A stretch of DNA of 64,000 nucleotides from Anaerolineae bacterium (GCA_947476335.1 CANJQH010000009.1:1-64000), one strand, 5' to 3'; shown: positions 1 to 64,000, counted from the stretch's first letter. The notes: generated by a model not told the origin, from the sequence alone. A program made the numbers and translations.

Positions 1-1
1 C

Positions 2-70
2 GCAATGTGGGTTGTAGGCAAGGTTCGCACAGGGCAGACGCTCACAAGTTTTGCCTGGACGGACTACTAA
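2..70 (+). CDS. C-terminal fragment of a galactose-mutarotase-like protein (partial)
   Basis: Frame 2 from the window edge is open for 22 codons and ends at TAA 68-70. Its last residues (GQTLTSFAWTDY) match the pattern at the end of the next gene (GQTLNWYIDYHF), so this is probably the tail of a paralogous mutarotase-like protein whose body lies outside the window. The stop codon is the first three bases of the family B repeat that begins at 68, so the repeat either landed exactly at the gene end or now supplies the stop. The stretch is short and identity rests on one motif. Confidence 0.45.
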   Translation, partial: AMWVVGKVRTGQTLTSFAWTDY

Positions 71-161
71 GTTCCTGTCCATAAGTTTTGTCCGGCAGAT
101 TCGCCTCCCCTGCTTTGCGGGGGAGGCGAATCTGCCGCCAGAACTTTTGGCGACTCACTTA
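68..161 (+). mobile_element. Family B 94-bp hairpin element, copy 1
   Basis: Ninety-four bp bounded by TAAGT and ACTTA, with an internal perfect inverted repeat GGCAGATTCGCCTCCCC / GGGGAGGCGAATCTGCC around a short loop. The same 94-bp unit occurs in the opposite orientation at 22081-22174. There the length arithmetic indicates an element of about 90 bp inserted at a TA dinucleotide that was duplicated. It carries no coding capacity, so it would be a non-autonomous element. It abuts a family A remnant on its right. Confidence 0.75.
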
Positions 162-227
162 GATCAGTATTTCCCGCGAAACACGCGCATGTTTCGTGTT
201 GAAAAACCCGATGGCCTGAATAGTTAC
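162..227 (+). mobile_element. Family A MITE remnant (right part, short-stem variant)
   Basis: TCAGTATTTCCCGCG, a short stem CGAAACACGCGCATGTTTCG and a degenerate right terminus GGCCTGAATAGTTAC match family A. The left terminus is missing and replaced by the family B element. The short stem resembles the copy at 51361. Confidence 0.7.
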
Positions 228-496
228 ACCAGTTCCCCAATGCCAAATATTTTTCCGAGCCTGAATCGTTGCGACGACAAACGACTGACGGCCGCCGACC
301 GCCGACCAATGCGCCGCGAGCCCCAGACCGAGAGTCTGAGCTAAAAAAGCTGCGTCGCGCCGTTGGCACTTTTCCGTGATTTTCCCGTGAAGATAGAAGC
401 GCTGCATACGACAGCGGTGGCCACTGGCAAATTTTCCCAAACACCGCCATACCTGCCGTCAGCAGCCAGCCATCTTTCGTCGTACACTCCACCACT
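228..496. other. Intergenic stretch without a recognised gene
   Basis: The sequence GAGCCTGAATCGTTGC at about 255-271 may be another decayed family A terminus, and 280-340 contains simple GCCGACCGCC-type repetition. No convincing promoter or coding frame is seen. Confidence 0.3.
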
Positions 497-1306
497 ATGC
501 TCACTCTGCAGAATGACCAGCTCACCGTACAAGTGCTCGACCCAATCGCCGACGCCACGCGCTTCGGCCCGCGCTATTGCACGGGCGGCTACATCTTTCA
601 AATCGACGATGTTTCGCATGGATCGTTGCTCAGCGGACCAACATACCCGGACAGCTTCAATCGGTTCGACGGCCAGGGCATCCCCGACGCATTCAACCTC
701 GGCCCGCTGCGCGGCCGCGGCGACGAAGCACTGCTCCTCGGCATCGGCAAATGCGACCTCACAGCGAACACGGTGCTGGAGTTCTGCCGCTGGAACGTCG
801 AACAAGCAGACACAATGCTGCGCTTCACCACACAGCATGTGTATCAAGACTGGGGCGTAGAGCTGATCCGCACCGTCGGCCTGTCAAATCGAACTGTGCG
901 TTCACACACGTCGCTGCACAATATCGGCCGCGCACCCGTACCGCTGCGCTGGTTCCCGCACCCGTTCTACCCGCAACCTACGGATGACGAGCTGTGCCGC
1001 TTCGACATCCCCGTCGACTTCGCCGCAGATGATCCAGGCTACGCACGCGCCGATTCAGGCTTCATCCGCCGCAAAAACGGCCCATGGACGCAGGGCTACT
1101 ACCTGCCGCTCTCGCACGAGGCGACAGCGCCGCTCACCGTGCTGCAGCGACACCCGAAGCTCGGCCTCGTCGCCGCCTCGTGCAGCTACGCACCCGATTT
1201 CTTCCCGATCTGGGGCAACCCACAAACCTTCTCGTGGGAGCCCTTCCTCGAACGCACCGTCGCCGCCGGGCAGACGCTCAACTGGTACATCGACTATCAT
1301 TTTTAA
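497..1306 (+). CDS. Galactose-mutarotase-like (aldose 1-epimerase family) protein
   Basis: This 269-residue protein has the all-beta layout and C-terminal pattern of aldose 1-epimerase/galactose mutarotase-like proteins: aromatic- and Pro-rich strands (WFPHPFYP near the middle), then FSWEPFLERTVAAGQTLNWY at the end. Aldose 1-epimerases interconvert alpha and beta anomers of hexoses in the cytosol, but many relatives have other or unknown sugar substrates and the canonical catalytic His/Glu pair cannot be assigned securely. No signal peptide is seen. The ATG at 497 has no clear Shine-Dalgarno sequence. A similar tail ends the fragment at the window edge, suggesting tandem paralogues. Confidence 0.65.
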   Translation: MLTLQNDQLTVQVLDPIADATRFGPRYCTGGYIFQIDDVSHGSLLSGPTYPDSFNRFDGQGIPDAFNLGPLRGRGDEALLLGIGKCDLTANTVLEFCRWNVEQADTMLRFTTQHVYQDWGVELIRTVGLSNRTVRSHTSLHNIGRAPVPLRWFPHPFYPQPTDDELCRFDIPVDFAADDPGYARADSGFIRRKNGPWTQGYYLPLSHEATAPLTVLQRHPKLGLVAASCSYAPDFFPIWGNPQTFSWEPFLERTVAAGQTLNWYIDYHF

Positions 1307-1317
1307 AGCCGCGGCTT

Positions 1318-1468
1318 AGGTCGCTCAGCTTCCCTACACAAAACACGCTGTTCCTTACCTGAAAGACGCCCTGAAAGACGCCCTGAAAGATGCCCTGAAA
1401 GATGCCCTGAAAGATGCAAGGAATCGCGTGTTTTGCAGAAAATACTGATCCAGGCCCGAGCAAGGATA
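1318..1468 (+). mobile_element. Degenerate family A copy whose loop is filled by a 12-bp tandem array
   Basis: Left arm CAAAACACGCTGTTCCTT and right arm AAGGAATCGCGTGTTTTG pair almost fully. They are followed by GCAGAAAATACTGATCCAGG, the right shoulder of family A (compare the copy at 59089). Instead of the usual TTCG tip the loop holds five 12-bp tandem units. Both termini have decayed and no target duplication is recognisable. Confidence 0.6.
1358..1417 (+). repeat. 12-bp tandem repeat, five units
   Basis: Units of CCTGAAAGACGC (two) and CCTGAAAGATGC (three) run head to tail without spacers. The array sits exactly in the loop of the degenerate family A hairpin. Confidence 0.9.
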
Positions 1469-1474
1469 AAACTC

Positions 1475-1881
1475 GTGACCTTCATCACCGTTGAAACCAC
1501 CGTCGCCGCAGATGCGGCCACCGTCTGGTGCGCGTGGACATTACCCGAACACATCATGCAATGGACGCATGCCTCAGACGACTGGCATGCGCCTGCTGCA
1601 GAGAACGACCTGCGCGTCAGTGGCCGCTTCAAAACCACCATGGCGGCAAAGGACGGCAGCTTCTCGTTTGATTTCACCGGCACGACACGATCGTCGAGCC
1701 GCTCACACATCTCGCCTACACGATCGACGACGGCCGCACCGTCGACGTCATATTCACCGAAGTCGCCGGAAAAACGCACGTCGTCGAACGCTTCGAAGCC
1801 GAGGCCGTGAATCCGCCGGAAAGGCAGAAGCTCGGCTGGCAGGCCATCCTGGATAACTTCCGCAGGCACGTCGAGCGCTGA
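1475..1881 (+). pseudogene. Frameshifted AHSA1/SRPBCC-domain protein
   Basis: From GTG 1475 the reading starts TFITVETTVAADAATVW, the usual N-terminal strand and helix of AHSA1-type START/Bet v1-like proteins. It continues to FSFDFTGT near 1682. The family pattern then resumes in another frame: TIVEPLTHLAYTIDDGR, then VIFTEV, HVVERFEAE and a C-terminal helix GWQAILDNFRRHVER ending at TGA 1879-1881. The total length is one base short of a multiple of three, so a single-base deletion around 1681-1686 explains the break. The AAGGA ribosome-binding sequence (about 1462) lies in the decayed end of the preceding repeat. A sequencing or assembly error is the main alternative to a real pseudogene. 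Confidence 0.75.
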
Positions 1882-1940
1882 GCACGCGTGCGCTATTGCA
1901 GCCCGAGCCCGTCTCCGAGGCGCAGCCCAGGTTAAGCGCC

Positions 1941-4900
1941 TCACGTCACCTGAAAATCGCTGAACTCATTGATGCTCTCGATTTCCGCGACGCGGTCCTT
2001 CGGCAGAATGCGGCGGAACGACAGCGCGGCCTCGTCCCAATTCGTCAGCAGGTCGCGCGCAAGCGGGCTGTTGTTCAGCTCATAGTGCCGCCGCAGCAGG
2101 CTCTTCACCAGCTTCTTCATGCCCGGGTGCGTCAGCCGGTCGATGTCGACCAGCTCCTGGTTGCAGCGATTTGGGAAAGTGCCATCCGCGTCATAGACGA
2201 AGGCCATGCCGCCCGTCATACCTGCGGCGAAGTTGCGCCCGGTCTGCCCAAGCACGACGACGACGCCGCCGGTCATGTATTCACAGGCATGCTCACCGAC
2301 GCCCTCGACGACGCCACATGCACCGCTGTTGCGCACGGCAAAGCGTTCGCCGGCGCGGCCGGCCGCGAACAACGCGCCGCCCGTCGCACCATAGAGCGCG
2401 GTGTTGCCCAGGATGTAGTTGTCCGTCCAGTCGTACGTCGTCTCCGGAAACGGCCGCATCGAAATTTCACCGCCGCGCATGCTCTTGCCAACGTAATCGT
2501 TCGCCGCACCCACCAGATGCAGGCGCATGCCGTTCGTCGTGAACGCGCCGAAGCTCTGGCCGGCATAGCCGCGAAAGTCGATCTCGATCGTGCCCGGCGG
2601 CAGCCCGCCATCGAAGTACTGATGCGTGATCTCACCCGCCAGCCGCGCACCAATGCTGCGGTCTTGGTTACGAATCGAATAGTGCAGCCGCACCGCCCAT
2701 TGCTTATCAACCGCGACGCGCGCGTCCTTCACAATCATCTCGTTCAGCACGTTCGTCGGATGCCGCGGCGCTTCCGCCATCTGTCGAATCGGCCGATCCG
2801 GCGCCGGCAGCGGCGTCAGCGCGCTGAGGTTCAACAGTTCGACCGCCGCCGACGTCGTCTCACGCCGCGCGATCAGGTCGCTGCGGCCGACCAGCTCCTC
2901 AAGGCTGCGATAGCCCAGCCCTGCCAGCATCTCGCGCACTTCCTCCGCCACGAACAGCAGGTACGCCATCACATGTTCGGGTTTGCCTTCGAATTTCGCG
3001 CGCAGCTCCGGCCGCTGCGTCGCCACGCCGGTCGGACACGTGTTCAAATGACACACGCGCGCCATGATGCAGCCCTCAGCGATCAGCGCCGCCGTGCCGA
3101 ATGAAAATTCCTCGGCGCCGAGCAGAATGCCGATCAGCACATCGCGCCCGGTGCGCACGCCGCCGTCGGTGCGCACACGAATGCGCCCACGCAGATTGTT
3201 GTAGACCAGCGTCTGCTGCGTCTCGGCCAGGCCGATTTCCCACGGCATGCCCGCGTTCTTGATCGAGCTGAGCGGTGACGCACCCGTGCCACCGCTGTGT
3301 CCGCTGATCACCACGACGTCGGCCATCGCCTTCGCCACGCCGGCCGCGATCGTGCCAACGCCGGCCTGTGCCACCAGCTTCACCGACACCTTCGCCGCCG
3401 GGTTGATCTGCTTCAAGTCATAGATCAACTGCGCCAGATCTTCGATCGAGTAAATATCGTGATGCGGTGGCGGCGAAATCAGCGCCACGCCGGGCACAGT
3501 GTGACGCAGGCGCGCGATCAGGTCCGTCACTTTGTGGCCGGGAATCTGTCCGCCCTCGCCGGGCTTCGAGCCCTGCGCCATCTTGATCTGCAATTCCTGC
3601 GCGCTCATCAGGTACGCCGGCGTCACGCCGAAGCGGCCGGACGCGACCTGCTTGATGCCACTGTTGCGCTCATCGTCGAAGCGCGCATTGTCTTCACCGC
3701 CTTCGCCGCTGTTGCTCAGCGCGCCCAGCCGCGTCATCGCCACCGCCAGCGTCTCGTGCGCCTCCGGCGACAGCGCACCCAGCGACATCGCCGCCGAGTT
3801 GAAACGCGCCACAATGGCCAACGCAGGCTCGACCTCGCTCAGCGGAATCGCCGTGCGGTCGCTGCGAATATCCATCAGGTCGCGCGGTTCGATTGGATTT
3901 TCCGGATGAAAAAACGGTGTCGAAAATTCCTTATAAAGCGCATACGCCTCGTAGAAGCGATCGGTGGTTTTAAAGTTGCGCACCTGTGTGCGCGCGATGC
4001 CGGTCGTCAGTACGTGCACGCCTTCATACGTGAAAATATCCGGCACGCGCACAGCCTTCTGCAGCGCATGCACCGCACGTGTTGAATAACCGTGCGGCTC
4101 ACCGCCAACACGCTCCTTGTAAAAACCAGGATGCTCCAGCTTCGCCGGTGCAGCACCTCCTTCAGGGTACGCCGCGCGATGCCAGCGCATCACATTCACT
4201 TCAATCTCGCCGTAGCCCAGCCCACCGATGCGCGACGGCATGCCGGCGAAGCATTCATCCACCACCGCCTGGCTCAGACCGACCGCCTCGAACAGCTGCG
4301 CACCGGTGTAGGCATCGACCGCGGCGATGCCCATCTTCGACATCACCTTCAGCACGCCCTTTTCTGCCGCCTTGATGTAGCGCTTGACCACGTCAGTTTC
4401 GCTGAGTGTCTTGTCCTTCACACGGCCGCGCTGCACCGCCTCGCGCGCCGTTTCCAGCGCCAGATACGGATTAATCGCGCTCGCGCCGAAGCCCAGCAGC
4501 GCGGCGAAATGATGCACCTCACGCGCCTCGCCACTTTCGATGATCAGGCTGGCGTGATTACGCAGGCCCTTGCGAATCAGATGATGATGCACCGCGCCCA
4601 GCGCCAACAGCATCGGAATCACCGCACGCTGCGGCCCGGCCTTGCGATCGCTGATCACCAGCAGCGACGCACCGACCTGCACAGCGCGCTCGGCTTCGGC
4701 GCACAGCCGCTGCATTGCCTTGTGCATCTCCGCGCCCTGCACCGCCGCAGACGGAATCGGAAAAGTCGCGTCGAGCGTCACACTCTGGAAAGCCGAATCG
4801 TCGACGCGCGCAAGCGCCTTCATCTCTTCATTCGTCAAAATCGGCGAATTCAGTCGAATCAGATGCGCCGCATCTTCGCTCTCCGCGAGCAGATTGCCGC

Positions 4901-6644
4901 GCCGGCCCACCAGCACGCGCAGGCTCATCACCTGATCCTCGCGCAGGTGATCGATCGGCGGGTTCGTCACTTCGGCGAAACGCTGTTTGAGAAAATTAAA
5001 CAACGCGCGCGGCTTCGGCGACAGCACCGCGTGGGGAGTGTCGTCACCCATCGAACCGACCGGCTCAGTGCCGTCTTCGAACATCGTCTTGATGACGAAG
5101 GTGAGTTCCTCACTCGTCCAGCCAAACTGCAGCTGGCGCGTAAGCAGCACGTCGCTGTTCACCGCAGGATGCTCGATCACGATCGACGCCGCTTCTTCCA
5201 GCCGAATGCGCTGCCGGCGACACCATTCCTGGTAATTGCGGCGCCGCGCCAGCTCAACCAGGATTTCGTCGTTCGTCCAAAAGCGACGCGCCTGCAGATC
5301 GGCGCAGATCATGCCGCCCGGCCCCACTTTGCCGCTCGCCTCGACGCGCTCCGGGTCGACGTCCAGCGCGCCGACTTCGCTGCCGGCGTACACGATGCCG
5401 TCGTGCGTCTTCACATAGCGCGCAGGCCGCAGGCCGTTGCGGTCCAGCGCCAGGCCAATTGCGTAGCCGTCGGAGAAACAAATCGAGGCGGGCCCGTCCC
5501 ACGGCTCCATCAGCGAAGAGTGATAGCGGAAGAAATTCTTCACTGACGGAGACATATCGGGATCCTTCTCCCACGGCGGCGGAACCAGCATTTTCAGGGA
5601 ATGGCGAATGTCGCGCCCGCCCAGCGTGAGCAGCTCGACAGCGTTATCCAGCCGGCCGGTATCGCTGCTGTGCTCATTGATGATCGGCTTCAGGCTGTCG
5701 ATTTCGGTGCCCCAGATCGGTGAATCGAAATCGGCCTCGCGCGCAGTCATCCAGCGCTGATTGCCTTCGACCGTATTGATCTCGCCGTTGTGCGCAATAA
5801 ATCGAAATGGCTGCGCCTTGTCCCACGTTGGAAAAGTATTCGTCGAATAGCGCTGATGAAAAAGACAGTGATTGACCTTGAAGTCGGTGTCGTTCAGGTC
5901 GGTGTAAAAGCGACGCAGCTGCGGCGCCGATACGAGCGCTTTGTAAACGATGGTGCGACACGAGAACGACGGGATATAGAGCGAATCGATGCCGTCGGCT
6001 GCAGCAGCGTTCTCGATGCAGCGCCGCACGAGATACAGATGCTGGTCGAACGCCAGCTCGCTGGCAAAATGCATCGGCCGCGCGACGAGGATTTGCTGAA
6101 TGTCGGGGCACATTTCCTGTGCACGCTTGCCGAGCGCATTCGGCTCCAGCGGCACGGTGCGCCACATCAGCACGGTCAGCCCGCGCCGATCGAGTTCGTC
6201 CTGGATGATTTTGCGCACGCGCAGGTTCTCTTCCGGTGCACGTGGCAGAAAAAGCATGCCAACGGCGAGGTCACCCGGCCGATGCGCGCGCTGGCCGGCG
6301 CGCTCAAGTTCGCGGTTCAGCAGCGTGTGTGGAATCGAGCAGAGGATGCCGGCGCCATCGCCACTCTTGCCGTCCGCATCGAATGCACCGCGATGCGCCA
6401 GGCGCTCGAGGCACTTGAGCGCGTCGTCGAGGATGCGGTGCGTATCGCGGCCAGACAAATCCGCCACGAAACCGATGCCGCACGCGTCATGTTCGAAACG
6501 CGCGTTATACATCGGCGCGTTCTCGGCAAGCGAAAATCCAGCCGCCTCGGCCCCGTGTTCGGCTGCGGCGGTGCGCCCAGCGGCGATGTGGATCGCCTCG
6601 GAACCGGGAGTTTCGGAGAGAGGAGGGGAAAATCGCGTGTTCAT
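1941..6644 (-). CDS. gltB: Glutamate synthase large subunit
   Basis: The 1567-residue protein matches the large (alpha) subunit of NADPH- or ferredoxin-type glutamate synthase, which turns glutamine plus 2-oxoglutarate into two glutamates. The class II glutaminase domain starts at the processed Cys55 (motif HDACGIGF). The central and FMN/2-oxoglutarate domains follow (NSGEGGEDNARF). The 3Fe-4S site is visible as Cys residues in CIMARVCHLNTCPTG, and the C-terminal Gly-rich beta-helix is complete. The N-terminal extension before Cys55 is long, so Met45 (start at 6512) is a possible alternative start. No gltD lies in the window; the small subunit may be elsewhere or ferredoxin may be the donor. 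Confidence 0.95.
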   Translation of the reverse strand: MNTRFSPPLSETPGSEAIHIAAGRTAAAEHGAEAAGFSLAENAPMYNARFEHDACGIGFVADLSGRDTHRILDDALKCLERLAHRGAFDADGKSGDGAGILCSIPHTLLNRELERAGQRAHRPGDLAVGMLFLPRAPEENLRVRKIIQDELDRRGLTVLMWRTVPLEPNALGKRAQEMCPDIQQILVARPMHFASELAFDQHLYLVRRCIENAAAADGIDSLYIPSFSCRTIVYKALVSAPQLRRFYTDLNDTDFKVNHCLFHQRYSTNTFPTWDKAQPFRFIAHNGEINTVEGNQRWMTAREADFDSPIWGTEIDSLKPIINEHSSDTGRLDNAVELLTLGGRDIRHSLKMLVPPPWEKDPDMSPSVKNFFRYHSSLMEPWDGPASICFSDGYAIGLALDRNGLRPARYVKTHDGIVYAGSEVGALDVDPERVEASGKVGPGGMICADLQARRFWTNDEILVELARRRNYQEWCRRQRIRLEEAASIVIEHPAVNSDVLLTRQLQFGWTSEELTFVIKTMFEDGTEPVGSMGDDTPHAVLSPKPRALFNFLKQRFAEVTNPPIDHLREDQVMSLRVLVGRRGNLLAESEDAAHLIRLNSPILTNEEMKALARVDDSAFQSVTLDATFPIPSAAVQGAEMHKAMQRLCAEAERAVQVGASLLVISDRKAGPQRAVIPMLLALGAVHHHLIRKGLRNHASLIIESGEAREVHHFAALLGFGASAINPYLALETAREAVQRGRVKDKTLSETDVVKRYIKAAEKGVLKVMSKMGIAAVDAYTGAQLFEAVGLSQAVVDECFAGMPSRIGGLGYGEIEVNVMRWHRAAYPEGGAAPAKLEHPGFYKERVGGEPHGYSTRAVHALQKAVRVPDIFTYEGVHVLTTGIARTQVRNFKTTDRFYEAYALYKEFSTPFFHPENPIEPRDLMDIRSDRTAIPLSEVEPALAIVARFNSAAMSLGALSPEAHETLAVAMTRLGALSNSGEGGEDNARFDDERNSGIKQVASGRFGVTPAYLMSAQELQIKMAQGSKPGEGGQIPGHKVTDLIARLRHTVPGVALISPPPHHDIYSIEDLAQLIYDLKQINPAAKVSVKLVAQAGVGTIAAGVAKAMADVVVISGHSGGTGASPLSSIKNAGMPWEIGLAETQQTLVYNNLRGRIRVRTDGGVRTGRDVLIGILLGAEEFSFGTAALIAEGCIMARVCHLNTCPTGVATQRPELRAKFEGKPEHVMAYLLFVAEEVREMLAGLGYRSLEELVGRSDLIARRETTSAAVELLNLSALTPLPAPDRPIRQMAEAPRHPTNVLNEMIVKDARVAVDKQWAVRLHYSIRNQDRSIGARLAGEITHQYFDGGLPPGTIEIDFRGYAGQSFGAFTTNGMRLHLVGAANDYVGKSMRGGEISMRPFPETTYDWTDNYILGNTALYGATGGALFAAGRAGERFAVRNSGACGVVEGVGEHACEYMTGGVVVVLGQTGRNFAAGMTGGMAFVYDADGTFPNRCNQELVDIDRLTHPGMKKLVKSLLRRHYELNNSPLARDLLTNWDEAALSFRRILPKDRVAEIESINEFSDFQVT

Positions 6645-6777
6645 CGTTTCGTGGGCTCAGCACCGGAGCGCACGCCGCACCTGCGACTTCGTGGCATTCC
6701 GACACTAAGGGAATTGACAAATCATACCAATCGAAATTTGCAGAGCGCACGAAAGAGGCGTGCATCCGTCATTGAAG

Positions 6778-6876
6778 GCGAATTTTTCGCCGGGCGCGTC
6801 ACTGACAACAGCTGACTATATGACCGTGTGAAACCCGTCTTCTAAGAAGACGGGTTCGTTTCCTTCGTTTCGTAGG
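6778..6876 (+). repeat. Family C 99-bp dispersed repeat, copy 1
   Basis: The unit runs from GCGAATTTTTCGCCGGGC to CCTTCGTTTCGTAGG and contains the perfect inverted repeat AACCCGTCTTCT / AGAAGACGGGTT with a one-base loop. A copy of identical length lies at 12353-12451, and the palindrome with the CCTTCGTTTCGTAGG tail recurs at 45046-45112. It lies between divergent gltB and the PP2C-like gene and encodes nothing. Confidence 0.8.
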
Positions 6877-7116
6877 CGCTCTGTGGAAAATCGGCCTCCC
6901 AGCTCCTCACCCCCCAGGTGCCTAAAGAAGATCCACAAAAATCTGTAGCCTTGTGAGATCCTCACTCGAAACTCAGAACTCACCACCTCTTCCCCTTGCC
7001 AATTTACGCAGATCGCGGTTAGAATTCACTTTGATCTTGGGCTTTTGAACTACTCAAATCCTCATCATTTTCACTGCGAACCATCACAAGTCTAGGTATT
7101 TTCCCGGAGAAATTGC
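6877..7116. other. Remainder of the gltB/PP2C-like divergent intergenic region
   Basis: The 472-bp gap between the divergent genes holds the family C repeat and one good sigma-70-like promoter (separate entry). Nothing else is recognisable. A TATGAT (minus strand, 6721-6726) could be a gltB -10 box, but no matching -35 is seen. Confidence 0.3.
6996..7025 (+). promoter_or_regulatory. Candidate sigma-70 promoter for the PP2C-like gene
   Basis: TTGCCA (6996-7001) and TAGAAT (7020-7025) are separated by 18 bp and each matches consensus at five of six positions. The start codon is about 90 bp downstream. Confidence 0.45.
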
Positions 7117-8616
7117 ATGACTATGACAGACACGGCCAGTTGGGCCGCTTCCTCGTACTGCCGACCGGGAACTGAAAGCCGTTCGCGCGCATTCGCCGTC
7201 AAAGCAGCAGACGCGGGCGCCATCGCGCACAAAGGCGTGCTGCTCGTCGTGGTGGATGGTTCGATGAGCCCGGCGCAGCCGGAGAAGGCGGCCGAGGTCG
7301 TCGGCCAGTCGTTGCTGCGGTTCTTTTATTCAGCCGAAACCGGCAGCGATCCGCAAATCGCCCTGCGCTTCGCCGTGCAGCGCGCAGTCGCCGCCCTGGA
7401 GTCGATTCGCCCACCTGGCAGCGCGCACCTCGCCGTCGCCGTCGCCGCCGGTGTGGTCTGGCGCAACGAACTGTTGCTCGCACGCGTCGGCGACGCAGCC
7501 GCATTTCTGCTGCGCAACGGGCGCGCGCTCTCGCTCAGCAACGAACCCGCTGATTTCGACTCCATCCTTGAATCAAGCCTGACGCTGCAGCCCGGCGATC
7601 GCGTCGCACTCATAAACAGCGACGGCACCACGCTGCTGCGCAACAATCTGCCTCTGCAACAGGACGTCACTCACGCAACGCAGTTCTACCGCAATATGCT
7701 GGCCGCCGACCCGCCACACGCCCACGGCGCGCTCGTGCTCTTCGATCAGCCAGCCACCAGCAGCGCTCCCACACCGCCGCCACAGCAGGAACCACAACCG
7801 CCAGCCGCACCTCCACCTCCAGAACCAGCCGCACCGGTCGAACTCGCCGCGCCCACAACCGAAGCCACTCCCACCTCCATCGTTGATGAACCAGCGTTGC
7901 CACAGGAACTGGAACCAGAACTGGATCTGACACCGCCGACACCCCCGCCGCCGCCTAAGCGCAGCCGCAGGCCGTCGCTCATTCCACTGCTGCTGATGCT
8001 CGCCGCAGCCGTAGCCGCACCCTATTTCCTCTACACCCTCAACGGCAAGGAACAATGGATCTTCGTCCGCACCCAGGCTCAGACCGCCGCAGCCAACGCA
8101 CTCACTTTCGCTACAAACCAACTGAATCAGCTCAGCGTCCCCACCTCACTACTCACTGCGCTGCAATCGCCACTCGCACTGCCAGAGCCGATGCAGACCC
8201 AAACCGCGTCGACTGCTCCACCGCTGACCTCGCCACTCGCCACGCCGACGCAGGTCACGAGTGCAACTACGGCTGCAGCTGCAACCGCGATGACGACCGC
8301 GACCGTGACAACGACCGCGGCTGCAACCGCGGCTGCGACGCCTACGCCGACAGCCACGGCAACGCCGACCACCGTTTCGCCAACCGCAACACCTGAACCT
8401 TCGCCCACCCCGCAGCCGATCGGCGAGGTCATCCGCTCAGTCGCCTCACCCACCGCTGTCCAGATCCGGCGCACACCGATCGCGGCTCCGACCCAAGCCC
8501 CGACCGCCAACCGCCGACTGCCGACCGCCATTCCACCGACCGCCGCGCCGATCGCCACCCCGGAAGGACAGCTCCCCGACGGCGCCTTCCCCCCGCTCCC
8601 GACACCACCGCCGTAA
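7117..8616 (+). CDS. PP2C-like phosphatase-domain membrane protein with Thr/Pro-rich tail
   Basis: The 499-residue protein has an N-terminal PP2C-like fold (about 15-230) with recognisable landmarks: VVVDGS (Asp47), ARVGDAAAFLLRNG and LINSDGTTLL, which correspond to the metal- and substrate-binding strands of Ser/Thr phosphatases. The usual DGMGG motif is altered to DGSMS, so activity is uncertain. A Pro-rich linker, a single transmembrane segment (about 287-308) and a low-complexity Ala/Thr/Pro C-terminus follow, probably outside the membrane. This layout fits a membrane-anchored partner of Ser/Thr kinase signalling or a pseudophosphatase. No kinase gene is adjacent. Confidence 0.6.
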   Translation: MTMTDTASWAASSYCRPGTESRSRAFAVKAADAGAIAHKGVLLVVVDGSMSPAQPEKAAEVVGQSLLRFFYSAETGSDPQIALRFAVQRAVAALESIRPPGSAHLAVAVAAGVVWRNELLLARVGDAAAFLLRNGRALSLSNEPADFDSILESSLTLQPGDRVALINSDGTTLLRNNLPLQQDVTHATQFYRNMLAADPPHAHGALVLFDQPATSSAPTPPPQQEPQPPAAPPPPEPAAPVELAAPTTEATPTSIVDEPALPQELEPELDLTPPTPPPPPKRSRRPSLIPLLLMLAAAVAAPYFLYTLNGKEQWIFVRTQAQTAAANALTFATNQLNQLSVPTSLLTALQSPLALPEPMQTQTASTAPPLTSPLATPTQVTSATTAAAATAMTTATVTTTAAATAAATPTPTATATPTTVSPTATPEPSPTPQPIGEVIRSVASPTAVQIRRTPIAAPTQAPTANRRLPTAIPPTAAPIATPEGQLPDGAFPPLPTPPP

Positions 8617-8765
8617 AGAGACGACGGACGACCGCCCGGGGGGACGACCGCCGACGGCTGACGACCGACAGCAGGGAGCTGGTCTTCCGGGTCGGCAGTC
8701 GACAGTCGGCGGTCAGCGGTCAGCGGTCCTCCCCAGCCGTCGGCGGTCGGCGGTCCTCCCTCGTC
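8617..8765 (+). repeat. GC-rich imperfect inverted/tandem repeat region
   Basis: The left half is rich in GACGACCGCC-type words and the right half in the complementary GGCGGTC and GTCGGCGGTC, so the region can fold into a long imperfect hairpin just after the stop codon of the PP2C-like gene. It may terminate transcription, but no T-run follows. Confidence 0.5.
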
Positions 8766-8804
8766 TGTCCTACCCCATCCTCCGAAAACGCATACACTCC
8801 CCCC

Positions 8805-11387
8805 ATGCCCCACGCTGCATGGCCCCACTCCGCCGACGTCGACGCGCGCGTCGAACAGCTCCTCGCCGGCCTCTCGCTCGAACAGAAAATTCAGCTGGTG
8901 ACCACCAGCCCTGACTCAGCGTTCGCCGAACTGCCCGTGCTCCAGCAGGCCGACGGACCCTCGGGTGTACGGCGTGCAGATCTCCAGAACATCCTCGGCC
9001 CATCGACGGCGCTGCCGGCGACGATCGCGCTCGCCGCGACGTGGAGCGAAGATTGCGCGCGTGAGTACGGCGACGCCGTCGGCGCCGAGTGCGCCGCGCT
9101 CGGCATTCACGTGCTGCTCGGCCCCGGCATGGACATCGCCCGCGCGCCGTGGAGCGGCCGCATCTTCGAGGCCGTCGGCGAAGACGCACTGCTCGCTTCG
9201 CGCATCATCGCCGCCTACGTTCCAGCGCTGCAGGCGCATCGCGTGCAGGCCTGCCTCAAGCACTACGTCATCAACAATCAGGAATTCCGCCGCAACGACT
9301 GCGACGTGATCGTCGACGACCGCACGCTGCACGAGGTCTACCTGCCGCCGTTCGAAGCGGCCATCCGCGTCGGCGCCGCGTCCGTGATGGGTTCGTACAA
9401 CCGCATCAACGGTGTGTTCGCCTGCGAAAATCCGCACGTGCTCACAACCATCCTGCGCGAACGCCTCGGCTTCCGCGGCTGGGTCGTCACCGATTTCATG
9501 GCCGCCCACGGCGCCGTCTCCGGCGCCAACGCCGGCCTCGACCGCGAGCTCGGCCCGCATCACTGGCACAAGGAACTCGTCCCCGCCATCGAAGCCGGCG
9601 AAGTCGCACTCGCGCGCCTCGACGAAATGGTGCGCCGCATCCTGCGCCCGACCGTCGGCCTCGGCCAGGTCGACGCACCGCTGCCCGTCGGCCCGCTGCC
9701 CGTCGAAAAGCATTCCACCACGGCACAGCACATCGCCGAGGCCGCCATCGTCCTGCTGAAGAACGACGGCGACCTGCTGCCGCTCTCCGGCGTGCGCAGC
9801 ATCGCCGTGATCGGCTCGGACGCCGACAACGTGTCGGCCGCCGGCGGCGGCAGCGGCCGCTGTGAACCGACGCATGCCACGCCCGTCCTGCAGGCGCTGC
9901 GCGCGCGTGCCGGCGCCGACGTGCGCATCGAATACGCGCAGGGCGTCGACCCGATCACTGCCGGCACGCTCGTCCCCGGCCCCGACGCCGTACCCTCGGC
10001 GCTGCTCTCCACACCCGCCGGCGGGCGCGGCCTGCACGCGCAGTACTTCGCCTCACTCGATTTCACCAGCGACCCAATCGTCGAACAGGACGAGCTGCTC
10101 GTCGAGATCAACCGCATCCTCTTCGATTCGCCCGCGCTCAGCACCTCGTCACCCAAGCGCTCGCCCGTGCCGTGGCAGACCGGACCAAAGTTCTCCGTGC
10201 GCTGGACTGGCGGGCTCGAATTCCCCGCCGATGGCGAGTACACGCTCGTCCTCAGCGCGCTCGGCTCAGCGCGGCTGTGGTTCGACGACGCGCTCATCAT
10301 CGACGCCTCGCTGCAATCGAACGCGCCCGCCGAAGCGGCCTCCGGCGCGTCTATGCCCATCCTCGGCGGCGCCTCACAGAATCCGCAGGAGCTAGAAATT
10401 CCGCTCGAAATTCCGCTCGAAATTCCGAAGGAGCCCTTCACTGGCGCACGCATCACGCGCCACACGATGCGCGCGCGCGCAGGCGAACGCCGCTCCGTGC
10501 GCATTGAATACGCCGCCGATCACCCGGCGATTAATTTCCTGAACGGCGCGCAGTTCCGCTTCGGCATGGTCGCGCCGGCCGGCGTCGTCATGCCGCTGGC
10601 AGCCGAAGCCGCGGCGCTTGCCGCAACGTGCGACGTCGCCGTCGTCGTCGCGCGCACACAAGAGTTGGAAGGCATGGACCGCGCGCACCTGCATCTGCCC
10701 GGCGGTCAGGAGGAGCTCATCCACGCCGTCTGCGCAGCCAACCCGCGCACGATCGTCGTCACCATGAGCGGCGGCCCGCTCGACGTTTCAAATTGGAACG
10801 CCGCCGCACCGGCAATTCTTTCGGCGTGGTTTGCCGGGCAGGAACAAGGTGCAGCCGTGGCGCGCGTGCTCTTCGGCGACGTTGCGCCGCGCGGCCGCCT
10901 GCCACTGACTTTCCCGCGCGGAGAAAACACGCCGCTGCGCACAACCGAACAATACCCCGGCATCGACGGCACAATTCGCTACACCGAAGCGCGCGCCGTC
11001 GGCTATCGCGGCTACGACGCACTCGGCATCGTGCCGGAATATCCCTTCGGCCACGGACTGACCTACACGCGCTTCGAGTACGCCGACCTGCAGGCCTCCG
11101 ACGACGCCGCCACGTTCATGCTGACGAACGTCGGCGCGCGCGCCGGCTGCGAAACCGCGCAGGCGTATCTCACTCCACCCGTCGAAACTGGCGAGCCGAT
11201 CAAGCTGGCCGGCTGGGTGCGCGTCGAACTGCAGCCGGGCGAATCGCGCCGCGTGGCGATCACACTCGACGAGCGCGCACGCTCGATGTGGAGCACCGAA
11301 CACACGGCGTGGGAGAAAATCGGCGGCACGTTCGTCGTGCATGTCGGCGCATCGGCGGGCGACCTGCGATTGCGCACAGCAAATTAA
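8805..11387 (+). CDS. Glycoside hydrolase family 3 beta-glycosidase with PA14 insert
   Basis: This 860-residue GH3 enzyme shows the (beta/alpha)8 domain with CLKHYVINNQE and the nucleophile motif GWVVTDF (Asp230). A PA14-like carbohydrate-binding insert follows (about 400-580; HAQYFASLDF through ARLWFDD), then the alpha/beta sandwich and a fibronectin III-like C-terminus. This order is typical of beta-glucosidases with an inserted PA14 domain, acting on beta-linked oligosaccharides with retention of configuration. No signal peptide is evident, suggesting an intracellular enzyme. The sequence LEIPLEIPLEIP in the insert is encoded by a 12-bp tandem repeat. The stop codon lies inside the degenerate family A repeat that follows. 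Confidence 0.9.
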   Translation: MPHAAWPHSADVDARVEQLLAGLSLEQKIQLVTTSPDSAFAELPVLQQADGPSGVRRADLQNILGPSTALPATIALAATWSEDCAREYGDAVGAECAALGIHVLLGPGMDIARAPWSGRIFEAVGEDALLASRIIAAYVPALQAHRVQACLKHYVINNQEFRRNDCDVIVDDRTLHEVYLPPFEAAIRVGAASVMGSYNRINGVFACENPHVLTTILRERLGFRGWVVTDFMAAHGAVSGANAGLDRELGPHHWHKELVPAIEAGEVALARLDEMVRRILRPTVGLGQVDAPLPVGPLPVEKHSTTAQHIAEAAIVLLKNDGDLLPLSGVRSIAVIGSDADNVSAAGGGSGRCEPTHATPVLQALRARAGADVRIEYAQGVDPITAGTLVPGPDAVPSALLSTPAGGRGLHAQYFASLDFTSDPIVEQDELLVEINRILFDSPALSTSSPKRSPVPWQTGPKFSVRWTGGLEFPADGEYTLVLSALGSARLWFDDALIIDASLQSNAPAEAASGASMPILGGASQNPQELEIPLEIPLEIPKEPFTGARITRHTMRARAGERRSVRIEYAADHPAINFLNGAQFRFGMVAPAGVVMPLAAEAAALAATCDVAVVVARTQELEGMDRAHLHLPGGQEELIHAVCAANPRTIVVTMSGGPLDVSNWNAAAPAILSAWFAGQEQGAAVARVLFGDVAPRGRLPLTFPRGENTPLRTTEQYPGIDGTIRYTEARAVGYRGYDALGIVPEYPFGHGLTYTRFEYADLQASDDAATFMLTNVGARAGCETAQAYLTPPVETGEPIKLAGWVRVELQPGESRRVAITLDERARSMWSTEHTAWEKIGGTFVVHVGASAGDLRLRTAN
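10395..10430 (+). repeat. In-frame 12-bp tandem repeat in the GH3 gene
   Basis: GAAATTCCGCTC is repeated twice, with a third partial unit, coding for (L)EIPLEIPLEIP. The period is a multiple of three, so copy-number change would not shift the frame. Confidence 0.85.
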
Positions 11388-11474
11388 CGACTCAGGTATA
11401 AATCAGCAATTCCGGCGAAACACGCTGGGGACAGCGTGTTTCGCAATGGAGAATTGGCTGGCCCGAGTTGTTGC
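11384..11474 (+). mobile_element. Family A MITE, 91-bp degenerate variant
   Basis: Termini TTAACGACTCAGG and CCGAGTTGTTGC enclose the short perfect stem GCGAAACACGCTG / CAGCGTGTTTCGC. The GH3 stop codon TAA (11385-11387) lies within the left terminus. No target duplication remains. Confidence 0.7.
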
Positions 11475-11481
11475 CAACGAA

Positions 11482-12291
11482 TTAGTTCACTGACCGCAGC
11501 ACGACATCGGCAATGCCAAGGGCAAATGCCACCGGCTCGCCGGGTCCGCTGCAGTTGAATACGATACCAGTCAAGTCTGCGCTGCGCAGTTCCGTGAACA
11601 GCTCGACGCCGGACAGCGTAATCGTGCGCACTTCTTCGTCGCCGCTTTCTTCGACGAAGGCGGCAAAGCAGTCGTCGTGCGTAAACACCGCGGCGAGCGC
11701 GCGATCATTCTCGTCCGGTGCCAGCGCAATCGAGCGACCGTTTTCGGTTTCGTATACAGCCAGCTGATAGCTCGGGTACTCAGCAACTTCGGACAGCATG
11801 GCGTCCATTTCTTCCGATGTCAACGATTCGTCATCGCCCAAATCGAAGAGCGTTTGCTCGATGTCGACCGAACAAGCGCAGGTGGAAAGCTGCTCCATCT
11901 GCTCACGATCAAATGTGATGCCATACGCAGAGTTCGGATCAATCTCCAGGAAGTCGATGTCCGGGGGCAGGATCTGGAAAAGCCACGATGCCTGCACCGC
12001 CAGAAATTCCGGCAGCTCCTTCTCACCCGTGATTTTCTGATGCGCGCGATACGCAGACGAGCCGGAGAAAATGAACAGGCGCCGCGTGCCGCCTTTATCC
12101 TCATGAATACGCACACCTGACAAGACGTCGTCTTCCATGGCTTCTGCCGCTGCCGCATCAGAGACGGGCATCTCCCAGAACTCCTGCGAAGCAAGAATAC
12201 GCATGAGCTCAGCGTCCGTAATGATCGCCGCCTTCCAGTCTTCGACGGCATTACGAACCTGCACTTCAACGGGAACTTCTTCAGTCTTCAT
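11482..12291 (-). CDS. SseB-like domain protein (two tandem domains)
   Basis: The protein has 269 residues from the chosen start. Two related halves are visible, each with the alternating strand pattern of SseB-type domains. The second reads AAVFTHDDCFAAF, then TLSGVELFTEL and GIVFNCSGPGEPVAF. SseB-like domains occur in many bacterial proteins of unknown function. The protein is acidic, soluble and lacks a signal peptide. Met13 of the longest frame (12291) was chosen because the preceding Arg/Pro-rich residues look non-coding; 12327 is possible. A family C repeat lies just upstream. Confidence 0.5.
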   Translation of the reverse strand: MKTEEVPVEVQVRNAVEDWKAAIITDAELMRILASQEFWEMPVSDAAAAEAMEDDVLSGVRIHEDKGGTRRLFIFSGSSAYRAHQKITGEKELPEFLAVQASWLFQILPPDIDFLEIDPNSAYGITFDREQMEQLSTCACSVDIEQTLFDLGDDESLTSEEMDAMLSEVAEYPSYQLAVYETENGRSIALAPDENDRALAAVFTHDDCFAAFVEESGDEEVRTITLSGVELFTELRSADLTGIVFNCSGPGEPVAFALGIADVVLRSVN

Positions 12292-12352
12292 GCGCGACAG
12301 TATAGGCGGCGCTTCGGGCGCCCTCATGCCAGAGGTTCATCCAGCAACTGGG

Positions 12353-12451
12353 GCGGATTTTTCGCCGGGCACGCAGCTGACAGTGGCTGACCACATGACC
12401 ATCTGAAACCCGTCTTCTAAGAAGACGGGTTCGTTTCCTTCGTTTCGTAGG
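12353..12451 (+). repeat. Family C 99-bp dispersed repeat, copy 2
   Basis: Same length and order as 6778-6876: GCGGATTTTTCGCCGGGC, a variable middle, AACCCGTCTTCT / AGAAGACGGGTT and CCTTCGTTTCGTAGG. It lies between leuS and the SseB-like gene, both on the minus strand. Confidence 0.8.
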
Positions 12452-12514
12452 TGCGCTTTCGTGCATGCGGTCGCGCACAACGATAGAGCCCACACTTTCC
12501 GCCTTAACGGCCTG

Positions 12515-15199
12515 CTACACCAGCAGGTTCAGCATGCGACCCTTCACATAAATCACCTGCCGCAGCGACTTGCCGTCGACGAACTTCTGCACCGCCTCCG
12601 ACGCCAGCGCCGCCACCTTGATCGCCTCTTCGTCGGCGTCGGCCGGCACGGTAATGCGATCGCGCAGCTTGCCGTTCACCTGCACCGGAATCGTGATCGT
12701 CTCGGCCACCACCGCCGACGCATCAAGCTTCGGCCACGCCTGTTTGTGCACCGAATAGCTACGGCCAAGGCATTCCCACAATTCTTCGGCCATGTGCGGC
12801 GCGATCGGCGCCAGCAGCCGCAGCAGGATGTCGATCGCCTCCGCCCACTCCGCCGTGCCCGTCAGCCCGGCGTCGCGTGCCTTGAACAGCATGTTCGTGA
12901 ATTCCATCATCGTGGAGATCACAGTGTTGAAGCTAAAGGCCGCCAGGTCGCGCTCATAGCGCTCGATCGTCAAATGTGCCGCGCGCCGCAGATCGCGCAC
13001 CGTCATCGCATTTGCTGCACCTCTGTCTTCGTCCGGCGACAACACGATGCGCCAGGCGCGGTCGAGCCAGCGTCGCACGCCGGGCACACCCTGCGTGTTC
13101 CACGGCACCGTCATCGTGAAATCGCTGATGAACATCTCGTAGCCGCGCAGTGCGTCTGCACCGTGTTCGGCCACGACCTCGTCGGGCGTGATCACGTTGC
13201 CCTTCGATTTGCTCATCTTCTCGTAGTACTCGCGCCCGTTTTCATCGACCTTCTTCTGATTGCTCAAAATCAGGCCCTGGTTGCGCAGCGCAGTGAACGG
13301 CTCCTTGAAGCGCACCACGCCGACGTCGTAGAGCACCTTCGTCCACATGCGCGCGTACAACAGGTGCAGCACCGCATGCTCGGCGCCGCCGACGTACATG
13401 TCCACCGGCAGCCAGTAGTCAAGATCGTTCGCACCGAAGATCGCCGCATCATTGTGCGGGTCGGCGAAGCGCATGTAGTACCACGAGCTGCACGCCCACG
13501 TCGCCATCGTGTCCGTCTCGCGGCGGCCGCGCGGCGTCTCGACATAGCTCGCGATATTCGCCAGCGGAGACTCCCCCGTCGCTGACGGCTCGTAATGCTC
13601 GACGTCGGGCAGGCGCAGCGGCAGCTCGCTCTCATCGAGCGCGACCTCGCCATCGTCGGTGTGCAGAATCGGAATCGGCGTGCCCCAGTAGCGCTGACGG
13701 CTGATCAGCCACGCGCGGATGCGGTAATTTACGCGCCGCCTGCCGACGCCGAGCGCACCGACGTGCTCGATCGCTGCACGAATGCAGGCGCGGCCGTCCT
13801 CTCCAGTGCTCATGCCGTTCAGCGGGCCACTGTTGACCATCACGCCGTCCTTCTCTTCGTACGCAGCTTTCCATTGCGAAGTCGGCGCGCCGTCGTCGTT
13901 CGGGCCCTGCACCACCTGAATGATCGGCAGATCGAATTTGCGCGCGAAATCGAAGTCGCGCTGGTCGTGCGCCGGCACCGCCATGATCGCGCCGGTGCCG
14001 TAGCCCGTCAGCACATAGTCGGCGATCCACACCGGAATGCGCGCGCCGTTCACTGGGTTGATCGCGTACGCGCCGGTGAACACGCCGGTCTTCTCACGGT
14101 TTGTCGCCGTGCGCTGCTCGTCGGTCTCCGCCTTCGCCATCGTGCGATACGCGTCGACGGCCGCGCGCTGCTCAGCGGTGGTGATCGCCTCGACGAGCGC
14201 GTGCTCGGGCGAGAGCACCATGAACGTCGCGCCCCACAGCGTGTCCGGGCGCGTGGTATAGACGCGAATCGAGCCCTCGTGATCGGCCAGCTTGAAATCG
14301 ACCTCGGCGCCTTCGCTCTTGCCGATCCAGTTGCGCTGCATCTTCACGATGCGCTCCGGCCAGTCGACGCTGTCGAGATCGCCGGCCAGCCGCTCGGCGT
14401 ACGCGGTAATTCTGAAATACCACTGCCGCAGCGTCTTGCGTTCGACGAGCGCGCCGCTGCGCCAGGCGCGGCCATTCTCGACCTCTTCGTCGGCGACGAC
14501 GACCTTGTCGACCGGGTCCCACCACACCTGCGTGTTCGAGCGAAACGCCAGCCGATAGTTCATCAGATACGCGTTCTTCTCGCGGCGGTTCATCGCGTTC
14601 CACTCAGCGGCGGAAACGATCGGCGCGCCGGCGGTGATCACGCCGATTTGCTCGGCGTGCGCATCGACGTATTCGAAGATCGCCGCTGCGCCGCGCTCAG
14701 ACAGTTCAGCTTCAAGGTCGGCAATTGGCGCCGCACAATCTTTGCGCGGGTCATACCACGAGTTGAACAGTTTCAAAAAGATCCACTGCGTCCAACGATA
14801 GTAATCGTCGTGCGCCGAGTTGATCACGCGCGACCAGTCGTAGCTCAGGCCCATCAGCTTGTACTGACGGATGTAATTGGCCGAATAGCGCTCGTTCAGC
14901 TCATGCGGGTTTTTCTTGAGCTTGATGGCGGCGTTCTCGGTGGGCAGGCCGAAGGCATCAAAACCGATCGGATGCAACACGTTGTAGCCACGCATGCGGT
15001 AATAGCGCGCAACCACGTCCGTCGGCACGTAGTTGCGCGCGTGGCCGACGCTCATCCCTTCACCCGAAGGATACGGATAAAAATCGAGGATGTAGTACTT
15101 CGGCTTGTCGCCGGACGGCTCGCTCTTATAGAGAGCGTCACGCTCCCAGCGCTGCTGCCATTTCGATTCGATGTCCTGCGGGTTGTATCGCTCAGCCAT
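12515..15199 (-). CDS. leuS: Leucyl-tRNA synthetase
   Basis: The 894-residue class I synthetase charges tRNA-Leu. Visible landmarks are the HIGH-type motif SVGHARNY in the first Rossmann half, the CP1 editing domain with TTRPDTLWGATF, and KMSKSKGN before the anticodon-binding domain. The C-terminal domain is present, so the protein is full length. The start Met (MAERYNPQ) was chosen over an upstream in-frame Met because it matches the family N-terminus. Upstream on the same strand are a T-box leader and tRNA-Ala. A 14-bp direct repeat TTGATCTCGGAAAG (plus-strand reading) sits just ahead of the start codon. Confidence 0.97.
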   Translation of the reverse strand: MAERYNPQDIESKWQQRWERDALYKSEPSGDKPKYYILDFYPYPSGEGMSVGHARNYVPTDVVARYYRMRGYNVLHPIGFDAFGLPTENAAIKLKKNPHELNERYSANYIRQYKLMGLSYDWSRVINSAHDDYYRWTQWIFLKLFNSWYDPRKDCAAPIADLEAELSERGAAAIFEYVDAHAEQIGVITAGAPIVSAAEWNAMNRREKNAYLMNYRLAFRSNTQVWWDPVDKVVVADEEVENGRAWRSGALVERKTLRQWYFRITAYAERLAGDLDSVDWPERIVKMQRNWIGKSEGAEVDFKLADHEGSIRVYTTRPDTLWGATFMVLSPEHALVEAITTAEQRAAVDAYRTMAKAETDEQRTATNREKTGVFTGAYAINPVNGARIPVWIADYVLTGYGTGAIMAVPAHDQRDFDFARKFDLPIIQVVQGPNDDGAPTSQWKAAYEEKDGVMVNSGPLNGMSTGEDGRACIRAAIEHVGALGVGRRRVNYRIRAWLISRQRYWGTPIPILHTDDGEVALDESELPLRLPDVEHYEPSATGESPLANIASYVETPRGRRETDTMATWACSSWYYMRFADPHNDAAIFGANDLDYWLPVDMYVGGAEHAVLHLLYARMWTKVLYDVGVVRFKEPFTALRNQGLILSNQKKVDENGREYYEKMSKSKGNVITPDEVVAEHGADALRGYEMFISDFTMTVPWNTQGVPGVRRWLDRAWRIVLSPDEDRGAANAMTVRDLRRAAHLTIERYERDLAAFSFNTVISTMMEFTNMLFKARDAGLTGTAEWAEAIDILLRLLAPIAPHMAEELWECLGRSYSVHKQAWPKLDASAVVAETITIPVQVNGKLRDRITVPADADEEAIKVAALASEAVQKFVDGKSLRQVIYVKGRMLNLLV

Positions 15200-15299
15200 A
15201 TTGATCTCGGAAAGTTGATCTCGGAAAGCAAGAGTGCACAAAACGCAAACGGTATCCGCAATTCGCGGATTTCACCATTCAGATTCTGCACACTCCTCG

Positions 15300-15525
15300 G
15301 AAAACAAAAAAGCCCACTCGTCCGTACAGGGACGAGTGGGCCCGTGGTACCACCCTGTTTTGCGCAGCCCTTCGGCCGCACCTCTTTGCGCGTTAACGGG
15401 CGCACCCGATTCCGGCTCACGGATGAGTTCGGCCTTTCGCACTCTCCGTGGGCACATCGCCGGGCTCACACCATGCTTCCCAGCTCGCTGCGGAGATGAC
15501 CTACTACTTCCGATCGTCGCCGATC
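15300..15525 (-). promoter_or_regulatory. T-box leader of leuS (leucine-responsive)
   Basis: Read on the minus strand, the leader contains the invariant T-box sequence AGGGTGGTACCACG (15343-15356), which pairs with uncharged tRNA acceptor ends. A strong terminator follows immediately. Upstream, a stem I-like region shows AAGTAGTAGG and an apical GCTGGGAAGCATGGTGTGAG / CCCGGC. The best specifier candidate is CTC (15425-15427) in GAACTCATC, a leucine codon that agrees with the downstream gene. Uncharged tRNA-Leu is expected to stabilise the antiterminator and allow leuS transcription. Confidence 0.88.
15306..15341 (-). terminator. T-box-controlled intrinsic terminator
   Basis: On the minus strand GCCCACTCGTCC pairs with GGACGAGTGGGC, followed by TTTTTTG. 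It directly follows the T-box sequence and is mutually exclusive with the antiterminator. Confidence 0.9.
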
Positions 15526-15528
15526 AAC

Positions 15529-15554
15529 AAAAAACCGCCGAGTTTCCCCGGCGG
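15529..15554 (-). terminator. Intrinsic terminator after tRNA-Ala
   Basis: On the minus strand CCGCCG and CGGCGG pair around an eight-base loop, followed by TTTTTT. It begins two bases after the tRNA and ends only a few bases before the T-box leader. Confidence 0.8.
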
Positions 15555-15556
15555 TA

Positions 15557-15629
15557 TGGACCTGAAGGGATTCGAACCCTTGACCTTCTCAATGCCATTG
15601 AGACGCGCTCCCAACTGCGCCACAGGCCC
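15557..15629 (-). tRNA. tRNA-Ala (anticodon GGC)
   Basis: The 73-nt cloverleaf has acceptor GGGCCTG pairing with CAGGTCC (one G-U), a D-stem GCGC/GCGC, an anticodon stem TCTCA/TGAGA with loop ATGGCAT (anticodon GGC, alanine GCC codon), and a T-arm AAGGG-TTCGAAT-CCCTT. The discriminator is A and the CCA end is not encoded. Confidence 0.95.
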
Positions 15630-15642
15630 GCGAACGGTGCAG

Positions 15643-15672
15643 AGTATACACGATGTGCGAGCAAAAAGTAAA
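15643..15672 (-). promoter_or_regulatory. Candidate promoter of tRNA-Ala
   Basis: On the minus strand TTTACT (15667-15672) and TATACT (15643-15648) are separated by 18 bp. The mature tRNA begins 13 bp after the -10 box. Because no other promoter space is visible, it may also serve the T-box leader and leuS. Confidence 0.6.
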
Positions 15673-15815
15673 GAGTCAGAGGGATGCGCTGAGTCCCCCG
15701 GCGCATCCCTCCTGAGCGGAGTGGCCGTGGCATCGACAGGAACAGCATACTGACCTGGCCACGCAGTCGAAGGAGGCCGCGCGCCACTCTCACTCTCTAC
15801 TCTGACTCTCTACTC
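15664..15815. repeat. Inverted pair of GAGTCAGAG-type simple repeats with inner hairpin
   Basis: AAAGAGTCAGAGGG on the left is mirrored by CTCTACTCTGACTCTCTAC on the right, and GGGATGCGC pairs with GCGCATCCC between them. The region separates the tRNA promoter from the end of the Fe-ADH gene. Confidence 0.5.
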
Positions 15816-15823
15816 CCCCCCAT

Positions 15824-17008
15824 TCACCACGCCCGCTTCAGGATTTCCAGCAGCGCATCGGCGTTCATCGGCCGCACGCTCATGCGGAGCAGGCGCGCAT
15901 AGGTCGCCGCCTGCTCCGCCATCGGCCGCAGATGCATTTCTTCAACACCGATCTCGCGCAGCCGCAGCGGGATGCCGATGTCTTTTTTAAGCTGCTGAAT
16001 CGCCTCGACGCAGCGTTCGGCCTGCGCCGGCGCACCGAGCAGCTCAGCCACGCGCGCGAAACCGCGCGGATTCGCCGGCAGCAGATATTCCACAACGTAC
16101 GGCAACAGCAGACCGGTTCCCAGGCCGTGCGACGTGTGCGTCACCGCGCCCACCGGATATTGCAGCGCGTGCACCGCACCCAGCCCAGCGCTTGAAAATG
16201 CCATGCCCGCCAGCAGCGCTGCCAGATGCATGCCTTCGCGCGCATCCATGTCCGCCGGCGTGTACACGGCGCGCCGCAGATGTTCACCCACCAACCCGAT
16301 CGCGCGCTCAGCGAGCGAATCGGTCAACGGCGAGCGGCCGGTGAATTGCGGTCGCAGCCCTTCCGGCAAAACCAGCGCACCGGGCGTCACAACCGTCAGC
16401 GCCTCGACCGCGTGCACGAGCGCGTCCATGCCGCTCTCCGCCGTCACGCGCGGCGGACAGCTGCGCGTCAGCAGCGGATCCACGATCGCCAGCTTCGGTC
16501 GCACATGCGTCGATGCCACGCCGAGCTTCAGCCCGCGCGCCACATGCTCGATGACGGCGACCGCGGTCACTTCGGAACCGGTGCCGGCCGTCGTCGGCAC
16601 AGCGATCACCGGCAGCGTCGGGCCGGGGATTTTGTCTTCGCCGAAGTAGTCGGCGCAGACGCCGCCGTGCGTGTAGACGGCCGCTGCGACCTTCGCCACA
16701 TCCATGTTGCTGCCGCCGCCGAGCGCGACGAGCACGTCCGGCATGGTCTCGCGCGCCAGCGCCGCCGCTGCATCGACGATGACGTCGCTCGGTTCGGGTG
16801 CGCCTCCGGCGAACACGTCGACGCGCACGCCGACTGCCTGAAGGCTCTGCTGCAGCGGCGCAGCCAGGCCAGCATCGATCAGGCGTGCGTCGGTGATGAT
16901 CAGCGCACGCGCATAGCCGCGCAGCGCCGCCTCGGCGCCGATCTGCGCCGCTGCGCCGCGGCCGAACAAAATTTCGTCGGATGTGCTGAATCTCCACGTG
17001 GTTGGCAT
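15824..17008 (-). CDS. Iron-containing alcohol dehydrogenase family protein
   Basis: This 394-residue protein is a group III (Fe-type) alcohol dehydrogenase. The N-terminal Rossmann-like domain has ALGGGSNMDVAK for NAD(P) binding and VPTTAGTGSEVT. The metal-binding domain shows SGMDALVHAVEA plus the two His-bearing segments GAVHALQYP and HTSHGLG. These enzymes interconvert alcohols or sugar-derived alcohols and aldehydes with a divalent metal; the substrate cannot be told here. The start MPTTWRFS is chosen at 17008, because longer frames run into the family A repeat upstream. It is divergent from the galactonate-dehydratase-like gene, suggesting related carbohydrate use. Confidence 0.85.
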   Translation of the reverse strand: MPTTWRFSTSDEILFGRGAAAQIGAEAALRGYARALIITDARLIDAGLAAPLQQSLQAVGVRVDVFAGGAPEPSDVIVDAAAALARETMPDVLVALGGGSNMDVAKVAAAVYTHGGVCADYFGEDKIPGPTLPVIAVPTTAGTGSEVTAVAVIEHVARGLKLGVASTHVRPKLAIVDPLLTRSCPPRVTAESGMDALVHAVEALTVVTPGALVLPEGLRPQFTGRSPLTDSLAERAIGLVGEHLRRAVYTPADMDAREGMHLAALLAGMAFSSAGLGAVHALQYPVGAVTHTSHGLGTGLLLPYVVEYLLPANPRGFARVAELLGAPAQAERCVEAIQQLKKDIGIPLRLREIGVEEMHLRPMAEQAATYARLLRMSVRPMNADALLEILKRAW

Positions 17009-17023
17009 AGACGGTATTAAAGC

Positions 17024-17135
17024 GTAACTACTCAGGCCAGCTATTTTTCCAACACGAAACACACTATTCTCTCCCCCTTCGGGGGAGAGAATAGTGTGTT
17101 TCGCGGGAAATACTGATTTGGGCCTGAGTAGTTAC
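17024..17135 (+). mobile_element. Family A MITE, full length (112 bp) with 8-bp target duplication
   Basis: Perfect 15-bp termini GTAACTACTCAGGCC / GGCCTGAGTAGTTAC and a long central stem capped by TTCG. ATTAAAGC flanks both sides (17016-17023 and 17136-17143). It lies between two divergent start codons. Confidence 0.95.
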
Positions 17136-17177
17136 ATTAAAGCAGATTCGGCAGCGTTACATAGAATCACTCTTGGT

Positions 17178-18356
17178 ATGAAAATCACCGCCGTCAAAAC
17201 CGTCGTCGTCAATGCGCAGATGCGCAACTGGATCTTCGTCAAAGTCGAAACCGATCAGCCCGGCTTGTACGGCTGGGGCGAAGCGTCACTCGAATGGAAG
17301 ACGCGCGCGGTGGTCGGCGCGGTTGAGGACTTCGCGCCGTTCCTCATCGGCGAGGACCCGGAACGCATCGAGTTTCTCTTTCAGAAGATGTACCGCCAGA
17401 GCTTCTTTCGCGTCGGCGCGATCGGCATGTCAGCCATCAGCGGCATTGAGCAGGCGCTGTGGGACATTCACGGCAAATCACTCGGCCGGCCGGTGTATCA
17501 GCTGCTCGGCGGCCGCGTGCGCGATCGCGTGCGCATGTACACGCACCTCGGTGGCGGCGACATGAAATCTGTGTACGAAACGCAGCGCGGCGCTGACGCA
17601 CAGAAATTCGTCGACCTTGCGCTCGAGGTCGTCTCGCACGGCTACACCGCAGTAAAAGTGCTGATCACGCCACCGACCGAATCACTGAATTCGATCGCAT
17701 CGTACAAATATGCCGCGCGCACGATGGAGGCGCTGCGCACCGCGCTCGGCGACGAGATCGACATCATGGTCGACTGCCACGGCCGCCACAGCGTGGCGAA
17801 CGCAATCGAGTTCTGCCGCGTGCTCGCGCCGTATCGGCCGTATTTCATCGAGGAACCGGTGCCACCCGAGAACGTCGATGCGCTGCTCGAAGTGCGCCGC
17901 GCATCCCCTGTGCCCATCGCCACCGGCGAGCGGCTGGTCTCACGCTACGAATTCCGCCCGCTGCTCGAGAAGCAGGCCTGCGCCGTCATTCAGCCCGACC
18001 TGTGCCACTGCGGCGGCCTGTGGGAAGCCAAGAAAATTGCCGCGATGGCCGACACGTATTACATGGGCGTGGCGCCGCACAATCCGCTCGGCCCAGTCGC
18101 CAACGCTGCCGCGCTGCACTTCGCACTCAGCACGCCGAATTTCCTGATTCAGGAAGATATGCTCACCGATGTGCCATGGCGCTGGGAAGTAGTACAACAT
18201 TCGCTGAAAACCGAAAACGGCTACTGGCTGCCGACCGAAGCACCCGGCCTCGGCATCGAGGTGAACGAAGAAGCCGCGCGCAAATATCCATTCCAGCAGG
18301 AAGTCGTACACGCACTCAGTATTCGTGCGCACGACAATGCGATTCTGGATTGGTGA
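17178..18356 (+). CDS. Enolase-superfamily sugar-acid dehydratase, D-galactonate dehydratase-like
   Basis: The 392-residue protein belongs to the mandelate racemase/muconate lactonizing subgroup. Metal ligands are seen in MVDCHGR (Asp), FIEEPVPPEN (Glu) and IATGERL (Glu). The active-site His lies in VAPHNPLGPVANAA, a pattern typical of DgoD-like galactonate dehydratases, which remove water from D-galactonate to give 2-keto-3-deoxygalactonate. Start 17178 gives the family N-terminus MKITAVKTVVV; the longer frame reads through the MITE. Neighbouring Fe-ADH, SDR and FGGY kinase genes support a sugar-acid catabolic role. Related acids such as gluconate or arabinonate remain possible. Confidence 0.8.
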   Translation: MKITAVKTVVVNAQMRNWIFVKVETDQPGLYGWGEASLEWKTRAVVGAVEDFAPFLIGEDPERIEFLFQKMYRQSFFRVGAIGMSAISGIEQALWDIHGKSLGRPVYQLLGGRVRDRVRMYTHLGGGDMKSVYETQRGADAQKFVDLALEVVSHGYTAVKVLITPPTESLNSIASYKYAARTMEALRTALGDEIDIMVDCHGRHSVANAIEFCRVLAPYRPYFIEEPVPPENVDALLEVRRASPVPIATGERLVSRYEFRPLLEKQACAVIQPDLCHCGGLWEAKKIAAMADTYYMGVAPHNPLGPVANAAALHFALSTPNFLIQEDMLTDVPWRWEVVQHSLKTENGYWLPTEAPGLGIEVNEEAARKYPFQQEVVHALSIRAHDNAILDW

Positions 18357-18440
18357 GAGAGAGGGAACAGGGGATAGGGAATAGGGAGCGTCCTAAGTTG
18401 CCTATTCACCATTCACTATTCCCTCCATCTCGACTACTCC
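18356..18440. repeat. Self-complementary simple repeat (GGGAATAGGG type)
   Basis: GAACAGGGGATAGGGAATAG (18366-18385) is followed by pyrimidine-rich ATTCACTATTCCCTCC, forming an imperfect hairpin. The purine arm also matches, in inverse orientation, CTATGCCCTGTTCCCTATCC at 19075 on the other side of cutC. Confidence 0.55.
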
Positions 18441-19070
18441 CTCCCACTTTCCACCTCGCCGTACGGCACGCCCGAGATGAAAAGCGCACACGAATGTTTC
18501 ACGTCGCAGGCGCGCGATGAGCGCAGCGTTCAGGCCGCCGCCGGCAAGGAGTGTAAAGTCGTGTGCGGCACAGCGCGTGTGCAGATCGCGCAACATGGCG
18601 ATGCGCGCAACATCCGGGAGAGTGGCACCTCCGCTATGCAGAATCGTGTCAACTTGTGGAATCGTGCGCAGAGCATCGAGCGCAGCATCAATGTCGGCAG
18701 CGCGTTCGACAGCGCGGTGAAACGTGAATTGCAGATGCGGAGCCACAGCAGCAATTGCGCGAAGCGCCGATACATCCACAGCGCTGGCGCGCAGCCAGCC
18801 GAGCACTAGTCCGTCGATGGGCAGCGCAGCCAGCACACACGCCTGTGCACAAATCTCATCGAGCTCGTCCGCGTCGGCAATCGCAAATGAATCGCGTGGC
18901 CGCAACATGACACGAATCGGAATGCGCACATGCGCAAGAATTCGTTCGACCAGATCGAGCGGCGGCGTCAGCCCATCCTGCTCAATGGCGCATGTCACTT
19001 CCAGCCGTGTCGCGCCGCCAACTTCGGCCCTGAGTGCGTCGTCGAGTGAGAGGGCGATGACTTCAAGCAT
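18402..19070 (-). CDS. cutC: CutC family protein
   Basis: The 222-residue TIM-barrel protein has CutC hallmarks: ATRLEVTCAIEQDGLTP near the N-terminus, IRVMLRPR, FTFHRAVERA and ILHSGGA. CutC was originally linked to copper tolerance, but its biochemical role is unsettled. No copper-transport gene is adjacent. The gene overlaps the simple repeat downstream (its last codons are encoded by it), and a matching inverted repeat lies just before its start, so the cassette is framed by inverted repeats. Confidence 0.85.
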   Translation of the reverse strand: MLEVIALSLDDALRAEVGGATRLEVTCAIEQDGLTPPLDLVERILAHVRIPIRVMLRPRDSFAIADADELDEICAQACVLAALPIDGLVLGWLRASAVDVSALRAIAAVAPHLQFTFHRAVERAADIDAALDALRTIPQVDTILHSGGATLPDVARIAMLRDLHTRCAAHDFTLLAGGGLNAALIARLRRETFVCAFHLGRAVRRGGKWEGVVEMEGIVNGE

Positions 19071-19103
19071 TTCCTATGCCCTGTTCCCTATCCCCTTCTT
19101 CCT

Positions 19104-19910
19104 TCACACTCCCCCAAACGCCTGAAAACCGCCATCGACCGGAATCGTCACACCGGTGAGAAAACGCGAGGCATCGGACGCAAGAAAAACCACTGTACCG
19201 CCAAGATCATCGGGCTGGCCAAGGCGGCCCATCGGCGTTCCGCGGATCATCGTCTTCGCACGATCATTCAGCTCGCCGGTCGCTGGATCAGTGAGCAGCG
19301 CACGATTTTGTTCAGCGAGAAAGAAGCCGGGCGCGACGGCATTCACACGAATCCGCGGCGAGTAATGCTGAGCCATATGCACGGCCAGCCACTCCGTGAA
19401 ATTTTTCACCGCCGCTTTGCCCGATGAATACGCCACGTTGCGCGTGACTGGCTTGTAGCTCGACATCGACGCGATGTTCACGATCACGCCCTCGCCGCGC
19501 TCAACGAACTGCTTCGCCACAGACAGACACGGCACGACCGTGCCCATCCAGTTTTGATCCATCACGGCGCGCATTGCCTCGAGATCGAGATCGAACACAG
19601 TGCGCGTCGGCCCGGTCATCGCCTTGGCATCGGTGCCGCCAGCGGCGTTCAGCAGAATGTGTACGTCACCAGCCTGTGCCAGCGCTGTGTCGAATGCGGC
19701 CGCATCAGTCGTATCAGCCTGCACGTACGCCGCATCGACGCCGTTCGCCTGCATACGAGCCACTGCCGCCTGCAGCAGCGATTCGCGTCGGCCGCACACG
19801 ATGATGCGCGCGCCGTGCGCGGCAAGCGCATCCGCCATTGCGCCGCCCAATACGCCGCCGCCGCCAGTAATCAATGCCGTCTTCCCTGTGAGATCGAAGA
19901 GTGTGCTCAT
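19104..19910 (-). CDS. Short-chain dehydrogenase/reductase, D-mannonate oxidoreductase-like
   Basis: This 268-residue classical SDR has the cofactor motif TGGGGVLGGA, the NAAGG segment, catalytic YSSGK and the C-terminal pattern GTPMGRLGQPDDLGG...VPVDGG. The residues around PVDGGFQAFGGV resemble SDRs annotated as mannonate oxidoreductases in sugar-acid pathways. ATG 19910 is preferred over an upstream TTG. The neighbouring FGGY kinase gene upstream on the same strand and the galactonate-dehydratase-like gene fit a hexuronate/aldonate function. Substrate assignment is tentative. Confidence 0.75.
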   Translation of the reverse strand: MSTLFDLTGKTALITGGGGVLGGAMADALAAHGARIIVCGRRESLLQAAVARMQANGVDAAYVQADTTDAAAFDTALAQAGDVHILLNAAGGTDAKAMTGPTRTVFDLDLEAMRAVMDQNWMGTVVPCLSVAKQFVERGEGVIVNIASMSSYKPVTRNVAYSSGKAAVKNFTEWLAVHMAQHYSPRIRVNAVAPGFFLAEQNRALLTDPATGELNDRAKTMIRGTPMGRLGQPDDLGGTVVFLASDASRFLTGVTIPVDGGFQAFGGV

Positions 19911-19961
19911 CGCGCGCAAGCATGGCGATAATGCGACAGATTGTCAAGCGGCGACTGAAAA

Positions 19962-20000
19962 AGTAAAGAGTCAGAGTAAAGAGTCAGAGTAAAGAGTCAG
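19962..20000 (+). repeat. 13-bp tandem repeat, three units
   Basis: Three exact copies of AGTAAAGAGTCAG. The same 13-mer series occurs at 31245 and 40862, and single copies at 15668 and in inverted form near 15800 and 31320. Confidence 0.9.
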
Positions 20001-20005
20001 AGTGA

Positions 20006-21463
20006 TCAGCGGTCCACGATCCTGCCGTACAGCTCGTCCAGCCGCTCACGCGCTGCGCGATAGATGCGCGTGTTGGACAGCTTCGGCTCGAAGACGCGGC
20101 CATGCAACGTGGGTGCGCTGTACGAACAGCTGCGCCAACGCGCCACTTCGACGACGCCGCGGCTGCTCGCCTCGGTGGCATCGGTGAGCACAAGCGGCGC
20201 GCCGCAGGCGTCGGCCACCATCTGGCACCACGTCGGTGACAGCTCGAGCGCGCCGCCGCTGGCGACGAGCTGAGCGCCGGCATCGGCCACCCCTGCGCCG
20301 CGCAGCGCTGCGTCAATTGTCGAAAGCCGCACAGCGATGGCTTCCATGCTTGCACGCAGAATTTCCAGCGGCGTCGTCTTCAGCGACAGCCCATGAATCG
20401 TGGCGCGAATATCTTCTGCGTAGCCTGGGCTGCGCTCACCCGCAAAAGTCGGCAGCACGGTCAGGCCGTGGCCGTCGGGCGGCAGCGCCGCGAGCGCGGC
20501 ATCGAGCACATCATCGGCCGGCAGCCGCAGCGTCGCACGGGCCCAGGCAAAGACGTTGCCACCTTCGGTCGTCGCGCCGCCGATCAGTGCATGTGAACCG
20601 TCCACGAAATAATTCCACAGCGCCGGCGGCAGCGGCTGTGCGGCGATCGATGCCGGCGCGACGATGCGCATCGCCGCCGTGGTGCCGATGGTGACCGCAA
20701 TGCGGCTGCGATCGACACAGCCGCTGCCAACGTTGGCAGCGGCACCATCGCCGAGCGGCGCGCACGCGCGCGCGTGGCGCAGCCACGGCCAGCGCGCCGC
20801 ACATTTCGCAGTGAGCATTGGGCCGTCTTCGTCGTCGCACAGAATGCGCGGCAGACGTTGGTGCGAGACGCCAAGCTCAGTCGGCCAGATTGCGTCCCAA
20901 TCGCGAGTATGTCGGTCGAGCATGCCCGTCCACGCCGCCAACGAAACGCCAGTGCACAGATCGCCGGTGAGTTCGCGGATCAGAAAATCGGCCAGCGAAA
21001 CAAAATGTGCGCTGCGCGCAAAAATCTCGGGTCGTGTGCGTGCCAGCCATGTGAGACGCGCAGGCCAGTAGTTGGCGCGCACACGGCACCCGGTGCGCTG
21101 CAGCACCGCGAGTTCGTCGATACGGCTGCGCAACGCACGCGCATCAGCAGCACTGCGCGTATCAGCATAGGTAAATACCGGCGTCAATGGCGCACCGCCA
21201 GAATCGAGGCACAGCAGCGACGTGGCGTAGCTGGAGAAGCCGATCGTCTCGATCGGGGGCAGCTTCGACGCCTCGTTCGCAAGTGCATCGAGCAGACCGA
21301 ACAAACGCTCGCACACATCAACGGCGTGCTCTTCGCTGCGGCCATGCTCATCGACATCAAACGAGAATGGCGCACGAACCATCGCCACAGGTTCGCGCAA
21401 ATCATCTGGGGCATAAATCATCGCGCGCGTGCTGGAACTGCCTAGATCAAGGACAAGATGCAT
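20006..21463 (-). CDS. FGGY-family carbohydrate kinase
   Basis: The 485-residue kinase has the two-domain ASKHA fold. LVLDLGSSSTRAMIY binds ATP phosphates at the N-terminus, VFTYADTRS lies in the sugar-binding region, GDGAAANVGSG forms the phosphate loop of the C-terminal domain, and LVASGGALELSPTW ends the adenosine motif. The N-terminal half most resembles gluconokinase or xylulokinase relatives, but the substrate is not fixed. It precedes the SDR gene on the same strand with an 86-bp gap containing the 13-bp tandem repeat. Confidence 0.85.
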   Translation of the reverse strand: MHLVLDLGSSSTRAMIYAPDDLREPVAMVRAPFSFDVDEHGRSEEHAVDVCERLFGLLDALANEASKLPPIETIGFSSYATSLLCLDSGGAPLTPVFTYADTRSAADARALRSRIDELAVLQRTGCRVRANYWPARLTWLARTRPEIFARSAHFVSLADFLIRELTGDLCTGVSLAAWTGMLDRHTRDWDAIWPTELGVSHQRLPRILCDDEDGPMLTAKCAARWPWLRHARACAPLGDGAAANVGSGCVDRSRIAVTIGTTAAMRIVAPASIAAQPLPPALWNYFVDGSHALIGGATTEGGNVFAWARATLRLPADDVLDAALAALPPDGHGLTVLPTFAGERSPGYAEDIRATIHGLSLKTTPLEILRASMEAIAVRLSTIDAALRGAGVADAGAQLVASGGALELSPTWCQMVADACGAPLVLTDATEASSRGVVEVARWRSCSYSAPTLHGRVFEPKLSNTRIYRAARERLDELYGRIVDR

Positions 21464-21495
21464 GGGGTGATTTTAGAAGTGGATAGTGATAGTGA

Positions 21496-21607
21496 GTAAC
21501 TACTCAGGCCCAAATCAGTAGTTCCCGCGAAACACACTATTTTCTCCCCATTCGGGGGAGAGAATAGTGTGTTTCGCGTTGGAAAAATGGCTGGCCTGAG
21601 TAGTTAC
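21496..21607 (+). mobile_element. Family A MITE, full length with target duplication GATAGTGA
   Basis: 112 bp with perfect 15-bp termini. GATAGTGA is present at 21488-21495 and 21608-21615. The stem contains uncompensated differences (TTTTCTCCCCA against GGGGGAGAGAA). Confidence 0.95.
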
Positions 21608-21667
21608 GATAGTGAACGATTCCCACTATGACTATCCACTATCACTATCTACTTCTAAAATCACTCC

Positions 21668-22045
21668 ATGCTCAACGTCAGCCTTCGCAAATTCGAAGAC
21701 ATGGTGCAAACATCATTCGACGCCCTGCCAGCGCATTTTCGTGACAAACTCCGCAACGTCGAAATCATCGTCAAGGATGCGCCCGATGCCTATGAACTCG
21801 ACCTGGCCGACGTCGATGATCCTGACGATCTGCTCGGCTTCTACGACGGCACACCGCTGACCGAGCGTTCATTCGGCTACGACATGACTGCGCCGGACGT
21901 GATCTACATCTACCGCCACGCGCACCTGCTCGATTGCGATACGCCCGAACAACTGCACAAAGAAGCGAGCCGCACGCTGCGCCACGAGCTTGCACATTAT
22001 TTCGGCATCGATGATGACAGGCTTGAGGAACTGGGGGCGTACTAA
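21668..22045 (+). CDS. Zincin-like metallopeptidase family protein
   Basis: The 125-residue protein ends with the signature HELAHYFGIDDDRLEELGAY, the HExxH-type motif of the small zincin-like metallopeptidase family (Pfam PF06262). These proteins carry a minimal metzincin-like fold and their substrates are mostly unknown. There is no signal peptide, so it acts in the cytosol if active. It is followed by a composite MITE and nadE. Confidence 0.85.
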   Translation: MLNVSLRKFEDMVQTSFDALPAHFRDKLRNVEIIVKDAPDAYELDLADVDDPDDLLGFYDGTPLTERSFGYDMTAPDVIYIYRHAHLLDCDTPEQLHKEASRTLRHELAHYFGIDDDRLEELGAY

Positions 22046-22066
22046 AGCTGCGAGGAAGTAAAAAGC

Positions 22067-22270
22067 GTAACTACTCAGGCTAAGTGAGTCGCCAAAAGTT
22101 CTGGCGGCAGATTCGCCTCCCCCGCTTTGCGGGGGAGGCGAATCTGCCGGACAAAACTTATGGACAGGAACTTAGCCATTTTTCCAACGCTAAACACACT
22201 ATTCTCTCCCCCTTCGGGGGAGAGAATAGTGTGTTTAGCGGGAAATACTGATTTGGGCCTGAGTAGTTAC
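22067..22270 (+). mobile_element. Composite: family A MITE with a family B element inserted in it
   Basis: The outer termini are GTAACTACTCAGGC and GGGCCTGAGTAGTTAC and the central stem is intact apart from a C-to-T change (GCTAAACACAC / GTGTGTTTAGC) present on both arms. Total length 204 bp equals a 112-bp host plus 92 bp. No 8-bp duplication is seen around this copy. Confidence 0.9.
22081..22174 (-). mobile_element. Family B 94-bp hairpin element, copy 2 (nested)
   Basis: Inverted relative to copy 1, bounded by TAAGTGAGTCGCC and GGACAGGAACTTA. The host site in other copies reads GGCCAGCC. A host variant GGCTAGCC with a duplicated TA and a 90-bp element gives exactly the observed 92-bp gain. 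Confidence 0.85.
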
Positions 22271-22289
22271 CACTCTAGAATCTTCCCCC

Positions 22290-24242
22290 ATGCTCAATCC
22301 GCCGCCCTCCCTCGGCCTGCTGCGCGCCGCAGTCGTCGCACCGGAAATGCGCGTCGCCGACGTGCGCTTTAATTTTGACTGCACGGTTGCAGCACTGCGT
22401 GACGCGCGCGATGCCGGAGCCGCGCTCGTCGTGTTCCCCGAACTCGGCCTTACCAGCTACAGCTGCGGCGATCTTTTTCATCAGCACGCGCTGCTCGATG
22501 CAGTTGAAAACGTGCTCGCAGAATTTTTGCCACACACTGCGAATCTCGGCATCGCCGCGCTGGTGGGATTACCGCTGCGCGCGGGCGGCCGCCTCTTCAA
22601 CTGCGCCGCCTTCGTCGCAGACGGCCGCGTGCTCGGCTTTATTCCGAAAACGCATTTGCCCAACCAGAGCGAATTTTATGAAGAGCGCTGGTTCTCCGCC
22701 GCAGAAAATTCCACAGTCGATCATGTGCGCTTCGCTGGCGTCGATGTACCTTTCGGAACCGACCTGCTTTTTCATGCAACGAATTTTCCGGGCTGCGTGA
22801 TCGGCATCGAATTATGCGAGGACCTGTGGGCAGTAAATCCACCGAGCGGCACACTGGCGCTGGCCGGCGCCACAGTGCTGCTGAATCTGTCGGCCAGCAC
22901 CGAAGTGCTCGGCAAGGCGCAGTACCGTCGCGCCCTCGTAGTGAATCAATCGGCACGCTGCATTGCAGCATATCTCTACGCCGCAGCCGGCCCAGGCGAA
23001 AGCACAATGGACGTCGTCTTCGGCGGTCATTCGCTCATCGCTGAAAACGGCACATTGCTCACGGAAACGCAGCGCTTCTCATTCGAAACACAAATCGCCA
23101 TCGCCGATATTGACCTGCAGCGCATCGCACACGAACGCATGCGGAACCACACCTTTGCCTCCGAAGGGGGCGCCGCACGCACACGCGCGATCGAGTTCGA
23201 AATTCACCCCGCTCCACAGGGCGATGTGGCACTACACAGGCCGCTCTCTTCAATGCCGTTTGTGCCTTCCGATCCGACACAGCGCGCGGCGAACTGCGAC
23301 GAGATTTTTGCAATTCAGGCCAGCGGCCTTGCCAAACGACTGCGCCACACTGGTGCAAAAAATGTGGTCATCGGCATCAGCGGCGGCCTCGATTCGACAC
23401 TGGCGCTGCTGTTGATCTGCCGCGCCTTCGATAGGCTCAGCCTCGACCGCAGCGGCATCTGTGCAATCACCATGCCCGGCTTCGGCACCACAGATCGCAC
23501 CTACATGAACGCGCTCGGGCTGATGAAAAACCTCGGCGTAAGCGCGCGTGAAATCCCAATCGCCGCCGCTGTGCGCGGACACTTCACCGATATCGGTCAC
23601 CCCGAAACACAGCATGATGTCACATATGAAAATTCCCAGGCACGTGAACGCACACAAATTCTGATGGACGTGGCCAACCGCATCGGCGGCTTCGTCGTCG
23701 GCACCGGAGATCTCAGCGAGGCGGCGCTCGGCTGGATGACGTTCAATGGCGACCACATGAGCATGTATCACGTGAACGCCGGCGTGCCAAAAACGCTCGT
23801 GCGCTATCTGATTACGTGGGTAGCGGAGTCGGCCTTCGGCGGTGAGACCGCAGCAATTCTGCGCGATATCGTCGACACACCAATTACGCCCGAGCTGCTG
23901 CCGCTCGACAAAGACGGTAAGCTGCAACAGCAAACTGAGGACACCGTCGGCCCATACGTGCTGCACGACTTTTTTCTGTTCTATGTCGTGCGCTATGGCT
24001 TTGCGCCACGCAAGGTTTTCTTCCTCGCACAACGCGCCTTTGCCGACACATACGGCGATGAAATTATCCTCAAGTGGCTGCGCGTTTTTTATCGACGATT
24101 CTTCACGCAGCAATTCAAACGCTCGGCAATGCCAGACGGCCCGAAGGTCGGGTCGGTGGCACTGTCGCCACGCGGAGACTGGCGCATGCCAAGTGACGCC
24201 GTCGGCGCGCTGTGGCTGGCGCAGCTCGAGGAGCTTCCTTGA
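22290..24242 (+). CDS. nadE: Glutamine-dependent NAD+ synthetase
   Basis: This 650-residue two-domain enzyme amidates nicotinic acid adenine dinucleotide to NAD+. The N-terminal nitrilase-type glutaminase has the Glu-Lys-Cys triad: Glu51 (FPELGL), Lys120 (IPKTHLP) and Cys176 (GIELCEDLW). The C-terminal ATP-pyrophosphatase has the P-loop SGGLDST (364-370). Length agrees with the bacterial glutamine-dependent form. The final TGA overlaps the ATG of the histidine kinase gene by one base (TGATG), indicating translational coupling. Confidence 0.96.
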
Positions 24243-25891
24243 TGCCTACGCGCATTCCATCAGACAAAACCAGGCTGCGGCGATTGTCGCGCGAGCTCGA
24301 AGCGCTGCGGCGCATCACGCGTTCGATCAACGCCACATCTGATCTGCGTTCGATCCTGAACGAAATCGTCACCACTGCCACAGAAGTCATTGGCGCCGAT
24401 TCATCGACGATCTATCTGCTGGATGAAGCGCAGCAACGGCTGACGCTGAAGGCCACCACAGGCTTGTCGACGGCGGCGATCAATCACGGCACACTGGCGA
24501 TGGGCGAAGGCCTGACGGGCTGGGCAACCAAGAACCGCCAGGTCGTCGCTGTGCGCGATGCGCAGCACGATCCGCGCTTTCGCATCGTGCCAAACACAGG
24601 CGAGCGCGTCTTTCAGTCACTGATGGCTGTGCCGCTGATCAGCCAGGACCGCGTCATCGGCGCGATCAACGTGCAGACGCGTCGCCTGCACACATGGACG
24701 GAAGCCGATCTCGAATTTGGCGCGCTCATCGCCGACGTCGCAGCCGGCATCCTCGAGCGTGCAGTTCTCGAAGAGCGAAATGAGCGCAAAATTCGTGAGC
24801 TGACCACCGTTGCCGAAGTGAGCAAAGCCGTCGTTGCGCCAGTCTATCTCGACGAAACGCTGCGCGTGGTGGCCGACATGGCAGCACACGCAGTGAACGC
24901 GCGCCGTTGTTCGATTCTGCTGCTCGACGAAGCAGCAAACACATTCACACCACGCGCTGTGTTCGACCGCGATGCGAACACAGAACAAGAGCCGGCATGG
25001 CGCATCGATGCACCGCCGTTTGTCAACATCAGCACAATCTACGATCCCGTCGTCGTGCACAACGACACCGGGGAATTTCGTCCCGAGCTCCACGAGTGGA
25101 GCGAGCGCGTCGGCTTGAGAGCACTGATCAGCGTGCCACTCAACGTGCGCGACCGCATCATTGGTGTGCTGAATATGTGGGCTGCGGCAGAGACACATTT
25201 CAGTGACGAACAGGTTGCACTATGCACCACGCTGGCCAATCAGGTCGCACTCGCGATCGAAAATGCGCACCTGATCGGCAACACTGCCATTGTGCAGGAA
25301 ATGCACCACCGTGTGAAAAACAATCTGCAAAACATAGTGATGCTGTTGCAGATGCAGTTGACGGAAGATGGTGGCCTCTCGGCGCGCGAGGCGCTGCTCG
25401 AAAGCATCAATCGAATTCAAAGCATCGCAGCAGTGCACGACGCCATGGCGCACGACGGCTTCCGCCTCGTCGATGTCAAGGATGTGCTCCAGCGTGTCGG
25501 ACACATGGTGACGGGAAACATGGCCTGTCGCGATCAAAAAATTGTGCTGAGCATCGAAGGCGATTCGTGCAGACTGCCTTCACGTGCCGCCACTGCGCTG
25601 ACGCTGGTCGTCAGCGAGCTGATCGCCAATTCAATGGAGCACGCCTTCCCTGAATGCGCAAATGGAAAAATCGACGTCGCACTCATCGACATGGAGGGCA
25701 CGCTTGAAGTAACGGTGCGCGACAACGGCCTCGGCAGCCGCGCCGGCAAAATGAATGACAACAGCCTCGGCCTGCAAATCGTGCGTACGCTGGTCATCGA
25801 AGACCTGCGCGGCACGCTGACAATGCATCGCACGAAGCGCGGCACGCGCGTGGTGATTACCGCGCCAATCAGTTTCGCAGACGCAGCATAA
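24242..25891 (+). CDS. GAF-GAF sensor histidine kinase (HisKA_2 type)
   Basis: The 549-residue soluble kinase has two GAF domains (about 35-180 and 210-345), then the phosphoacceptor motif EMHHRVKNNLQNIV (His355/356) of the HisKA_2 class. The HATPase_c domain has ELIANSMEHAFP (N-box), VRDNGLG (G1) and the G2-type GTRVVITAP. No transmembrane segment is seen, so it senses a cytosolic ligand or redox/light cue. No response regulator is encoded nearby. The start overlaps the nadE stop codon. Confidence 0.9.
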   Translation: MPTRIPSDKTRLRRLSRELEALRRITRSINATSDLRSILNEIVTTATEVIGADSSTIYLLDEAQQRLTLKATTGLSTAAINHGTLAMGEGLTGWATKNRQVVAVRDAQHDPRFRIVPNTGERVFQSLMAVPLISQDRVIGAINVQTRRLHTWTEADLEFGALIADVAAGILERAVLEERNERKIRELTTVAEVSKAVVAPVYLDETLRVVADMAAHAVNARRCSILLLDEAANTFTPRAVFDRDANTEQEPAWRIDAPPFVNISTIYDPVVVHNDTGEFRPELHEWSERVGLRALISVPLNVRDRIIGVLNMWAAAETHFSDEQVALCTTLANQVALAIENAHLIGNTAIVQEMHHRVKNNLQNIVMLLQMQLTEDGGLSAREALLESINRIQSIAAVHDAMAHDGFRLVDVKDVLQRVGHMVTGNMACRDQKIVLSIEGDSCRLPSRAATALTLVVSELIANSMEHAFPECANGKIDVALIDMEGTLEVTVRDNGLGSRAGKMNDNSLGLQIVRTLVIEDLRGTLTMHRTKRGTRVVITAPISFADAA

Positions 25892-25905
25892 ATTTTAGAC
25901 ATCCT

Positions 25906-27072
25906 ATGACTTTCCCAATCCTCACCCTCACCGGCTCACCGCGTTCGCGAGGCGAGCAGCACGGCCGTGCTTTCGCCATGCGCGTGCGCTGCAGCATCGC
26001 TACGTACGCGCGGCTCTTCGCGTATTACCGCGGCGTCGACTGGGACGAGATGCAGCGCCGTGCGACGGCGTTTCTGCCACTGCTGGAAAATACCGCGCCG
26101 CATCTACTCGATGAAATGCGCGGCATTGCCATCGGCGCCGGCGTCGCCTTTGAGGAAATCCTCGCGCTGAATACGCGCACAGAGTTGCTCGCCGGCGCCA
26201 GCTTCGCACTGCGCCATTCCGAATACGATGCGGCGATGGGGCGCAACCGCATGCGCGACGTGCCGCAGCACACCACCGGCGATGGGCTGAGTGCAGGCGA
26301 AGGCCCAAACGAATGCACTACGCTCGCCGCACAGCCGAGTGCGACCGCTGATGGCCGCACCTGGCTAGCGCAAAACTGGGATTGGAGCGGCGAACAGCGC
26401 AAGGCCTGCGTGCTGCTGCGTGTGCACGAAACCGGCAAGCCCGACCTGCTCACGATGACCGAGGGCGGCATCGTCGGCAAAATCGGCCTGAACAGCGCAG
26501 GCGTGGCTGTGTGCATGAACATCCTCGCATCCGAACTCGACGGGCGCGCACCGGGCATGCCCATCCATGTGCTGCTGCGCCTCATGCTTGAAAGCGCCAG
26601 CTTCGACGACGCCATCGCACGCGCGCAATCGCCAGCATCCGGTGCTTCATCATGCGTCACTATTGCAAGCGCAGATGGGCGTATGACAGCGCTGGAAATC
26701 ACCCCTGGCGGCGTCGGCGAACTGCACCCGGTCGATGGTGTGCTTGTGCACGCCAACCATTGTGTGTGCGAAACAACCATGCCGATCGCATCAGTCATCA
26801 CAGGAAAATCAAGCACACTACCGCGCTATGCGCGCGGCACAGCGCTGCTCGAAGAAGCGCGCGGTCGCATCGATCTCACTGCACTGCAGACGATGCTGCG
26901 CGATCGTGACGGCGATGTAAATGCCATCTGTCGTTATGCCGACCCAGCGCTGCATCCCGTCGAACAAGTCGAAGCCGTGTGCGGCATCGTCATGGATGTG
27001 GCCGGTGGCGTTATGCACATCGCCGCCGATGTGCCCGAGCGCGCGCCGTTTGAGGCGATGAGAGTTTCATAA
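25906..27072 (+). CDS. C45-family Ntn-hydrolase (acyltransferase-like)
   Basis: The 388-residue protein resembles the C45 peptidase family typified by acyl-CoA:6-aminopenicillanic-acid acyltransferase. Those precursors self-cleave before a Cys that becomes the N-terminal nucleophile. The likely cleavage site is before Cys137 in GPNECTTLAA, followed by WLAQNWDWS and the GKIGLNSAGVAVCMN core. The N-terminal part has GSPRSRGEQHG. Real substrates of bacterial homologues are mostly amides or lipopeptide-like molecules; beta-lactam chemistry should not be assumed. It begins 14 bp after the kinase stop, so nadE, the kinase and this gene may be co-transcribed. Confidence 0.8.
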   Translation: MTFPILTLTGSPRSRGEQHGRAFAMRVRCSIATYARLFAYYRGVDWDEMQRRATAFLPLLENTAPHLLDEMRGIAIGAGVAFEEILALNTRTELLAGASFALRHSEYDAAMGRNRMRDVPQHTTGDGLSAGEGPNECTTLAAQPSATADGRTWLAQNWDWSGEQRKACVLLRVHETGKPDLLTMTEGGIVGKIGLNSAGVAVCMNILASELDGRAPGMPIHVLLRLMLESASFDDAIARAQSPASGASSCVTIASADGRMTALEITPGGVGELHPVDGVLVHANHCVCETTMPIASVITGKSSTLPRYARGTALLEEARGRIDLTALQTMLRDRDGDVNAICRYADPALHPVEQVEAVCGIVMDVAGGVMHIAADVPERAPFEAMRVS

Positions 27073-27107
27073 CACGCAAATACTCAGGCCCATCTGTTTG
27101 CTGTTTT

Positions 27108-27219
27108 GTAACTACTCAGGCCCAAATCAGTATTTCCCGCGAAACACACTATTCTCTCCCCCTTCGGGGGAGAGAATAGTGTGTTTCGCGTTGGAAAAAT
27201 AAATGGCCTGAGTAGTTAC
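27108..27219 (+). mobile_element. Family A MITE, full length with target duplication GCTGTTTT
   Basis: 112 bp with 15-bp perfect termini. GCTGTTTT flanks at 27100-27107 and 27220-27227. Confidence 0.95.
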
Positions 27220-27269
27220 GCTGTTTTTCAATTTGGGTTGGAAGTGACTAAATCCGAGCAGAGTCCGTG

Positions 27270-27306
27270 GTTCGCGGGAAATACCGATTTTGGCCTGAGC
27301 AGTTAC
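27270..27306 (+). mobile_element. Family A remnant (right end only)
   Basis: GTTCGCGGGAAATACCGATT followed by TTGGCCTGAGCAGTTAC matches the right 37 bp of family A with a few substitutions; the left arm is missing. Confidence 0.7.
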
Positions 27307-27457
27307 GATTTCTCTCCATTTGGGTTTAGCCATTCCCATCAATTTCCCATCGTGAAATACAGCCTATTTTTCAGCGCGTAACTTTTTTATACAAGCTGTG
27401 TTTCATTTGTAAATCGCAACGCAATATGCATGCCGGCGAATCCAATCGATCAAATAT

Positions 27458-27509
27458 GTAACTACTCATGCCTGTGTGTTTCGCGGAAAACCGAGGCCTG
27501 AGTCGTTAC
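27458..27509 (+). mobile_element. 52-bp miniature family A derivative
   Basis: Termini GTAACTACTCATGCC and GGCCTGAGTCGTTAC flank a short centre with TGTGTTTCGCGGAAAA; the long stem is absent. Flanking octamers TCAAATAT and TCAGATGT agree at six of eight positions, possibly a decayed target duplication. Confidence 0.65.
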
Positions 27510-27522
27510 TCAGATGTTCATC

Positions 27523-27549
27523 TCGACTAAGTCGACTAAGTCGACTAAG
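27523..27549 (+). repeat. 9-bp tandem repeat, three units
   Basis: TCGACTAAG three times, followed by TCGA. Confidence 0.85.
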
Positions 27550-27627
27550 TCGAAAGACACATGCATGGAAGGTCATGATTGGCATTCATCGCCGGCATAG
27601 CGACTGCGTTGCAGCGGAGAGAAAACC

Positions 27628-28614
27628 ATGTCCGAAATGACCGATATCCTTCGAACCAGTTTCCTGTCCCCGCTGGTGCTCGCTTTTTTGGTGGGCATGA
27701 TCGCCACACTGATCCGTAGCGAACTCGAGTTTCCACAGCCGGTACTAAATGCGATCTCGATCTATCTCGTGTTCTCCATCGCGCTGCAGGGAGGAACCGA
27801 GCTTGCGGAAGCCGGCTTCTCCAGCATCGCAGTGCCCGCGCTCGTGACGTTGGCGCTGGTCTTCATCGTGCCCTCGGCATGCTACTTCCTGGCGCGCCGA
27901 TTCATCGGGCTCGACATTCCCAATGCAGCCGGCATTGCTGCACTGTACGGCTCGGTGTCATCCGTCACGTTCTTTGCAGCGCTGACACTCGCAGAAAAAC
28001 TAAATACGCCAGCGGAGCCCTTCGTGCCGGTGCTCGTCAGCATCATGTAGTGGGGCATCCTTGTGGCACTGTTTATCGCACGCTGGCGCCTGCGGCGCGC
28101 CGAAGCCGCAGCCAGTGTGCCGATTCGCGAAATCCTTATTGACACCGTGCGCGGCCGCAGCGTCATCCTGTTGCTCGGCGGTCTGTTCATCGGCTACTTC
28201 ATCGGGCCGGAAAGTTTCAAAGCAATCAAGCCCGTCTTTCAAGATTCCTTCCGCGGCATTCTGACGCTCTTCCTGCTCGAGATGGGCATGGTGGCGGCGC
28301 GGCAACTGCGCGAATTCTTCAAGCTTGGGCCGCGCCTGCTCGTCTTCGGCATCGGCATGCCGATCTTCAACGGCGTACTCGGCGTGTGCCTCGGCACAGC
28401 GGCCGGCCTCTCCGTCGGCGGCAGCTTCGTGCTCGGCGCAATCACCGCCAGCGCCTCGTACATCGACGCACCGGCGGCGGTGCGCGCCACCCTGCCACAG
28501 GCAAATCCGAGCATCTATCTGACGAGCTCGCTCGGCATCACCTTCCCATTCAACCTGCTGGTCGGCCTGCCGCTGTACTACAACTTCGCCACATGGCTGC
28601 ACGAAGTGATATAG
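27628..28614 (+). pseudogene. SbtA-like sodium/bicarbonate symporter family protein interrupted by an amber codon
   Basis: The frame encodes a 328-residue membrane protein similar to the SbtA/DUF897 family (sodium-dependent bicarbonate transport). It has about ten hydrophobic helices, TASASYIDAPAAVRATLP in the C-terminal half and a matching repeat in the N-terminal half. A TAG codon at 28048-28050 (after VPVLVSIM) splits it, and the frame is otherwise uninterrupted on both sides. The family often has an acidic residue near this point, so GAG to TAG is a simple explanation. GTG 28063 could restart translation of the second half. The ribosome-binding site GGAGAG precedes ATG 27628. It is either a recent nonsense mutant, a split transporter or a sequencing error. 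Confidence 0.7.
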
Positions 28615-28646
28615 CTCACTCAGACCAATTCATTTCCACCCTAAAA

Positions 28647-28684
28647 CATGCAGGCTTTCTCGCTCTTTCTTGAAAGCCCGCATG
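28647..28684 (+). terminator. Possible terminator hairpin after the SbtA-like gene
   Basis: CATGCAGGCTTTC pairs with GAAAGCCCGCATG across a 12-base loop. No T-run follows, so termination is not certain. Confidence 0.4.
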
Positions 28685-28805
28685 CTTCATGGAAACGGCT
28701 TATCTGTGGCTGAACAGTTGCAGAATACAAGCGCCACTGTGCCCGGGCACGGGCGCTCTACAATCGGGCGTTCAGTCATCAGGTTGAACAGATACGTCGA
28801 TTTCA

Positions 28806-28917
28806 GTAACTACTCAGGCCAGCCATTTTTCCAACGCGAAACACACTATTCTCTCCCCCTTCGGGGGAGAGAATAGTGTGTTTCGCGGGAAATACTGATT
28901 TGGGCCTGAGTAGTTAC
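28806..28917 (+). mobile_element. Family A MITE, full length with target duplication CGATTTCA
   Basis: 112 bp. CGATTTCA lies at 28798-28805 and 28918-28925. The central stem is perfect with a TTCG tip. It lies 63 bp upstream of the SDR gene. Confidence 0.95.
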
Positions 28918-28980
28918 CGATTTCATGTGAAACGATGATCATCAATCTGCATAAATCCAGAGAAAAAGAAGAAGATTTTC

Positions 28981-29718
28981 ATGTCGAATTTACAGGGGAA
29001 ATGGGCTTTGGTCACCGGAGCCAGCCGTGGTGTGGGCAAACACATTGCGACGTCGCTTGCAGGCCTCGGTTGCAACATCATTTTGCATAGCCGCAGCATC
29101 GAGCACACAGCGGGTCTCGCCGCCTCACTCGCAGCAACAGGTGCATCAGTCATTGCAGTCGCTGCCGAACTCGATGATCAGAATCAAGTCGACGCGATGC
29201 TCGACGACATTCTGGCGCGCACGCCGCAGGTCGATATTGTTTTCAACAACGCAGCCGTCATGGCGCCGTGGCGTGGAAATCCATGGGAAACGACGGCAGA
29301 GGATTTTCGCAAAAGCTTCGAAGTCAACGTCATCAGCATCGTGCGCATCTGCAATCGGCTGGTGCCGCTGATGCTGCAACGCAAATGGGGCCGCGTCGTG
29401 AATCTGACGTCCGGCATTGCCGACCAGCCACAGCTGATGGCGTATTCGATCTCCAAAGCCGCGCTCGACAAGTATGTGCGCGACTTCGCTCCTACGCTGA
29501 GTAATTCCGGCGTCATGATGAATCTTCTGGATCCGGGATGGCTGCGCACAGACATGGGCGGCTCCAATGCGCCCAACGATCCGTCAACGGTGATCCCCGG
29601 TGCGCTGGTTCCGGCCCTGTTGGACGACGGCATCAGCGGCCGATTCTTCCGTGCACAGGACTACGCCGGGAAATCCATTACGGAAGCGCTCACCCTCACA
29701 ACCGCTGTGCAGCGCTGA
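28981..29718 (+). CDS. Short-chain dehydrogenase/reductase
   Basis: This 245-residue classical SDR has TGASRGVGK for NAD(P) binding, FNNAAVMAP, the catalytic Ser in NLTSG and YSISKAALDK. The C-terminal PGWLRTDMGG segment is also typical. The Arg after the Gly-rich motif (HSRS) suggests NADP preference. Substrate is unknown and no pathway genes adjoin. The ATG follows an AGAAAAAGAAG purine run that may act as a ribosome-binding site. Confidence 0.85.
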   Translation: MSNLQGKWALVTGASRGVGKHIATSLAGLGCNIILHSRSIEHTAGLAASLAATGASVIAVAAELDDQNQVDAMLDDILARTPQVDIVFNNAAVMAPWRGNPWETTAEDFRKSFEVNVISIVRICNRLVPLMLQRKWGRVVNLTSGIADQPQLMAYSISKAALDKYVRDFAPTLSNSGVMMNLLDPGWLRTDMGGSNAPNDPSTVIPGALVPALLDDGISGRFFRAQDYAGKSITEALTLTTAVQR

Positions 29719-29740
29719 ACGCAGACACAAGCGCACTTTT

Positions 29741-30334
29741 TTAAAACGGCAACTGCAAATCGAAGCGGATTGCGGCAAGGCGAAACAGCACAGTAGCAAC
29801 GACGCATGCCGCCGCCGCCGCGTCTGCTTCGACGCCGAATATGCGCAGCACAACGAGCAGGGCTGCGCCCGTGAAGGTGCACGTCACATACAACTGACTG
29901 CGCCTGCGAAAAACCTGCGGAACTTCAGCGCAGATCACATCACGCAGTACGCCACCGGCGGTGGCGGTCAGCACACCCATCAAAATCGCGGGCAGCGCCG
30001 GCGCGCCACTCTGCAACGCCAGCGCTGCGCCAGCCGCGCTGAACACCCCCAGCCCAAGTGCGTCCGCCAGCTGCAACACGGCGCCGTCGACGCGAATCGG
30101 CATATGGCGCAGCAGCAACGAACCGATGACGCACACGACGAAAACAATCACCAGCTGCTCCGGATGCGCGATCCAATAAAGCGGATGCCGGTCGAGCAGC
30201 AGATCACGCAGCGTGCCACCACCGAATGCGCTCAAAAAAGCGGCGCTGTAGCTGCCGATGAAGTCCATCTCCTTGCGCCGTGCCACCACAAGGCCAGAGT
30301 AGGCAAAAACCAATGTGCCGATGAGTTCGAGCAT
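29741..30334 (-). CDS. TRIC/UPF0126-type cation channel family membrane protein
   Basis: The 197-residue protein consists of two three-helix repeats, each containing a Gly-rich signature: FGGGTLRDLLL in the first and GGVLRDVICAE in the second, followed by a seventh helix. Bacterial relatives form trimeric monovalent cation channels. Start 30334 (MLELIGTL) places the first helix at the N-terminus as in the family. It converges with the SDR gene. Confidence 0.85.
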   Translation of the reverse strand: MLELIGTLVFAYSGLVVARRKEMDFIGSYSAAFLSAFGGGTLRDLLLDRHPLYWIAHPEQLVIVFVVCVIGSLLLRHMPIRVDGAVLQLADALGLGVFSAAGAALALQSGAPALPAILMGVLTATAGGVLRDVICAEVPQVFRRRSQLYVTCTFTGAALLVVLRIFGVEADAAAAACVVATVLFRLAAIRFDLQLPF

Positions 30335-30405
30335 GGACGAAGAGTTACGAGTTCCGGGCATCGTTCATTCGGAACTTAATACCTGAAACTTAATACCCGA
30401 AACTC

Positions 30406-30517
30406 GTAACTACTCAGGCCCAAATCAGTATTTCCCGCGAAACACACTATTCTCTCCCCCTTCGGGGGAGAGAATAGTGTGTTTCGCGTTGGAAAAATAG
30501 CTGGCCTGAGTAGTTAC
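30406..30517 (+). mobile_element. Family A MITE, full length with target duplication CGAAACTC
   Basis: 112 bp. CGAAACTC lies at 30398-30405 and 30518-30525. It sits between the TRIC-like gene start and the end of the ABC ATPase gene. Confidence 0.95.
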
Positions 30518-30533
30518 CGAAACTCGGAATGAA

Positions 30534-31214
30534 TTAAATGATCTTCCCGTCTTTCAAACGCATCACACGATCAGCCACACCAACGACCTCTTCACTGTGC
30601 GTAACCATGACGAGATTGCGGCCAGCCTTGCGCGTGAGCGTATCGAGCAGGTCGAGCACGCGCGCACCAGTGTCGGTGTCAAGATTGCCGGTCGGCTCAT
30701 CAGCGAGCACAACGAGCGGGTTATTGATCAACGCGCGCGCAATGGCGACGCGCTGCTGCTCACCACCGCTCAGGCGATCAGGGAAAGCGTCGATGCGATG
30801 CGACAAGCCGACCTGCTCGATCAGCTCAGCGGCACGCACACGCGAGGTAGCGGCGGCAGTACGGCCGACCAGCTCAAGCGGCAGCACCACGTTCTCGCGC
30901 ACCGTCAGCGTCGGGATCAGGTTGAACGCCTGAAAGACGAAGCCGATGTGCAATCGGCGAAAGAGTGTACGCTCTTCATCGCCCATGCGCGTGATGTTCC
31001 TGCCATCGATGAATACATCACCGGCCGTCGGCTCATCGATGCCGCCGATCAGATTCAGCAGCGTGCTTTTGCCGCTGCCACTACGACCAAGCAGCACGGC
31101 AAATTCGCCGCGCGCAAATGTGATCGACACATCTTCAAAGATCGTGCGCAGCACACCTGCTTCTTCATAGCGCCGTGTCACGTGGTCGAGGCGAATGAGG
31201 GACGTGTTTTCCAT
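30534..31214 (-). CDS. ABC transporter ATP-binding protein (MacB/LolD-like)
   Basis: The 226-residue ATPase has Walker A GRSGSGKST, signature LSGGEQQR, Walker B VVLADEPTG and a switch His in VMVTHSEE. The sequence around GGIDEPTAGDVFIDG resembles the LolD/MacB subfamily, which drives lipoprotein or macrolide-type efflux through FtsX-like permeases. No permease gene is adjacent in the window, so its partner is encoded elsewhere. It lies downstream of the pentose-phosphate genes on the same strand but is separated from them by a repeat-rich 126-bp gap. Confidence 0.85.
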   Translation of the reverse strand: MENTSLIRLDHVTRRYEEAGVLRTIFEDVSITFARGEFAVLLGRSGSGKSTLLNLIGGIDEPTAGDVFIDGRNITRMGDEERTLFRRLHIGFVFQAFNLIPTLTVRENVVLPLELVGRTAAATSRVRAAELIEQVGLSHRIDAFPDRLSGGEQQRVAIARALINNPLVVLADEPTGNLDTDTGARVLDLLDTLTRKAGRNLVMVTHSEEVVGVADRVMRLKDGKII

Positions 31215-31244
31215 ATTCTTGACGCGAAGTTGAGAATGATAGTG

Positions 31245-31340
31245 GAGAGTCAGAGCAGAGAGTCAGAGCAGAGAGTCAGAGTATGAAGCCCAGGCAAATG
31301 CAAATCCCTCTCTGCCCTGACTCTCTACTCTGGCTCTCTG
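31245..31340. repeat. 13-bp tandem repeats with a complementary arm
   Basis: Three units of GAGAGTCAGAGCA (31245-31283; last unit ends TA) are followed by the complementary CTGACTCTCTACTCTGGC run, so the region can fold into a long hairpin between pgl and the ABC gene. Confidence 0.7.
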
Positions 31341-32180
31341 CTACTCCCCTTCTCCCATCCGCCGATAAATGAATTCGCCCTGTGGATATGCCGGGCCCTC
31401 CGCGACCTGCGCAGCGGCGGCGGCGTCGGTCATCCAAAAGAGTTTGCCTGCGGGCATGATGCTCTGTGACGGAAGCGCAACAGCGTCGTACTCACCAAGC
31501 AGCACGCGCCGCAGCATAGGCGCCTTGCCAGCACCAGCGACGAGAAAGATCACCGTGTCGGCGGCATTGATGAGCGGTGCGGTGAAGGTGATGCGCGTGG
31601 TGTGGAGTTTCTCCACGCGGTTGGCAAGCACGAGGCGCTCGCCAGGTTCGAGTGCAGCGCTGCCGGAGAAAAGCGATGCGGTGTGGCCATCATCGCCCAT
31701 GCCGAGCAACAAGAGATCGAATACGGGCCAGCCACCGGCGCCAGGCTGCATTTCAAATGCTGCAAGAATTTCGTGCTCGTAGTCTGCCGCCGCGGCTTCT
31801 GCGCCGAGCTCAGTGCGCACGCGATGCACGTTCTCAGCCGGGAGCGGCACATGGCGGAGCAGCGCTTCGTTCGCCATGCGAAAGTTGCTGTCCGCATGAT
31901 CAGGCGGCACGTCGCGCTCATCGCCCCACCACACATGCACGCGCTCCCACAAAATCTGCCGGGCGAATTCGGCTGTAGCGAGCAATTCAAACAACGTGCG
32001 CGGCGTGCTTCCACCGCTGAGCGCGATGTGAAAACGCCCGCGCCGCTCGATCGCCTTGCGCGCCCAGAAGACGACGGCGCTCGCTGCGAGCCGCGTGAGC
32101 GCCGTCCCATCCGGCTGCACGTTCAGATGATACGTGCCGTCGTCGTTGAGCTGGATGACGAATGGTCGCAGCGTATTCAC
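31341..32180 (-). CDS. pgl: 6-phosphogluconolactonase
   Basis: The 279-residue DevB-type enzyme hydrolyses 6-phosphogluconolactone to 6-phosphogluconate. Typical motifs are ALSGGSTPRTLFE, VHVWWGDERDVPPDHADSN and LLLGMGDDGHTASLF. The GTG at 32180 was chosen because it overlaps the zwf stop codon by four bases (GTGA), which implies translational coupling; the longer frame overlaps zwf extensively. It is the last gene of the pentose-phosphate operon. Confidence 0.93.
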   Translation of the reverse strand: MNTLRPFVIQLNDDGTYHLNVQPDGTALTRLAASAVVFWARKAIERRGRFHIALSGGSTPRTLFELLATAEFARQILWERVHVWWGDERDVPPDHADSNFRMANEALLRHVPLPAENVHRVRTELGAEAAAADYEHEILAAFEMQPGAGGWPVFDLLLLGMGDDGHTASLFSGSAALEPGERLVLANRVEKLHTTRITFTAPLINAADTVIFLVAGAGKAPMLRRVLLGEYDAVALPSQSIMPAGKLFWMTDAAAAAQVAEGPAYPQGEFIYRRMGEGE

Positions 32181-33661
32181 AACGTGCGCCACCTGCGGCC
32201 ATCGAGTGCGATGAAGTCGTTGGCCGCCTTCGGCCCCCACGTGCCTGCACGGTACTGCTCGATGAACGAGCCGCTGCCGGACTGCCAGCCATCGATCACC
32301 GGCGAGATCAGACTCCATTGCGCCTCAACTTCGTCTGCACGTGTGAACAACGTGCCGTCGCCCAGCATCGCATCGATGATGAGCCGCTCGTACGCATCCG
32401 GCGCAGGTGATTTGAATGTGCTGCCGTACGCGAAGTTCATATTCACCGGCTGCACCTTCTCACCACTGCCCGGCTCCTTCGAACCGAATTTGATCGAGAT
32501 GCCTTCCTCAGGCTGAATGTTCAGCACCAGCTCATTCGGCTCGATCGCCGCAGCGGTGTTATGGCTAAACAACAGCAACGGCGGCAGTTTGAACTGAATC
32601 GCGATCTCCGTAGTGCGGAGCGGCAGGCGCTTGCCTGAGCGGATGTAGAACGGCACCCCGGCCCAGCGCCAGTTGTCCACGTAGAACTTCATCGCCAAGT
32701 ACGTCTCGGTCTGTGAATCACCAGCGACCTGTTCTTCCTGCAGATAACCGGACACCACCTGCCCATCGACCTTGCCAGGGCCGTACTGGCCGCGCACAGT
32801 GCCGTCGCCGTGCGCATCGTCGATGCGCATTGACTTCAACACTTTCACTTTTTCGTTGCGCACAGACAAGGCGTCAAGTTCGATCGGCGGCTCCATCGCC
32901 GTAAGCGCAATTAACTGCAGGCCATGATTCTGTATGATGTCGCGCACCACTCCGCTTTTTTCGTAATACGAACCACGGTTGCCGATGCCGATATCCTCGG
33001 CCACGGTGATCTGCACGTGGTCGACATAGTTGCGATTCCAGATCGGTTCAAAAATACCGTTCGCGAAACGAAACACGAGAATGTTCTGCACCGTCTCTTT
33101 GCCGAGATAGTGGTCAATGCGAAAAATCTGCTGCTCGTCGAAGAAACGATGCACGTGCTCATTAAGGCTACGCGCCGACGCGAGATCGGTGCCGAACGGC
33201 TTCTCAATGATGATGCGTGACCAGCCACCCTCAGGTTTCAGCGACTGCGTCAAACCAATATGCTCGGTGATGGCCGTGTACACCTCGGGCGGCGTGGCGA
33301 TATAAAACAGACGGTTGCCATTCGTGCCCTGGGCCGCATCGATGGTGCTGAGCCGCTCGGCAAGCTTTTCGTAATCAGCCGACGTCGAATAGTCGCCCTG
33401 CTGATAGTGCATCATCGTCTCGAAACGCGCCCAGACAGCTTCGTTAATCGGCTTAGTGCGTGAAAATTTCTCAACCGTCTGACGGATATCCGCCCGATAG
33501 CCCTCGTTCGTGTTTGGCTTACGCGCGAAGCCGACCATGGCGAAATTCTCCGGCAACATGCCATCGCACATCAGGTTGTAGAGCGCCGGAATCAGCTTGC
33601 GGTGCGTCAGATCGCCGGAGGCACCGAAGATGACGAGTATGTTGGGAGATAAGGTTCGCAT
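32177..33661 (-). CDS. zwf: Glucose-6-phosphate 1-dehydrogenase
   Basis: The 494-residue enzyme oxidises glucose 6-phosphate with NAD(P)+. The N-terminal Rossmann motif is VIFGASGDLTHRKL, the substrate site is RIDHYLGKE with the catalytic His, and IIIEKPFG contains the conserved Lys-Pro. Start 33661 (MRTLSPNILVIFG) fits the family; the longer frame overlaps gnd. It lies 49 bp after gnd and overlaps pgl. Confidence 0.95.
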   Translation of the reverse strand: MRTLSPNILVIFGASGDLTHRKLIPALYNLMCDGMLPENFAMVGFARKPNTNEGYRADIRQTVEKFSRTKPINEAVWARFETMMHYQQGDYSTSADYEKLAERLSTIDAAQGTNGNRLFYIATPPEVYTAITEHIGLTQSLKPEGGWSRIIIEKPFGTDLASARSLNEHVHRFFDEQQIFRIDHYLGKETVQNILVFRFANGIFEPIWNRNYVDHVQITVAEDIGIGNRGSYYEKSGVVRDIIQNHGLQLIALTAMEPPIELDALSVRNEKVKVLKSMRIDDAHGDGTVRGQYGPGKVDGQVVSGYLQEEQVAGDSQTETYLAMKFYVDNWRWAGVPFYIRSGKRLPLRTTEIAIQFKLPPLLLFSHNTAAAIEPNELVLNIQPEEGISIKFGSKEPGSGEKVQPVNMNFAYGSTFKSPAPDAYERLIIDAMLGDGTLFTRADEVEAQWSLISPVIDGWQSGSGSFIEQYRAGTWGPKAANDFIALDGRRWRTL

Positions 33662-33710
33662 GAGGATTGTCCCGAGTTCCGGACTCATTCCGGAACTCAG
33701 GACTTCGAGA

Positions 33711-34610
33711 TTAGCTCTTCTTGATTGCGTGCCCGCCAAAGCCTTTGCGCATCATAGCCAGCACCTTGGCTGCAAACGATTCATCCTGGCGCGAGACGAA
33801 GCGCTGGAACAGCGCCATCGTGATCACCGGCGCCGGCACGTCTTCATCGATGGCAGCCTGTACCGTCCAGCGGCCTTCGCCACTGTCCTCGACATAGCCC
33901 TTCACACCATCGAGCTGCGGGTCCTGCTGCAGCGCGTCAGCCAGCAAATCGAGCAGCCATGAGCGCACGACCGAGCCCTCGCGCCACACATCAGCCACCT
34001 TGTCGAGCTCGATGCCAAATTCGCTCTTGCGCATGATCTCGAAGCCTTCGGCGTACGACTGCATCATTCCGTACTCAACGCCGTTGTGCACCATCTTTAC
34101 AAAATGTCCGGCTCCGGCCACGCCGCAATGCAGATAGTACTTGTCCTGTGGGGCCAATGATTTGAATGCCGGCTCGAGCCGTGCGAAGGTCAACTTCTCA
34201 CCGCCGATCATCAGGCAGTAGCCATTCTTCAAACCCCACACGCCGCCGCTGGTGCCCTGGTCCATGAACTCGACGCCCTTCACTGCGCATTCAACCGCAT
34301 GGCGCTTGGTATCACGCCAGTTGCTGTTGCCGCTGTCGATGATGACGTCACCGGGCGACAGCAGCCCGAGCAGATTCGTGATCGCCGCATCCGTCGCCGC
34401 GCCGGCCGGAATCATGACCCAGATCGCGCGCGGGCCCGACGTTGCCGCCACCAGCTCCTCCAGCGTATACACACCGGTGAAGCCTTCGTTCTTCATCTCA
34501 TCGACCGGGCCGGCGCTGCGATTGCACACGATCACATCATGGCCATCCTGCTTCCAGCGCCGCGCCATGTTGGCGCCCATTCGTCCCAGACCGTATAGAC
34601 CAATTTGCAT
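33711..34610 (-). CDS. gnd: 6-phosphogluconate dehydrogenase (short form)
   Basis: The 299-residue enzyme is the short, probably NAD-preferring class of 6-phosphogluconate dehydrogenase. Visible features are GLYGLGRMGANMARRW at the N-terminus, DSGNSNWRDT, GTSGGVWGLKNGYCLMIGG and the catalytic region GAGHFVKMVHNGVEYG. It converts 6-phosphogluconate to ribulose 5-phosphate and CO2. The first residues of the longer frame are read from a decayed MITE arm, so Met at 34610 is used. Order tal-pgi, gnd, zwf, pgl suggests one operon. Confidence 0.94.
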   Translation of the reverse strand: MQIGLYGLGRMGANMARRWKQDGHDVIVCNRSAGPVDEMKNEGFTGVYTLEELVAATSGPRAIWVMIPAGAATDAAITNLLGLLSPGDVIIDSGNSNWRDTKRHAVECAVKGVEFMDQGTSGGVWGLKNGYCLMIGGEKLTFARLEPAFKSLAPQDKYYLHCGVAGAGHFVKMVHNGVEYGMMQSYAEGFEIMRKSEFGIELDKVADVWREGSVVRSWLLDLLADALQQDPQLDGVKGYVEDSGEGRWTVQAAIDEDVPAPVITMALFQRFVSRQDESFAAKVLAMMRKGFGGHAIKKS

Positions 34611-34624
34611 GATTTTCCTCTGTT

Positions 34625-34670
34625 GTGACAACGGCTCAACCTAAAGTCAGCATTTCGCGAGAAACATTGA
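34625..34670 (+). mobile_element. Decayed family A arm between tal-pgi and gnd
   Basis: GTGACAACGGCTCAACCTAA followed by AGTCAGCATTTCGCGAGAAACA resembles the left part of family A. The rest is lost. It separates two genes of the pentose-phosphate operon. Confidence 0.5.
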
Positions 34671-34700
34671 CTGGGAAAAGTTTATTGCCTTCTACAACTT

Positions 34701-37508
34701 CTACGCCTCTACGGCGCGTGCCTTACGCACAGTTCCGGAGACGGCCTTCGTCACTCGCTTCAACCCAGTCGCCACATCCGTTCCCAGATGCAGCCGCATC
34801 ACGCGCCGATCGTGTGCCATGAGTGATTCGTAATCGCCCAGCGCCTGGGCGCGAATCAGATTTCCGAACGAAAATGGCTCGCCCGCAATCAACAGTTCGT
34901 GGGCGGCATCGCAAGTCAACTGCAGAACGACGACATTATTCGCGCCGCCCTTGTGCATCTGGCCAGTGCTGTGCAGGCAGCGCGGGCCGAAGCCGAACGT
35001 CACCGGCACGCCAACACGCTCACGCACTGCGGCACACAACCGCGTCAGATGTTCGGACGTCTCATCATCGCAAGGCAGGTAGGCCTGAATCGCCACATAT
35101 TCGCCCGGCTGCGCCTGGCGCAGAAATTTGCCCGCCTGACCGTTCGCCGCGCGCGTCTCCGGATCCTGCGTAAACACGCCGTCAGCCTCGTACTCATCCA
35201 GCAGCCGCTTCGTATTGATGCGGCTCTCCTCGACGTTCGGCTCGTCGAACGGATTCACACCGAGCACAGCGCCGGTCACGGCAGCGGCAAATTCCCAGCG
35301 AAAAATCTCGCCGCCGAGGTCGTACAAATCCTGCAACTCCAGCTCGATCACCGGCCGACCGGCCTTGCGCAGCGCAGCCAGCGCGCGCACATCCATTTCC
35401 TCGCCGGCGATCTTCATCGACACGAACACGCGATCTTCGCTCATCTGCACTGCGCTGCGCGGCGACACATCGATGCCGGCGCCCAGCTCGCCGAGCACCG
35501 GCACCAGGCCGCGGCCCTGCTTGCCCGTGCTCTCAGCCAGCATGTGCTCGACCCACGAGCCGAATGCGCTCAGTCGCGGCGAAAGCATAAACGTCACTTT
35601 GTCGTGATCATTGAGCGCCAGGCCACCCAGCAGGCTGCCCAGCCATACGCCGGGGTTCGCCACACTATCCGGCCGACACCAGCGCGCCATGCGCACTGCG
35701 CGCTCCAGCAGCAGCTTCACGTCGACGCCCTGCAGCACCGCCGCGATCATGCCGGAATACGACAACGCAGAAAAGCATCCGCCGATGTCGTCCGGGTTCA
35801 GGAAGACACGGCCGAAAGTCTCCTCCGTCGCCAGCGTCTGCAGCGCCGTGCCTTCATCGGTGATCGCCACAAAATGGCGCCCGGCGGTCTCCTGATCGAT
35901 GGAATCCAGCCGCGAGCGGAAGTATTTATAAAAGGCGCTCACCTCCGGCGTTGCTCCACTCTTGCTGGAAACCACGAAGAGCGTGCGGCGCAGGTCGATG
36001 CGCTTTTCGAGTGCGATCACCGTCTCCGGGTCAGTCGTGTCGAGCACATGCATGAGCAAGCCACCTTCCTGCAAGCCGAAAGTGACACGCAGCATATCCG
36101 CGGCGATCGCGTTGCCGCCCATGCCGAGGATCACCGCATCGGTAATGCCCATCGCCTCGACGTCTGTGCGGAACTGTATCAGTTCACCTACGTGCGGCAA
36201 CATGGCTTCGGCGATCGAAAGCCAGCCCAGACGCCGGCTGACGATTTTCATGTGCTCCGGCTGCGACGTCCAGAACGACAAATCGCGTTGCCAGATGCGG
36301 TCGGCGGCACGCAGTTTGATGAGCTCACCAAGATATCCAGCTGCCGCATCAACACCGTCGGCGACGCCGCGCACGGCGAGTATCTGGCGCTTTTCATCGA
36401 TGCCGGCGAGCAGGCTGCCGAACGCATCTGCGAACTGGTGCACGCCATCGTCGAGCAGCTTCTGCATTGCTGCAGCCGAATCGATGCCGGCGGCAGCGAG
36501 CTGGTCGAGTACGGTGCGCGCCTCGTCACGGCCCTGAGCAAGCGTCGATTCGACGGTGCCGTGATCGTGAAAAGCGCGCAGCGTAGCGGGCGGCAGCGTA
36601 TTCACCGTGTCGCGGCCGATCAGCGCCTCGACGTAAAACGTGTCGCGCAGCGCCGGGTTTTTCGTGCTGGTGCTGGCCCACAGCAGGCGTTGCGGGCGCG
36701 CGCCGCGAGCGCTGAGCGCGGCAAAGGCCGGATCTGTGAAAATACGCTCATACGCCTCATATGCCAGGCGCGCATTGGCGACGGCGGCGCAGCTGCGCAG
36801 TGATTCGAGATGCGCACGCCAGCCATCGTCATGTGAGGCAGCAATCTTTTCGCCGAGCAGCTTGTCGATCAGCGTGTCGACGCGGCTGACAAAAAACGAC
36901 GCCACCGAAGCGACGCGCGGCCGTGAACCGCGCGCCATGCGATCCTGCAGGCCGGCGATATATGCGCGCGCCACGTCTTCGTATACAGCCAGCGAGAAAA
37001 TCAGCGTCACGTTCACTGCGATGCCGTCGGCGATCAGCTCGCGAATCGCCGGGATCCCCTCCGGCGTGGCCGGCACCTTAATCATCAAGTTGCGCCGGCC
37101 GACCATTTTGTACAAGCGGCGCGCTTCAGTCACGGTGCCGGCCGTGTCATGCGCCAGCTGCGGTGATACTTCGAGCGAGACATAGCCATCAACGCCGTCG
37201 GTGCGCTGGAAAATCGGCTCGAGCAAATCTGCAGCGCGCTGAATGTCCGTGACGGCCAGCGCTTCGTAGATCGACTTCGTGTCGGCGCCACTGCGCACGA
37301 GCGCTTCGATCTGCACATCGTAATCACCGCTGCCAGTGATGCTCTTTTCAAAGATGGAAGGATTGCTGGTGACGCCGAGCACACCATACTCGGCAATGAG
37401 CCGCTGCAATTCGCCACCCTCAAGGATGCTGCGCTGAATATTGTCGTACCAGAAGCTCTGGCCACGCGCCTGAACTGCCAAATTAGGATTTTGTAAATTA
37501 ACGCTCAT
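34701..37508 (-). CDS. Bifunctional transaldolase / glucose-6-phosphate isomerase
   Basis: The 935-residue fusion has an N-terminal transaldolase (about 1-370) with GVTSNPSIFEKSI and the Schiff-base Lys in NLMIKVPATPEG. A C-terminal phosphoglucose isomerase (about 390-930) has VILGMGGNAIAADM, VSSKSGATPEV, EEMDVRALAALRKAG-type helices and QLTCDAAHELLI. It links sedoheptulose/erythrose-4-phosphate exchange with fructose-6-phosphate/glucose-6-phosphate interconversion. Start 37508 (MSVNLQNPN) is chosen; residues before it look non-coding. It is the first gene of the pentose-phosphate operon. Confidence 0.95.
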   Translation of the reverse strand: MSVNLQNPNLAVQARGQSFWYDNIQRSILEGGELQRLIAEYGVLGVTSNPSIFEKSITGSGDYDVQIEALVRSGADTKSIYEALAVTDIQRAADLLEPIFQRTDGVDGYVSLEVSPQLAHDTAGTVTEARRLYKMVGRRNLMIKVPATPEGIPAIRELIADGIAVNVTLIFSLAVYEDVARAYIAGLQDRMARGSRPRVASVASFFVSRVDTLIDKLLGEKIAASHDDGWRAHLESLRSCAAVANARLAYEAYERIFTDPAFAALSARGARPQRLLWASTSTKNPALRDTFYVEALIGRDTVNTLPPATLRAFHDHGTVESTLAQGRDEARTVLDQLAAAGIDSAAAMQKLLDDGVHQFADAFGSLLAGIDEKRQILAVRGVADGVDAAAGYLGELIKLRAADRIWQRDLSFWTSQPEHMKIVSRRLGWLSIAEAMLPHVGELIQFRTDVEAMGITDAVILGMGGNAIAADMLRVTFGLQEGGLLMHVLDTTDPETVIALEKRIDLRRTLFVVSSKSGATPEVSAFYKYFRSRLDSIDQETAGRHFVAITDEGTALQTLATEETFGRVFLNPDDIGGCFSALSYSGMIAAVLQGVDVKLLLERAVRMARWCRPDSVANPGVWLGSLLGGLALNDHDKVTFMLSPRLSAFGSWVEHMLAESTGKQGRGLVPVLGELGAGIDVSPRSAVQMSEDRVFVSMKIAGEEMDVRALAALRKAGRPVIELELQDLYDLGGEIFRWEFAAAVTGAVLGVNPFDEPNVEESRINTKRLLDEYEADGVFTQDPETRAANGQAGKFLRQAQPGEYVAIQAYLPCDDETSEHLTRLCAAVRERVGVPVTFGFGPRCLHSTGQMHKGGANNVVVLQLTCDAAHELLIAGEPFSFGNLIRAQALGDYESLMAHDRRVMRLHLGTDVATGLKRVTKAVSGTVRKARAVEA

Positions 37509-37946
37509 AGGCTGTTCGGTCTGGTGGTGGAAAGCGACCAGACGAAGGCGCCGGACGCAGCAAGCTGCGTGAACCGGCTTCAAAAACGGATCCAGTGCAA
37601 AATATGCGCACAACACGCACATCTTGCAAAGGCCGCAATTTCCGATGCACAATCACTCGGTCGCATCAACGCTTCCGTGCCGCTCTTTCAAGAGGCAGCC
37701 GCGGATCGATCAGAACTTTTGCACACTACTTAACCAAATCTGTCACTGCCTTATTTCATCCGCTTACGATTCTGAAGCGCATCTTCTCGCCCCCTGCTGC
37801 TGATCCCTGCTGCTCTGCGCGAGGATTACAAGATGCGATTCAAGAAAGTGAAATCGACGAAACGGAGCCAATCGACAAGGCCGGTTACTTTATGTAGACA
37901 CATAGAACGTGCCATCTACATTGACACGTTTATTGTGTCTCAAATT
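37509..37946. other. 438-bp region upstream of the pentose-phosphate operon
   Basis: It should contain the operon promoter, but no clear consensus is found on the minus strand. An interrupted palindrome GACAC-GTTTATT-GTGTC lies at 37923-37939 just after rpiB. TTGACA at 37921 on the plus strand has no good -10 partner. No gene is recognised. Confidence 0.3.
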
Positions 37947-38432
37947 CTAAGCAGCAGATGAATGCGCCGGCGGATGAACGCCGAGCGACATGCGACGCTC
38001 CATATCTTCGACCTTGGCCAGGCGCGCGGCATAACGTGCGCCGCCGTCGAAGCGCGCGCCCACAAAGGCGCGCACCAGGTCATTCGCAAGCTCAACACCG
38101 ATGATGCGCCCGCCCAGGACAAGCACGTTCATGTCATCATGTTCGACCCCCTGACGAGCCGAGTATGTATCATGCGCGATGCAGGCGCGAATTCCAAGCA
38201 TCTTGTTCGCAGCAATGCAGGCGCCCACACCACTTCCGCAAATGACAATGCCACGCTCAGCATGTCCCTGCTGCAACGCTTCACCGACATATCGAGCGAA
38301 ATCCGGGTAGTCAGAACGCTCATCGTTGTACGCGCCAAGATCCAGGACATCATGCCCGTCGCGCAGAAGCAGGTCGATTATCGGCTTCTTGAGCGGGAAC
38401 CCGCCATGGTCGGCTGCAACGGCCAGTTTCAT
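37947..38432 (-). CDS. rpiB: Ribose-5-phosphate isomerase B
   Basis: The 161-residue enzyme interconverts ribose 5-phosphate and ribulose 5-phosphate. Motifs are AADHGGFPLK, ICGSGVGACIAANK (RpiB phosphate-binding and catalytic region) and HDDMNVLVLGGR. Start 38432 matches the family N-terminus; the longer frame adds unrelated residues. It lies upstream of the tal-pgi operon on the same strand, 438 bp away, so pentose-phosphate genes are gathered here. A LacAB_rpiB relative acting on allose phosphate is a less likely alternative. Confidence 0.9.
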   Translation of the reverse strand: MKLAVAADHGGFPLKKPIIDLLLRDGHDVLDLGAYNDERSDYPDFARYVGEALQQGHAERGIVICGSGVGACIAANKMLGIRACIAHDTYSARQGVEHDDMNVLVLGGRIIGVELANDLVRAFVGARFDGGARYAARLAKVEDMERRMSLGVHPPAHSSAA

Positions 38433-38580
38433 AATTCGCAGGATTATAGGCTGCTTTGTGTCAAATAGACAACTTGTCAGAACATTTGTTCGATTGTGCA
38501 AATGCATCGGCGCGCGTAGGATTACACCTCTTTTGATCGTTAATCGGTTTACTCAACGCCGTTTTGATATCTAATTTCAG

Positions 38581-38692
38581 GTAACTACTCAGGCCAGCCA
38601 TTTTTCCAACGCGAAACACACTATTCTCTCCCCCTTCGGGGGAGAGAATAGTGTGTTTCGCGGGAAATACTAATTTGGGCCTGAGTAGTTAC
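38581..38692 (+). mobile_element. Family A MITE, full length with target duplication AATTTCAG
   Basis: 112 bp. AATTTCAG lies at 38573-38580 and 38693-38700. The right duplication overlaps the Shine-Dalgarno sequence of the phosphorylase gene. Confidence 0.95.
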
Positions 38693-38698
38693 AATTTC

Positions 38699-38705
38699 AG
38701 GAGGT
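38699..38705 (+). promoter_or_regulatory. Shine-Dalgarno sequence of the glucan phosphorylase gene, fused to a MITE target duplication
   Basis: AGGAGGT, four bases before GTG 38709. Its first two bases belong to the right copy of AATTTCAG, so the element sits seven bases from the ribosome-binding site core. Confidence 0.75.
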
Positions 38706-38708
38706 CCT

Positions 38709-40850
38709 GTGTCCGACGTCGTCATTGAATCACTAACCAGCATCCTACCCAGGCGCATCGCGCAGCTTGGACGTCTCGCCTACAACCTATGGTGGACATG
38801 GCAGCCGGAAGCGCAGCGCATGTTCCGCTATCTCGATCGACCGCTGTGGGAGCAGGTCTATCACAACCCTGTAAAGCTGCTGCGCCAGATTCATCGCAAG
38901 CGCCTGAGTGTGGCATCTCGCGACAAGCGTTTTCTGGCACTCTACGATCGCGTGGTCGCCGATTTCGACGCATATATGAGCGTGAAGGCCTCCAACAAGC
39001 GCACAAAAACCTGGTTCGAACAGTACAACCAGGCGTGGGACCCAAACAAAGGCCCGGTCGCCTATTTCTCCTTCGAATTCGGCCTGCACGAGTGCCTGCC
39101 GATGTACGCCGGCGGCCTGGGCATTCTGGCAGGTGACCATCTGAAGGAAGCCAGCGACATGGGCCTGCCATTTGCCGGCGTCGGCTTCCTGTATCTGCAG
39201 GGCTATTTCCGCCAGCGCATCACCGAAGATGGCTGGCAGGAAGCGCAATACGACACCCTCGATTTCGAGCAGCTGCCGATTACGCAGATGCAGGACGACG
39301 CAGGCACTCCGGTCAAAATCATCGTCGACCTGCCCGGCCGTCCGGTATATCTGCACCTGTGGAAGGCACAAATCGGCCGCATCCCGCTCTATCTGCTTGA
39401 TTCGGATCTGGAGCAGAACGCCCCCAACGACCGCACCCTGACGCAGCGGCTGTATTCGCCCGACCCGGACACGCGCATCGATCAGGAGCTGCTGCTCGGC
39501 ATCGGCGGTGTGCGCGCGCTGGGACAGCTCGGCATCGTGCCCGCCGTCTGGCACATGAACGAGGGTCACCCGGCCTTTGGCACGCTCGAGCGCGCGCGCG
39601 CGCTCGTGGCTGGCGGCCGCAGCTTCGACGAAGCGAAGCTGGTCATCGCCGCGAACACCGTCTTCACTACGCACACGCCGGTGCCGGCCGGCAACGACAA
39701 GTTCCCGATCTGGCAGATCGACCGCCATCTTGACGGGTATTGGAACTCGGTCGGCCTGACGCGCGAACAATTTCTCGCACTCGGCGACGACCAGGGCCAG
39801 TTCGGCATGACGCCGCTGGCACTGCGCATGAGCGCGAAGGCCAACGGCGTCAGCGAACTGCACGGCCAGGTCGCGCGCGAAATGTGGAACTGGATGTACC
39901 CGGGCCGCGAGACGCCCATCGGCCACGTCACCAACGGCGTGCACACGCAGACATGGCTGGCACGCCGCATGCGCACGCTGTTCGACAAATACCTCGGCGC
40001 CGACTGGGTGCACAACATCGACGACGCCACAATGTGGCGCCGCATCATGGACATCCCCAATCAGGAGTTCTGGGAGGTCAAGAAGCACCTCAAGCGCAAC
40101 CTGGCCACATTCATGCGCGACCGTGCGCGTGGCAAATGGGCCACCCACACGCAGCATCCGGTGCAAACCGTCGCTTCGGGTGTGCTGATTGACCCGAACA
40201 TGCTCACGATCGGCTTCGCGCGCCGCTTCGCAACCTACAAGCGCGCCAGCCTGATCATGCACGACATCGAGCGCTTGTGGAAGCTGGTGAACGAGCCTGG
40301 CCGCCCGGTACAGATCATCTTCGCCGGCAAAGCCCATCCGCAGGACGAACCTGGCAAGCGACTGATCCAGGAGCTGTACCGCACCGTCAAAGACGCCACC
40401 TCCGCCGGCCGTCTGGTCTTCATCGAAGACTACGACATGAACGTGGCGCGCTTTCTCGTGCAGGGCGTCGATGTGTGGCTGAACACGCCGCGCCGTCCGT
40501 ACGAGGCCAGCGGCACCAGCGGCATGAAGGCTGCGCTGAACGGCGGCCTCAACCTGAGCATCCTCGACGGCTGGTGGCGCGAAGCCAGCGACGGACGCAA
40601 CGGCTGGGCCATCGGCACAGACACGAAGTACGACAATCCAGATGAGCAGGATGCAATCGACTATGAGTCGCTCTTCGGCGTGCTCGAAAACGAACTCGTC
40701 CCGCTCTACTACGACGTCGACGACAACGACATCTCCGCCGAATGGTTGGCGCGCTGCAAATACGCCATCGCCACCATCGCACCACAATTCAGCACGCGCC
40801 GTATGCTCGGCCAGTACGTCCGCGAAATGTACGCACCGCTGGCACGATAG
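38709..40850 (+). CDS. glgP: Alpha-glucan (glycogen/maltodextrin) phosphorylase
   Basis: The 713-residue GT35 enzyme phosphorolyses alpha-1,4-glucans to glucose 1-phosphate. The N-terminal part has YFSFEFGLHECLPMYAGGLG, typical of the shorter bacterial/archaeal class. The PLP lysine is Lys607 in GTSGMKAALNGG, and NEGHPAF and FTTHTPVPAGND are conserved. The GTG start is set by the strong AGGAGGT sequence. Its product feeds glucose-6-phosphate metabolism beside the pentose-phosphate genes. A MITE lies immediately upstream and another, after simple repeats, downstream. Confidence 0.93.
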   Translation: MSDVVIESLTSILPRRIAQLGRLAYNLWWTWQPEAQRMFRYLDRPLWEQVYHNPVKLLRQIHRKRLSVASRDKRFLALYDRVVADFDAYMSVKASNKRTKTWFEQYNQAWDPNKGPVAYFSFEFGLHECLPMYAGGLGILAGDHLKEASDMGLPFAGVGFLYLQGYFRQRITEDGWQEAQYDTLDFEQLPITQMQDDAGTPVKIIVDLPGRPVYLHLWKAQIGRIPLYLLDSDLEQNAPNDRTLTQRLYSPDPDTRIDQELLLGIGGVRALGQLGIVPAVWHMNEGHPAFGTLERARALVAGGRSFDEAKLVIAANTVFTTHTPVPAGNDKFPIWQIDRHLDGYWNSVGLTREQFLALGDDQGQFGMTPLALRMSAKANGVSELHGQVAREMWNWMYPGRETPIGHVTNGVHTQTWLARRMRTLFDKYLGADWVHNIDDATMWRRIMDIPNQEFWEVKKHLKRNLATFMRDRARGKWATHTQHPVQTVASGVLIDPNMLTIGFARRFATYKRASLIMHDIERLWKLVNEPGRPVQIIFAGKAHPQDEPGKRLIQELYRTVKDATSAGRLVFIEDYDMNVARFLVQGVDVWLNTPRRPYEASGTSGMKAALNGGLNLSILDGWWREASDGRNGWAIGTDTKYDNPDEQDAIDYESLFGVLENELVPLYYDVDDNDISAEWLARCKYAIATIAPQFSTRRMLGQYVREMYAPLAR

Positions 40851-40861
40851 AAGAGTGGAGA

Positions 40862-40967
40862 AAGTCAGAGTAAAGAGTCAGAGTAAAGAGTCAGAGTGGA
40901 GAATGCACGCTGGTACGTACCAGACATCACCCCACTCTATCTCTCTATCTCTCTATCTCTCTATCTC
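40862..40967. repeat. 13-bp GAGTCAGAGTAAA repeats followed by CTCTCTAT repeats
   Basis: About three units of GAGTCAGAGTAAA (40862-40899) are followed by an 8-bp CTCTCTAT array (40935-40967). The purine-rich and pyrimidine-rich halves can partly pair, just after the phosphorylase stop codon. Confidence 0.75.
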
Positions 40968-40974
40968 GCAGATC

Positions 40975-41086
40975 GTAACTACTCAGGCCAGCTATTTTTC
41001 CAACGCGAAACACACTATTTTCTCCCCCTTCGGGGGAGAAAATAGTGTGTTTCGCGGGAAATACTGATTTGGGCCTGAGTAGTTAC
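40975..41086 (+). mobile_element. Family A MITE, full length with target duplication CGCAGATC
   Basis: 112 bp. CGCAGATC lies at 40967-40974 and 41087-41094. The stem carries a paired change (TTTTCTC / GAGAAAA), keeping it perfect. Confidence 0.95.
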
Positions 41087-41131
41087 CGCAGATCTCGCAC
41101 AAAACAAAGGGGCATCCCTTAAAATTTCCTT

Positions 41132-42256
41132 GTGATCATCGGCCTGGACGCCAGCCGCGTCGACCAATTGCGCATGACCGGCACGGAGCGCTATGCGCGT
41201 GAAGTGCTGCGCGCAATGTTGCGCCTCGCACCAGCGCAGTATTTCCGCATCTACGCGCGCAGCACAGACGCCCTTTCTTCGCTCGATGCCACACATGCAG
41301 AGCTGGTGCACATCGAACGCACACGCCTGTGGACGCACCTCGGGCTTGGCCATGAAATTTTGCGCCAGCCGCCAGATGCACTGTTTATCCCCGCGCACGT
41401 GCTTCCGCTCGTCTTCGCCACACGCACCCTGCGTGAACGAACGCGCGCAGTGGTCACCGTACATGATTGCGGCTTTCGCCATTTCCCACGCGCGCACACC
41501 GCGACGCAGCGTATGTATCTGCACTGGAGCACAAGCTTCGCCGCACAGCATGCACATGCGCTGCTCGCCGATTCAGAAGCCACGATGAGTGACATGCATC
41601 GCTTCTACCCGCGCAGCCGTGGCAAGACGCGCGTAGCGCATCCCGGCGCACCACAGCTGCTCGACACCGACACAGCGACGATCGCGGCTGCATGCGCACG
41701 CGTCGGTGTGCAGCCACATGCGTTCATACTGCACGTCGGCACGCGCCAGCCGCGCAAAAATTTACGTAGATTGATCGACGCATGGGCAATCGCGCGTACG
41801 CGCATGCCGGCGCATTTCAAATTGCTGCTTGCCGGTGGCGCAGGCTGGGGTGGCGAAGACCTCGCTGCGCATGCGGATGCGCGTGGTGTGCACGATTCAG
41901 TACTTTTCCCCGGCTATGTGAGCGATGAGGAAAAATCCGCGCTGCTGCGCGCCGCACGCGCGCTGGCATTTCCGTCGCTGCACGAAGGCTTCGGATTTCC
42001 CGTGCTCGAAGCACAGATGGCGGGCACTCCCATCGCATGCAGCAACACGTCATCACTGCCGGAAGTCAGCGGCGCTGCGGCGCTGCTGTTCGATCCGCTG
42101 CAGGTGCATGCGATCGCCGACGCGCTGCTTGCAGTTGCGCTCGACGATGTGCTGCGCATGCAGCTGATCGAACGCGGTGCGCACAACGCAGCGCGCTTCA
42201 CCTGGACCGCCTGCGCACAGACGGCGCTGCAGGCGATCGAAGGAGCACAGCAATGA
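41132..42256 (+). CDS. Glycosyltransferase, family 4 type
   Basis: The 374-residue GT-B glycosyltransferase has an N-terminal acceptor domain and a C-terminal nucleotide-sugar domain with HVGTRQPRKNLRRL, GYVSDEEKSALL and the EX7E-type FPSLHEGFGFPVLEAQ. It probably transfers a sugar from a nucleotide donor to a cell-surface or storage glycan; donor and acceptor are unknown. The GTG start at 41132 has no strong ribosome-binding site. Its stop overlaps the ATG of the next gene (ATGA), so the two are coupled. Confidence 0.85.
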   Translation: MIIGLDASRVDQLRMTGTERYAREVLRAMLRLAPAQYFRIYARSTDALSSLDATHAELVHIERTRLWTHLGLGHEILRQPPDALFIPAHVLPLVFATRTLRERTRAVVTVHDCGFRHFPRAHTATQRMYLHWSTSFAAQHAHALLADSEATMSDMHRFYPRSRGKTRVAHPGAPQLLDTDTATIAAACARVGVQPHAFILHVGTRQPRKNLRRLIDAWAIARTRMPAHFKLLLAGGAGWGGEDLAAHADARGVHDSVLFPGYVSDEEKSALLRAARALAFPSLHEGFGFPVLEAQMAGTPIACSNTSSLPEVSGAAALLFDPLQVHAIADALLAVALDDVLRMQLIERGAHNAARFTWTACAQTALQAIEGAQQ

Positions 42257-42849
42257 TCGCCGCCATCGTGCTCGCCGCCGGGACATCTTCGCGCTACGGC
42301 GAAAACAAACTTCTTCTGCCCTTTGAAAATTCCAGCGTGCTGCGCACGTCGATCGCACGCATCGCAGATGCACAGCCCGATGAAATATTCGTCGTCACCG
42401 GCCACGATGAACAGCGCATCAAAGACGAATTGCACGGCATGGCCGTACACATCGTGCACAATCCGCACTATCTCGAAGCGGACATGATCTCGTCCATACA
42501 AGCCGGGCTGCGTGCGCTCGAGCAGACGCAGGCGGATGCGGCGCTGATCGCGCTCGGTGATATGCCGCTGCTGCCCAGCACGATCGTCGCGCAGTTGATG
42601 CGTATGTATCGCCTCGGCTGCGGCGACATCATCGCGCCGCGCTTCGGCGAGCAGCGCGGCCACCCAGTGCTGATTGCGCGCCGCTTCTGGCCCGAAGCGC
42701 TGACAATCCCTGCGCGCACGCCGCTGCGCGTGCTGCTCGCCGCACACATGAATGCCGTCGCATTGCTGCAGGTGAACACCGATCGCATTTTGCGCGACGT
42801 CGACACCCCGGCGTTATACGCCGAGGCATTGGCGCAGGCGCGCACATGA
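42253..42849 (+). CDS. Nucleotidyltransferase, MocA/MobA-like
   Basis: The 198-residue protein starts with the NTP-binding motif IAAIVLAAGTSSRYGENKLL and has a metal-binding ALGDMPLLP. These match molybdopterin cytidylyl/guanylyltransferases (MocA/MobA) and related NTP-transferases. It could mature a molybdenum cofactor, but no Mo-enzyme gene is near. Coupling with a glycosyltransferase leaves a sugar-nucleotide role open. GAAGGAG precedes the ATG. Confidence 0.75.
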   Translation: MIAAIVLAAGTSSRYGENKLLLPFENSSVLRTSIARIADAQPDEIFVVTGHDEQRIKDELHGMAVHIVHNPHYLEADMISSIQAGLRALEQTQADAALIALGDMPLLPSTIVAQLMRMYRLGCGDIIAPRFGEQRGHPVLIARRFWPEALTIPARTPLRVLLAAHMNAVALLQVNTDRILRDVDTPALYAEALAQART

Positions 42850-42862
42850 TCTCGTTGCCCGT

Positions 42863-43306
42863 TTACATTTCCAGCAGCAACGTGGCAGGCCCGTCGTTCA
42901 CCAGTGACACCTGCATGTCCGCACCGAAGACACCCTGCGCAACGAACAGCCCCTGCACACGCAACTGCGCAGCGAAGTGATCGACGAGCGGCGCAGCAAT
43001 TTCCGGGCGTGCAGCCTGAATGAAACTCGGACGACGGCCCCCGCTCGTGTCTCCGTAGAGCGTGAACTGCGACACCACCAGCGCTGCGCCACCGACGGCG
43101 AGCAGTGCACGATCAAATCCACTCGGCCCATCGAGCGCCGGAAAAATTCGCAGCGCCACAATTTTGCGCGCCATCTTTTCGACGACCTCGCGCGTGTCGT
43201 CGTTCGTAATTCCAGTGAGCAGCAGCACCCCCTGCCCGATCGCCCCGACCTTTTCCCCCGCCACCGAGACCGACGCCTGTGTCACACGTTGAAGAACCAC
43301 TCGCAT
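42863..43306 (-). CDS. dtd: D-aminoacyl-tRNA deacylase
   Basis: The 147-residue protein hydrolyses D-amino acids (and Gly mischarged on tRNA-Ala) from tRNAs. It has [13 protein letters not shown] at the start, the catalytic motif SQFTLYGD and the cross-subunit loop [10 protein letters not shown], where most homologues have NSGPVT. The ATG at 43306 is the family start; the longer frame includes repeat DNA. It converges with the MocA-like gene, 13 bp apart. Confidence 0.93.
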
Positions 43307-43675
43307 GGGACGAATTGTTGCAGAGTTTTGGAGCGCATCCAGCCATGGGTGCATCCGCCAAAAGGGGTGGATTTTGACCACGCGTCGCTGTGCCCCAAAC
43401 TAAAAAGAAAGACCGCCCTTTCAGGGCTCGTGGCTTATTCACCACGATGGCTTATTCACCACGATGGCTTATTCACCACGATGGCTTATTCACCACGATG
43501 GCTTATTCACCACGATGGACCGCGCCGGCGGCGCTAACGCCGAAGGTGCGACGCAGCCCCAGCCCAGACCATCGGTCTGGGGGACGGCCCGTGCCCTTTC
43601 ATAAAATCTGCCCCCAACGGCGGAGGCACCCAGCCATACGGGTGAAAGCCGCACATCGGGTAAAGTTCGCACCGC
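43307..43675. other. 369-bp divergent intergenic region with tandem repeat and hairpin
   Basis: Between dtd and the inositol-phosphatase-like gene lie five 17-bp tandem units (separate entry) and a hairpin CCCAGACC-ATC-GGTCTGGG (43563-43581). No promoter can be assigned with confidence. Confidence 0.5.
43431..43515 (+). repeat. 17-bp tandem repeat, five exact units
   Basis: TGGCTTATTCACCACGA occurs five times without spacers. Each junction contains a GTGG/CCAC pair, so single-stranded DNA or RNA could form serial small hairpins. Confidence 0.95.
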
Positions 43676-44467
43676 ATGAACACCGCTGCCATTTTGCAGG
43701 ACATCATCGACATCGCCCGCGGCGTCGGGCCGCTGCTGCGCGAAGGCTACGCCATATCGAACCGCCGCGAACTCGCCGTGCAATTCAAAGGCCGCTTCGA
43801 CCCGCTCACCGAGTACGACCAGCGCGCCGAAGCACACATCGTGCACGAACTGCGCAGCCGCTATCCAGGCTGGGCGATCGTGGGCGAAGAGGGCGGCGCG
43901 TATCAGGCCGAAAGCGACGGGCCCTGCTGGCACATCGACCCCATCGACGGCACGCATAATTTTTCGCACGCCGTCCCGTGGTTCTGTACCTCGATCGGCC
44001 TCGTCGTCGATGGCGCAGCACACGTCGGCGTGGTGTATGACCCGATCAATGAGCGGCTCTTCGCAGCCGGCGCCGGCCTTGGCGCCACGCTCAACGGCGC
44101 GCGCATTCACGTTTCAAAAATCGATGACCTTGGCATGTCTCTGCTTGGGACTGGCTTCCCAACCAACCGCTCATCTGAGCAAGACAACAATTTTCAGCAT
44201 TTCCTGAATTTCATGCAGCACACACAGGACGTACGGCGATTGGGCGCAGCCGCACTCGATTTATGCCTCGTCGCCTGCGGGTGGCTCGAAGGATTCTGGC
44301 AACCACAGTTGAAGACCTACGACATCGCCGCGGGCGTCATCATCGTGCAGGAAGCCGGCGGCCGTGTGACCGACCTGCGCGGCGGCGATGACATGTTCGC
44401 AGCAGGCGCGGTCTGCGCCAGCAACGGCCGCGTGCACGATGCGATGCTGACGACGTTGAAACGATAA
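43676..44467 (+). CDS. Inositol monophosphatase family protein
   Basis: The 263-residue phosphatase has the metal-binding motifs GEEGG (Glu), WHIDPIDGTHNF (two Asp) and the C-terminal YDIAAGVIIVQEAGG, the standard set for Mg2+-dependent inositol-monophosphatase-like enzymes. Bacterial members act on inositol phosphates, fructose 1,6-bisphosphate, histidinol phosphate or 3'-phosphoadenosine phosphate; the substrate cannot be chosen here. Length is typical. The gene is followed 50 bp later by a small membrane protein on the same strand. Confidence 0.88.
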   Translation: MNTAAILQDIIDIARGVGPLLREGYAISNRRELAVQFKGRFDPLTEYDQRAEAHIVHELRSRYPGWAIVGEEGGAYQAESDGPCWHIDPIDGTHNFSHAVPWFCTSIGLVVDGAAHVGVVYDPINERLFAAGAGLGATLNGARIHVSKIDDLGMSLLGTGFPTNRSSEQDNNFQHFLNFMQHTQDVRRLGAAALDLCLVACGWLEGFWQPQLKTYDIAAGVIIVQEAGGRVTDLRGGDDMFAAGAVCASNGRVHDAMLTTLKR

Positions 44468-44517
44468 CGATAAACGATAGCCGCCGCAAGCGTCGCCCCT
44501 ACCCCTACAATACGCAC

Positions 44518-45036
44518 ATGGAAGCATCCTTCGACTGCCCTGGCAATTACGTGTCGCCGACGCCAAGCACACTGCGTTGCGCGAAATGCGAACGGCCGCT
44601 GGCGGTAAAAGATGCGGTGCACACACCGACCGGCTACGTCTGCCCATATTACGTAAAGGCGCGCGTAGCAACGTTCTACAACGCAACACCGTTGCAGCAC
44701 GTGCTGGTATTTCTACTGACGCTGCCACTGGGCATGTTCACGGGCCTGGGCCTGCGGCTCATCAGCAGCATCAGCTTCCTTGCCATCATCATTTTGATGA
44801 CCGCAGCACCAGCTGCCGGCGCCGGCATCGCCGAAGTCGTGCGGCGCGTCTTCAAACGCATCCGCGGCCAGTATTTCTGGCTGGCGGCGGCGGTCGGAGT
44901 GGGGCTCGGGGCAGCGGTCGTCGTAGCAGGACCGCTACTGGCGCTGCTTGCGGGCAGATTTCCGTCGCTGATGTCCTTCCTGCCGCTGCTCGGGCTGGGT
45001 GTGCTGATCAGCGCGTTGATCGCGCGTCTGCGATGA
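44518..45036 (+). CDS. Small membrane protein with N-terminal zinc-ribbon-like Cys motif
   Basis: The 172-residue protein starts with a short soluble part holding Cys7 and then CAKCERPL and VCPYY, a possible zinc ribbon. Four hydrophobic segments follow (about 58-78, 80-100, 118-140, 146-168). The function is unknown. It ends nine bases before the family C palindrome. Confidence 0.6.
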   Translation: MEASFDCPGNYVSPTPSTLRCAKCERPLAVKDAVHTPTGYVCPYYVKARVATFYNATPLQHVLVFLLTLPLGMFTGLGLRLISSISFLAIIILMTAAPAAGAGIAEVVRRVFKRIRGQYFWLAAAVGVGLGAAVVVAGPLLALLAGRFPSLMSFLPLLGLGVLISALIARLR

Positions 45037-45045
45037 ACTCTTGTG

Positions 45046-45112
45046 ACCTACGAAACGAAGGTTTGGAACCCGTCTTCTAAGAAGACGGGTTCCAAACCTT
45101 CGTTTCGTAGGT
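45046..45112. terminator. Family C palindrome, bidirectional terminator-like hairpin
   Basis: A 67-bp perfect palindrome with a one-base loop; arms run ACCTACGAAACGAAGG, TTTGGAACCCGTCTTCT and complements. The inner AACCCGTCTTCT / AGAAGACGGGTT and the CCTTCGTTTCGTAGG end are those of the 99-bp repeats. It sits between two convergent genes, where it could block transcription from both sides. Confidence 0.65.
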
Positions 45113-45130
45113 GGGCTCGCAGGGCGGCGA

Positions 45131-47803
45131 CTACTTCGCCATGCCGCGCAGCACCGTCTGCAGGATGCCGCCGTTGCGGTAGTAGTTCACTTCCACCGGC
45201 GTGTCCAGGCGCGCAATCGCCTCGAACGTGAACACACTGCCGTCCGGCCGCGTCGCCGTCACCGTCAGCGTCTGCCGCGACTGCACGTCGCCGCTCACCG
45301 GGATGTCATACGCCTCGTCACCCTTCAGACCCAGGCTCTCCCAGCTCTGGCCCGGCAGGAACTGCAGCGGCAACACACCCATACCCACCAGGTTGTTGCG
45401 ATGAATGCGCTCGTAGCTCTCCGCGATCACTGCGCGCACGCCCAGCAGGTTGCTGCCCTTCGCCGCCCAGTCGCGCGACGAGCCGGTGCCATATTCTTTG
45501 CCCGCCAACACCACGAGCTGCACACCATCAGCCTTGTACTTCATCGCCGCGTCGTAGATCGACATCGTCTCGCCCGTCGCGTGATACTTCGTTACGCCAC
45601 CCTCAATTCCGGGCACCAGCAGGTTCTTCAACCGAATGTTCGCAAACGTGCCGCGCGTCATGATTTTGTCATTGCCGCGCCGCGCACCGTACTGGTTGAA
45701 ATCGTCCTTCTCCACACCCGCCGCCGCCAGCCACTGCCCAGCCGGCGAATTTAACGCAATGTCGCCTGCAGGCGAAATGTGATCGGTCGTGATCGAATCA
45801 CCGAACATGCCGAGCACACGCGCACCCAGCACCGGCTGTACCGGCGCCGGCGTCAGCGTCAGCCCGTCAAAGTACGGCGGCTCCTGGATGTACGTGCTCG
45901 TGTCGTCCCATACGTACAGCTGCCCTTCAGCGCCGCTGATCTTCTGCCACTCCGCCGTGCCATCGAATGCCGCACCGTACTGGCTGGCGAACATATCAGG
46001 CCGAATGTGGCTCTCGATCGCTTCCTGAATTTCCTGCTGCGTCGGCCAGATGTCCTTCAAATACACCGGCTGCCCATCACTGCCCATGCCGATCGGCTCG
46101 CTCGTCAGATCTTTGTCGGTCGTCCCAGCCAGCGCATACGCCACCACCAGTGGCGGCGACGCCAGGTAGTTCGCCTTCACCAGCGGATGCACACGACCTT
46201 CAAAGTTGCGGTTGCCGCTGATCACCGCGCTCGTCACAATGTTGCTCTCGCTCACCGCCTTCGCCACCGCCACCGGCAACGGGCCTGAGTTGCCGATACA
46301 CGTCGTGCAGCCATAGCCAATCACGTTGAAGCCCAGCATCTCCAACGGCTCGATCAGGCCAGCATCCTTCAAATACTCGGTCACCACCTTCGAACCCGGC
46401 GCCAGCGACGTCTTCACGTACGCCGGCACGCGCAGACCTTTCGCCACCGCCTTCTGCGCCAGCAAACCCGCGCCCAGCATCACGCTCGGGTTGCTCGTGT
46501 TCGTGCAGCTCGTGATCGCGGCAATCACCACCGCACCATGCTTCAGCGTCAGTTCGCCGTTCGTCTTCACCGTCGCAGTGTTACCTAGCTCTTCTTCCTT
46601 CAAGCCAAAGCCACGGTCTTTCGTCGGCGCAGTCAACGCAGCGTTGAACGTCTTCTTCACCTGCGTCAGCGCCACGCGGTCCTGCGGGCGCTTCGGACCG
46701 GCCACGCTCGGCTCGACCGTGCTCAGATCCAACTCCAATGAATCGGTGAACACAGGGTCTGCCAAATCATCAGTGCGAAAAAGTCCCTGTGCCTTGGCAT
46801 ACGCTTCGGTCAGATTAGCCTCGGCACTGCGGTTCGTCGCGCGCAGATAACGTAGGCTCTCTTCGTCGATCGGGAAGTAGCCCATCGTCGCGCCATACTC
46901 CGGCGCCATGTTCGCAATCGTCGCGCGATCCGCCAGGCTCATGCTGCTCAGACCCGGGCCGTAGAACTCGACGAATTTTTCAACCACGCCCTTCTTGCGC
47001 AGCATCTGCACCACCGTCAGCGTCAGGTCCGTCGCCGTCACACCTTCGCGCAGCGAGCCCGACACTTTGAAGCCGATCACTTCCGGCATCACCAAATACA
47101 GCGGCTGGCCAACCATGACCGCCTCTGCCTCAATGCCGCCAACGCCCCAGCCCACCACACCGAGGCCGTTGATCATCGTCGTATGCGAGTCAGTGCCCAC
47201 CAGCGTGTCAGGAAACGCCACCCCATCCTTCACGAACGTCACCGCCGCAAGATATTCCAAGTTCACTTGATGCACGATGCCGGTCCCAGGCGGCACCACA
47301 CGAAAATTCTGCAGCGCCTTCTGGCCCCATTTTGCAAACTGGTAACGCTCGTTGTTGCGGCTAAATTCCATCGCCAGGTTCTTCACAGCCGCATCTTTCG
47401 TGCCGAAGTAATCGACCTGCACCGAGTGATCGATCACCATATCGACGGGCACGAGCGGATTGACCTTCGCCGGATCAGCACCCAATCGCGCCAGCGCACT
47501 GCGCATCGCCGCAAGGTCGACGAGGCACGGCACACCCGAGAAGTCCTGCAAAATCACGCGCGCAGGCTTGAACGGCAGCTCGCTCTGGCCGACGTCCTTC
47601 GCATTCCAATTCGCCAGCCGACGCACATCAGCGTCTGTGATTTCAAAGTTATCGCACTGGCGCAGCGCCTGTTCGAGCATGACCTTGATCGAGCGCGGCA
47701 AGCTGACTACCTGCGGCCCGAGCGCATTGATGTCATAGTAGCGCACAGAATCGGCGCCGGCGATGTGCAGTTCACGCACAGTGGAAGAAAAAGGATTGCT
47801 CAT
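45131..47803 (-). CDS. acnA: Aconitate hydratase A
   Basis: The 890-residue enzyme isomerises citrate to isocitrate in the TCA cycle. Cys ligands of the 4Fe-4S cluster are in [14 protein letters not shown] and [28 protein letters not shown] and the C-terminal [12 protein letters not shown] substrate loop are present. Length and order fit AcnA. Start 47803 (MSNPFSST) is preferred over a longer frame. A 42-codon reading frame lies upstream on the same strand. Confidence 0.96.
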
Positions 47804-47926
47804 AAAAAACTCGTTTTGCTGAAAATGGGGCGCCCGATTGTTCGAATCGATGCGCCAGGGATGATCAGTACACCTCCGCAACAAACGCGGAAGGGACGAA
47901 ATAATAACGGGGAGAGTCGCCCGCGT

Positions 47927-48055
47927 TCAGCGCAGCGATAAACCGATGATCGATTTAAAATGCTCGATCACAGCACCCTTGTCACTGAAGTTGCACAGAC
48001 GCGCACGCTCGCTGTAGGCGAGGCGGAACCGGAGACGACTCTGCAGCAGCGACAT
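47927..48055 (-). CDS. Possible 42-residue small protein upstream of acnA
   Basis: ATG 48053-48055 follows AGGA at a nine-base distance and reads MSLLQSRLRFRLAYSERARL, continuing for 42 residues to TGA. Third codon positions are mostly G or C, as in neighbouring genes. A TAAAAT -10-like box (minus strand, 48083-48088) with a weak TTGCGG -35 lies upstream. The peptide is basic with no similarity I recognise. It might be a leader peptide for acnA, a real small protein or chance. Confidence 0.35.
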   Translation of the reverse strand: MSLLQSRLRFRLAYSERARLCNFSDKGAVIEHFKSIIGLSLR

Positions 48056-48151
48056 AGTGTGTGTTCCTGAAATGCGAAGGTAATTTTAGCGCGAATGCGA
48101 AACGCCGCAAATAGAAGCCCATCGGGTGCATCGGACCCATCCGCTCCGTCT

Positions 48152-48994
48152 ATGATCATCTCCATGCTCGACCAGCTCATCGACATCAATCTCGGCGATA
48201 TCTGTGATTCGCTCGGTGTGCGCCGCAGCGTCCTCACAGATGCGCTATTCCGCAAACCAGCGGTTCGATTCGCCCAGCAAATGACGGCGTTTAATGAACG
48301 CATCGGCGTGCACGGCTTGCGCGCGGCATCGTCATGGATCACCGGGGAGCTTGCCGGCCAGATCGATGTGCGCGGCATCGAACATATCCCGGCCAGCGGC
48401 CCGCTGCTCATAGTCTCGAATCATCCGGGCCTAACCGACACGGTCGATTTGTTCGCCTCCATCCCACGCGACGATCTGCGCATTGTGGCTGCGCATCGGC
48501 CATTCCTCGCGGCGCTGCCGAATCTGGCGCCACAACTAGTCTTCGTGCGTGAAGACGCCGGCGCGCGCATGAGCGCCTTCCGCAGCATCGTCGCCGAGCT
48601 GAAGGCCGGCCGCGCCGTGCTGACTTTTCCAGCCGGCCGCATAGAACCAGATCCGGCGCAGCGCCGCGATGCCGCGCGCGAATCGCTGACAAGCTGGAAC
48701 GAGAGCACAGGCCTGCTGGCGCGCCTCGCACCCGAAACGACGATTGTGCCGGTCATCGTCCGCGGCGTCTTCGACCCGACCGCATATCGCCATCCACTCG
48801 CCCGCATCAAACGAACACTGCCGGATCGCGAACGCATGGCGGCGATGCTGCAGGTCATGCTTCCTGCGCTGCAGCACAACACCATCCGGCTGGATTTCGG
48901 CCCACCACTGTATGCAGCTCACATGGCCGCAGCCGGCGACGACGCCACTGCGATCACCGCTCGCATTCGCGCCGCTGCCGGCAACCTGCTGTAA
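48152..48994 (+). CDS. 1-acyl-sn-glycerol-3-phosphate acyltransferase-like (PlsC family)
   Basis: The protein has 280 residues from the chosen start. The catalytic HX4D box is seen as VSNHPGLTDT, and the phosphate-binding TFPAGRIEP motif follows, as in PlsC-type acyltransferases. It may acylate lysophosphatidate or another lipid alcohol at the membrane. There is no clear transmembrane helix, which departs from typical PlsC. Met at 48152 or 48164 is preferred over 48095 because the preceding residues are Ser/Pro-rich and the ribosome-binding context is poor. Confidence 0.75.
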   Translation: MIISMLDQLIDINLGDICDSLGVRRSVLTDALFRKPAVRFAQQMTAFNERIGVHGLRAASSWITGELAGQIDVRGIEHIPASGPLLIVSNHPGLTDTVDLFASIPRDDLRIVAAHRPFLAALPNLAPQLVFVREDAGARMSAFRSIVAELKAGRAVLTFPAGRIEPDPAQRRDAARESLTSWNESTGLLARLAPETTIVPVIVRGVFDPTAYRHPLARIKRTLPDRERMAAMLQVMLPALQHNTIRLDFGPPLYAAHMAAAGDDATAITARIRAAAGNLL

Positions 48995-48996
48995 CG

Positions 48997-49842
48997 CTAT
49001 CGAGCGCGCCCGACGAAATCGAGCTGGTGCGCAAGATAGATCAGCTCACCGCGCGCCACCTGCGCGCGCCGCGCATTCAGCCACGTGCGAAAACGCGACG
49101 CATTAATTTCCGAGCGTGCGCCGACGGACTCTTCAAAAAATCCGAGGATGCACCCGAGAAAAAAAGCGTCATCATGCGCATATTCATTTTCTTCAGCACA
49201 TACGACCCAGTCTGATGAACCACTCGCCATGATGTGCGCGCCCGCTGCGCGCAGATGCATGAACAAATTACTGCCGCTGTGGCTGTCCCCAGAGCGCACA
49301 CCATCGATGACGCGCTCATCCATCGTGCGGTGATACAACGCCTCGATTTCTTCGTCATACGACGCGTCGATCTGCGGCAGCAGTTTTGTAACGCCATCAA
49401 AGTTGATGGTGAAATAAAACAGGCCGCCCGGCTTCAACGCGCGCAACGCAAGCGGCACGATGCTTTTCAATTCAAACAAATCCAGAAACGCATTCGCAAT
49501 GAGAACATCCCACACACCCGTCTGCGTATGCAGAAATTCGCGCGCATCGATCGCCAGCGCATTCACCTCGAACGGCAACGCCGCACAGCGACGGCGCGCC
49601 TCAGTGATCACATGCGGCTGCTCGTCGATCAACATGTATTCCGGAAGCGCAGACCCGAATGCACCGCGCTCCGCCAGCCGCTGTGCCATCGTGCCGATGC
49701 CGCCACCCAGCTCGAGCACGCGCAGGCGCGCACCCGCTGCAGCAAGCTCAGAGACAAAGCGCGCATACACATGCGCATTCAGCGAGCGGTCATCAAGGCT
49801 TTTCTTCGCCGCAAGATATCGGATGAACTCATCGTCGGTCAT
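48997..49842 (-). CDS. Class I SAM-dependent methyltransferase
   Basis: The 281-residue enzyme has the SAM-binding motif LRVLELGGGIGTMAQRL and the motif II/III region WDVLIANAFLDLF and ALKPGGLFYFTIN. The N-terminus MTDDEFIRYLAAKKSLDDRS resembles methyltransferases I recall beside PTPS/GTP-cyclohydrolase II clusters. ATG 49842 lies inside the 3' end of the glycosyltransferase gene (14-bp overlap), so the two are coupled. As last gene of the putative pterin/diaminopyrimidine operon it may methylate the pathway product. Confidence 0.8.
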   Translation of the reverse strand: MTDDEFIRYLAAKKSLDDRSLNAHVYARFVSELAAAGARLRVLELGGGIGTMAQRLAERGAFGSALPEYMLIDEQPHVITEARRRCAALPFEVNALAIDAREFLHTQTGVWDVLIANAFLDLFELKSIVPLALRALKPGGLFYFTINFDGVTKLLPQIDASYDEEIEALYHRTMDERVIDGVRSGDSHSGSNLFMHLRAAGAHIMASGSSDWVVCAEENEYAHDDAFFLGCILGFFEESVGARSEINASRFRTWLNARRAQVARGELIYLAHQLDFVGRAR

Positions 49843-50926
49843 TGACACGCTCCCCCATACTTTCCACACGTTCCACACGTTCCACAAGAAAACTGCGAAT
49901 CGCCGCAGCACTGTCCACCCAGCGTGGATGCGCCGCACCACGCGCGCACGCGGCACGGCCGAGCCGTCGCCGCTGCTCCGGATCGAACAGTCTCTGAATC
50001 GCCGCAGCCGTCGCCGCCGGATTTTCCGGCGGCACGAGATACCCTTCGACATCGTCGTACACGATCTCTCCAGCCGCACCCGCCGTCGAAGCAATCACGG
50101 GCAACCCAGCCGCCATCGCCTCCAGATAAACGATGCCAAAGCCTTCATACTGCGACGGTGCTACGAGCGCGTCCGCACTCGCATAGCAGCGCGCCAGCTC
50201 TGCATCATCAAGTCGCCCGCGCCAGCGCACGCGTGCGCCAAAGCCGGCCACATTCGCAATGTGCCGACAGCGCGCAGCGTACGCCGGATCTACATCATCC
50301 CGACCAATCACATCGAGCGTCCAATCACCGCACACATCACGCAATGCCGTCAGCGTCGTGTGTAGTCCTTTGCGTTCGATCAGATTTCCCACCGCCAGCA
50401 GGCGCAGCGCACCAGTCGTACTTTCCTCGCGCACAAAGACAGGCAGATGATCTGCAGCCGGATATGCCACAACATGCGCACGCCCAGCGCCGACCAGCGC
50501 ATGCACGCTCGCACGCGTCGCATTGCTGTTAAACACAAACGCATCACAGCTGCGCAAATACGCACGTTCGACAACACGGTACATCGCAAGCAGTGCGCTC
50601 GAATGCGTCTCACTCACGCGCAGGTGATGCACGATCGACACGATCGGCGCACGATCGCGCATTCGCCGCAGCAGCGCATTTGCCCGCAGCAGCGACGGAT
50701 GGTTCAGCTCGTCCTGCAGCCACACATCAACGGTCGCATCACACATCCGCCTCGCAAATGCGGTCGATACATTGTCCGCACAATGACGCGCGTAGTTTCG
50801 CCACGGCAGCGAATAGATCTGCACATCGTCGCCGCACGCACGCAGATGCGCAACGAGCATGCGGTCATACAGATAACCACCCGACAGCGTGTCGAGCGCG
50901 CCATAGATCACCAGACCAATACGCAC
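49829..50926 (-). CDS. Glycosyltransferase, family 4 type
   Basis: The 365-residue GT-B enzyme starts VRIGLVIYGALDTLSGGYLY (GTG 50926, preceded by GAGGA). It has NLIERKGLHTTLTAL and the donor-binding VAPSQYEGFGIVYLEAMAAG. The gene lies between the PTPS-like and methyltransferase genes with overlap on the downstream side. By position it may glycosylate a pterin or pyrimidine, by analogy with pterin glycosylation in photosynthetic bacteria. Envelope glycan synthesis is the alternative. A 9-bp repeat TTCCACACG near the 3' end encodes VERVER. Confidence 0.82.
   Translation of the reverse strand: MRIGLVIYGALDTLSGGYLYDRMLVAHLRACGDDVQIYSLPWRNYARHCADNVSTAFARRMCDATVDVWLQDELNHPSLLRANALLRRMRDRAPIVSIVHHLRVSETHSSALLAMYRVVERAYLRSCDAFVFNSNATRASVHALVGAGRAHVVAYPAADHLPVFVREESTTGALRLLAVGNLIERKGLHTTLTALRDVCGDWTLDVIGRDDVDPAYAARCRHIANVAGFGARVRWRGRLDDAELARCYASADALVAPSQYEGFGIVYLEAMAAGLPVIASTAGAAGEIVYDDVEGYLVPPENPAATAAAIQRLFDPEQRRRLGRAACARGAAHPRWVDSAAAIRSFLVERVERVESMGERVNDRR
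49862..49888 (+). repeat. 9-bp tandem repeat in the 3' end of the GT4 gene
   Basis: TTCCACACG twice plus TTCCACAAG, encoding a VERVER-type stretch on the minus strand. Confidence 0.75.
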
Positions 50927-50934
50927 GTCTGTCC

Positions 50935-51321
50935 TCAGCCCATCCCGACCGCGCGTCGATACGACGCCCAGGCGATTTCGTTTTCCCAAATCTGCACCGT
51001 AACTGAGTCCAGATTTCCCGCGCGGATCTGCGCAGTGAACATCTCCCACAGAATGCGGCAAAAGTGTTCGACGCTCGGATTCAGTCCGACGAATTCAGGT
51101 TCATCGTTCAACAACTTGTCTTTGAAGCGCGCCACCAGCCCATTCAGCGCGCGCTCGATGTCGACGATGTCGACAAGATAACCGTGCACATCCAGGCTCG
51201 CACCATGCAGCTGCACTTCAACCACATAGTGATGCGAATGCTTGAAGTTCTCCGGCCCCCAGTCGCCGCCAATCAAAAAGTGCTGTGCGACGAAGTCGCG
51301 CTTTACTGCTACTGTGTACAT
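50935..51321 (-). CDS. Divergent 6-pyruvoyl-tetrahydropterin synthase/QueD-family protein
   Basis: The 128-residue T-fold protein keeps the zinc triad His14 (VAQHFL), His28 and His30 (KHSHHY). The pterin-anchoring Glu residues remain in NPSVEHF and VQIWENE. The catalytic Cys that normally lies four residues before the first His of HxH is Glu24, and the usual Asp-His of the relay reads KDKLLND. Glu in place of Cys is known from PTPS-III enzymes, which form 6-hydroxymethyl-dihydropterin. No queC, queE or folE is near; instead GTP cyclohydrolase II lies upstream. The start at 51321 is used because the longer frame is MITE sequence. Reaction unknown. Confidence 0.85.
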   Translation of the reverse strand: MYTVAVKRDFVAQHFLIGGDWGPENFKHSHHYVVEVQLHGASLDVHGYLVDIVDIERALNGLVARFKDKLLNDEPEFVGLNPSVEHFCRILWEMFTAQIRAGNLDSVTVQIWENEIAWASYRRAVGMG

Positions 51322-51360
51322 ATTTTTTACCTCTGTGCTCTCGGCTCTCACTAAATTTTT

Positions 51361-51442
51361 GTACCTACTCAGGCCAGCTATTTTTCCAACGCGAAACACG
51401 CGCATGTTTCGCGTTGGAAAACCAGATGGCTTGAGTCGTTAC
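51361..51442 (+). mobile_element. Family A MITE, 82-bp short-stem variant
   Basis: GTACCTACTCAGGCC and GCTTGAGTCGTTAC enclose the palindrome CCAACGCGAAACACGCGCAT / ATGTTTCGCGTTGG, which lacks the long T/C-rich stem. It lies between the epimerase and PTPS-like genes. No clear target duplication. Confidence 0.8.
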
Positions 51443-51474
51443 GAAATAAGTAATTGACCGGCCTGAGTCGTTAC
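51443..51474 (+). mobile_element. Family A terminal fragment
   Basis: GACCGGCCTGAGTCGTTAC is a right-end fragment directly beside the 82-bp variant. Confidence 0.6.
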
Positions 51475-51485
51475 CCATTTCCTAA

Positions 51486-52472
51486 TCACGATCTCCCATC
51501 GCGCCGTGAAGCAAATTCAGTCAGAGCCAAAAAGTTGCCAGCGATCAGCCATTCCACGGATTCCTGCACCGCCTGCAGCGAACTGTAGCGCGGCTCGTAG
51601 CCGAGCGCACGCCGGGCTTTTTCGATGCTGCAGTTCGGGCTGTGTGCGATGTGGTCCCACGTAGCCTGTGCCTCTTTTTCACTCACAGTTGTGCGCCAGT
51701 TTTCCCACGAAAGAAATTCGAGATTCGGCTCCGCACCGAACCACGCTGCCATCGCCTCGGCGTAACCGCGCAGCGTCAATGCCTGCGCAGACACCACGTG
51801 AAAACTTTCTCCAATGGAAATCGAGCGGTGCTCGATCACGCGTTGAAACGCCTGCGCCACATCATCGGCATGCACATGATGTACCGTTTCCATGCCGAAA
51901 TTCGGCAGCAATAGTTTTTCACCACGCGCCAGCTGTGCAAATACGCGCGGATCGAAATGACCGGCCGGATTCAGCGGCGCCCAGCCCGGCCCAACAATGT
52001 GGCCCGGGTGCAACAGCGTGGCCGGGAATCCGCTGCGGCGCGCCTGATCGAGCAGATACGATTCGATCGCAGCCTTGCGAATGCCATACTCACCGAACGG
52101 CCGCTTCGGCTCATCTTCAGTCGTCGGCACACGCACGCTCAGGCCATGCGTCCAGATCGTGCCGCAATGCAGAAAATGCTGCACTTTGCCGCGCAGCGCC
52201 TCGACAAGCTGCTGTGCACTCTCCAGCGTAAAGCAAATCATGTCGATCACTACGTCGCCGCCCAGCGCCGCAATACGATCACCGAAATCGCCTGTGCGCT
52301 CCGCTGCGTCACGATCGATCTGCACATCCCGCACACGCGCCCACGCAGCATGCGCAGAATACGGCCGTGCCTGCCCGCGCGACACATTCACCACCGTGTG
52401 CCCCGCCTCAACGAGCCGCGGCACAAGATATGTGCCCACATGTCCCTTGCCACCAATCACGATTACGTTCAT
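51486..52472 (-). CDS. NAD-dependent epimerase/dehydratase family protein
   Basis: The 328-residue extended-SDR-like protein has the Rossmann motif VIGGKGHVGTYL and a substrate domain with GEYGIRKAAIE (the usual Tyr-x3-Lys appears as YGIRK) and LLHPGHIVGPG. Such proteins act on nucleotide-sugars or other NAD-dependent redox substrates. It lies inside the minus-strand run between the Zn-dehydrogenase and PTPS-like genes, with MITEs on both sides. Its role in the pathway is unknown. Confidence 0.8.
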   Translation of the reverse strand: MNVIVIGGKGHVGTYLVPRLVEAGHTVVNVSRGQARPYSAHAAWARVRDVQIDRDAAERTGDFGDRIAALGGDVVIDMICFTLESAQQLVEALRGKVQHFLHCGTIWTHGLSVRVPTTEDEPKRPFGEYGIRKAAIESYLLDQARRSGFPATLLHPGHIVGPGWAPLNPAGHFDPRVFAQLARGEKLLLPNFGMETVHHVHADDVAQAFQRVIEHRSISIGESFHVVSAQALTLRGYAEAMAAWFGAEPNLEFLSWENWRTTVSEKEAQATWDHIAHSPNCSIEKARRALGYEPRYSSLQAVQESVEWLIAGNFLALTEFASRRDGRS

Positions 52473-52491
52473 TTTTTCCTGCTGTTGTTGC

Positions 52492-52550
52492 GCAACTACT
52501 CAGGCCGGTCAGTTTCGCAGAAAATATCAACTTAGGCCTGCGTAATTAGC
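52492..52550 (+). mobile_element. 59-bp miniature family A derivative
   Basis: GCAACTACTCAGGCC and AGGCCTGCGTAATTAGC flank a short centre containing GTTTCGCAGAAAATA. The long stem is missing. Confidence 0.7.
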
Positions 52551-52556
52551 GTTATG

Positions 52557-52666
52557 GTAAATATTCAGGCCCAAATCAGTATTTCCCGCGAAACACACTA
52601 TTCTCTCCCTTCGGGGGAGAGAATAGTGTGTTTCGCGTTGGAAAAATGGCTGACCTGAGTAGTTGC
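52557..52666 (+). mobile_element. Family A MITE (110 bp) with near-perfect target duplication
   Basis: Termini GTAAATATTCAGGCC and GACCTGAGTAGTTGC are slightly decayed. GCGTTATG (52549-52556) and GCGTTATA (52667-52674) match at seven of eight positions. The right duplication overlaps the end of the dehydrogenase gene. Confidence 0.9.
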
Positions 52667-52669
52667 GCG

Positions 52670-53677
52670 TTATATATATTCGTATTCGAAGACCACCTGT
52701 AAAACATCTGCTGCATGCTCATCGAGCAGACGATGTCCATGCTGCGCATCATCAAAGCGCAGCCGCGTCGTGATCAATTGCGACGGACGCACTTCACGCA
52801 GCATGCGCCACGCCACATCAAGCCGACGCTGCTTCGTCCAGCGCGCACTGAGTTCGGGCGCGAGCGTGCTCACCTGGCTCGCCTCCAGGCGAATACGGCT
52901 GCGATGAAATCGCCCCCCCAGATCAACCGTCACCGGTTTTGATCCGTACCACGATCCAAGAATTACACGGCCGCCGTAGCCGGTTGCTGCAAGTGCAACG
53001 TCGAGCGCAGCAGGCGCGCCGCTCAACTCAAAAGTCACGTCAGCACATTCTGCGATGCGCACGCACGCAGCAGCGTCGCTCGGATCGACGGCCGCATGCG
53101 CTCCCATCCGCATGCTCCATTCGCGCCGCAGCGCCAGCTTCTCTACGCCAATCAGCGATGCCAGCGGCATGCGCGACAAAAGCGCCGTCGTCAGCAAACC
53201 AACAACGCCCTGCCCAACCACGACGACGCGTTCGCCAATCCATGGGCGCGCGTCCATCACAAAATTCACCGCCGATTCCATGTTCGGCAAGAGCACAGCA
53301 TCATCAGTTGCCACGTCATCGGGCACGATCTGCAAATCGGACACATGCGCTGTAAAGACATCCTCGTGCGGATTAAATGCAAATACGCGGCGGCCAAGCC
53401 ATTCCGCAGGAACCTGCGCGCCAAGCGCATCAACGACGCCGACGCATGAATATCCGTACTTGAGCGGAAACTGCAGGCCGCCGCCGAGCGCGGCAATCGA
53501 CGCATCTGCCATCAAATGCGTCGGCGCTTCGCCACGATAAATCAGCAGCTCCGTGCCCGGGCTGATCGCAGAAAGCAGCGTGCGCACGCGCACCTGGCTC
53601 GGCGTCGGCTCAGGCACGGCTTCTTCGCAAATCTCCGCACAGCGCGGAGCGGTGAAATATAAAGAACGTCGACGCAT
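52670..53677 (-). CDS. Zinc-type medium-chain dehydrogenase (MDR family)
   Basis: The 335-residue MDR protein has the GroES-like N-terminus with SAISPGTELLIYRG, the FPLKYGYSCVGVV segment and a Rossmann motif VVVGQGVVGLLT. The SPGTE pattern resembles BchC-like and related Zn-dehydrogenases. The catalytic and structural Cys ligands of classical alcohol dehydrogenases are not evident, so zinc use is uncertain. ATG 53677 lies ten bases after the reductase stop codon, indicating one transcription unit. By context it may oxidise a side chain of a pterin or pyrimidine intermediate. Confidence 0.8.
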   Translation of the reverse strand: MRRRSLYFTAPRCAEICEEAVPEPTPSQVRVRTLLSAISPGTELLIYRGEAPTHLMADASIAALGGGLQFPLKYGYSCVGVVDALGAQVPAEWLGRRVFAFNPHEDVFTAHVSDLQIVPDDVATDDAVLLPNMESAVNFVMDARPWIGERVVVVGQGVVGLLTTALLSRMPLASLIGVEKLALRREWSMRMGAHAAVDPSDAAACVRIAECADVTFELSGAPAALDVALAATGYGGRVILGSWYGSKPVTVDLGGRFHRSRIRLEASQVSTLAPELSARWTKQRRLDVAWRMLREVRPSQLITTRLRFDDAQHGHRLLDEHAADVLQVVFEYEYI

Positions 53678-53687
53678 GATCCATATC

Positions 53688-54326
53688 CTATGCCAGCGGC
53701 GCAAATTCAGCTTCGACGATCATGTCGCCTCCCACCGGGCGATAACGCACGTTGCGCAGTTCGGGCAGTTCGATGCGCGTGTGATGCAGCGCATGCATGC
53801 CGGTGAGAAAACGCGGCGCAATCGTCAGCGCCAAACGATGCGCGCACCCGGACTCCAGCAATGACGTGATGACGTGTGATCCACCCTCGACCATCAGCGA
53901 GCGCACACTCTGCTCTTCAAGCACACGCAGCAACTGCGGCCAGCGACCTGCATAAGACCCCTCATCAAAGGCGCGCAGCACGCGCACACCATGTGCCTCG
54001 ACCTCGTGCCGGCGTTCCGTCTGCACAGAATTGCTGCACAACACCCACAGCGGATGCACCGGCTGCGCGATCAGGCGGCATGTCAGTGGAATGCGCAGAT
54101 GCGAATCAAGCACGATCGGCTGCGGGCTGGCGCCGCTCACCAGCCGCACATTCAAGCGCGGATCATCCGCAAGCACAGTGTCAACGCCGACGAGGATCGC
54201 ATCATGTGCGGCGCGTAAGCCGTGCGTGTAGGCCATGGCCTCGGCGCTGCTGAGCGCAGTCGGATGCCCCGGGCGCGCAGTGATGCAGCCATCAAGGCTT
54301 TGCGCGAAGGCCAGCGTGACAATCAT
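53688..54326 (-). CDS. RibD C-terminal-type reductase (dihydrofolate reductase-like fold)
   Basis: The 212-residue protein has the reductase domain of RibD without the deaminase: [29 protein letters not shown] and [14 protein letters not shown]. In riboflavin synthesis this domain reduces the ribosyl side chain of a GTP-derived aminopyrimidine with NADPH; stand-alone versions act before deamination in archaea and fungi. Its ATG overlaps the GTP cyclohydrolase II stop (ATGA), so it likely acts on that enzyme's product. No other rib genes are adjacent. Confidence 0.87.
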
Positions 54327-54931
54327 GACACCGCCAGCAAATGGCGCATGCGCATGGCCTTGGCCAGCAGATAGCGCTCGTTCTCTGCATGTACCGGCAC
54401 CTGCAGCGCCACACGCTCATCCACCTGCACACCGATCTGTTGCAAACCCTCAATCTTGGCCGGGTTGTTGGTCATCAGACGAATTGAACGCACACCAAGA
54501 TTCGCCAGCATCGCTGCTGCGACATCGTAGCGCCGACCGTCCGCCGCATGCCCGAGCAGCAGATTGGCGTCGACAGTATCGTGCCCAAGATCTTGCAGGT
54601 TGTAGGCTTTGAGTTTTTCGATCAGCCCAATGCCACGCCCTTCCTGCCGTAGATACAACACCACACCGGCGCCCGCTTCAGCGATGGCGCGCAACGCAAG
54701 ATCGAGCTGCGGGCCACAATCACAGCGCAGTGACCCCATCACATCACCCGTAAAGCATTCCGAATGCACCCGCGTCAGAACACCGCTGCGGCCATCGATC
54801 TCGCCGTACACGATGGCCAAATGTTCTTTGTCGTCCTGGTCATTGCGGTACGCATGCAGACAAAGCTCACCATGTTCGGTCGGAATACGTGCAGAGGCGG
54901 CGCGGATCACGTGGGGATGCTCAGTGGACAT
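54323..54931 (-). CDS. ribA: GTP cyclohydrolase II
   Basis: The 202-residue enzyme opens the imidazole ring of GTP to give 2,5-diamino-6-ribosylamino-pyrimidinone phosphate. Zinc ligands Cys59, Cys70 and Cys72 appear in HSECFTGD and RCDCG. The Arg-rich [10 protein letters not shown] loop is present, and Tyr110 (KAYNLQD) corresponds to the E. coli Tyr105 needed for complete hydrolysis. Thus the canonical product is predicted, unlike a Streptomyces paralogue with Met there. It is first in the minus-strand run and is divergent from the MFS gene with 55 bp between starts. Confidence 0.93.
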
Positions 54932-54986
54932 GGGAAGACTTTTACATGCACACATGAGGAGAAGCTGTGTCGTTATCATCGACTGA

Positions 54987-56180
54987 ATGCGCACTGTGCT
55001 GTTCACGCTTTTTCTCGATGTGCTGGCGTACAGCATGATCGCGCCCCTTCTCCCGTTCTATGTGCACGACCTGGCCGGCGCCGGCGCCGGCGTACCAGTA
55101 GCATGGTTGGCCGGAATGCTCGGCGCAGGTTACGCAGCAATGCAGTTGATTTCCGGCCCGCTCCTCGGCGTGCTCTCCGATCGCCACGGCCGCCGGCCAG
55201 GTCTGCTGGCGTGCCAGGTCGGCACAGTAATCAGTTTCGTGCTGCTGGCAAATGCGATGTCAATCGAAATGCTGTTCGTCGCCGTTCTGGTCGACGGCCT
55301 GACGGGCGGAAATCTGACGGCGGTGCATGCGTACATCGCAGATGTATCGACTCCGGAAAAACGCGCGCACAACCTGGCGCTGACCGGTGTCGCATTCGGC
55401 CTCGGTGTAACAACCGGCCCGGCGCTCGGATCGCTGCTGGCAATGGTCAACCTACATGCAGCCGTCGTCGCATGCATCGTGGCTGCAGCCAGCCTGATTC
55501 TCACCGCCTCATTCCTGCCGGAATCGCTGCCTGCCGAGCAACGAACGGTGCGCAGTTCGGGCTCACTTCCCCATCAACTTCCACATCAACTTCCACGTCG
55601 ACTTTCAAGTCGACTTTCACATCGCCCGGCGATAACGCTGCTTCTCACCGCGATTTTTGCAGCCAACCTGTCATTCGTCGGCCTGCAGGCGAACTTCGGC
55701 CTTTTCAGCGCTGCACGTTTCGCATGGTCAATGCGCGAGACAAGCGGATTTTTCGCGTTTGTCGGATTGTGCGCAGTGCTGACGCAGGGGCTGGTGCTGC
55801 CGATCGCACAGCGCCGCTTCGGTGATCGCAGATTAATCGCCGCCGGACTTCCGCTGCTGGCGCTGGGCCTGGCGGGAATTGCGTTTGCCAGCGACGCGCG
55901 CTGGGTCTTTCCAGCAGCAGCCATCGCCGCATTCGGCAGCGGGCTCTCGCTGCCAACACTCAGCGCCGTCGCTGCACACACAGCAGCCGAACAGCGCGGG
56001 CTGCTCATGGGAGCGACGCAGTCGCTGCACGCCATTGCGAGCATTGCTGCGCCACTGATGACCGGCGCAGCCTACGAGTTCGTCGCACCGGGTGCGCCAT
56101 ATCTGGCCGGCTGTGCCTGCGCATTGATCGCGGCCGGAGCCGCACATCGCGCATTCGTCATGCTGCAAGCGCGGCAATGA
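54987..56180 (+). CDS. Major facilitator superfamily transporter
   Basis: The 397-residue protein has about twelve transmembrane helices and the MFS loop motif [14 protein letters not shown] between helices 2 and 3, as in TetA-like drug:proton antiporters. The central loop (about 190-215) holds a repeat-encoded stretch [20 protein letters not shown]. Being divergent from GTP cyclohydrolase II, it may export the pathway product. Its 3' end overlaps the convergent glycosyltransferase gene by 23 bp. Confidence 0.87.
55573..55620 (+). repeat. In-frame 12-bp tandem repeat in the MFS gene
   Basis: ATCAACTTCCAC twice, then GTCGACTTTCAA and GTCGACTTTCAC, extending the cytoplasmic central loop. Confidence 0.85.
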
Positions 56181-57408
56181 TGCGGTCGGCAACGCGCTGC
56201 GCGCCGTTTTCATCACGCATGCGCATCGCACATGACTGCGTCCCAGTGCGCAAATTTACATCGTGCAAAGCCTGATCGATTCGTGCCAGCCATGTAGAAC
56301 GCCCCATCGCACGATGCACCGGCGCAACGGCAACGCCAGCCACTTGTGCACGCTCAGCCCAGAAATGCTGGTCCGCAAACACCGGCATGATTACCGCAGG
56401 CGATCCAGCACGAGCGGCCTCGGCGGTCGTCCCAGCGCCGCCATGATGAATCACACAACGCATATGTGGAAATAATGCGCCGTGCGGCACATCGCGCACG
56501 ATCCGCATGCGATCCAAAAATGCCGGCGGCACCGCAGGCAAATTCACCACAGCGCGCAGCCCATGACGCAGCAGCGCTTCGTGCAGCCACGGCAGCGCAT
56601 GCGTGATGGGTGCCATGCTCCCAGCACCGGCGCCGATGTAAATGACATCTCCTCCGTCGATCCAGCGCTGCAAATGCGCATCGAGCGCAGGCGTGTGCTG
56701 TGGAAAGCATGTGCCGAGCGGATGCAGCGCAGGAAGCCAATCCGCAGGCGGAGGCGCCAGGCGGGCAGAGAACGCATTCATCACGGCATCCGCGCGTGCA
56801 TGCACACGCACCAGCGCACCTTCGCGGATGCCGCGCGGCCGCAGCCCGTGACTACGCCGCCAATGATTCACAACACCGCGCAACGGCAGCCACAACATCG
56901 CATCGACGAACACATAGCTCAGTGTGCGCGGGACGCGCCACGGCCACACGCTCGCTGCAAACGAATCCGTCGGCGTGAGTGGCTGCAGCAGCTGCCACAA
57001 CGCCGGAATACCACAGGCGTCCGCCACATCAGCCGCCCACAACGACGCCAGGCCGCCGACGACGGCGCGTGCACCCGCACACGCGGCCATCGCAGAATCA
57101 AGCAAATTCGCTGTCCAGCGCGGCACTCGGCGCAGATAGCGCGCAGTTTCACGCACAGCGGTGCGTGAAATGACACCGTCGAACAACGTCGGATGTACAG
57201 CAAGCCATGCGCTGGGATTTTCCGCCAGCGCCATAAACGGCACGCCGGCGCCTTCGACCAGCGCACGATGCTCAAGATGTGCAGCAATGCGCACTGGAAA
57301 GCCGCGCTGCTGCAGCGCACACGCCGCCGCTACACACGGCTGCACGTCGCCGCGCGTACCACTCGCGAGAAAAACCACCGGGGCGGATGCGGATGTCTGT
57401 ACCAACAA
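56158..57408 (-). CDS. UGT/GT28-like glycosyltransferase
   Basis: The 416-residue GT-B enzyme has FLASGTRGDVQPCVA at the N-terminus, as in sterol and macrolide glycosyltransferases. Its donor-binding signature is IHHGGAGTTAEAARAGSPAV followed by MPVFADQHFWAERA. It would glycosylate a small lipophilic or secondary-metabolite acceptor. It begins three bases after the stop of the upstream methyltransferase gene, so both act in one unit. Confidence 0.88.
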   Translation of the reverse strand: MLVQTSASAPVVFLASGTRGDVQPCVAAACALQQRGFPVRIAAHLEHRALVEGAGVPFMALAENPSAWLAVHPTLFDGVISRTAVRETARYLRRVPRWTANLLDSAMAACAGARAVVGGLASLWAADVADACGIPALWQLLQPLTPTDSFAASVWPWRVPRTLSYVFVDAMLWLPLRGVVNHWRRSHGLRPRGIREGALVRVHARADAVMNAFSARLAPPPADWLPALHPLGTCFPQHTPALDAHLQRWIDGGDVIYIGAGAGSMAPITHALPWLHEALLRHGLRAVVNLPAVPPAFLDRMRIVRDVPHGALFPHMRCVIHHGGAGTTAEAARAGSPAVIMPVFADQHFWAERAQVAGVAVAPVHRAMGRSTWLARIDQALHDVNLRTGTQSCAMRMRDENGAQRVADRIIAALAA

Positions 57409-57411
57409 TTC

Positions 57412-58248
57412 CTACTCCACACGCTCGAACACCAGGCAACGATATCGAATCAGGCCGATTGCCAGCAGCGTCTGCAATGCGATGCTGCCAGCCGTCGCAG
57501 CAAGCACAGGATCGCACCGCCACCATGCGCGCGTCCAGTGCAGCAGCGGAGCGATAAGTTGCAGCGGCAGTGCGCGCAAACGCAGCCACGACGTCAGGTC
57601 GTCAGCACGCTGCAAACGCAGGCCGTGCTGCGCTGCGGATTTCGCGAGCGCATCGACGGGCAACACCGACGGCACCCCCCAGCCAATGCGAAAGACGGCA
57701 ACCAGGTTTTCTTCAACGGGCGAAGCCGACGCGCGCGCAACAGTGTCGTCGAGGAGCACGAGGCGGCCGCCGCTGCGCAGCAAGCGCGCAGCTTCAGCGA
57801 GGTATACGCCGGCACCGGGCGCATGCGCAAACGCCTCGATGGAATACACCAGATCACAGGACGCACTGCGCAGTGGAACAGCGAGAAAATTCCCTTCGAC
57901 GATATAAGCCGCGCCGGCGGTGCGCTGCGCCGCAAGCAGCGCTTGTGCACGACTGAGCGTCATGCCGAAAAGTACGGCAGCAGACGGAAGATGCGGCCGC
58001 AAGTCGAGCAATGCGCCACCTACGCCACAGCCGAGATCGACGACGCATTCGATGGTCGAAATTTTGTGCAGTTCGTCGGCCACGAGGCGATGCGAAAACC
58101 GCAGCGCTTCATCGAGCGATCGCACACCAGTCGGCCACAGTGCGCGATGCACGCTGCCAGCAGATGCGCGACTGCCGAAGTGTGCAAACAACGCAGTGTT
58201 GCGCTCGTAATAGCGTCGCACATTATCGACGTGCCGATCGTTCGTCAT
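57412..58248 (-). CDS. SAM-dependent methyltransferase (sterol/gamma-tocopherol-type)
   Basis: The 278-residue enzyme starts NVRRYYERNTALFAHFG and has SAM motif VVDLGCGVGGALLDL, YSIEAFAHAP and LLRSGGRLVLLDD. The pattern is that of small-molecule methyltransferases acting on sterols, tocopherols or polyketide-like compounds. A weakly hydrophobic segment near the C-terminus (about 245-265) may associate with membranes. ATG 58248 is used; the longer frame adds Cys-rich residues with no similarity. It is coupled to the glycosyltransferase. Confidence 0.8.
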   Translation of the reverse strand: MTNDRHVDNVRRYYERNTALFAHFGSRASAGSVHRALWPTGVRSLDEALRFSHRLVADELHKISTIECVVDLGCGVGGALLDLRPHLPSAAVLFGMTLSRAQALLAAQRTAGAAYIVEGNFLAVPLRSASCDLVYSIEAFAHAPGAGVYLAEAARLLRSGGRLVLLDDTVARASASPVEENLVAVFRIGWGVPSVLPVDALAKSAAQHGLRLQRADDLTSWLRLRALPLQLIAPLLHWTRAWWRCDPVLAATAGSIALQTLLAIGLIRYRCLVFERVE

Positions 58249-58365
58249 CATTCCGAACCCTGTGCAACTGCATGCGCACCGCACGTCTGCGAATAAAAAA
58301 TCCCGGGCTGGTCACGTATCGACCTTGCCCAGGACTACCCGAATCGCCCGAGAAAAACGTGGGAA

Positions 58366-59049
58366 TCAGGCGACAGCAGCATAGGCCTGCGCGAATGGCT
58401 TACCAATCAGCGCATCCCATTCGCCTGCAGCCCAGCGCATGCCGCGCGTCATCATCGTCAGCACCTGCGGCAGCGCCATGATGTTGGCCTGATGTCCGAG
58501 CGAGTTGTAGAAGACGCGGCCAGCGCCGTAAGTCTTGGTCCATACGACGGGCATGAGCGCATCGTCATAGTCCTCAAAGCGCGTCGTTGCCATCACGCGA
58601 ATCGCTGGGTCGACGTGCATGTAGTACTTCTCGGTGCGCACTTCGAAGTCGGTGATGCCCGCGGTGATCGGGTTGTCATCGACGATGTTGACATCGTAAC
58701 GACGGCCATCATTGCCGGGGTGCGCCACCCATTGGCCGCCGGTCATGAACTGCCATTCAGTTTCGTTGCGAAATGCATCGCACATACCACCATGGCATCC
58801 AGCAAGTCCGACACCAGAGCGCACAGCCTCAAGCACGGGCGTAAGCTGCTCACGCTCGATTTTTCCCATCGTCCAGATCGGCACGATCAAGCTGAGTTTT
58901 TTGAGTTTCTCGCCGTCGCGAAACGCGTCCAGCGTATCCGAGACTTCGACTGCGAATCCGTCGCGGCGCAACTCGGCTTCGAGCAATTCGGCTACTTGTC
59001 GCGGCTGATGTCCGTCCCAGCCGCCCTGCACGATCAGTGCTGATTTCAT
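58366..59049 (-). CDS. ThuA-like domain protein
   Basis: The 227-residue protein has the class I glutamine-amidotransferase-like fold of ThuA: ALIVQGGWDGHQP, VGLAGCHGGMCDAF, YYMHVDPAI and GAGRVFYNSLGHQ. ThuA-like proteins occur in sugar catabolism (e.g. trehalose) operons; no catalytic role is certain. Start 59049 is used because the longer frame continues into the MITE. Confidence 0.85.
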   Translation of the reverse strand: MKSALIVQGGWDGHQPRQVAELLEAELRRDGFAVEVSDTLDAFRDGEKLKKLSLIVPIWTMGKIEREQLTPVLEAVRSGVGLAGCHGGMCDAFRNETEWQFMTGGQWVAHPGNDGRRYDVNIVDDNPITAGITDFEVRTEKYYMHVDPAIRVMATTRFEDYDDALMPVVWTKTYGAGRVFYNSLGHQANIMALPQVLTMMTRGMRWAAGEWDALIGKPFAQAYAAVA

Positions 59050-59088
59050 AAGCGGGATTGTAGTTCCGAGTGCCAAATTCGAAATCTG

Positions 59089-59200
59089 GCAACTACGCAG
59101 GCCAGCCAGTTTTCCAACACAAAACACGCTATTTCTTCCCCCGAAGGGAGAAAGAATAGCGTGTTTCGCAGGAAATACTGATTTAGGCCTGCGTAGTTAC
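59089..59200 (+). mobile_element. Family A MITE, full length divergent subtype with target duplication GAAATCTG
   Basis: 112 bp with termini GCAACTACGCAGGCC / AGGCCTGCGTAGTTAC. The stem sequence differs (AAAACACGCTATTTCTT / AAGAATAGCGTGTTTCG) and the loop is CGAAGG-like, yet pairing is largely kept. GAAATCTG lies at 59081-59088 and 59201-59208. Confidence 0.93.
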
Positions 59201-59221
59201 GAAATCTGACAATTTGACTCT

Positions 59222-61195
59222 CTACTCTTCCCCGTTGCGCCGGGCGTCACGTTCCATATCAGCGACGATGCGGGCAATTTCAGCGTAGGCGGCGCGTTGC
59301 TTGCGATAGAGATCACTCTCGCTCATCACCAGTTTGCGCGCCACATCGCGCACCTTCTGGCTCTGCAGAATTTTTAGTTCAAGAATGTTGTAGAGCATCC
59401 ATTCAGCAGCGGTGAAGCTGCGCTGGCCATCCGGCTTGAGCTGCTCGATGGCGTCCGATAGCACGCGCCGCAGCGCCTTGGTAGCGTTGCCGTTTTCAGC
59501 CGTCATCGCATCAGACACAATCTGCAGCTGCATGAGCGGTGAATCGGTGAAGCGCGGCCCACCCCAGAAATCCTTCATCGCATCATGTACCCAGTGCGTC
59601 ATGTCATCATAGTTTTCGGCGGGGGAACGTTCGAAGTCTGACACCGTCGGCGCAGCTGGATTGGCGGTTTGCGCCATGCGCCGTTGCATTTCCTCAGCGT
59701 CGGGCACCAGCCGTTCCAGCGCCTCGAACGCGCGGCGCTGCGTCTGTGCATCTTCGAGCGAGCGTGCCGCCTGCCGGATCAGCATAGTGACGCCGCGGCG
59801 CTCGGCATCGCTCAGATCGAGCTGATGCGGCCGCACTGCCAGCCCCAGCACAGCCAGCACAGTGGGGCTTTCGAGCGCGCGCAGTGGAATCAGCCAAAAA
59901 TCTTCCCACTGCATGAAGTCATACTCCAACAGCGACTTCGCCGCATTATTTGTAACCGCATTTTTATCGGCCGATTGATCGGCCGATGGCTGCAGCGACA
60001 TCGCCAACTGCAGCACTTCCTCAGAAACTGGCAGCTGCATCGGCGCTGCCGAATCGCTGGAGCCGACCATGACGTACAGCGGCTCCTCATACGGGCCCGG
60101 ACAGGTAGCGACGAACGCAACGCGCGCGCGCAGCAGGTCGCATAGCGCCGCCAGAATATTTTCGAGATATTGCGTCAGATCAGACGTCGTCATCAGACGC
60201 TCGCTGAAATGCTGCAGGCGCTTCACTTCGGCGCTGTCCTCACCGGCGATCAATCGGTCAATCGACGGCTGCAGCGTCACGATGAACAACTGCGCGAGCA
60301 AAATAATCGTCGCCACTGCGATCAAGCCGATGAAAAAACCAGGCAGCTCGAGCCAGCGCTCGATGCGATTGCTCAGCACGAGTGAGGTGATCACGATCGC
60401 AGCCAGCAACGGCCCGCGGATCAGATATTTCATCATGCGCCGCTTGATCACCCGATCAGGCGCACTGGCACCAAAGTAAGCGACCGTGTAGCCCATGAAA
60501 GTGATCGCCGCACCGACGCCCATATTCACCAGCAGCACGCCCAACCAGGGGACGAGCGCAGGAAAAACCAACGGCCAGCTTGTTGGCAGCAGATATGGAA
60601 ACATGGACATCGCCGGCGCTGCAAACGCCAGCGCGAAGTAGGTCATGCGTCGGCGCGTCGTCGCCGTCAGTGAGCGCCGACGCGCCTCGATCACGTTGTA
60701 CGTCGCCCACGCCACGCAGGCGAAGTAGTACAGCGTGAACGGATAAAAGAGCAGCCCAGGTGTGAGATGCGGCAGGCCTGCCGAAGAAATGCCGGGCGTC
60801 GCTACATATTGAGAAGACATCACCAGCAGAAAAACAACCGCACCGGCGACGTAGCCGATTTTCGGCGCAAGCCGCCGCAACGGCTGCGCATCACCCGTCG
60901 CGCGCAACAGCGTGTCTGACAGCGACAGCGAAGCCGCCGGCACAAATGCAATTCCGATCCATTGGAAACGGAGCCACATGTCGGTGCCGGTTTCCGACAC
61001 CTGTGTGAGCAGATCACCGAGAAACGCGCCAATCACACAGGCAAGCACCAAAGCAAAATCGCGCGCAATCGGGCTATGGCGGTTGTACAGCCCGATATAG
61101 ATGATCAGTGCGAACGCAGTGACGAGAATACCCGTCACTACGATGCGATTTAAAAGCGTAATAACTGCGAGCAATTCGAATCCGAGTACTGCCAT
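59222..61195 (-). CDS. Polytopic membrane sensor/regulator with GAF-like region and conserved C-terminal helix segment
   Basis: The 657-residue protein has about eight or nine transmembrane helices (residues 10-310), resembling a 7TM sensor input. A coiled linker (VKRLQHFSERLMTT) and a GAF-like domain (about 335-475) follow. The C-terminal 150 residues are helical and end RDVARKLVMSESDLYRKQRA, a helix-turn-helix-like segment I associate with Chloroflexota regulators. No kinase or cyclase domain is seen. It may couple membrane sensing directly to DNA or protein binding; function unknown. Confidence 0.6.
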   Translation of the reverse strand: MAVLGFELLAVITLLNRIVVTGILVTAFALIIYIGLYNRHSPIARDFALVLACVIGAFLGDLLTQVSETGTDMWLRFQWIGIAFVPAASLSLSDTLLRATGDAQPLRRLAPKIGYVAGAVVFLLVMSSQYVATPGISSAGLPHLTPGLLFYPFTLYYFACVAWATYNVIEARRRSLTATTRRRMTYFALAFAAPAMSMFPYLLPTSWPLVFPALVPWLGVLLVNMGVGAAITFMGYTVAYFGASAPDRVIKRRMMKYLIRGPLLAAIVITSLVLSNRIERWLELPGFFIGLIAVATIILLAQLFIVTLQPSIDRLIAGEDSAEVKRLQHFSERLMTTSDLTQYLENILAALCDLLRARVAFVATCPGPYEEPLYVMVGSSDSAAPMQLPVSEEVLQLAMSLQPSADQSADKNAVTNNAAKSLLEYDFMQWEDFWLIPLRALESPTVLAVLGLAVRPHQLDLSDAERRGVTMLIRQAARSLEDAQTQRRAFEALERLVPDAEEMQRRMAQTANPAAPTVSDFERSPAENYDDMTHWVHDAMKDFWGGPRFTDSPLMQLQIVSDAMTAENGNATKALRRVLSDAIEQLKPDGQRSFTAAEWMLYNILELKILQSQKVRDVARKLVMSESDLYRKQRAAYAEIARIVADMERDARRNGEE

Positions 61196-61243
61196 AATCT
61201 GAAAGCCCCCGGAGCCAATGTGCAGCGATCCCGTTGGGGCTGA

Positions 61244-61798
61244 CTATGAATGAATTCTAGTAGCAAAAAACAGCGCGATGTCGTGCGTTGGGTAGTAATT
61301 CTCAGAATAACCGCAGAAGTACATCCCGAGTGAAGTGCACATGCGACTAGCGGGGTAATTTTTCGTCGGCACGTCGAGCGTGATGCTATGCAGCCCTATG
61401 CTGCGCGCCTGGTCATTGGCAATCTGCAGCAGGCGCGTCGCCACCCCCTTGCGCCGCGCATCAGCACGCACAGTCAGCGCCGTCACCCATCCGGTGTGCT
61501 GCCATGGCAACACCGTCATTGCCAGGTAACCGACGATATTGCGCAGCCCCTGCCCAGCCGGCACTTCACCTTCCACCACCCATAGATGATCTGCACGATG
61601 CAGTGTGCGCCGCAGTGCAGTCGTGTCCAGCGACGGACGCACAGTGATCGCCCGCGGCAGCTTCGCCAGTCGCAGCACAGCGCTCAGTTCTTCCGTGCCC
61701 ACTTTGCCGCTCAGCTGCCAGACGTGATCGGTCTGATAACTGTGGTCGAGCGAACACACCAGGTCCAGGTCGTCCATGTCAGCAGGTCGGATGTTCAT
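61244..61798 (-). CDS. GNAT family N-acetyltransferase
   Basis: The 184-residue protein has the GNAT core: VTALTVRADARRKGVATRLL (acetyl-CoA-binding R-x-x-G-x-A) followed by ITLDVPTKNYPASRMCTSLG. It acetylates an unknown amine substrate in the cytosol. Start 61798 (MNIRPAD) suits the family; the longer frame starts in MITE sequence. Confidence 0.87.
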   Translation of the reverse strand: MNIRPADMDDLDLVCSLDHSYQTDHVWQLSGKVGTEELSAVLRLAKLPRAITVRPSLDTTALRRTLHRADHLWVVEGEVPAGQGLRNIVGYLAMTVLPWQHTGWVTALTVRADARRKGVATRLLQIANDQARSIGLHSITLDVPTKNYPASRMCTSLGMYFCGYSENYYPTHDIALFFATRIHS

Positions 61799-61809
61799 AA
61801 AAGGAATAG

Positions 61810-61850
61810 TACGTTTCGCGATGAAAAATAGAACGGCCTGAACAGTTACG
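61810..61850 (+). mobile_element. Family A remnant (right end)
   Basis: TACGTTTCGCGATGAAAAAT followed by GGCCTGAACAGTTAC matches the right third of family A; the left part is missing. It overlaps the promoter region of the acetyltransferase gene. Confidence 0.65.
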
Positions 61851-61864
61851 AAATCTAAAATCTG

Positions 61865-61976
61865 GTAATTACTCAGGCCCAAATCAGTATTTCCCGCGAA
61901 ACACGCGATTCCTTCCCCCTTCGGGGGAAGGAATCGCGTGTTTCGCGTTGGAAAAATGGCTGGCCTGAATAGTTAC
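61865..61976 (+). mobile_element. Family A MITE, full length, alternative stem sequence
   Basis: 112 bp. The stem is CACGCGATTCCTTCCCC / GGGGAAGGAATCGCGTG, changed on both arms relative to the common form. No target duplication is seen; recombination with a neighbour is possible. Confidence 0.9.
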
Positions 61977-62003
61977 ATTAATTTTGAATGATTTTGAATG
62001 AAT

Positions 62004-62115
62004 GTAATTACTCAGGCCCAAATCAGTATTTCCCGCGAAACACACGATTCTCTCCCCCTTCGGGGGAGAGAATCGTGTGTTTCGCGTTGGAAAAATGGCT
62101 GGCCTGAGTAGTTAC
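62004..62115 (+). mobile_element. Family A MITE, full length with target duplication GAATGAAT
   Basis: 112 bp, 27 bp from the previous copy in the same orientation. GAATGAAT lies at 61996-62003 and 62116-62123. The stem carries ACGATTCTC / GAGAATCGT, again changed on both arms. Confidence 0.95.
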
Positions 62116-62122
62116 GAATGAA

Positions 62123-63121
62123 TTAATTTTGAATATTGAACGACGTCGTGCAACGCGCCACTTCATCTCCGTTGCTGCCGAATACGAGAAGGCGCGCAAA
62201 ATAAGTGCCATTGACGAACAGCGCCGATTGAAAGCGCGCCGGCAACAGCATTTGTTCGGTCACGCTCGCATTGCTTTCCCAGAGCGAACGCCAAACGGAT
62301 TCGCCCGCCGGAAGGACTTCTAGCCTGTACCGGCCGCCGGCGAACACGGCACTGCCGACGATATCGTACTCGCCGCTCACTGTCTCGCCAGTTGCTGGGC
62401 GCGTCAATCGGGCAACAGTACCGCACACAGCATCGGCGACTGGCGGCGCAGCGGCGGTGTCAAACAATATGGTCAGTTCCGGCGTTGCTTCACTTGTGCC
62501 CTGCAGCACAGGCAGTGCGGCGATTGACTCAGAGGTCGGCGCATTCGTCGCCGTCGGGATAGCAAATACCGTCGGAGTGTCGGCTGGCGGCACAGTCGGC
62601 AGCATATCAACGGCCGACAACGGCTCTGGCGTCGTCGTCGGCGCCGGCGAATCGATGCCGGGCATCGGTGTAGCCGTCACCGCCACCAGCAGCGATTCAT
62701 CGAGGCTCGGCGTCGGCATACTCATTGGGTCAGGGTTGCTCGTCGCGCCCGCCACACTCTGTGCCACAGCCTGCGCCTGCTGCAAATCAGCCGTCGGCAA
62801 CGGCGTAATCAACAGGCTGAAGGGGGTGGAAGTTATCTTCATCGTGGCCACAGCGCCATTGGACGAAGTTGTGACGATGGTCGATGCGTCGCTGCGGCTG
62901 GTCAGCCAATACACGCCGCCACCCAATGCGAGAAAGAACAACGCGCGAGTGAAGTAGGTCGCCGCGCGCCGCACCACAGCCGTACGCTCCAGCCGAAACG
63001 ACACACGTTCCAAATCGCGCGTCGACATCAGCCCACCAAACAGGAAAATAATCACCCCGGCAGCGCATGCGACCAGCAGCACCGCGCGCAGCTGAATGAT
63101 GTTCTGAGCAATAACTTCCAT
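62123..63121 (-). CDS. Membrane protein with Thr/Pro-rich linker and C-terminal beta domain
   Basis: The 332-residue protein has two transmembrane helices near the N-terminus (about 14-33 and 57-72), a long Thr/Pro/Ala-rich linker (about 95-230) and a C-terminal domain. That domain has the strand pattern SGEYDIVGSAVFAGGRYRLE and two Cys that could pair. It probably presents a small beta-sandwich domain outside the cell. No function is assigned. The overall style resembles the PP2C-like protein's tail at 7-8.6 kb. Its last codons abut the MITE target duplication. Confidence 0.5.
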   Translation of the reverse strand: MEVIAQNIIQLRAVLLVACAAGVIIFLFGGLMSTRDLERVSFRLERTAVVRRAATYFTRALFFLALGGGVYWLTSRSDASTIVTTSSNGAVATMKITSTPFSLLITPLPTADLQQAQAVAQSVAGATSNPDPMSMPTPSLDESLLVAVTATPMPGIDSPAPTTTPEPLSAVDMLPTVPPADTPTVFAIPTATNAPTSESIAALPVLQGTSEATPELTILFDTAAAPPVADAVCGTVARLTRPATGETVSGEYDIVGSAVFAGGRYRLEVLPAGESVWRSLWESNASVTEQMLLPARFQSALFVNGTYFARLLVFGSNGDEVARCTTSFNIQN

Positions 63122-63159
63122 GTACGCGTCGCCGACGACTTCGTCAGGCGTTTGCCAAA

Positions 63160-64000
63160 TCAGGCCAGCTGCGCCAACACGCCGCGCACGATGCTGATCA
63201 GCTTCGGCGCGATCTTCACACTAGCCGTGGTCACTTCCTCATGCGAAGGCGGTTCGCCTTCGTCCGGCGAAAGACGCGCCAGGTTGGTGATGCCGCTAAA
63301 GCCCAACACCTTCATGCCGCTGTGCCGCGCCACGAGCACTTCGTTCACCGTCGACATGCCGACGGCGTCGGCGCCGATCGTGCGCAAAAAGCGCAGTTCG
63401 GCCGGGGTTTCGAATGCCGGGCCTGACAAGCCGACATAGACGCCTTCCTGCAGCGGCACGCTGCTTTCGACCGCCACCCGCTTCGCCAGAGCGCGCAGCT
63501 CAGCATCATAGGCTGTGGTCATCTCCGGGAAGCGCGGACCGAACGAATCGAGGTTCGGCCCAATCAGCGGATTTACGCCGGACATGCCAAGGAAATTCAC
63601 ATGATCGGAAATCAGCATCAGGTCGGCAACTTCAAAGCCGCGATTAATGCCGCCGGCGGCGTTCGTCACGATCAGCGTGTCGGCGCCAAGGCGGCGACCC
63701 ACGCGCACGGGCAGCGTCACCTGCCACATCGGATGCCCTTCGTAAAAATGCACGCGTCCCTGCATCACGCCGACCGGCACACCGAGCAGTTCGCCAATCA
63801 CGAAGCGGCCACTGTGGCCGGGTACGGTCGACTGCGCAAAATGCGGAATATCGCTGTACGGAATCACGACTGGGTTGCGCACTTCGTCGGCGAGCGGGCC
63901 AAGCCCACTCCCCAGCACGATCATCACACGCCAGTCTCGCGGCGCACGTGTGCGAATGTAATCCGCAGCTTCCTGAATTTCTTTTTCCTGATCAACGTGT
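63160..64000 (-). CDS. Purine nucleoside phosphorylase (5' end beyond window)
   Basis: About 279 residues are visible and the frame is open to the window edge (HVDQEKEIQEAADYIRTRAP at the upstream end), so only a few N-terminal residues are missing. The protein matches trimeric class I purine nucleoside phosphorylases: VLGSGLGPLAD (phosphate loop), VPGHSGRFVIG, RVHFYEGHP, VTNAAGGIN, GPAFETPAELRFLR and VGMSTVNEV. It splits inosine/guanosine with phosphate in purine salvage. The apparent GTG start at 63927 is internal. Confidence 0.93.
   Translation of the reverse strand, partial: HVDQEKEIQEAADYIRTRAPRDWRVMIVLGSGLGPLADEVRNPVVIPYSDIPHFAQSTVPGHSGRFVIGELLGVPVGVMQGRVHFYEGHPMWQVTLPVRVGRRLGADTLIVTNAAGGINRGFEVADLMLISDHVNFLGMSGVNPLIGPNLDSFGPRFPEMTTAYDAELRALAKRVAVESSVPLQEGVYVGLSGPAFETPAELRFLRTIGADAVGMSTVNEVLVARHSGMKVLGFSGITNLARLSPDEGEPPSHEEVTTASVKIAPKLISIVRGVLAQLA

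Follow-up and report, generated by a model that had tools for sequence, protein, structure and literature searches.

A conserved gene cluster in Chloroflexota and other prokaryotes with a possible role in building a glycosylated, pterin-like compound from GTP

The gene arrangement most similar to the one described here is that of SCO6650 and SCO6655 in Streptomyces coelicolor, where a PTPS homologue (SCO6650) is likewise accompanied by a GTP cyclohydrolase II (GCH II; SCO6655) and a RibD_C gene. The crystal structure of SCO6650 has been available since 2008 without a function being assigned, and the PTPS-IV neighbourhoods with PF00925 and PF01872 noted in 2017 (AGeNNT; PMC5445326) came without a product; the passages of that account considered here do not mention dehydrogenase (ADH), GT4 glycosyltransferase, methyltransferase (MT) or lipid genes. 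A search of the open literature on the locus, SCO6650, SCO6655 and halopterins returned no description of a product or of an association with lipid genes.

The riboflavin pathway of bacteria and archaea has its first two enzymes in common with the cluster, but it further comprises a RibD deaminase and lumazine synthase, whereas the cluster is without this deaminase domain and the host without lumazine synthase. The synthesis of phosphatidylinositol and its mannosides offers an analogy, as a PgsA-type transferase, the GT4 enzyme PimA and an acyltransferase are there grouped around a polyol phosphate headgroup; in contrast to that system, the headgroup proposed here would be derived from GTP, and transferase and acyltransferase occur in separate cluster types. 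The pterin glycosides of cyanobacteria and Chlorobium, made by GCH I, PTPS and a pteridine glycosyltransferase, also involve a glycosyltransferase and a protein of the PTPS fold; however, the entry enzyme of the present cluster is a GCH II, and the catalytic Cys of PTPS is missing.

The locus is situated in a stretch of 64,000 nucleotides (the window) of a Chloroflexota MAG (G000) that is 92.7% complete and whose nearest named relatives, among the best 80 of 476 PTPS relatives, are Anaerolineae. Gene calls and family matches bear out all ten genes at the positions given in the original prediction, to which a PlsC-like acyltransferase gene, absent from it, is added here:

54323-54931, minus strand: RibA-type GTP cyclohydrolase II, monofunctional, with Tyr as switch residue (TIGR00505, PF00925)
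53688-54326, minus strand: reductase of the RibD C-terminal type, deaminase domain absent (PF01872, 136 bits)
52670-53704 (likely start 53677), minus strand: MDR dehydrogenase, BchC/TDH-like, zinc-ligand motifs not conserved
51486-52472, minus strand: NAD-dependent epimerase/dehydratase with MITE-like repeats on either side (PF01370)
50935-51321, minus strand: PTPS/QueD-like T-fold protein, ENxxHSH variant of the SCO6650 (PTPS-IV-like) group (PF01242, 91 bits)
49829 to about 50926, minus strand: GT4 glycosyltransferase, start placed at GTG 50926 by comparison (PF00534, 116 bits)
48997-49842, minus strand: class I SAM methyltransferase of a family with the conserved motif RYLxAKKxVDDRALN
48095-48994, plus strand: PlsC-like acyltransferase (PF01553, 37 bits)
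54987-56180, plus strand: MFS transporter, DHA1/Tet-like, divergent from RibA, peripheral (PF07690)
56158-57408, minus strand: UDP-sugar-type glycosyltransferase (UGT) with EryCIII-like C-terminus, peripheral
57412-58284, minus strand: second class I methyltransferase, a minor though repeatedly seen member (10/89 loci)
51357-51446: MITE-like inverted repeat in the gap between PTPS and epimerase
52557-52668: MITE-like element in the gap between epimerase and dehydrogenase, with about 15 related copies in the window

The operon on the minus strand has the order RibA–RibD_C–dehydrogenase–(epimerase)–PTPS–GT4–methyltransferase. Of the six junctions, four are tight (a 4-bp overlap, about 10 bp, about 8 bp and a 14-bp overlap) and not five as had been claimed, whereas the two wide ones, of 164 and 197 bp on both sides of the epimerase, do contain MITE-like elements, as stated before. 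A MITE-like hairpin with CGCGAAACACACTATTCTCTCCC arms is present at about 15 sites of the window between 163 and 62128, mostly intergenic, and two ORFs (59222-61195, 657 aa; 62123-63121, 332 aa) have no Pfam match. Between 44000 and 62000, no Rfam family was found at gathering threshold, and thus no riboswitch at this threshold.

For the comparison among genomes, PTPS relatives were sought in one genome per species (84,980 species), which returned 476 relatives; the best 80 were taken, such that the scanned loci are those chosen by similarity to the query PTPS. Among 89 non-redundant loci including the window, many of which are cut by contig ends, PTPS is present in 88, GT4 in 82, ADH in 74, MT in 56 and RibA in 43, and the core genes often form same-strand runs with gaps below 350 bp. 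The order RibA–RibD–ADH–PTPS–GT4–MT is repeated across Chloroflexota, alpha- and gammaproteobacteria, Calditrichota, actinomycetes and haloarchaea, and within a set of 60 relatives RibA-RibD-ADH-PTPS-GT4 is syntenic in seven genomes besides the host. As this order is seen in dozens of genomes, the arrangement is not a product of chance; furthermore, the divergence of the core genes is correlated (pairwise distances, r 0.67-0.94). The co-occurrence on which the original prediction depended is therefore found, the core set recurring in the 89 loci, and neither a lack of co-occurrence nor a mere complementation of riboflavin synthesis, each of which would have spoken against it, is apparent as far as sequence allows. 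Plasmid-borne clusters are found in Haloarcula (H. marismortui, plasmid pNG700), Natronorubrum, Thiodictyon, Palleronia, Streptomyces fungicidicus, Methylosinus trichosporium OB3b, Peteryoungia, Agrobacterium and Microbacterium, and carriers beyond this plasmid list include gammaproteobacteria and one Calditrichia MAG. Among cultured carriers, the locus of Methylomonas koyamae contains RibA, the RibD-like protein and the dehydrogenase together.

Some of the genes originally counted as part of the system do not belong to the conserved set. The epimerase is confined to the window (1/89) and was not encountered at the other 88 loci. The MFS gene occurs in three loci only (the window, L051 and L089), in each case beside RibA, and the UGT gene in three as well (the window, L089 and, weakly, L050); on account of this restriction, an export story based on either of them was down-weighted. 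An orphan PTPS of the same group adjoins Maf and band-7 genes, without RibA, in one locus (L029, G040).

Concerning the purpose of RibA, strong family matches to riboflavin enzymes would suit the assumption that RibA, together with the reductase, merely provides riboflavin. However, the host gave no match to lumazine synthase (PF00885), and neither did the 10 relatives, out of 60, that carry the cluster, an absence that rests on incomplete MAGs; by gene content, the cluster RibA is for this reason not devoted to riboflavin in the Chloroflexota hosts, and riboflavin supply is extremely improbable. Within the 60 relatives, every genome with GCH II has either the cluster or lumazine synthase: those with the cluster (10/10 with GCH II) all lack lumazine synthase, whereas the remaining five GCH II genomes all possess it (Fisher 1.5e-10, a value overstated by the relatedness of the genomes). 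Across 181 Chloroflexota, GCH II without lumazine synthase is found in 12 of 16 PTPS-positive versus 8 of 165 PTPS-negative genomes (p-values ignoring relatedness), the latter eight thus having GCH II with both lumazine synthase and PTPS absent. Two PTPS-positive Chloroflexota with lumazine synthase (G114 and G169) both carry a GCH II of RibBA length, and G169 has an additional second copy of 228 aa, which likewise argues against riboflavin supply. These pathway absences apply to Chloroflexota hosts; outside this phylum, many cluster hosts make riboflavin.

A role of PTPS-IV in coenzyme F420 synthesis has been claimed from unpublished work cited in Zallot et al. 2016 (PMC5041015). It is very improbable here, since neither the host nor any of the 10 cluster genomes has CofH, the cluster is without a deaminase, and glycosyltransferase and lipid genes would be left unexplained. 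An alternative, PTPS-III-style route to the folate pterin would be in line with the Glu at the position of the catalytic Cys and with the absence of GCH I from the host, but the host and 8 of the 10 cluster genomes have no HPPK, and GT4, MT and lipid genes would again have no place, which makes this route very unlikely. The riboflavin, F420 and folate explanations were set aside after these genome searches (lumazine synthase, CofH, HPPK). Judged by the genes present, the pathway is conserved and separate from riboflavin and F420 synthesis, and mostly from folate synthesis, in the Chloroflexota hosts; the absences of lumazine synthase and HPPK thereby uphold the GTP-consuming pathway of its own that had been postulated. 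The host, for which the searches run detected no lumazine synthase, HPPK, GCH I or CofH, may have to obtain several vitamins from others.

The window RibA matches TIGR00505 with 248 bits (cut-off 206) and is the sole PF00925 protein of the genome. Aligned to E. coli 2bz0, it reads KLKAYNLQD versus KIRAYALQD, the switch residue being Tyr, and on strong family grounds it is predicted to be a GTP cyclohydrolase II that forms the diaminopyrimidine ribotide and formate. The switch residue of the cluster RibAs is Tyr in 41 and Met in one (S. fungicidicus); S. globisporus provides a second Met case, and the RibAs of Peteryoungia and Agrobacterium have Tyr. The window thus differs in this residue from the Streptomyces plasmid clusters. 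Both Met-type Streptomyces loci contain a creatininase-family gene beside RibA; a creatininase is also present in one Tyr-type locus (L055), and H. pelagica possesses GCH IIa in place of GCH II. The Met enzyme SCO6655, studied by Spoonamore and co-workers in 2006, reportedly stops at the formylamino intermediate. On this intermediate a creatininase-annotated deformylase acts (PMC9478397). Tyr-type GCH II, Met-type GCH II with creatininase, and GCH IIa probably represent three entry solutions that converge on one shared diaminopyrimidine ribotide.

The RibD-type reductase (212 aa) matches PF01872 only, and among solved structures its closest chains belong to RibD proteins and to diaminopyrimidinone reductases (for example 7lrh and 2b3z). 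In the dehydrogenase, originally labelled a Zn-dehydrogenase, the catalytic zinc ligands (Cys / His-Glu) are not conserved, SAISPGTE and YGYSCVG standing in their place, such that BchC/TDH-like is the more fitting description. No deaminase family was matched among the cluster proteins, which renders a lumazine, one of the products initially considered, unlikely.

The AF2 model of the window PTPS (pLDDT 93.7) has its best PDB match in 3d7j, i.e., SCO6650 (TM 0.87, E 7e-12), which is also the only PDB sequence match; together with the type of locus, this supports the proposed resemblance to SCO6650/SCO6655. The QueD/PTPS-I motif CxxxHGH is not found in the window PTPS, which has ENxxHSH and no Cys, and TIGR03367 is matched with 44 bits versus a cut-off of 89. 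In alignments, window-type proteins retain the three His and show Glu at the catalytic Cys position, and a C-terminal Glu is conserved among the homologues; to judge from the family, the His residues would be zinc ligands. The window locus has the two neighbours (PF00925 and PF01872) typical of PTPS-IV, whereas the PTPS-IV signature FGPAQ (PMC5445326) is absent, the window sequence being WGPEN...HSH with the three His kept. FGPAQ is carried by the PTPS of the Streptomyces, Thiodictyon and Palleronia loci. The PTPS-III motif ExxHGH (PMC5041015) is not present in the window PTPS either, and neither is its folate context, with HPPK absent from the host. The PDB relatives of the GT4 protein include PimA, MshA and tetrahydrobiopterin glucosyltransferase (5ze7), and a fold search with the core methyltransferase yielded generic class I matches only.

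The recurrence of lipid genes at these loci is new here and was not part of the original prediction. A CDP-alcohol phosphatidyltransferase is found in 27 of the 89 loci and a flippase-like gene in 28. The former stands at loci of Chloroflexota, gammaproteobacteria, Calditrichota, Thiodictyon, S. fungicidicus and haloarchaea, and the clusters of Peteryoungia, Agrobacterium and Microbacterium contain both genes. The transferase motif DxxDGxxARx8GxxxDxxxD shows no variation among 12 sequences, which come from Chloroflexota, proteobacteria, Calditrichota, Streptomyces and haloarchaea. The window cluster, in which no CDP-alcohol transferase gene was found, has the PlsC-like gene (PF01553, cut-off 23 bits) instead, on the opposite strand and convergent with the methyltransferase at a gap of 2 bp. 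Such a gene occurs in 14 of the 89 loci, co-directional with the core in seven and, in L048, L089 and L111, at the head of one run with the whole core; among the 60 relatives it is present in 8 of 10 cluster genomes, and two genomes have it without PTPS. Where a locus spans 14 kb or more, the PlsC-like gene is never found together with the CDP-alcohol transferase (0/12 versus 20/41, p 0.0017), a mutual exclusion that may partly reflect host kinship. The CDP-alcohol transferase was rejected as an obligate partner and is not strictly tied to this pathway, since its subfamily is strongly matched in two genomes without a PTPS match; in L123 and L124, the pair of transferase and flippase-like gene has no PTPS nearby. 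Several long loci contain neither lipid gene type. A DUF420-like membrane protein recurs near clusters with the CDP-alcohol transferase (L054, L055, L078, L113, L119).

Given the start from GTP, the apparent lack of riboflavin synthesis in the host and the frequent lipid genes, the product is probably glycosylated, pterin-like and perhaps membrane-linked. The preferred reading, with a probability of about 0.5, is a dedicated pathway in which GTP would be converted into a 2-amino-4-oxo-pyrimidine/pterin-type core that is glycosylated, methylated and probably attached to lipid. RibA, as its family strongly suggests, would open GTP to 2,5-diamino-6-ribosylamino-pyrimidinone 5'-phosphate, and the RibD-type reductase, again by family, would turn the ribosyl into a ribityl chain; with no deaminase detected among the cluster proteins, the 2-amino group would be kept. 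The dehydrogenase may then oxidise one ribityl hydroxyl, the position being a guess. With oxidation at C2', the 5-amino group could close a dihydropterin ring bearing a trihydroxypropyl phosphate, which would amount to dihydroneopterin phosphate made without GCH I. The T-fold protein, with Glu at the catalytic Cys position of PTPS/QueD, may bind and further process the pterin, and GT4 and methyltransferase would decorate it. Going by their recurrent association, a lipid anchor might be added by the CDP-alcohol phosphatidyltransferase, often with the flippase-like protein, in one cluster type, and by the PlsC-like acyltransferase in the type of the window. An extension of this pathway to a new class of membrane lipids in bacteria and haloarchaea, i.e., a lipid-anchored, glycosylated and methylated pterin built from GTP independently of GCH I and possibly redox-active, is tentative. 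The possible redox activity is suggested by a cytochrome b gene that adjoins RibD in L039, L133 and L134 (Thiodictyon, Peteryoungia, Agrobacterium), with a sulfatase-like gene nearby.

Instead of a lipid, a soluble, exported, glycosylated and methylated pterin or diaminopyrimidine might be made, the lipid genes being neighbours or serving another compound. The pterin glycosides of cyanobacteria and the halopterins made by Haloarcula marismortui, whose plasmid pNG700 carries the locus, would be comparable to such a product, and the glucosyltransferase 5ze7 among the GT4 relatives, the MFS gene beside RibA in three loci and the long loci without either lipid gene type fit it as well. The repeated presence of the CDP-alcohol transferase at cluster loci of five phyla, Archaea among them, and the two lipid types not co-occurring in the sampled loci speak against it, such that this alternative is possible but doubtful. 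Toxoflavin-type pathways likewise begin with GCH II, and the fate of the ribityl chain past the dehydrogenase is a matter of inference; both would agree with an antibiotic of the nucleoside type or some other redox compound, formed by enzymes that act on the pyrimidine with no closure of a pterin ring. Owing to the pterin-enzyme fold in 88 of 89 loci and its conserved C-terminal Glu, this is quite unlikely.

With regard to the product first envisaged, a glycosylated and methylated GTP derivative, the conserved GTP-consuming pathway stands, whereas the lumazine variant has lost ground and the recurrent lipid genes had been overlooked. The present analysis defines the gene set, finds that several GTP-derived pathways fail to account for it in Chloroflexota hosts and links lipid genes to the loci across bacteria and archaea; with cultured carriers named, the pathway is open to testing. 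If true, the preferred pathway would constitute an additional route to pterins and possibly a new lipid class. Haloarchaeal (L036, L037, L038) and many Chloroflexota clusters have in common a small DUF7475-like protein, for which about four membrane helices are predicted and which is encoded at 30 of the 89 loci.
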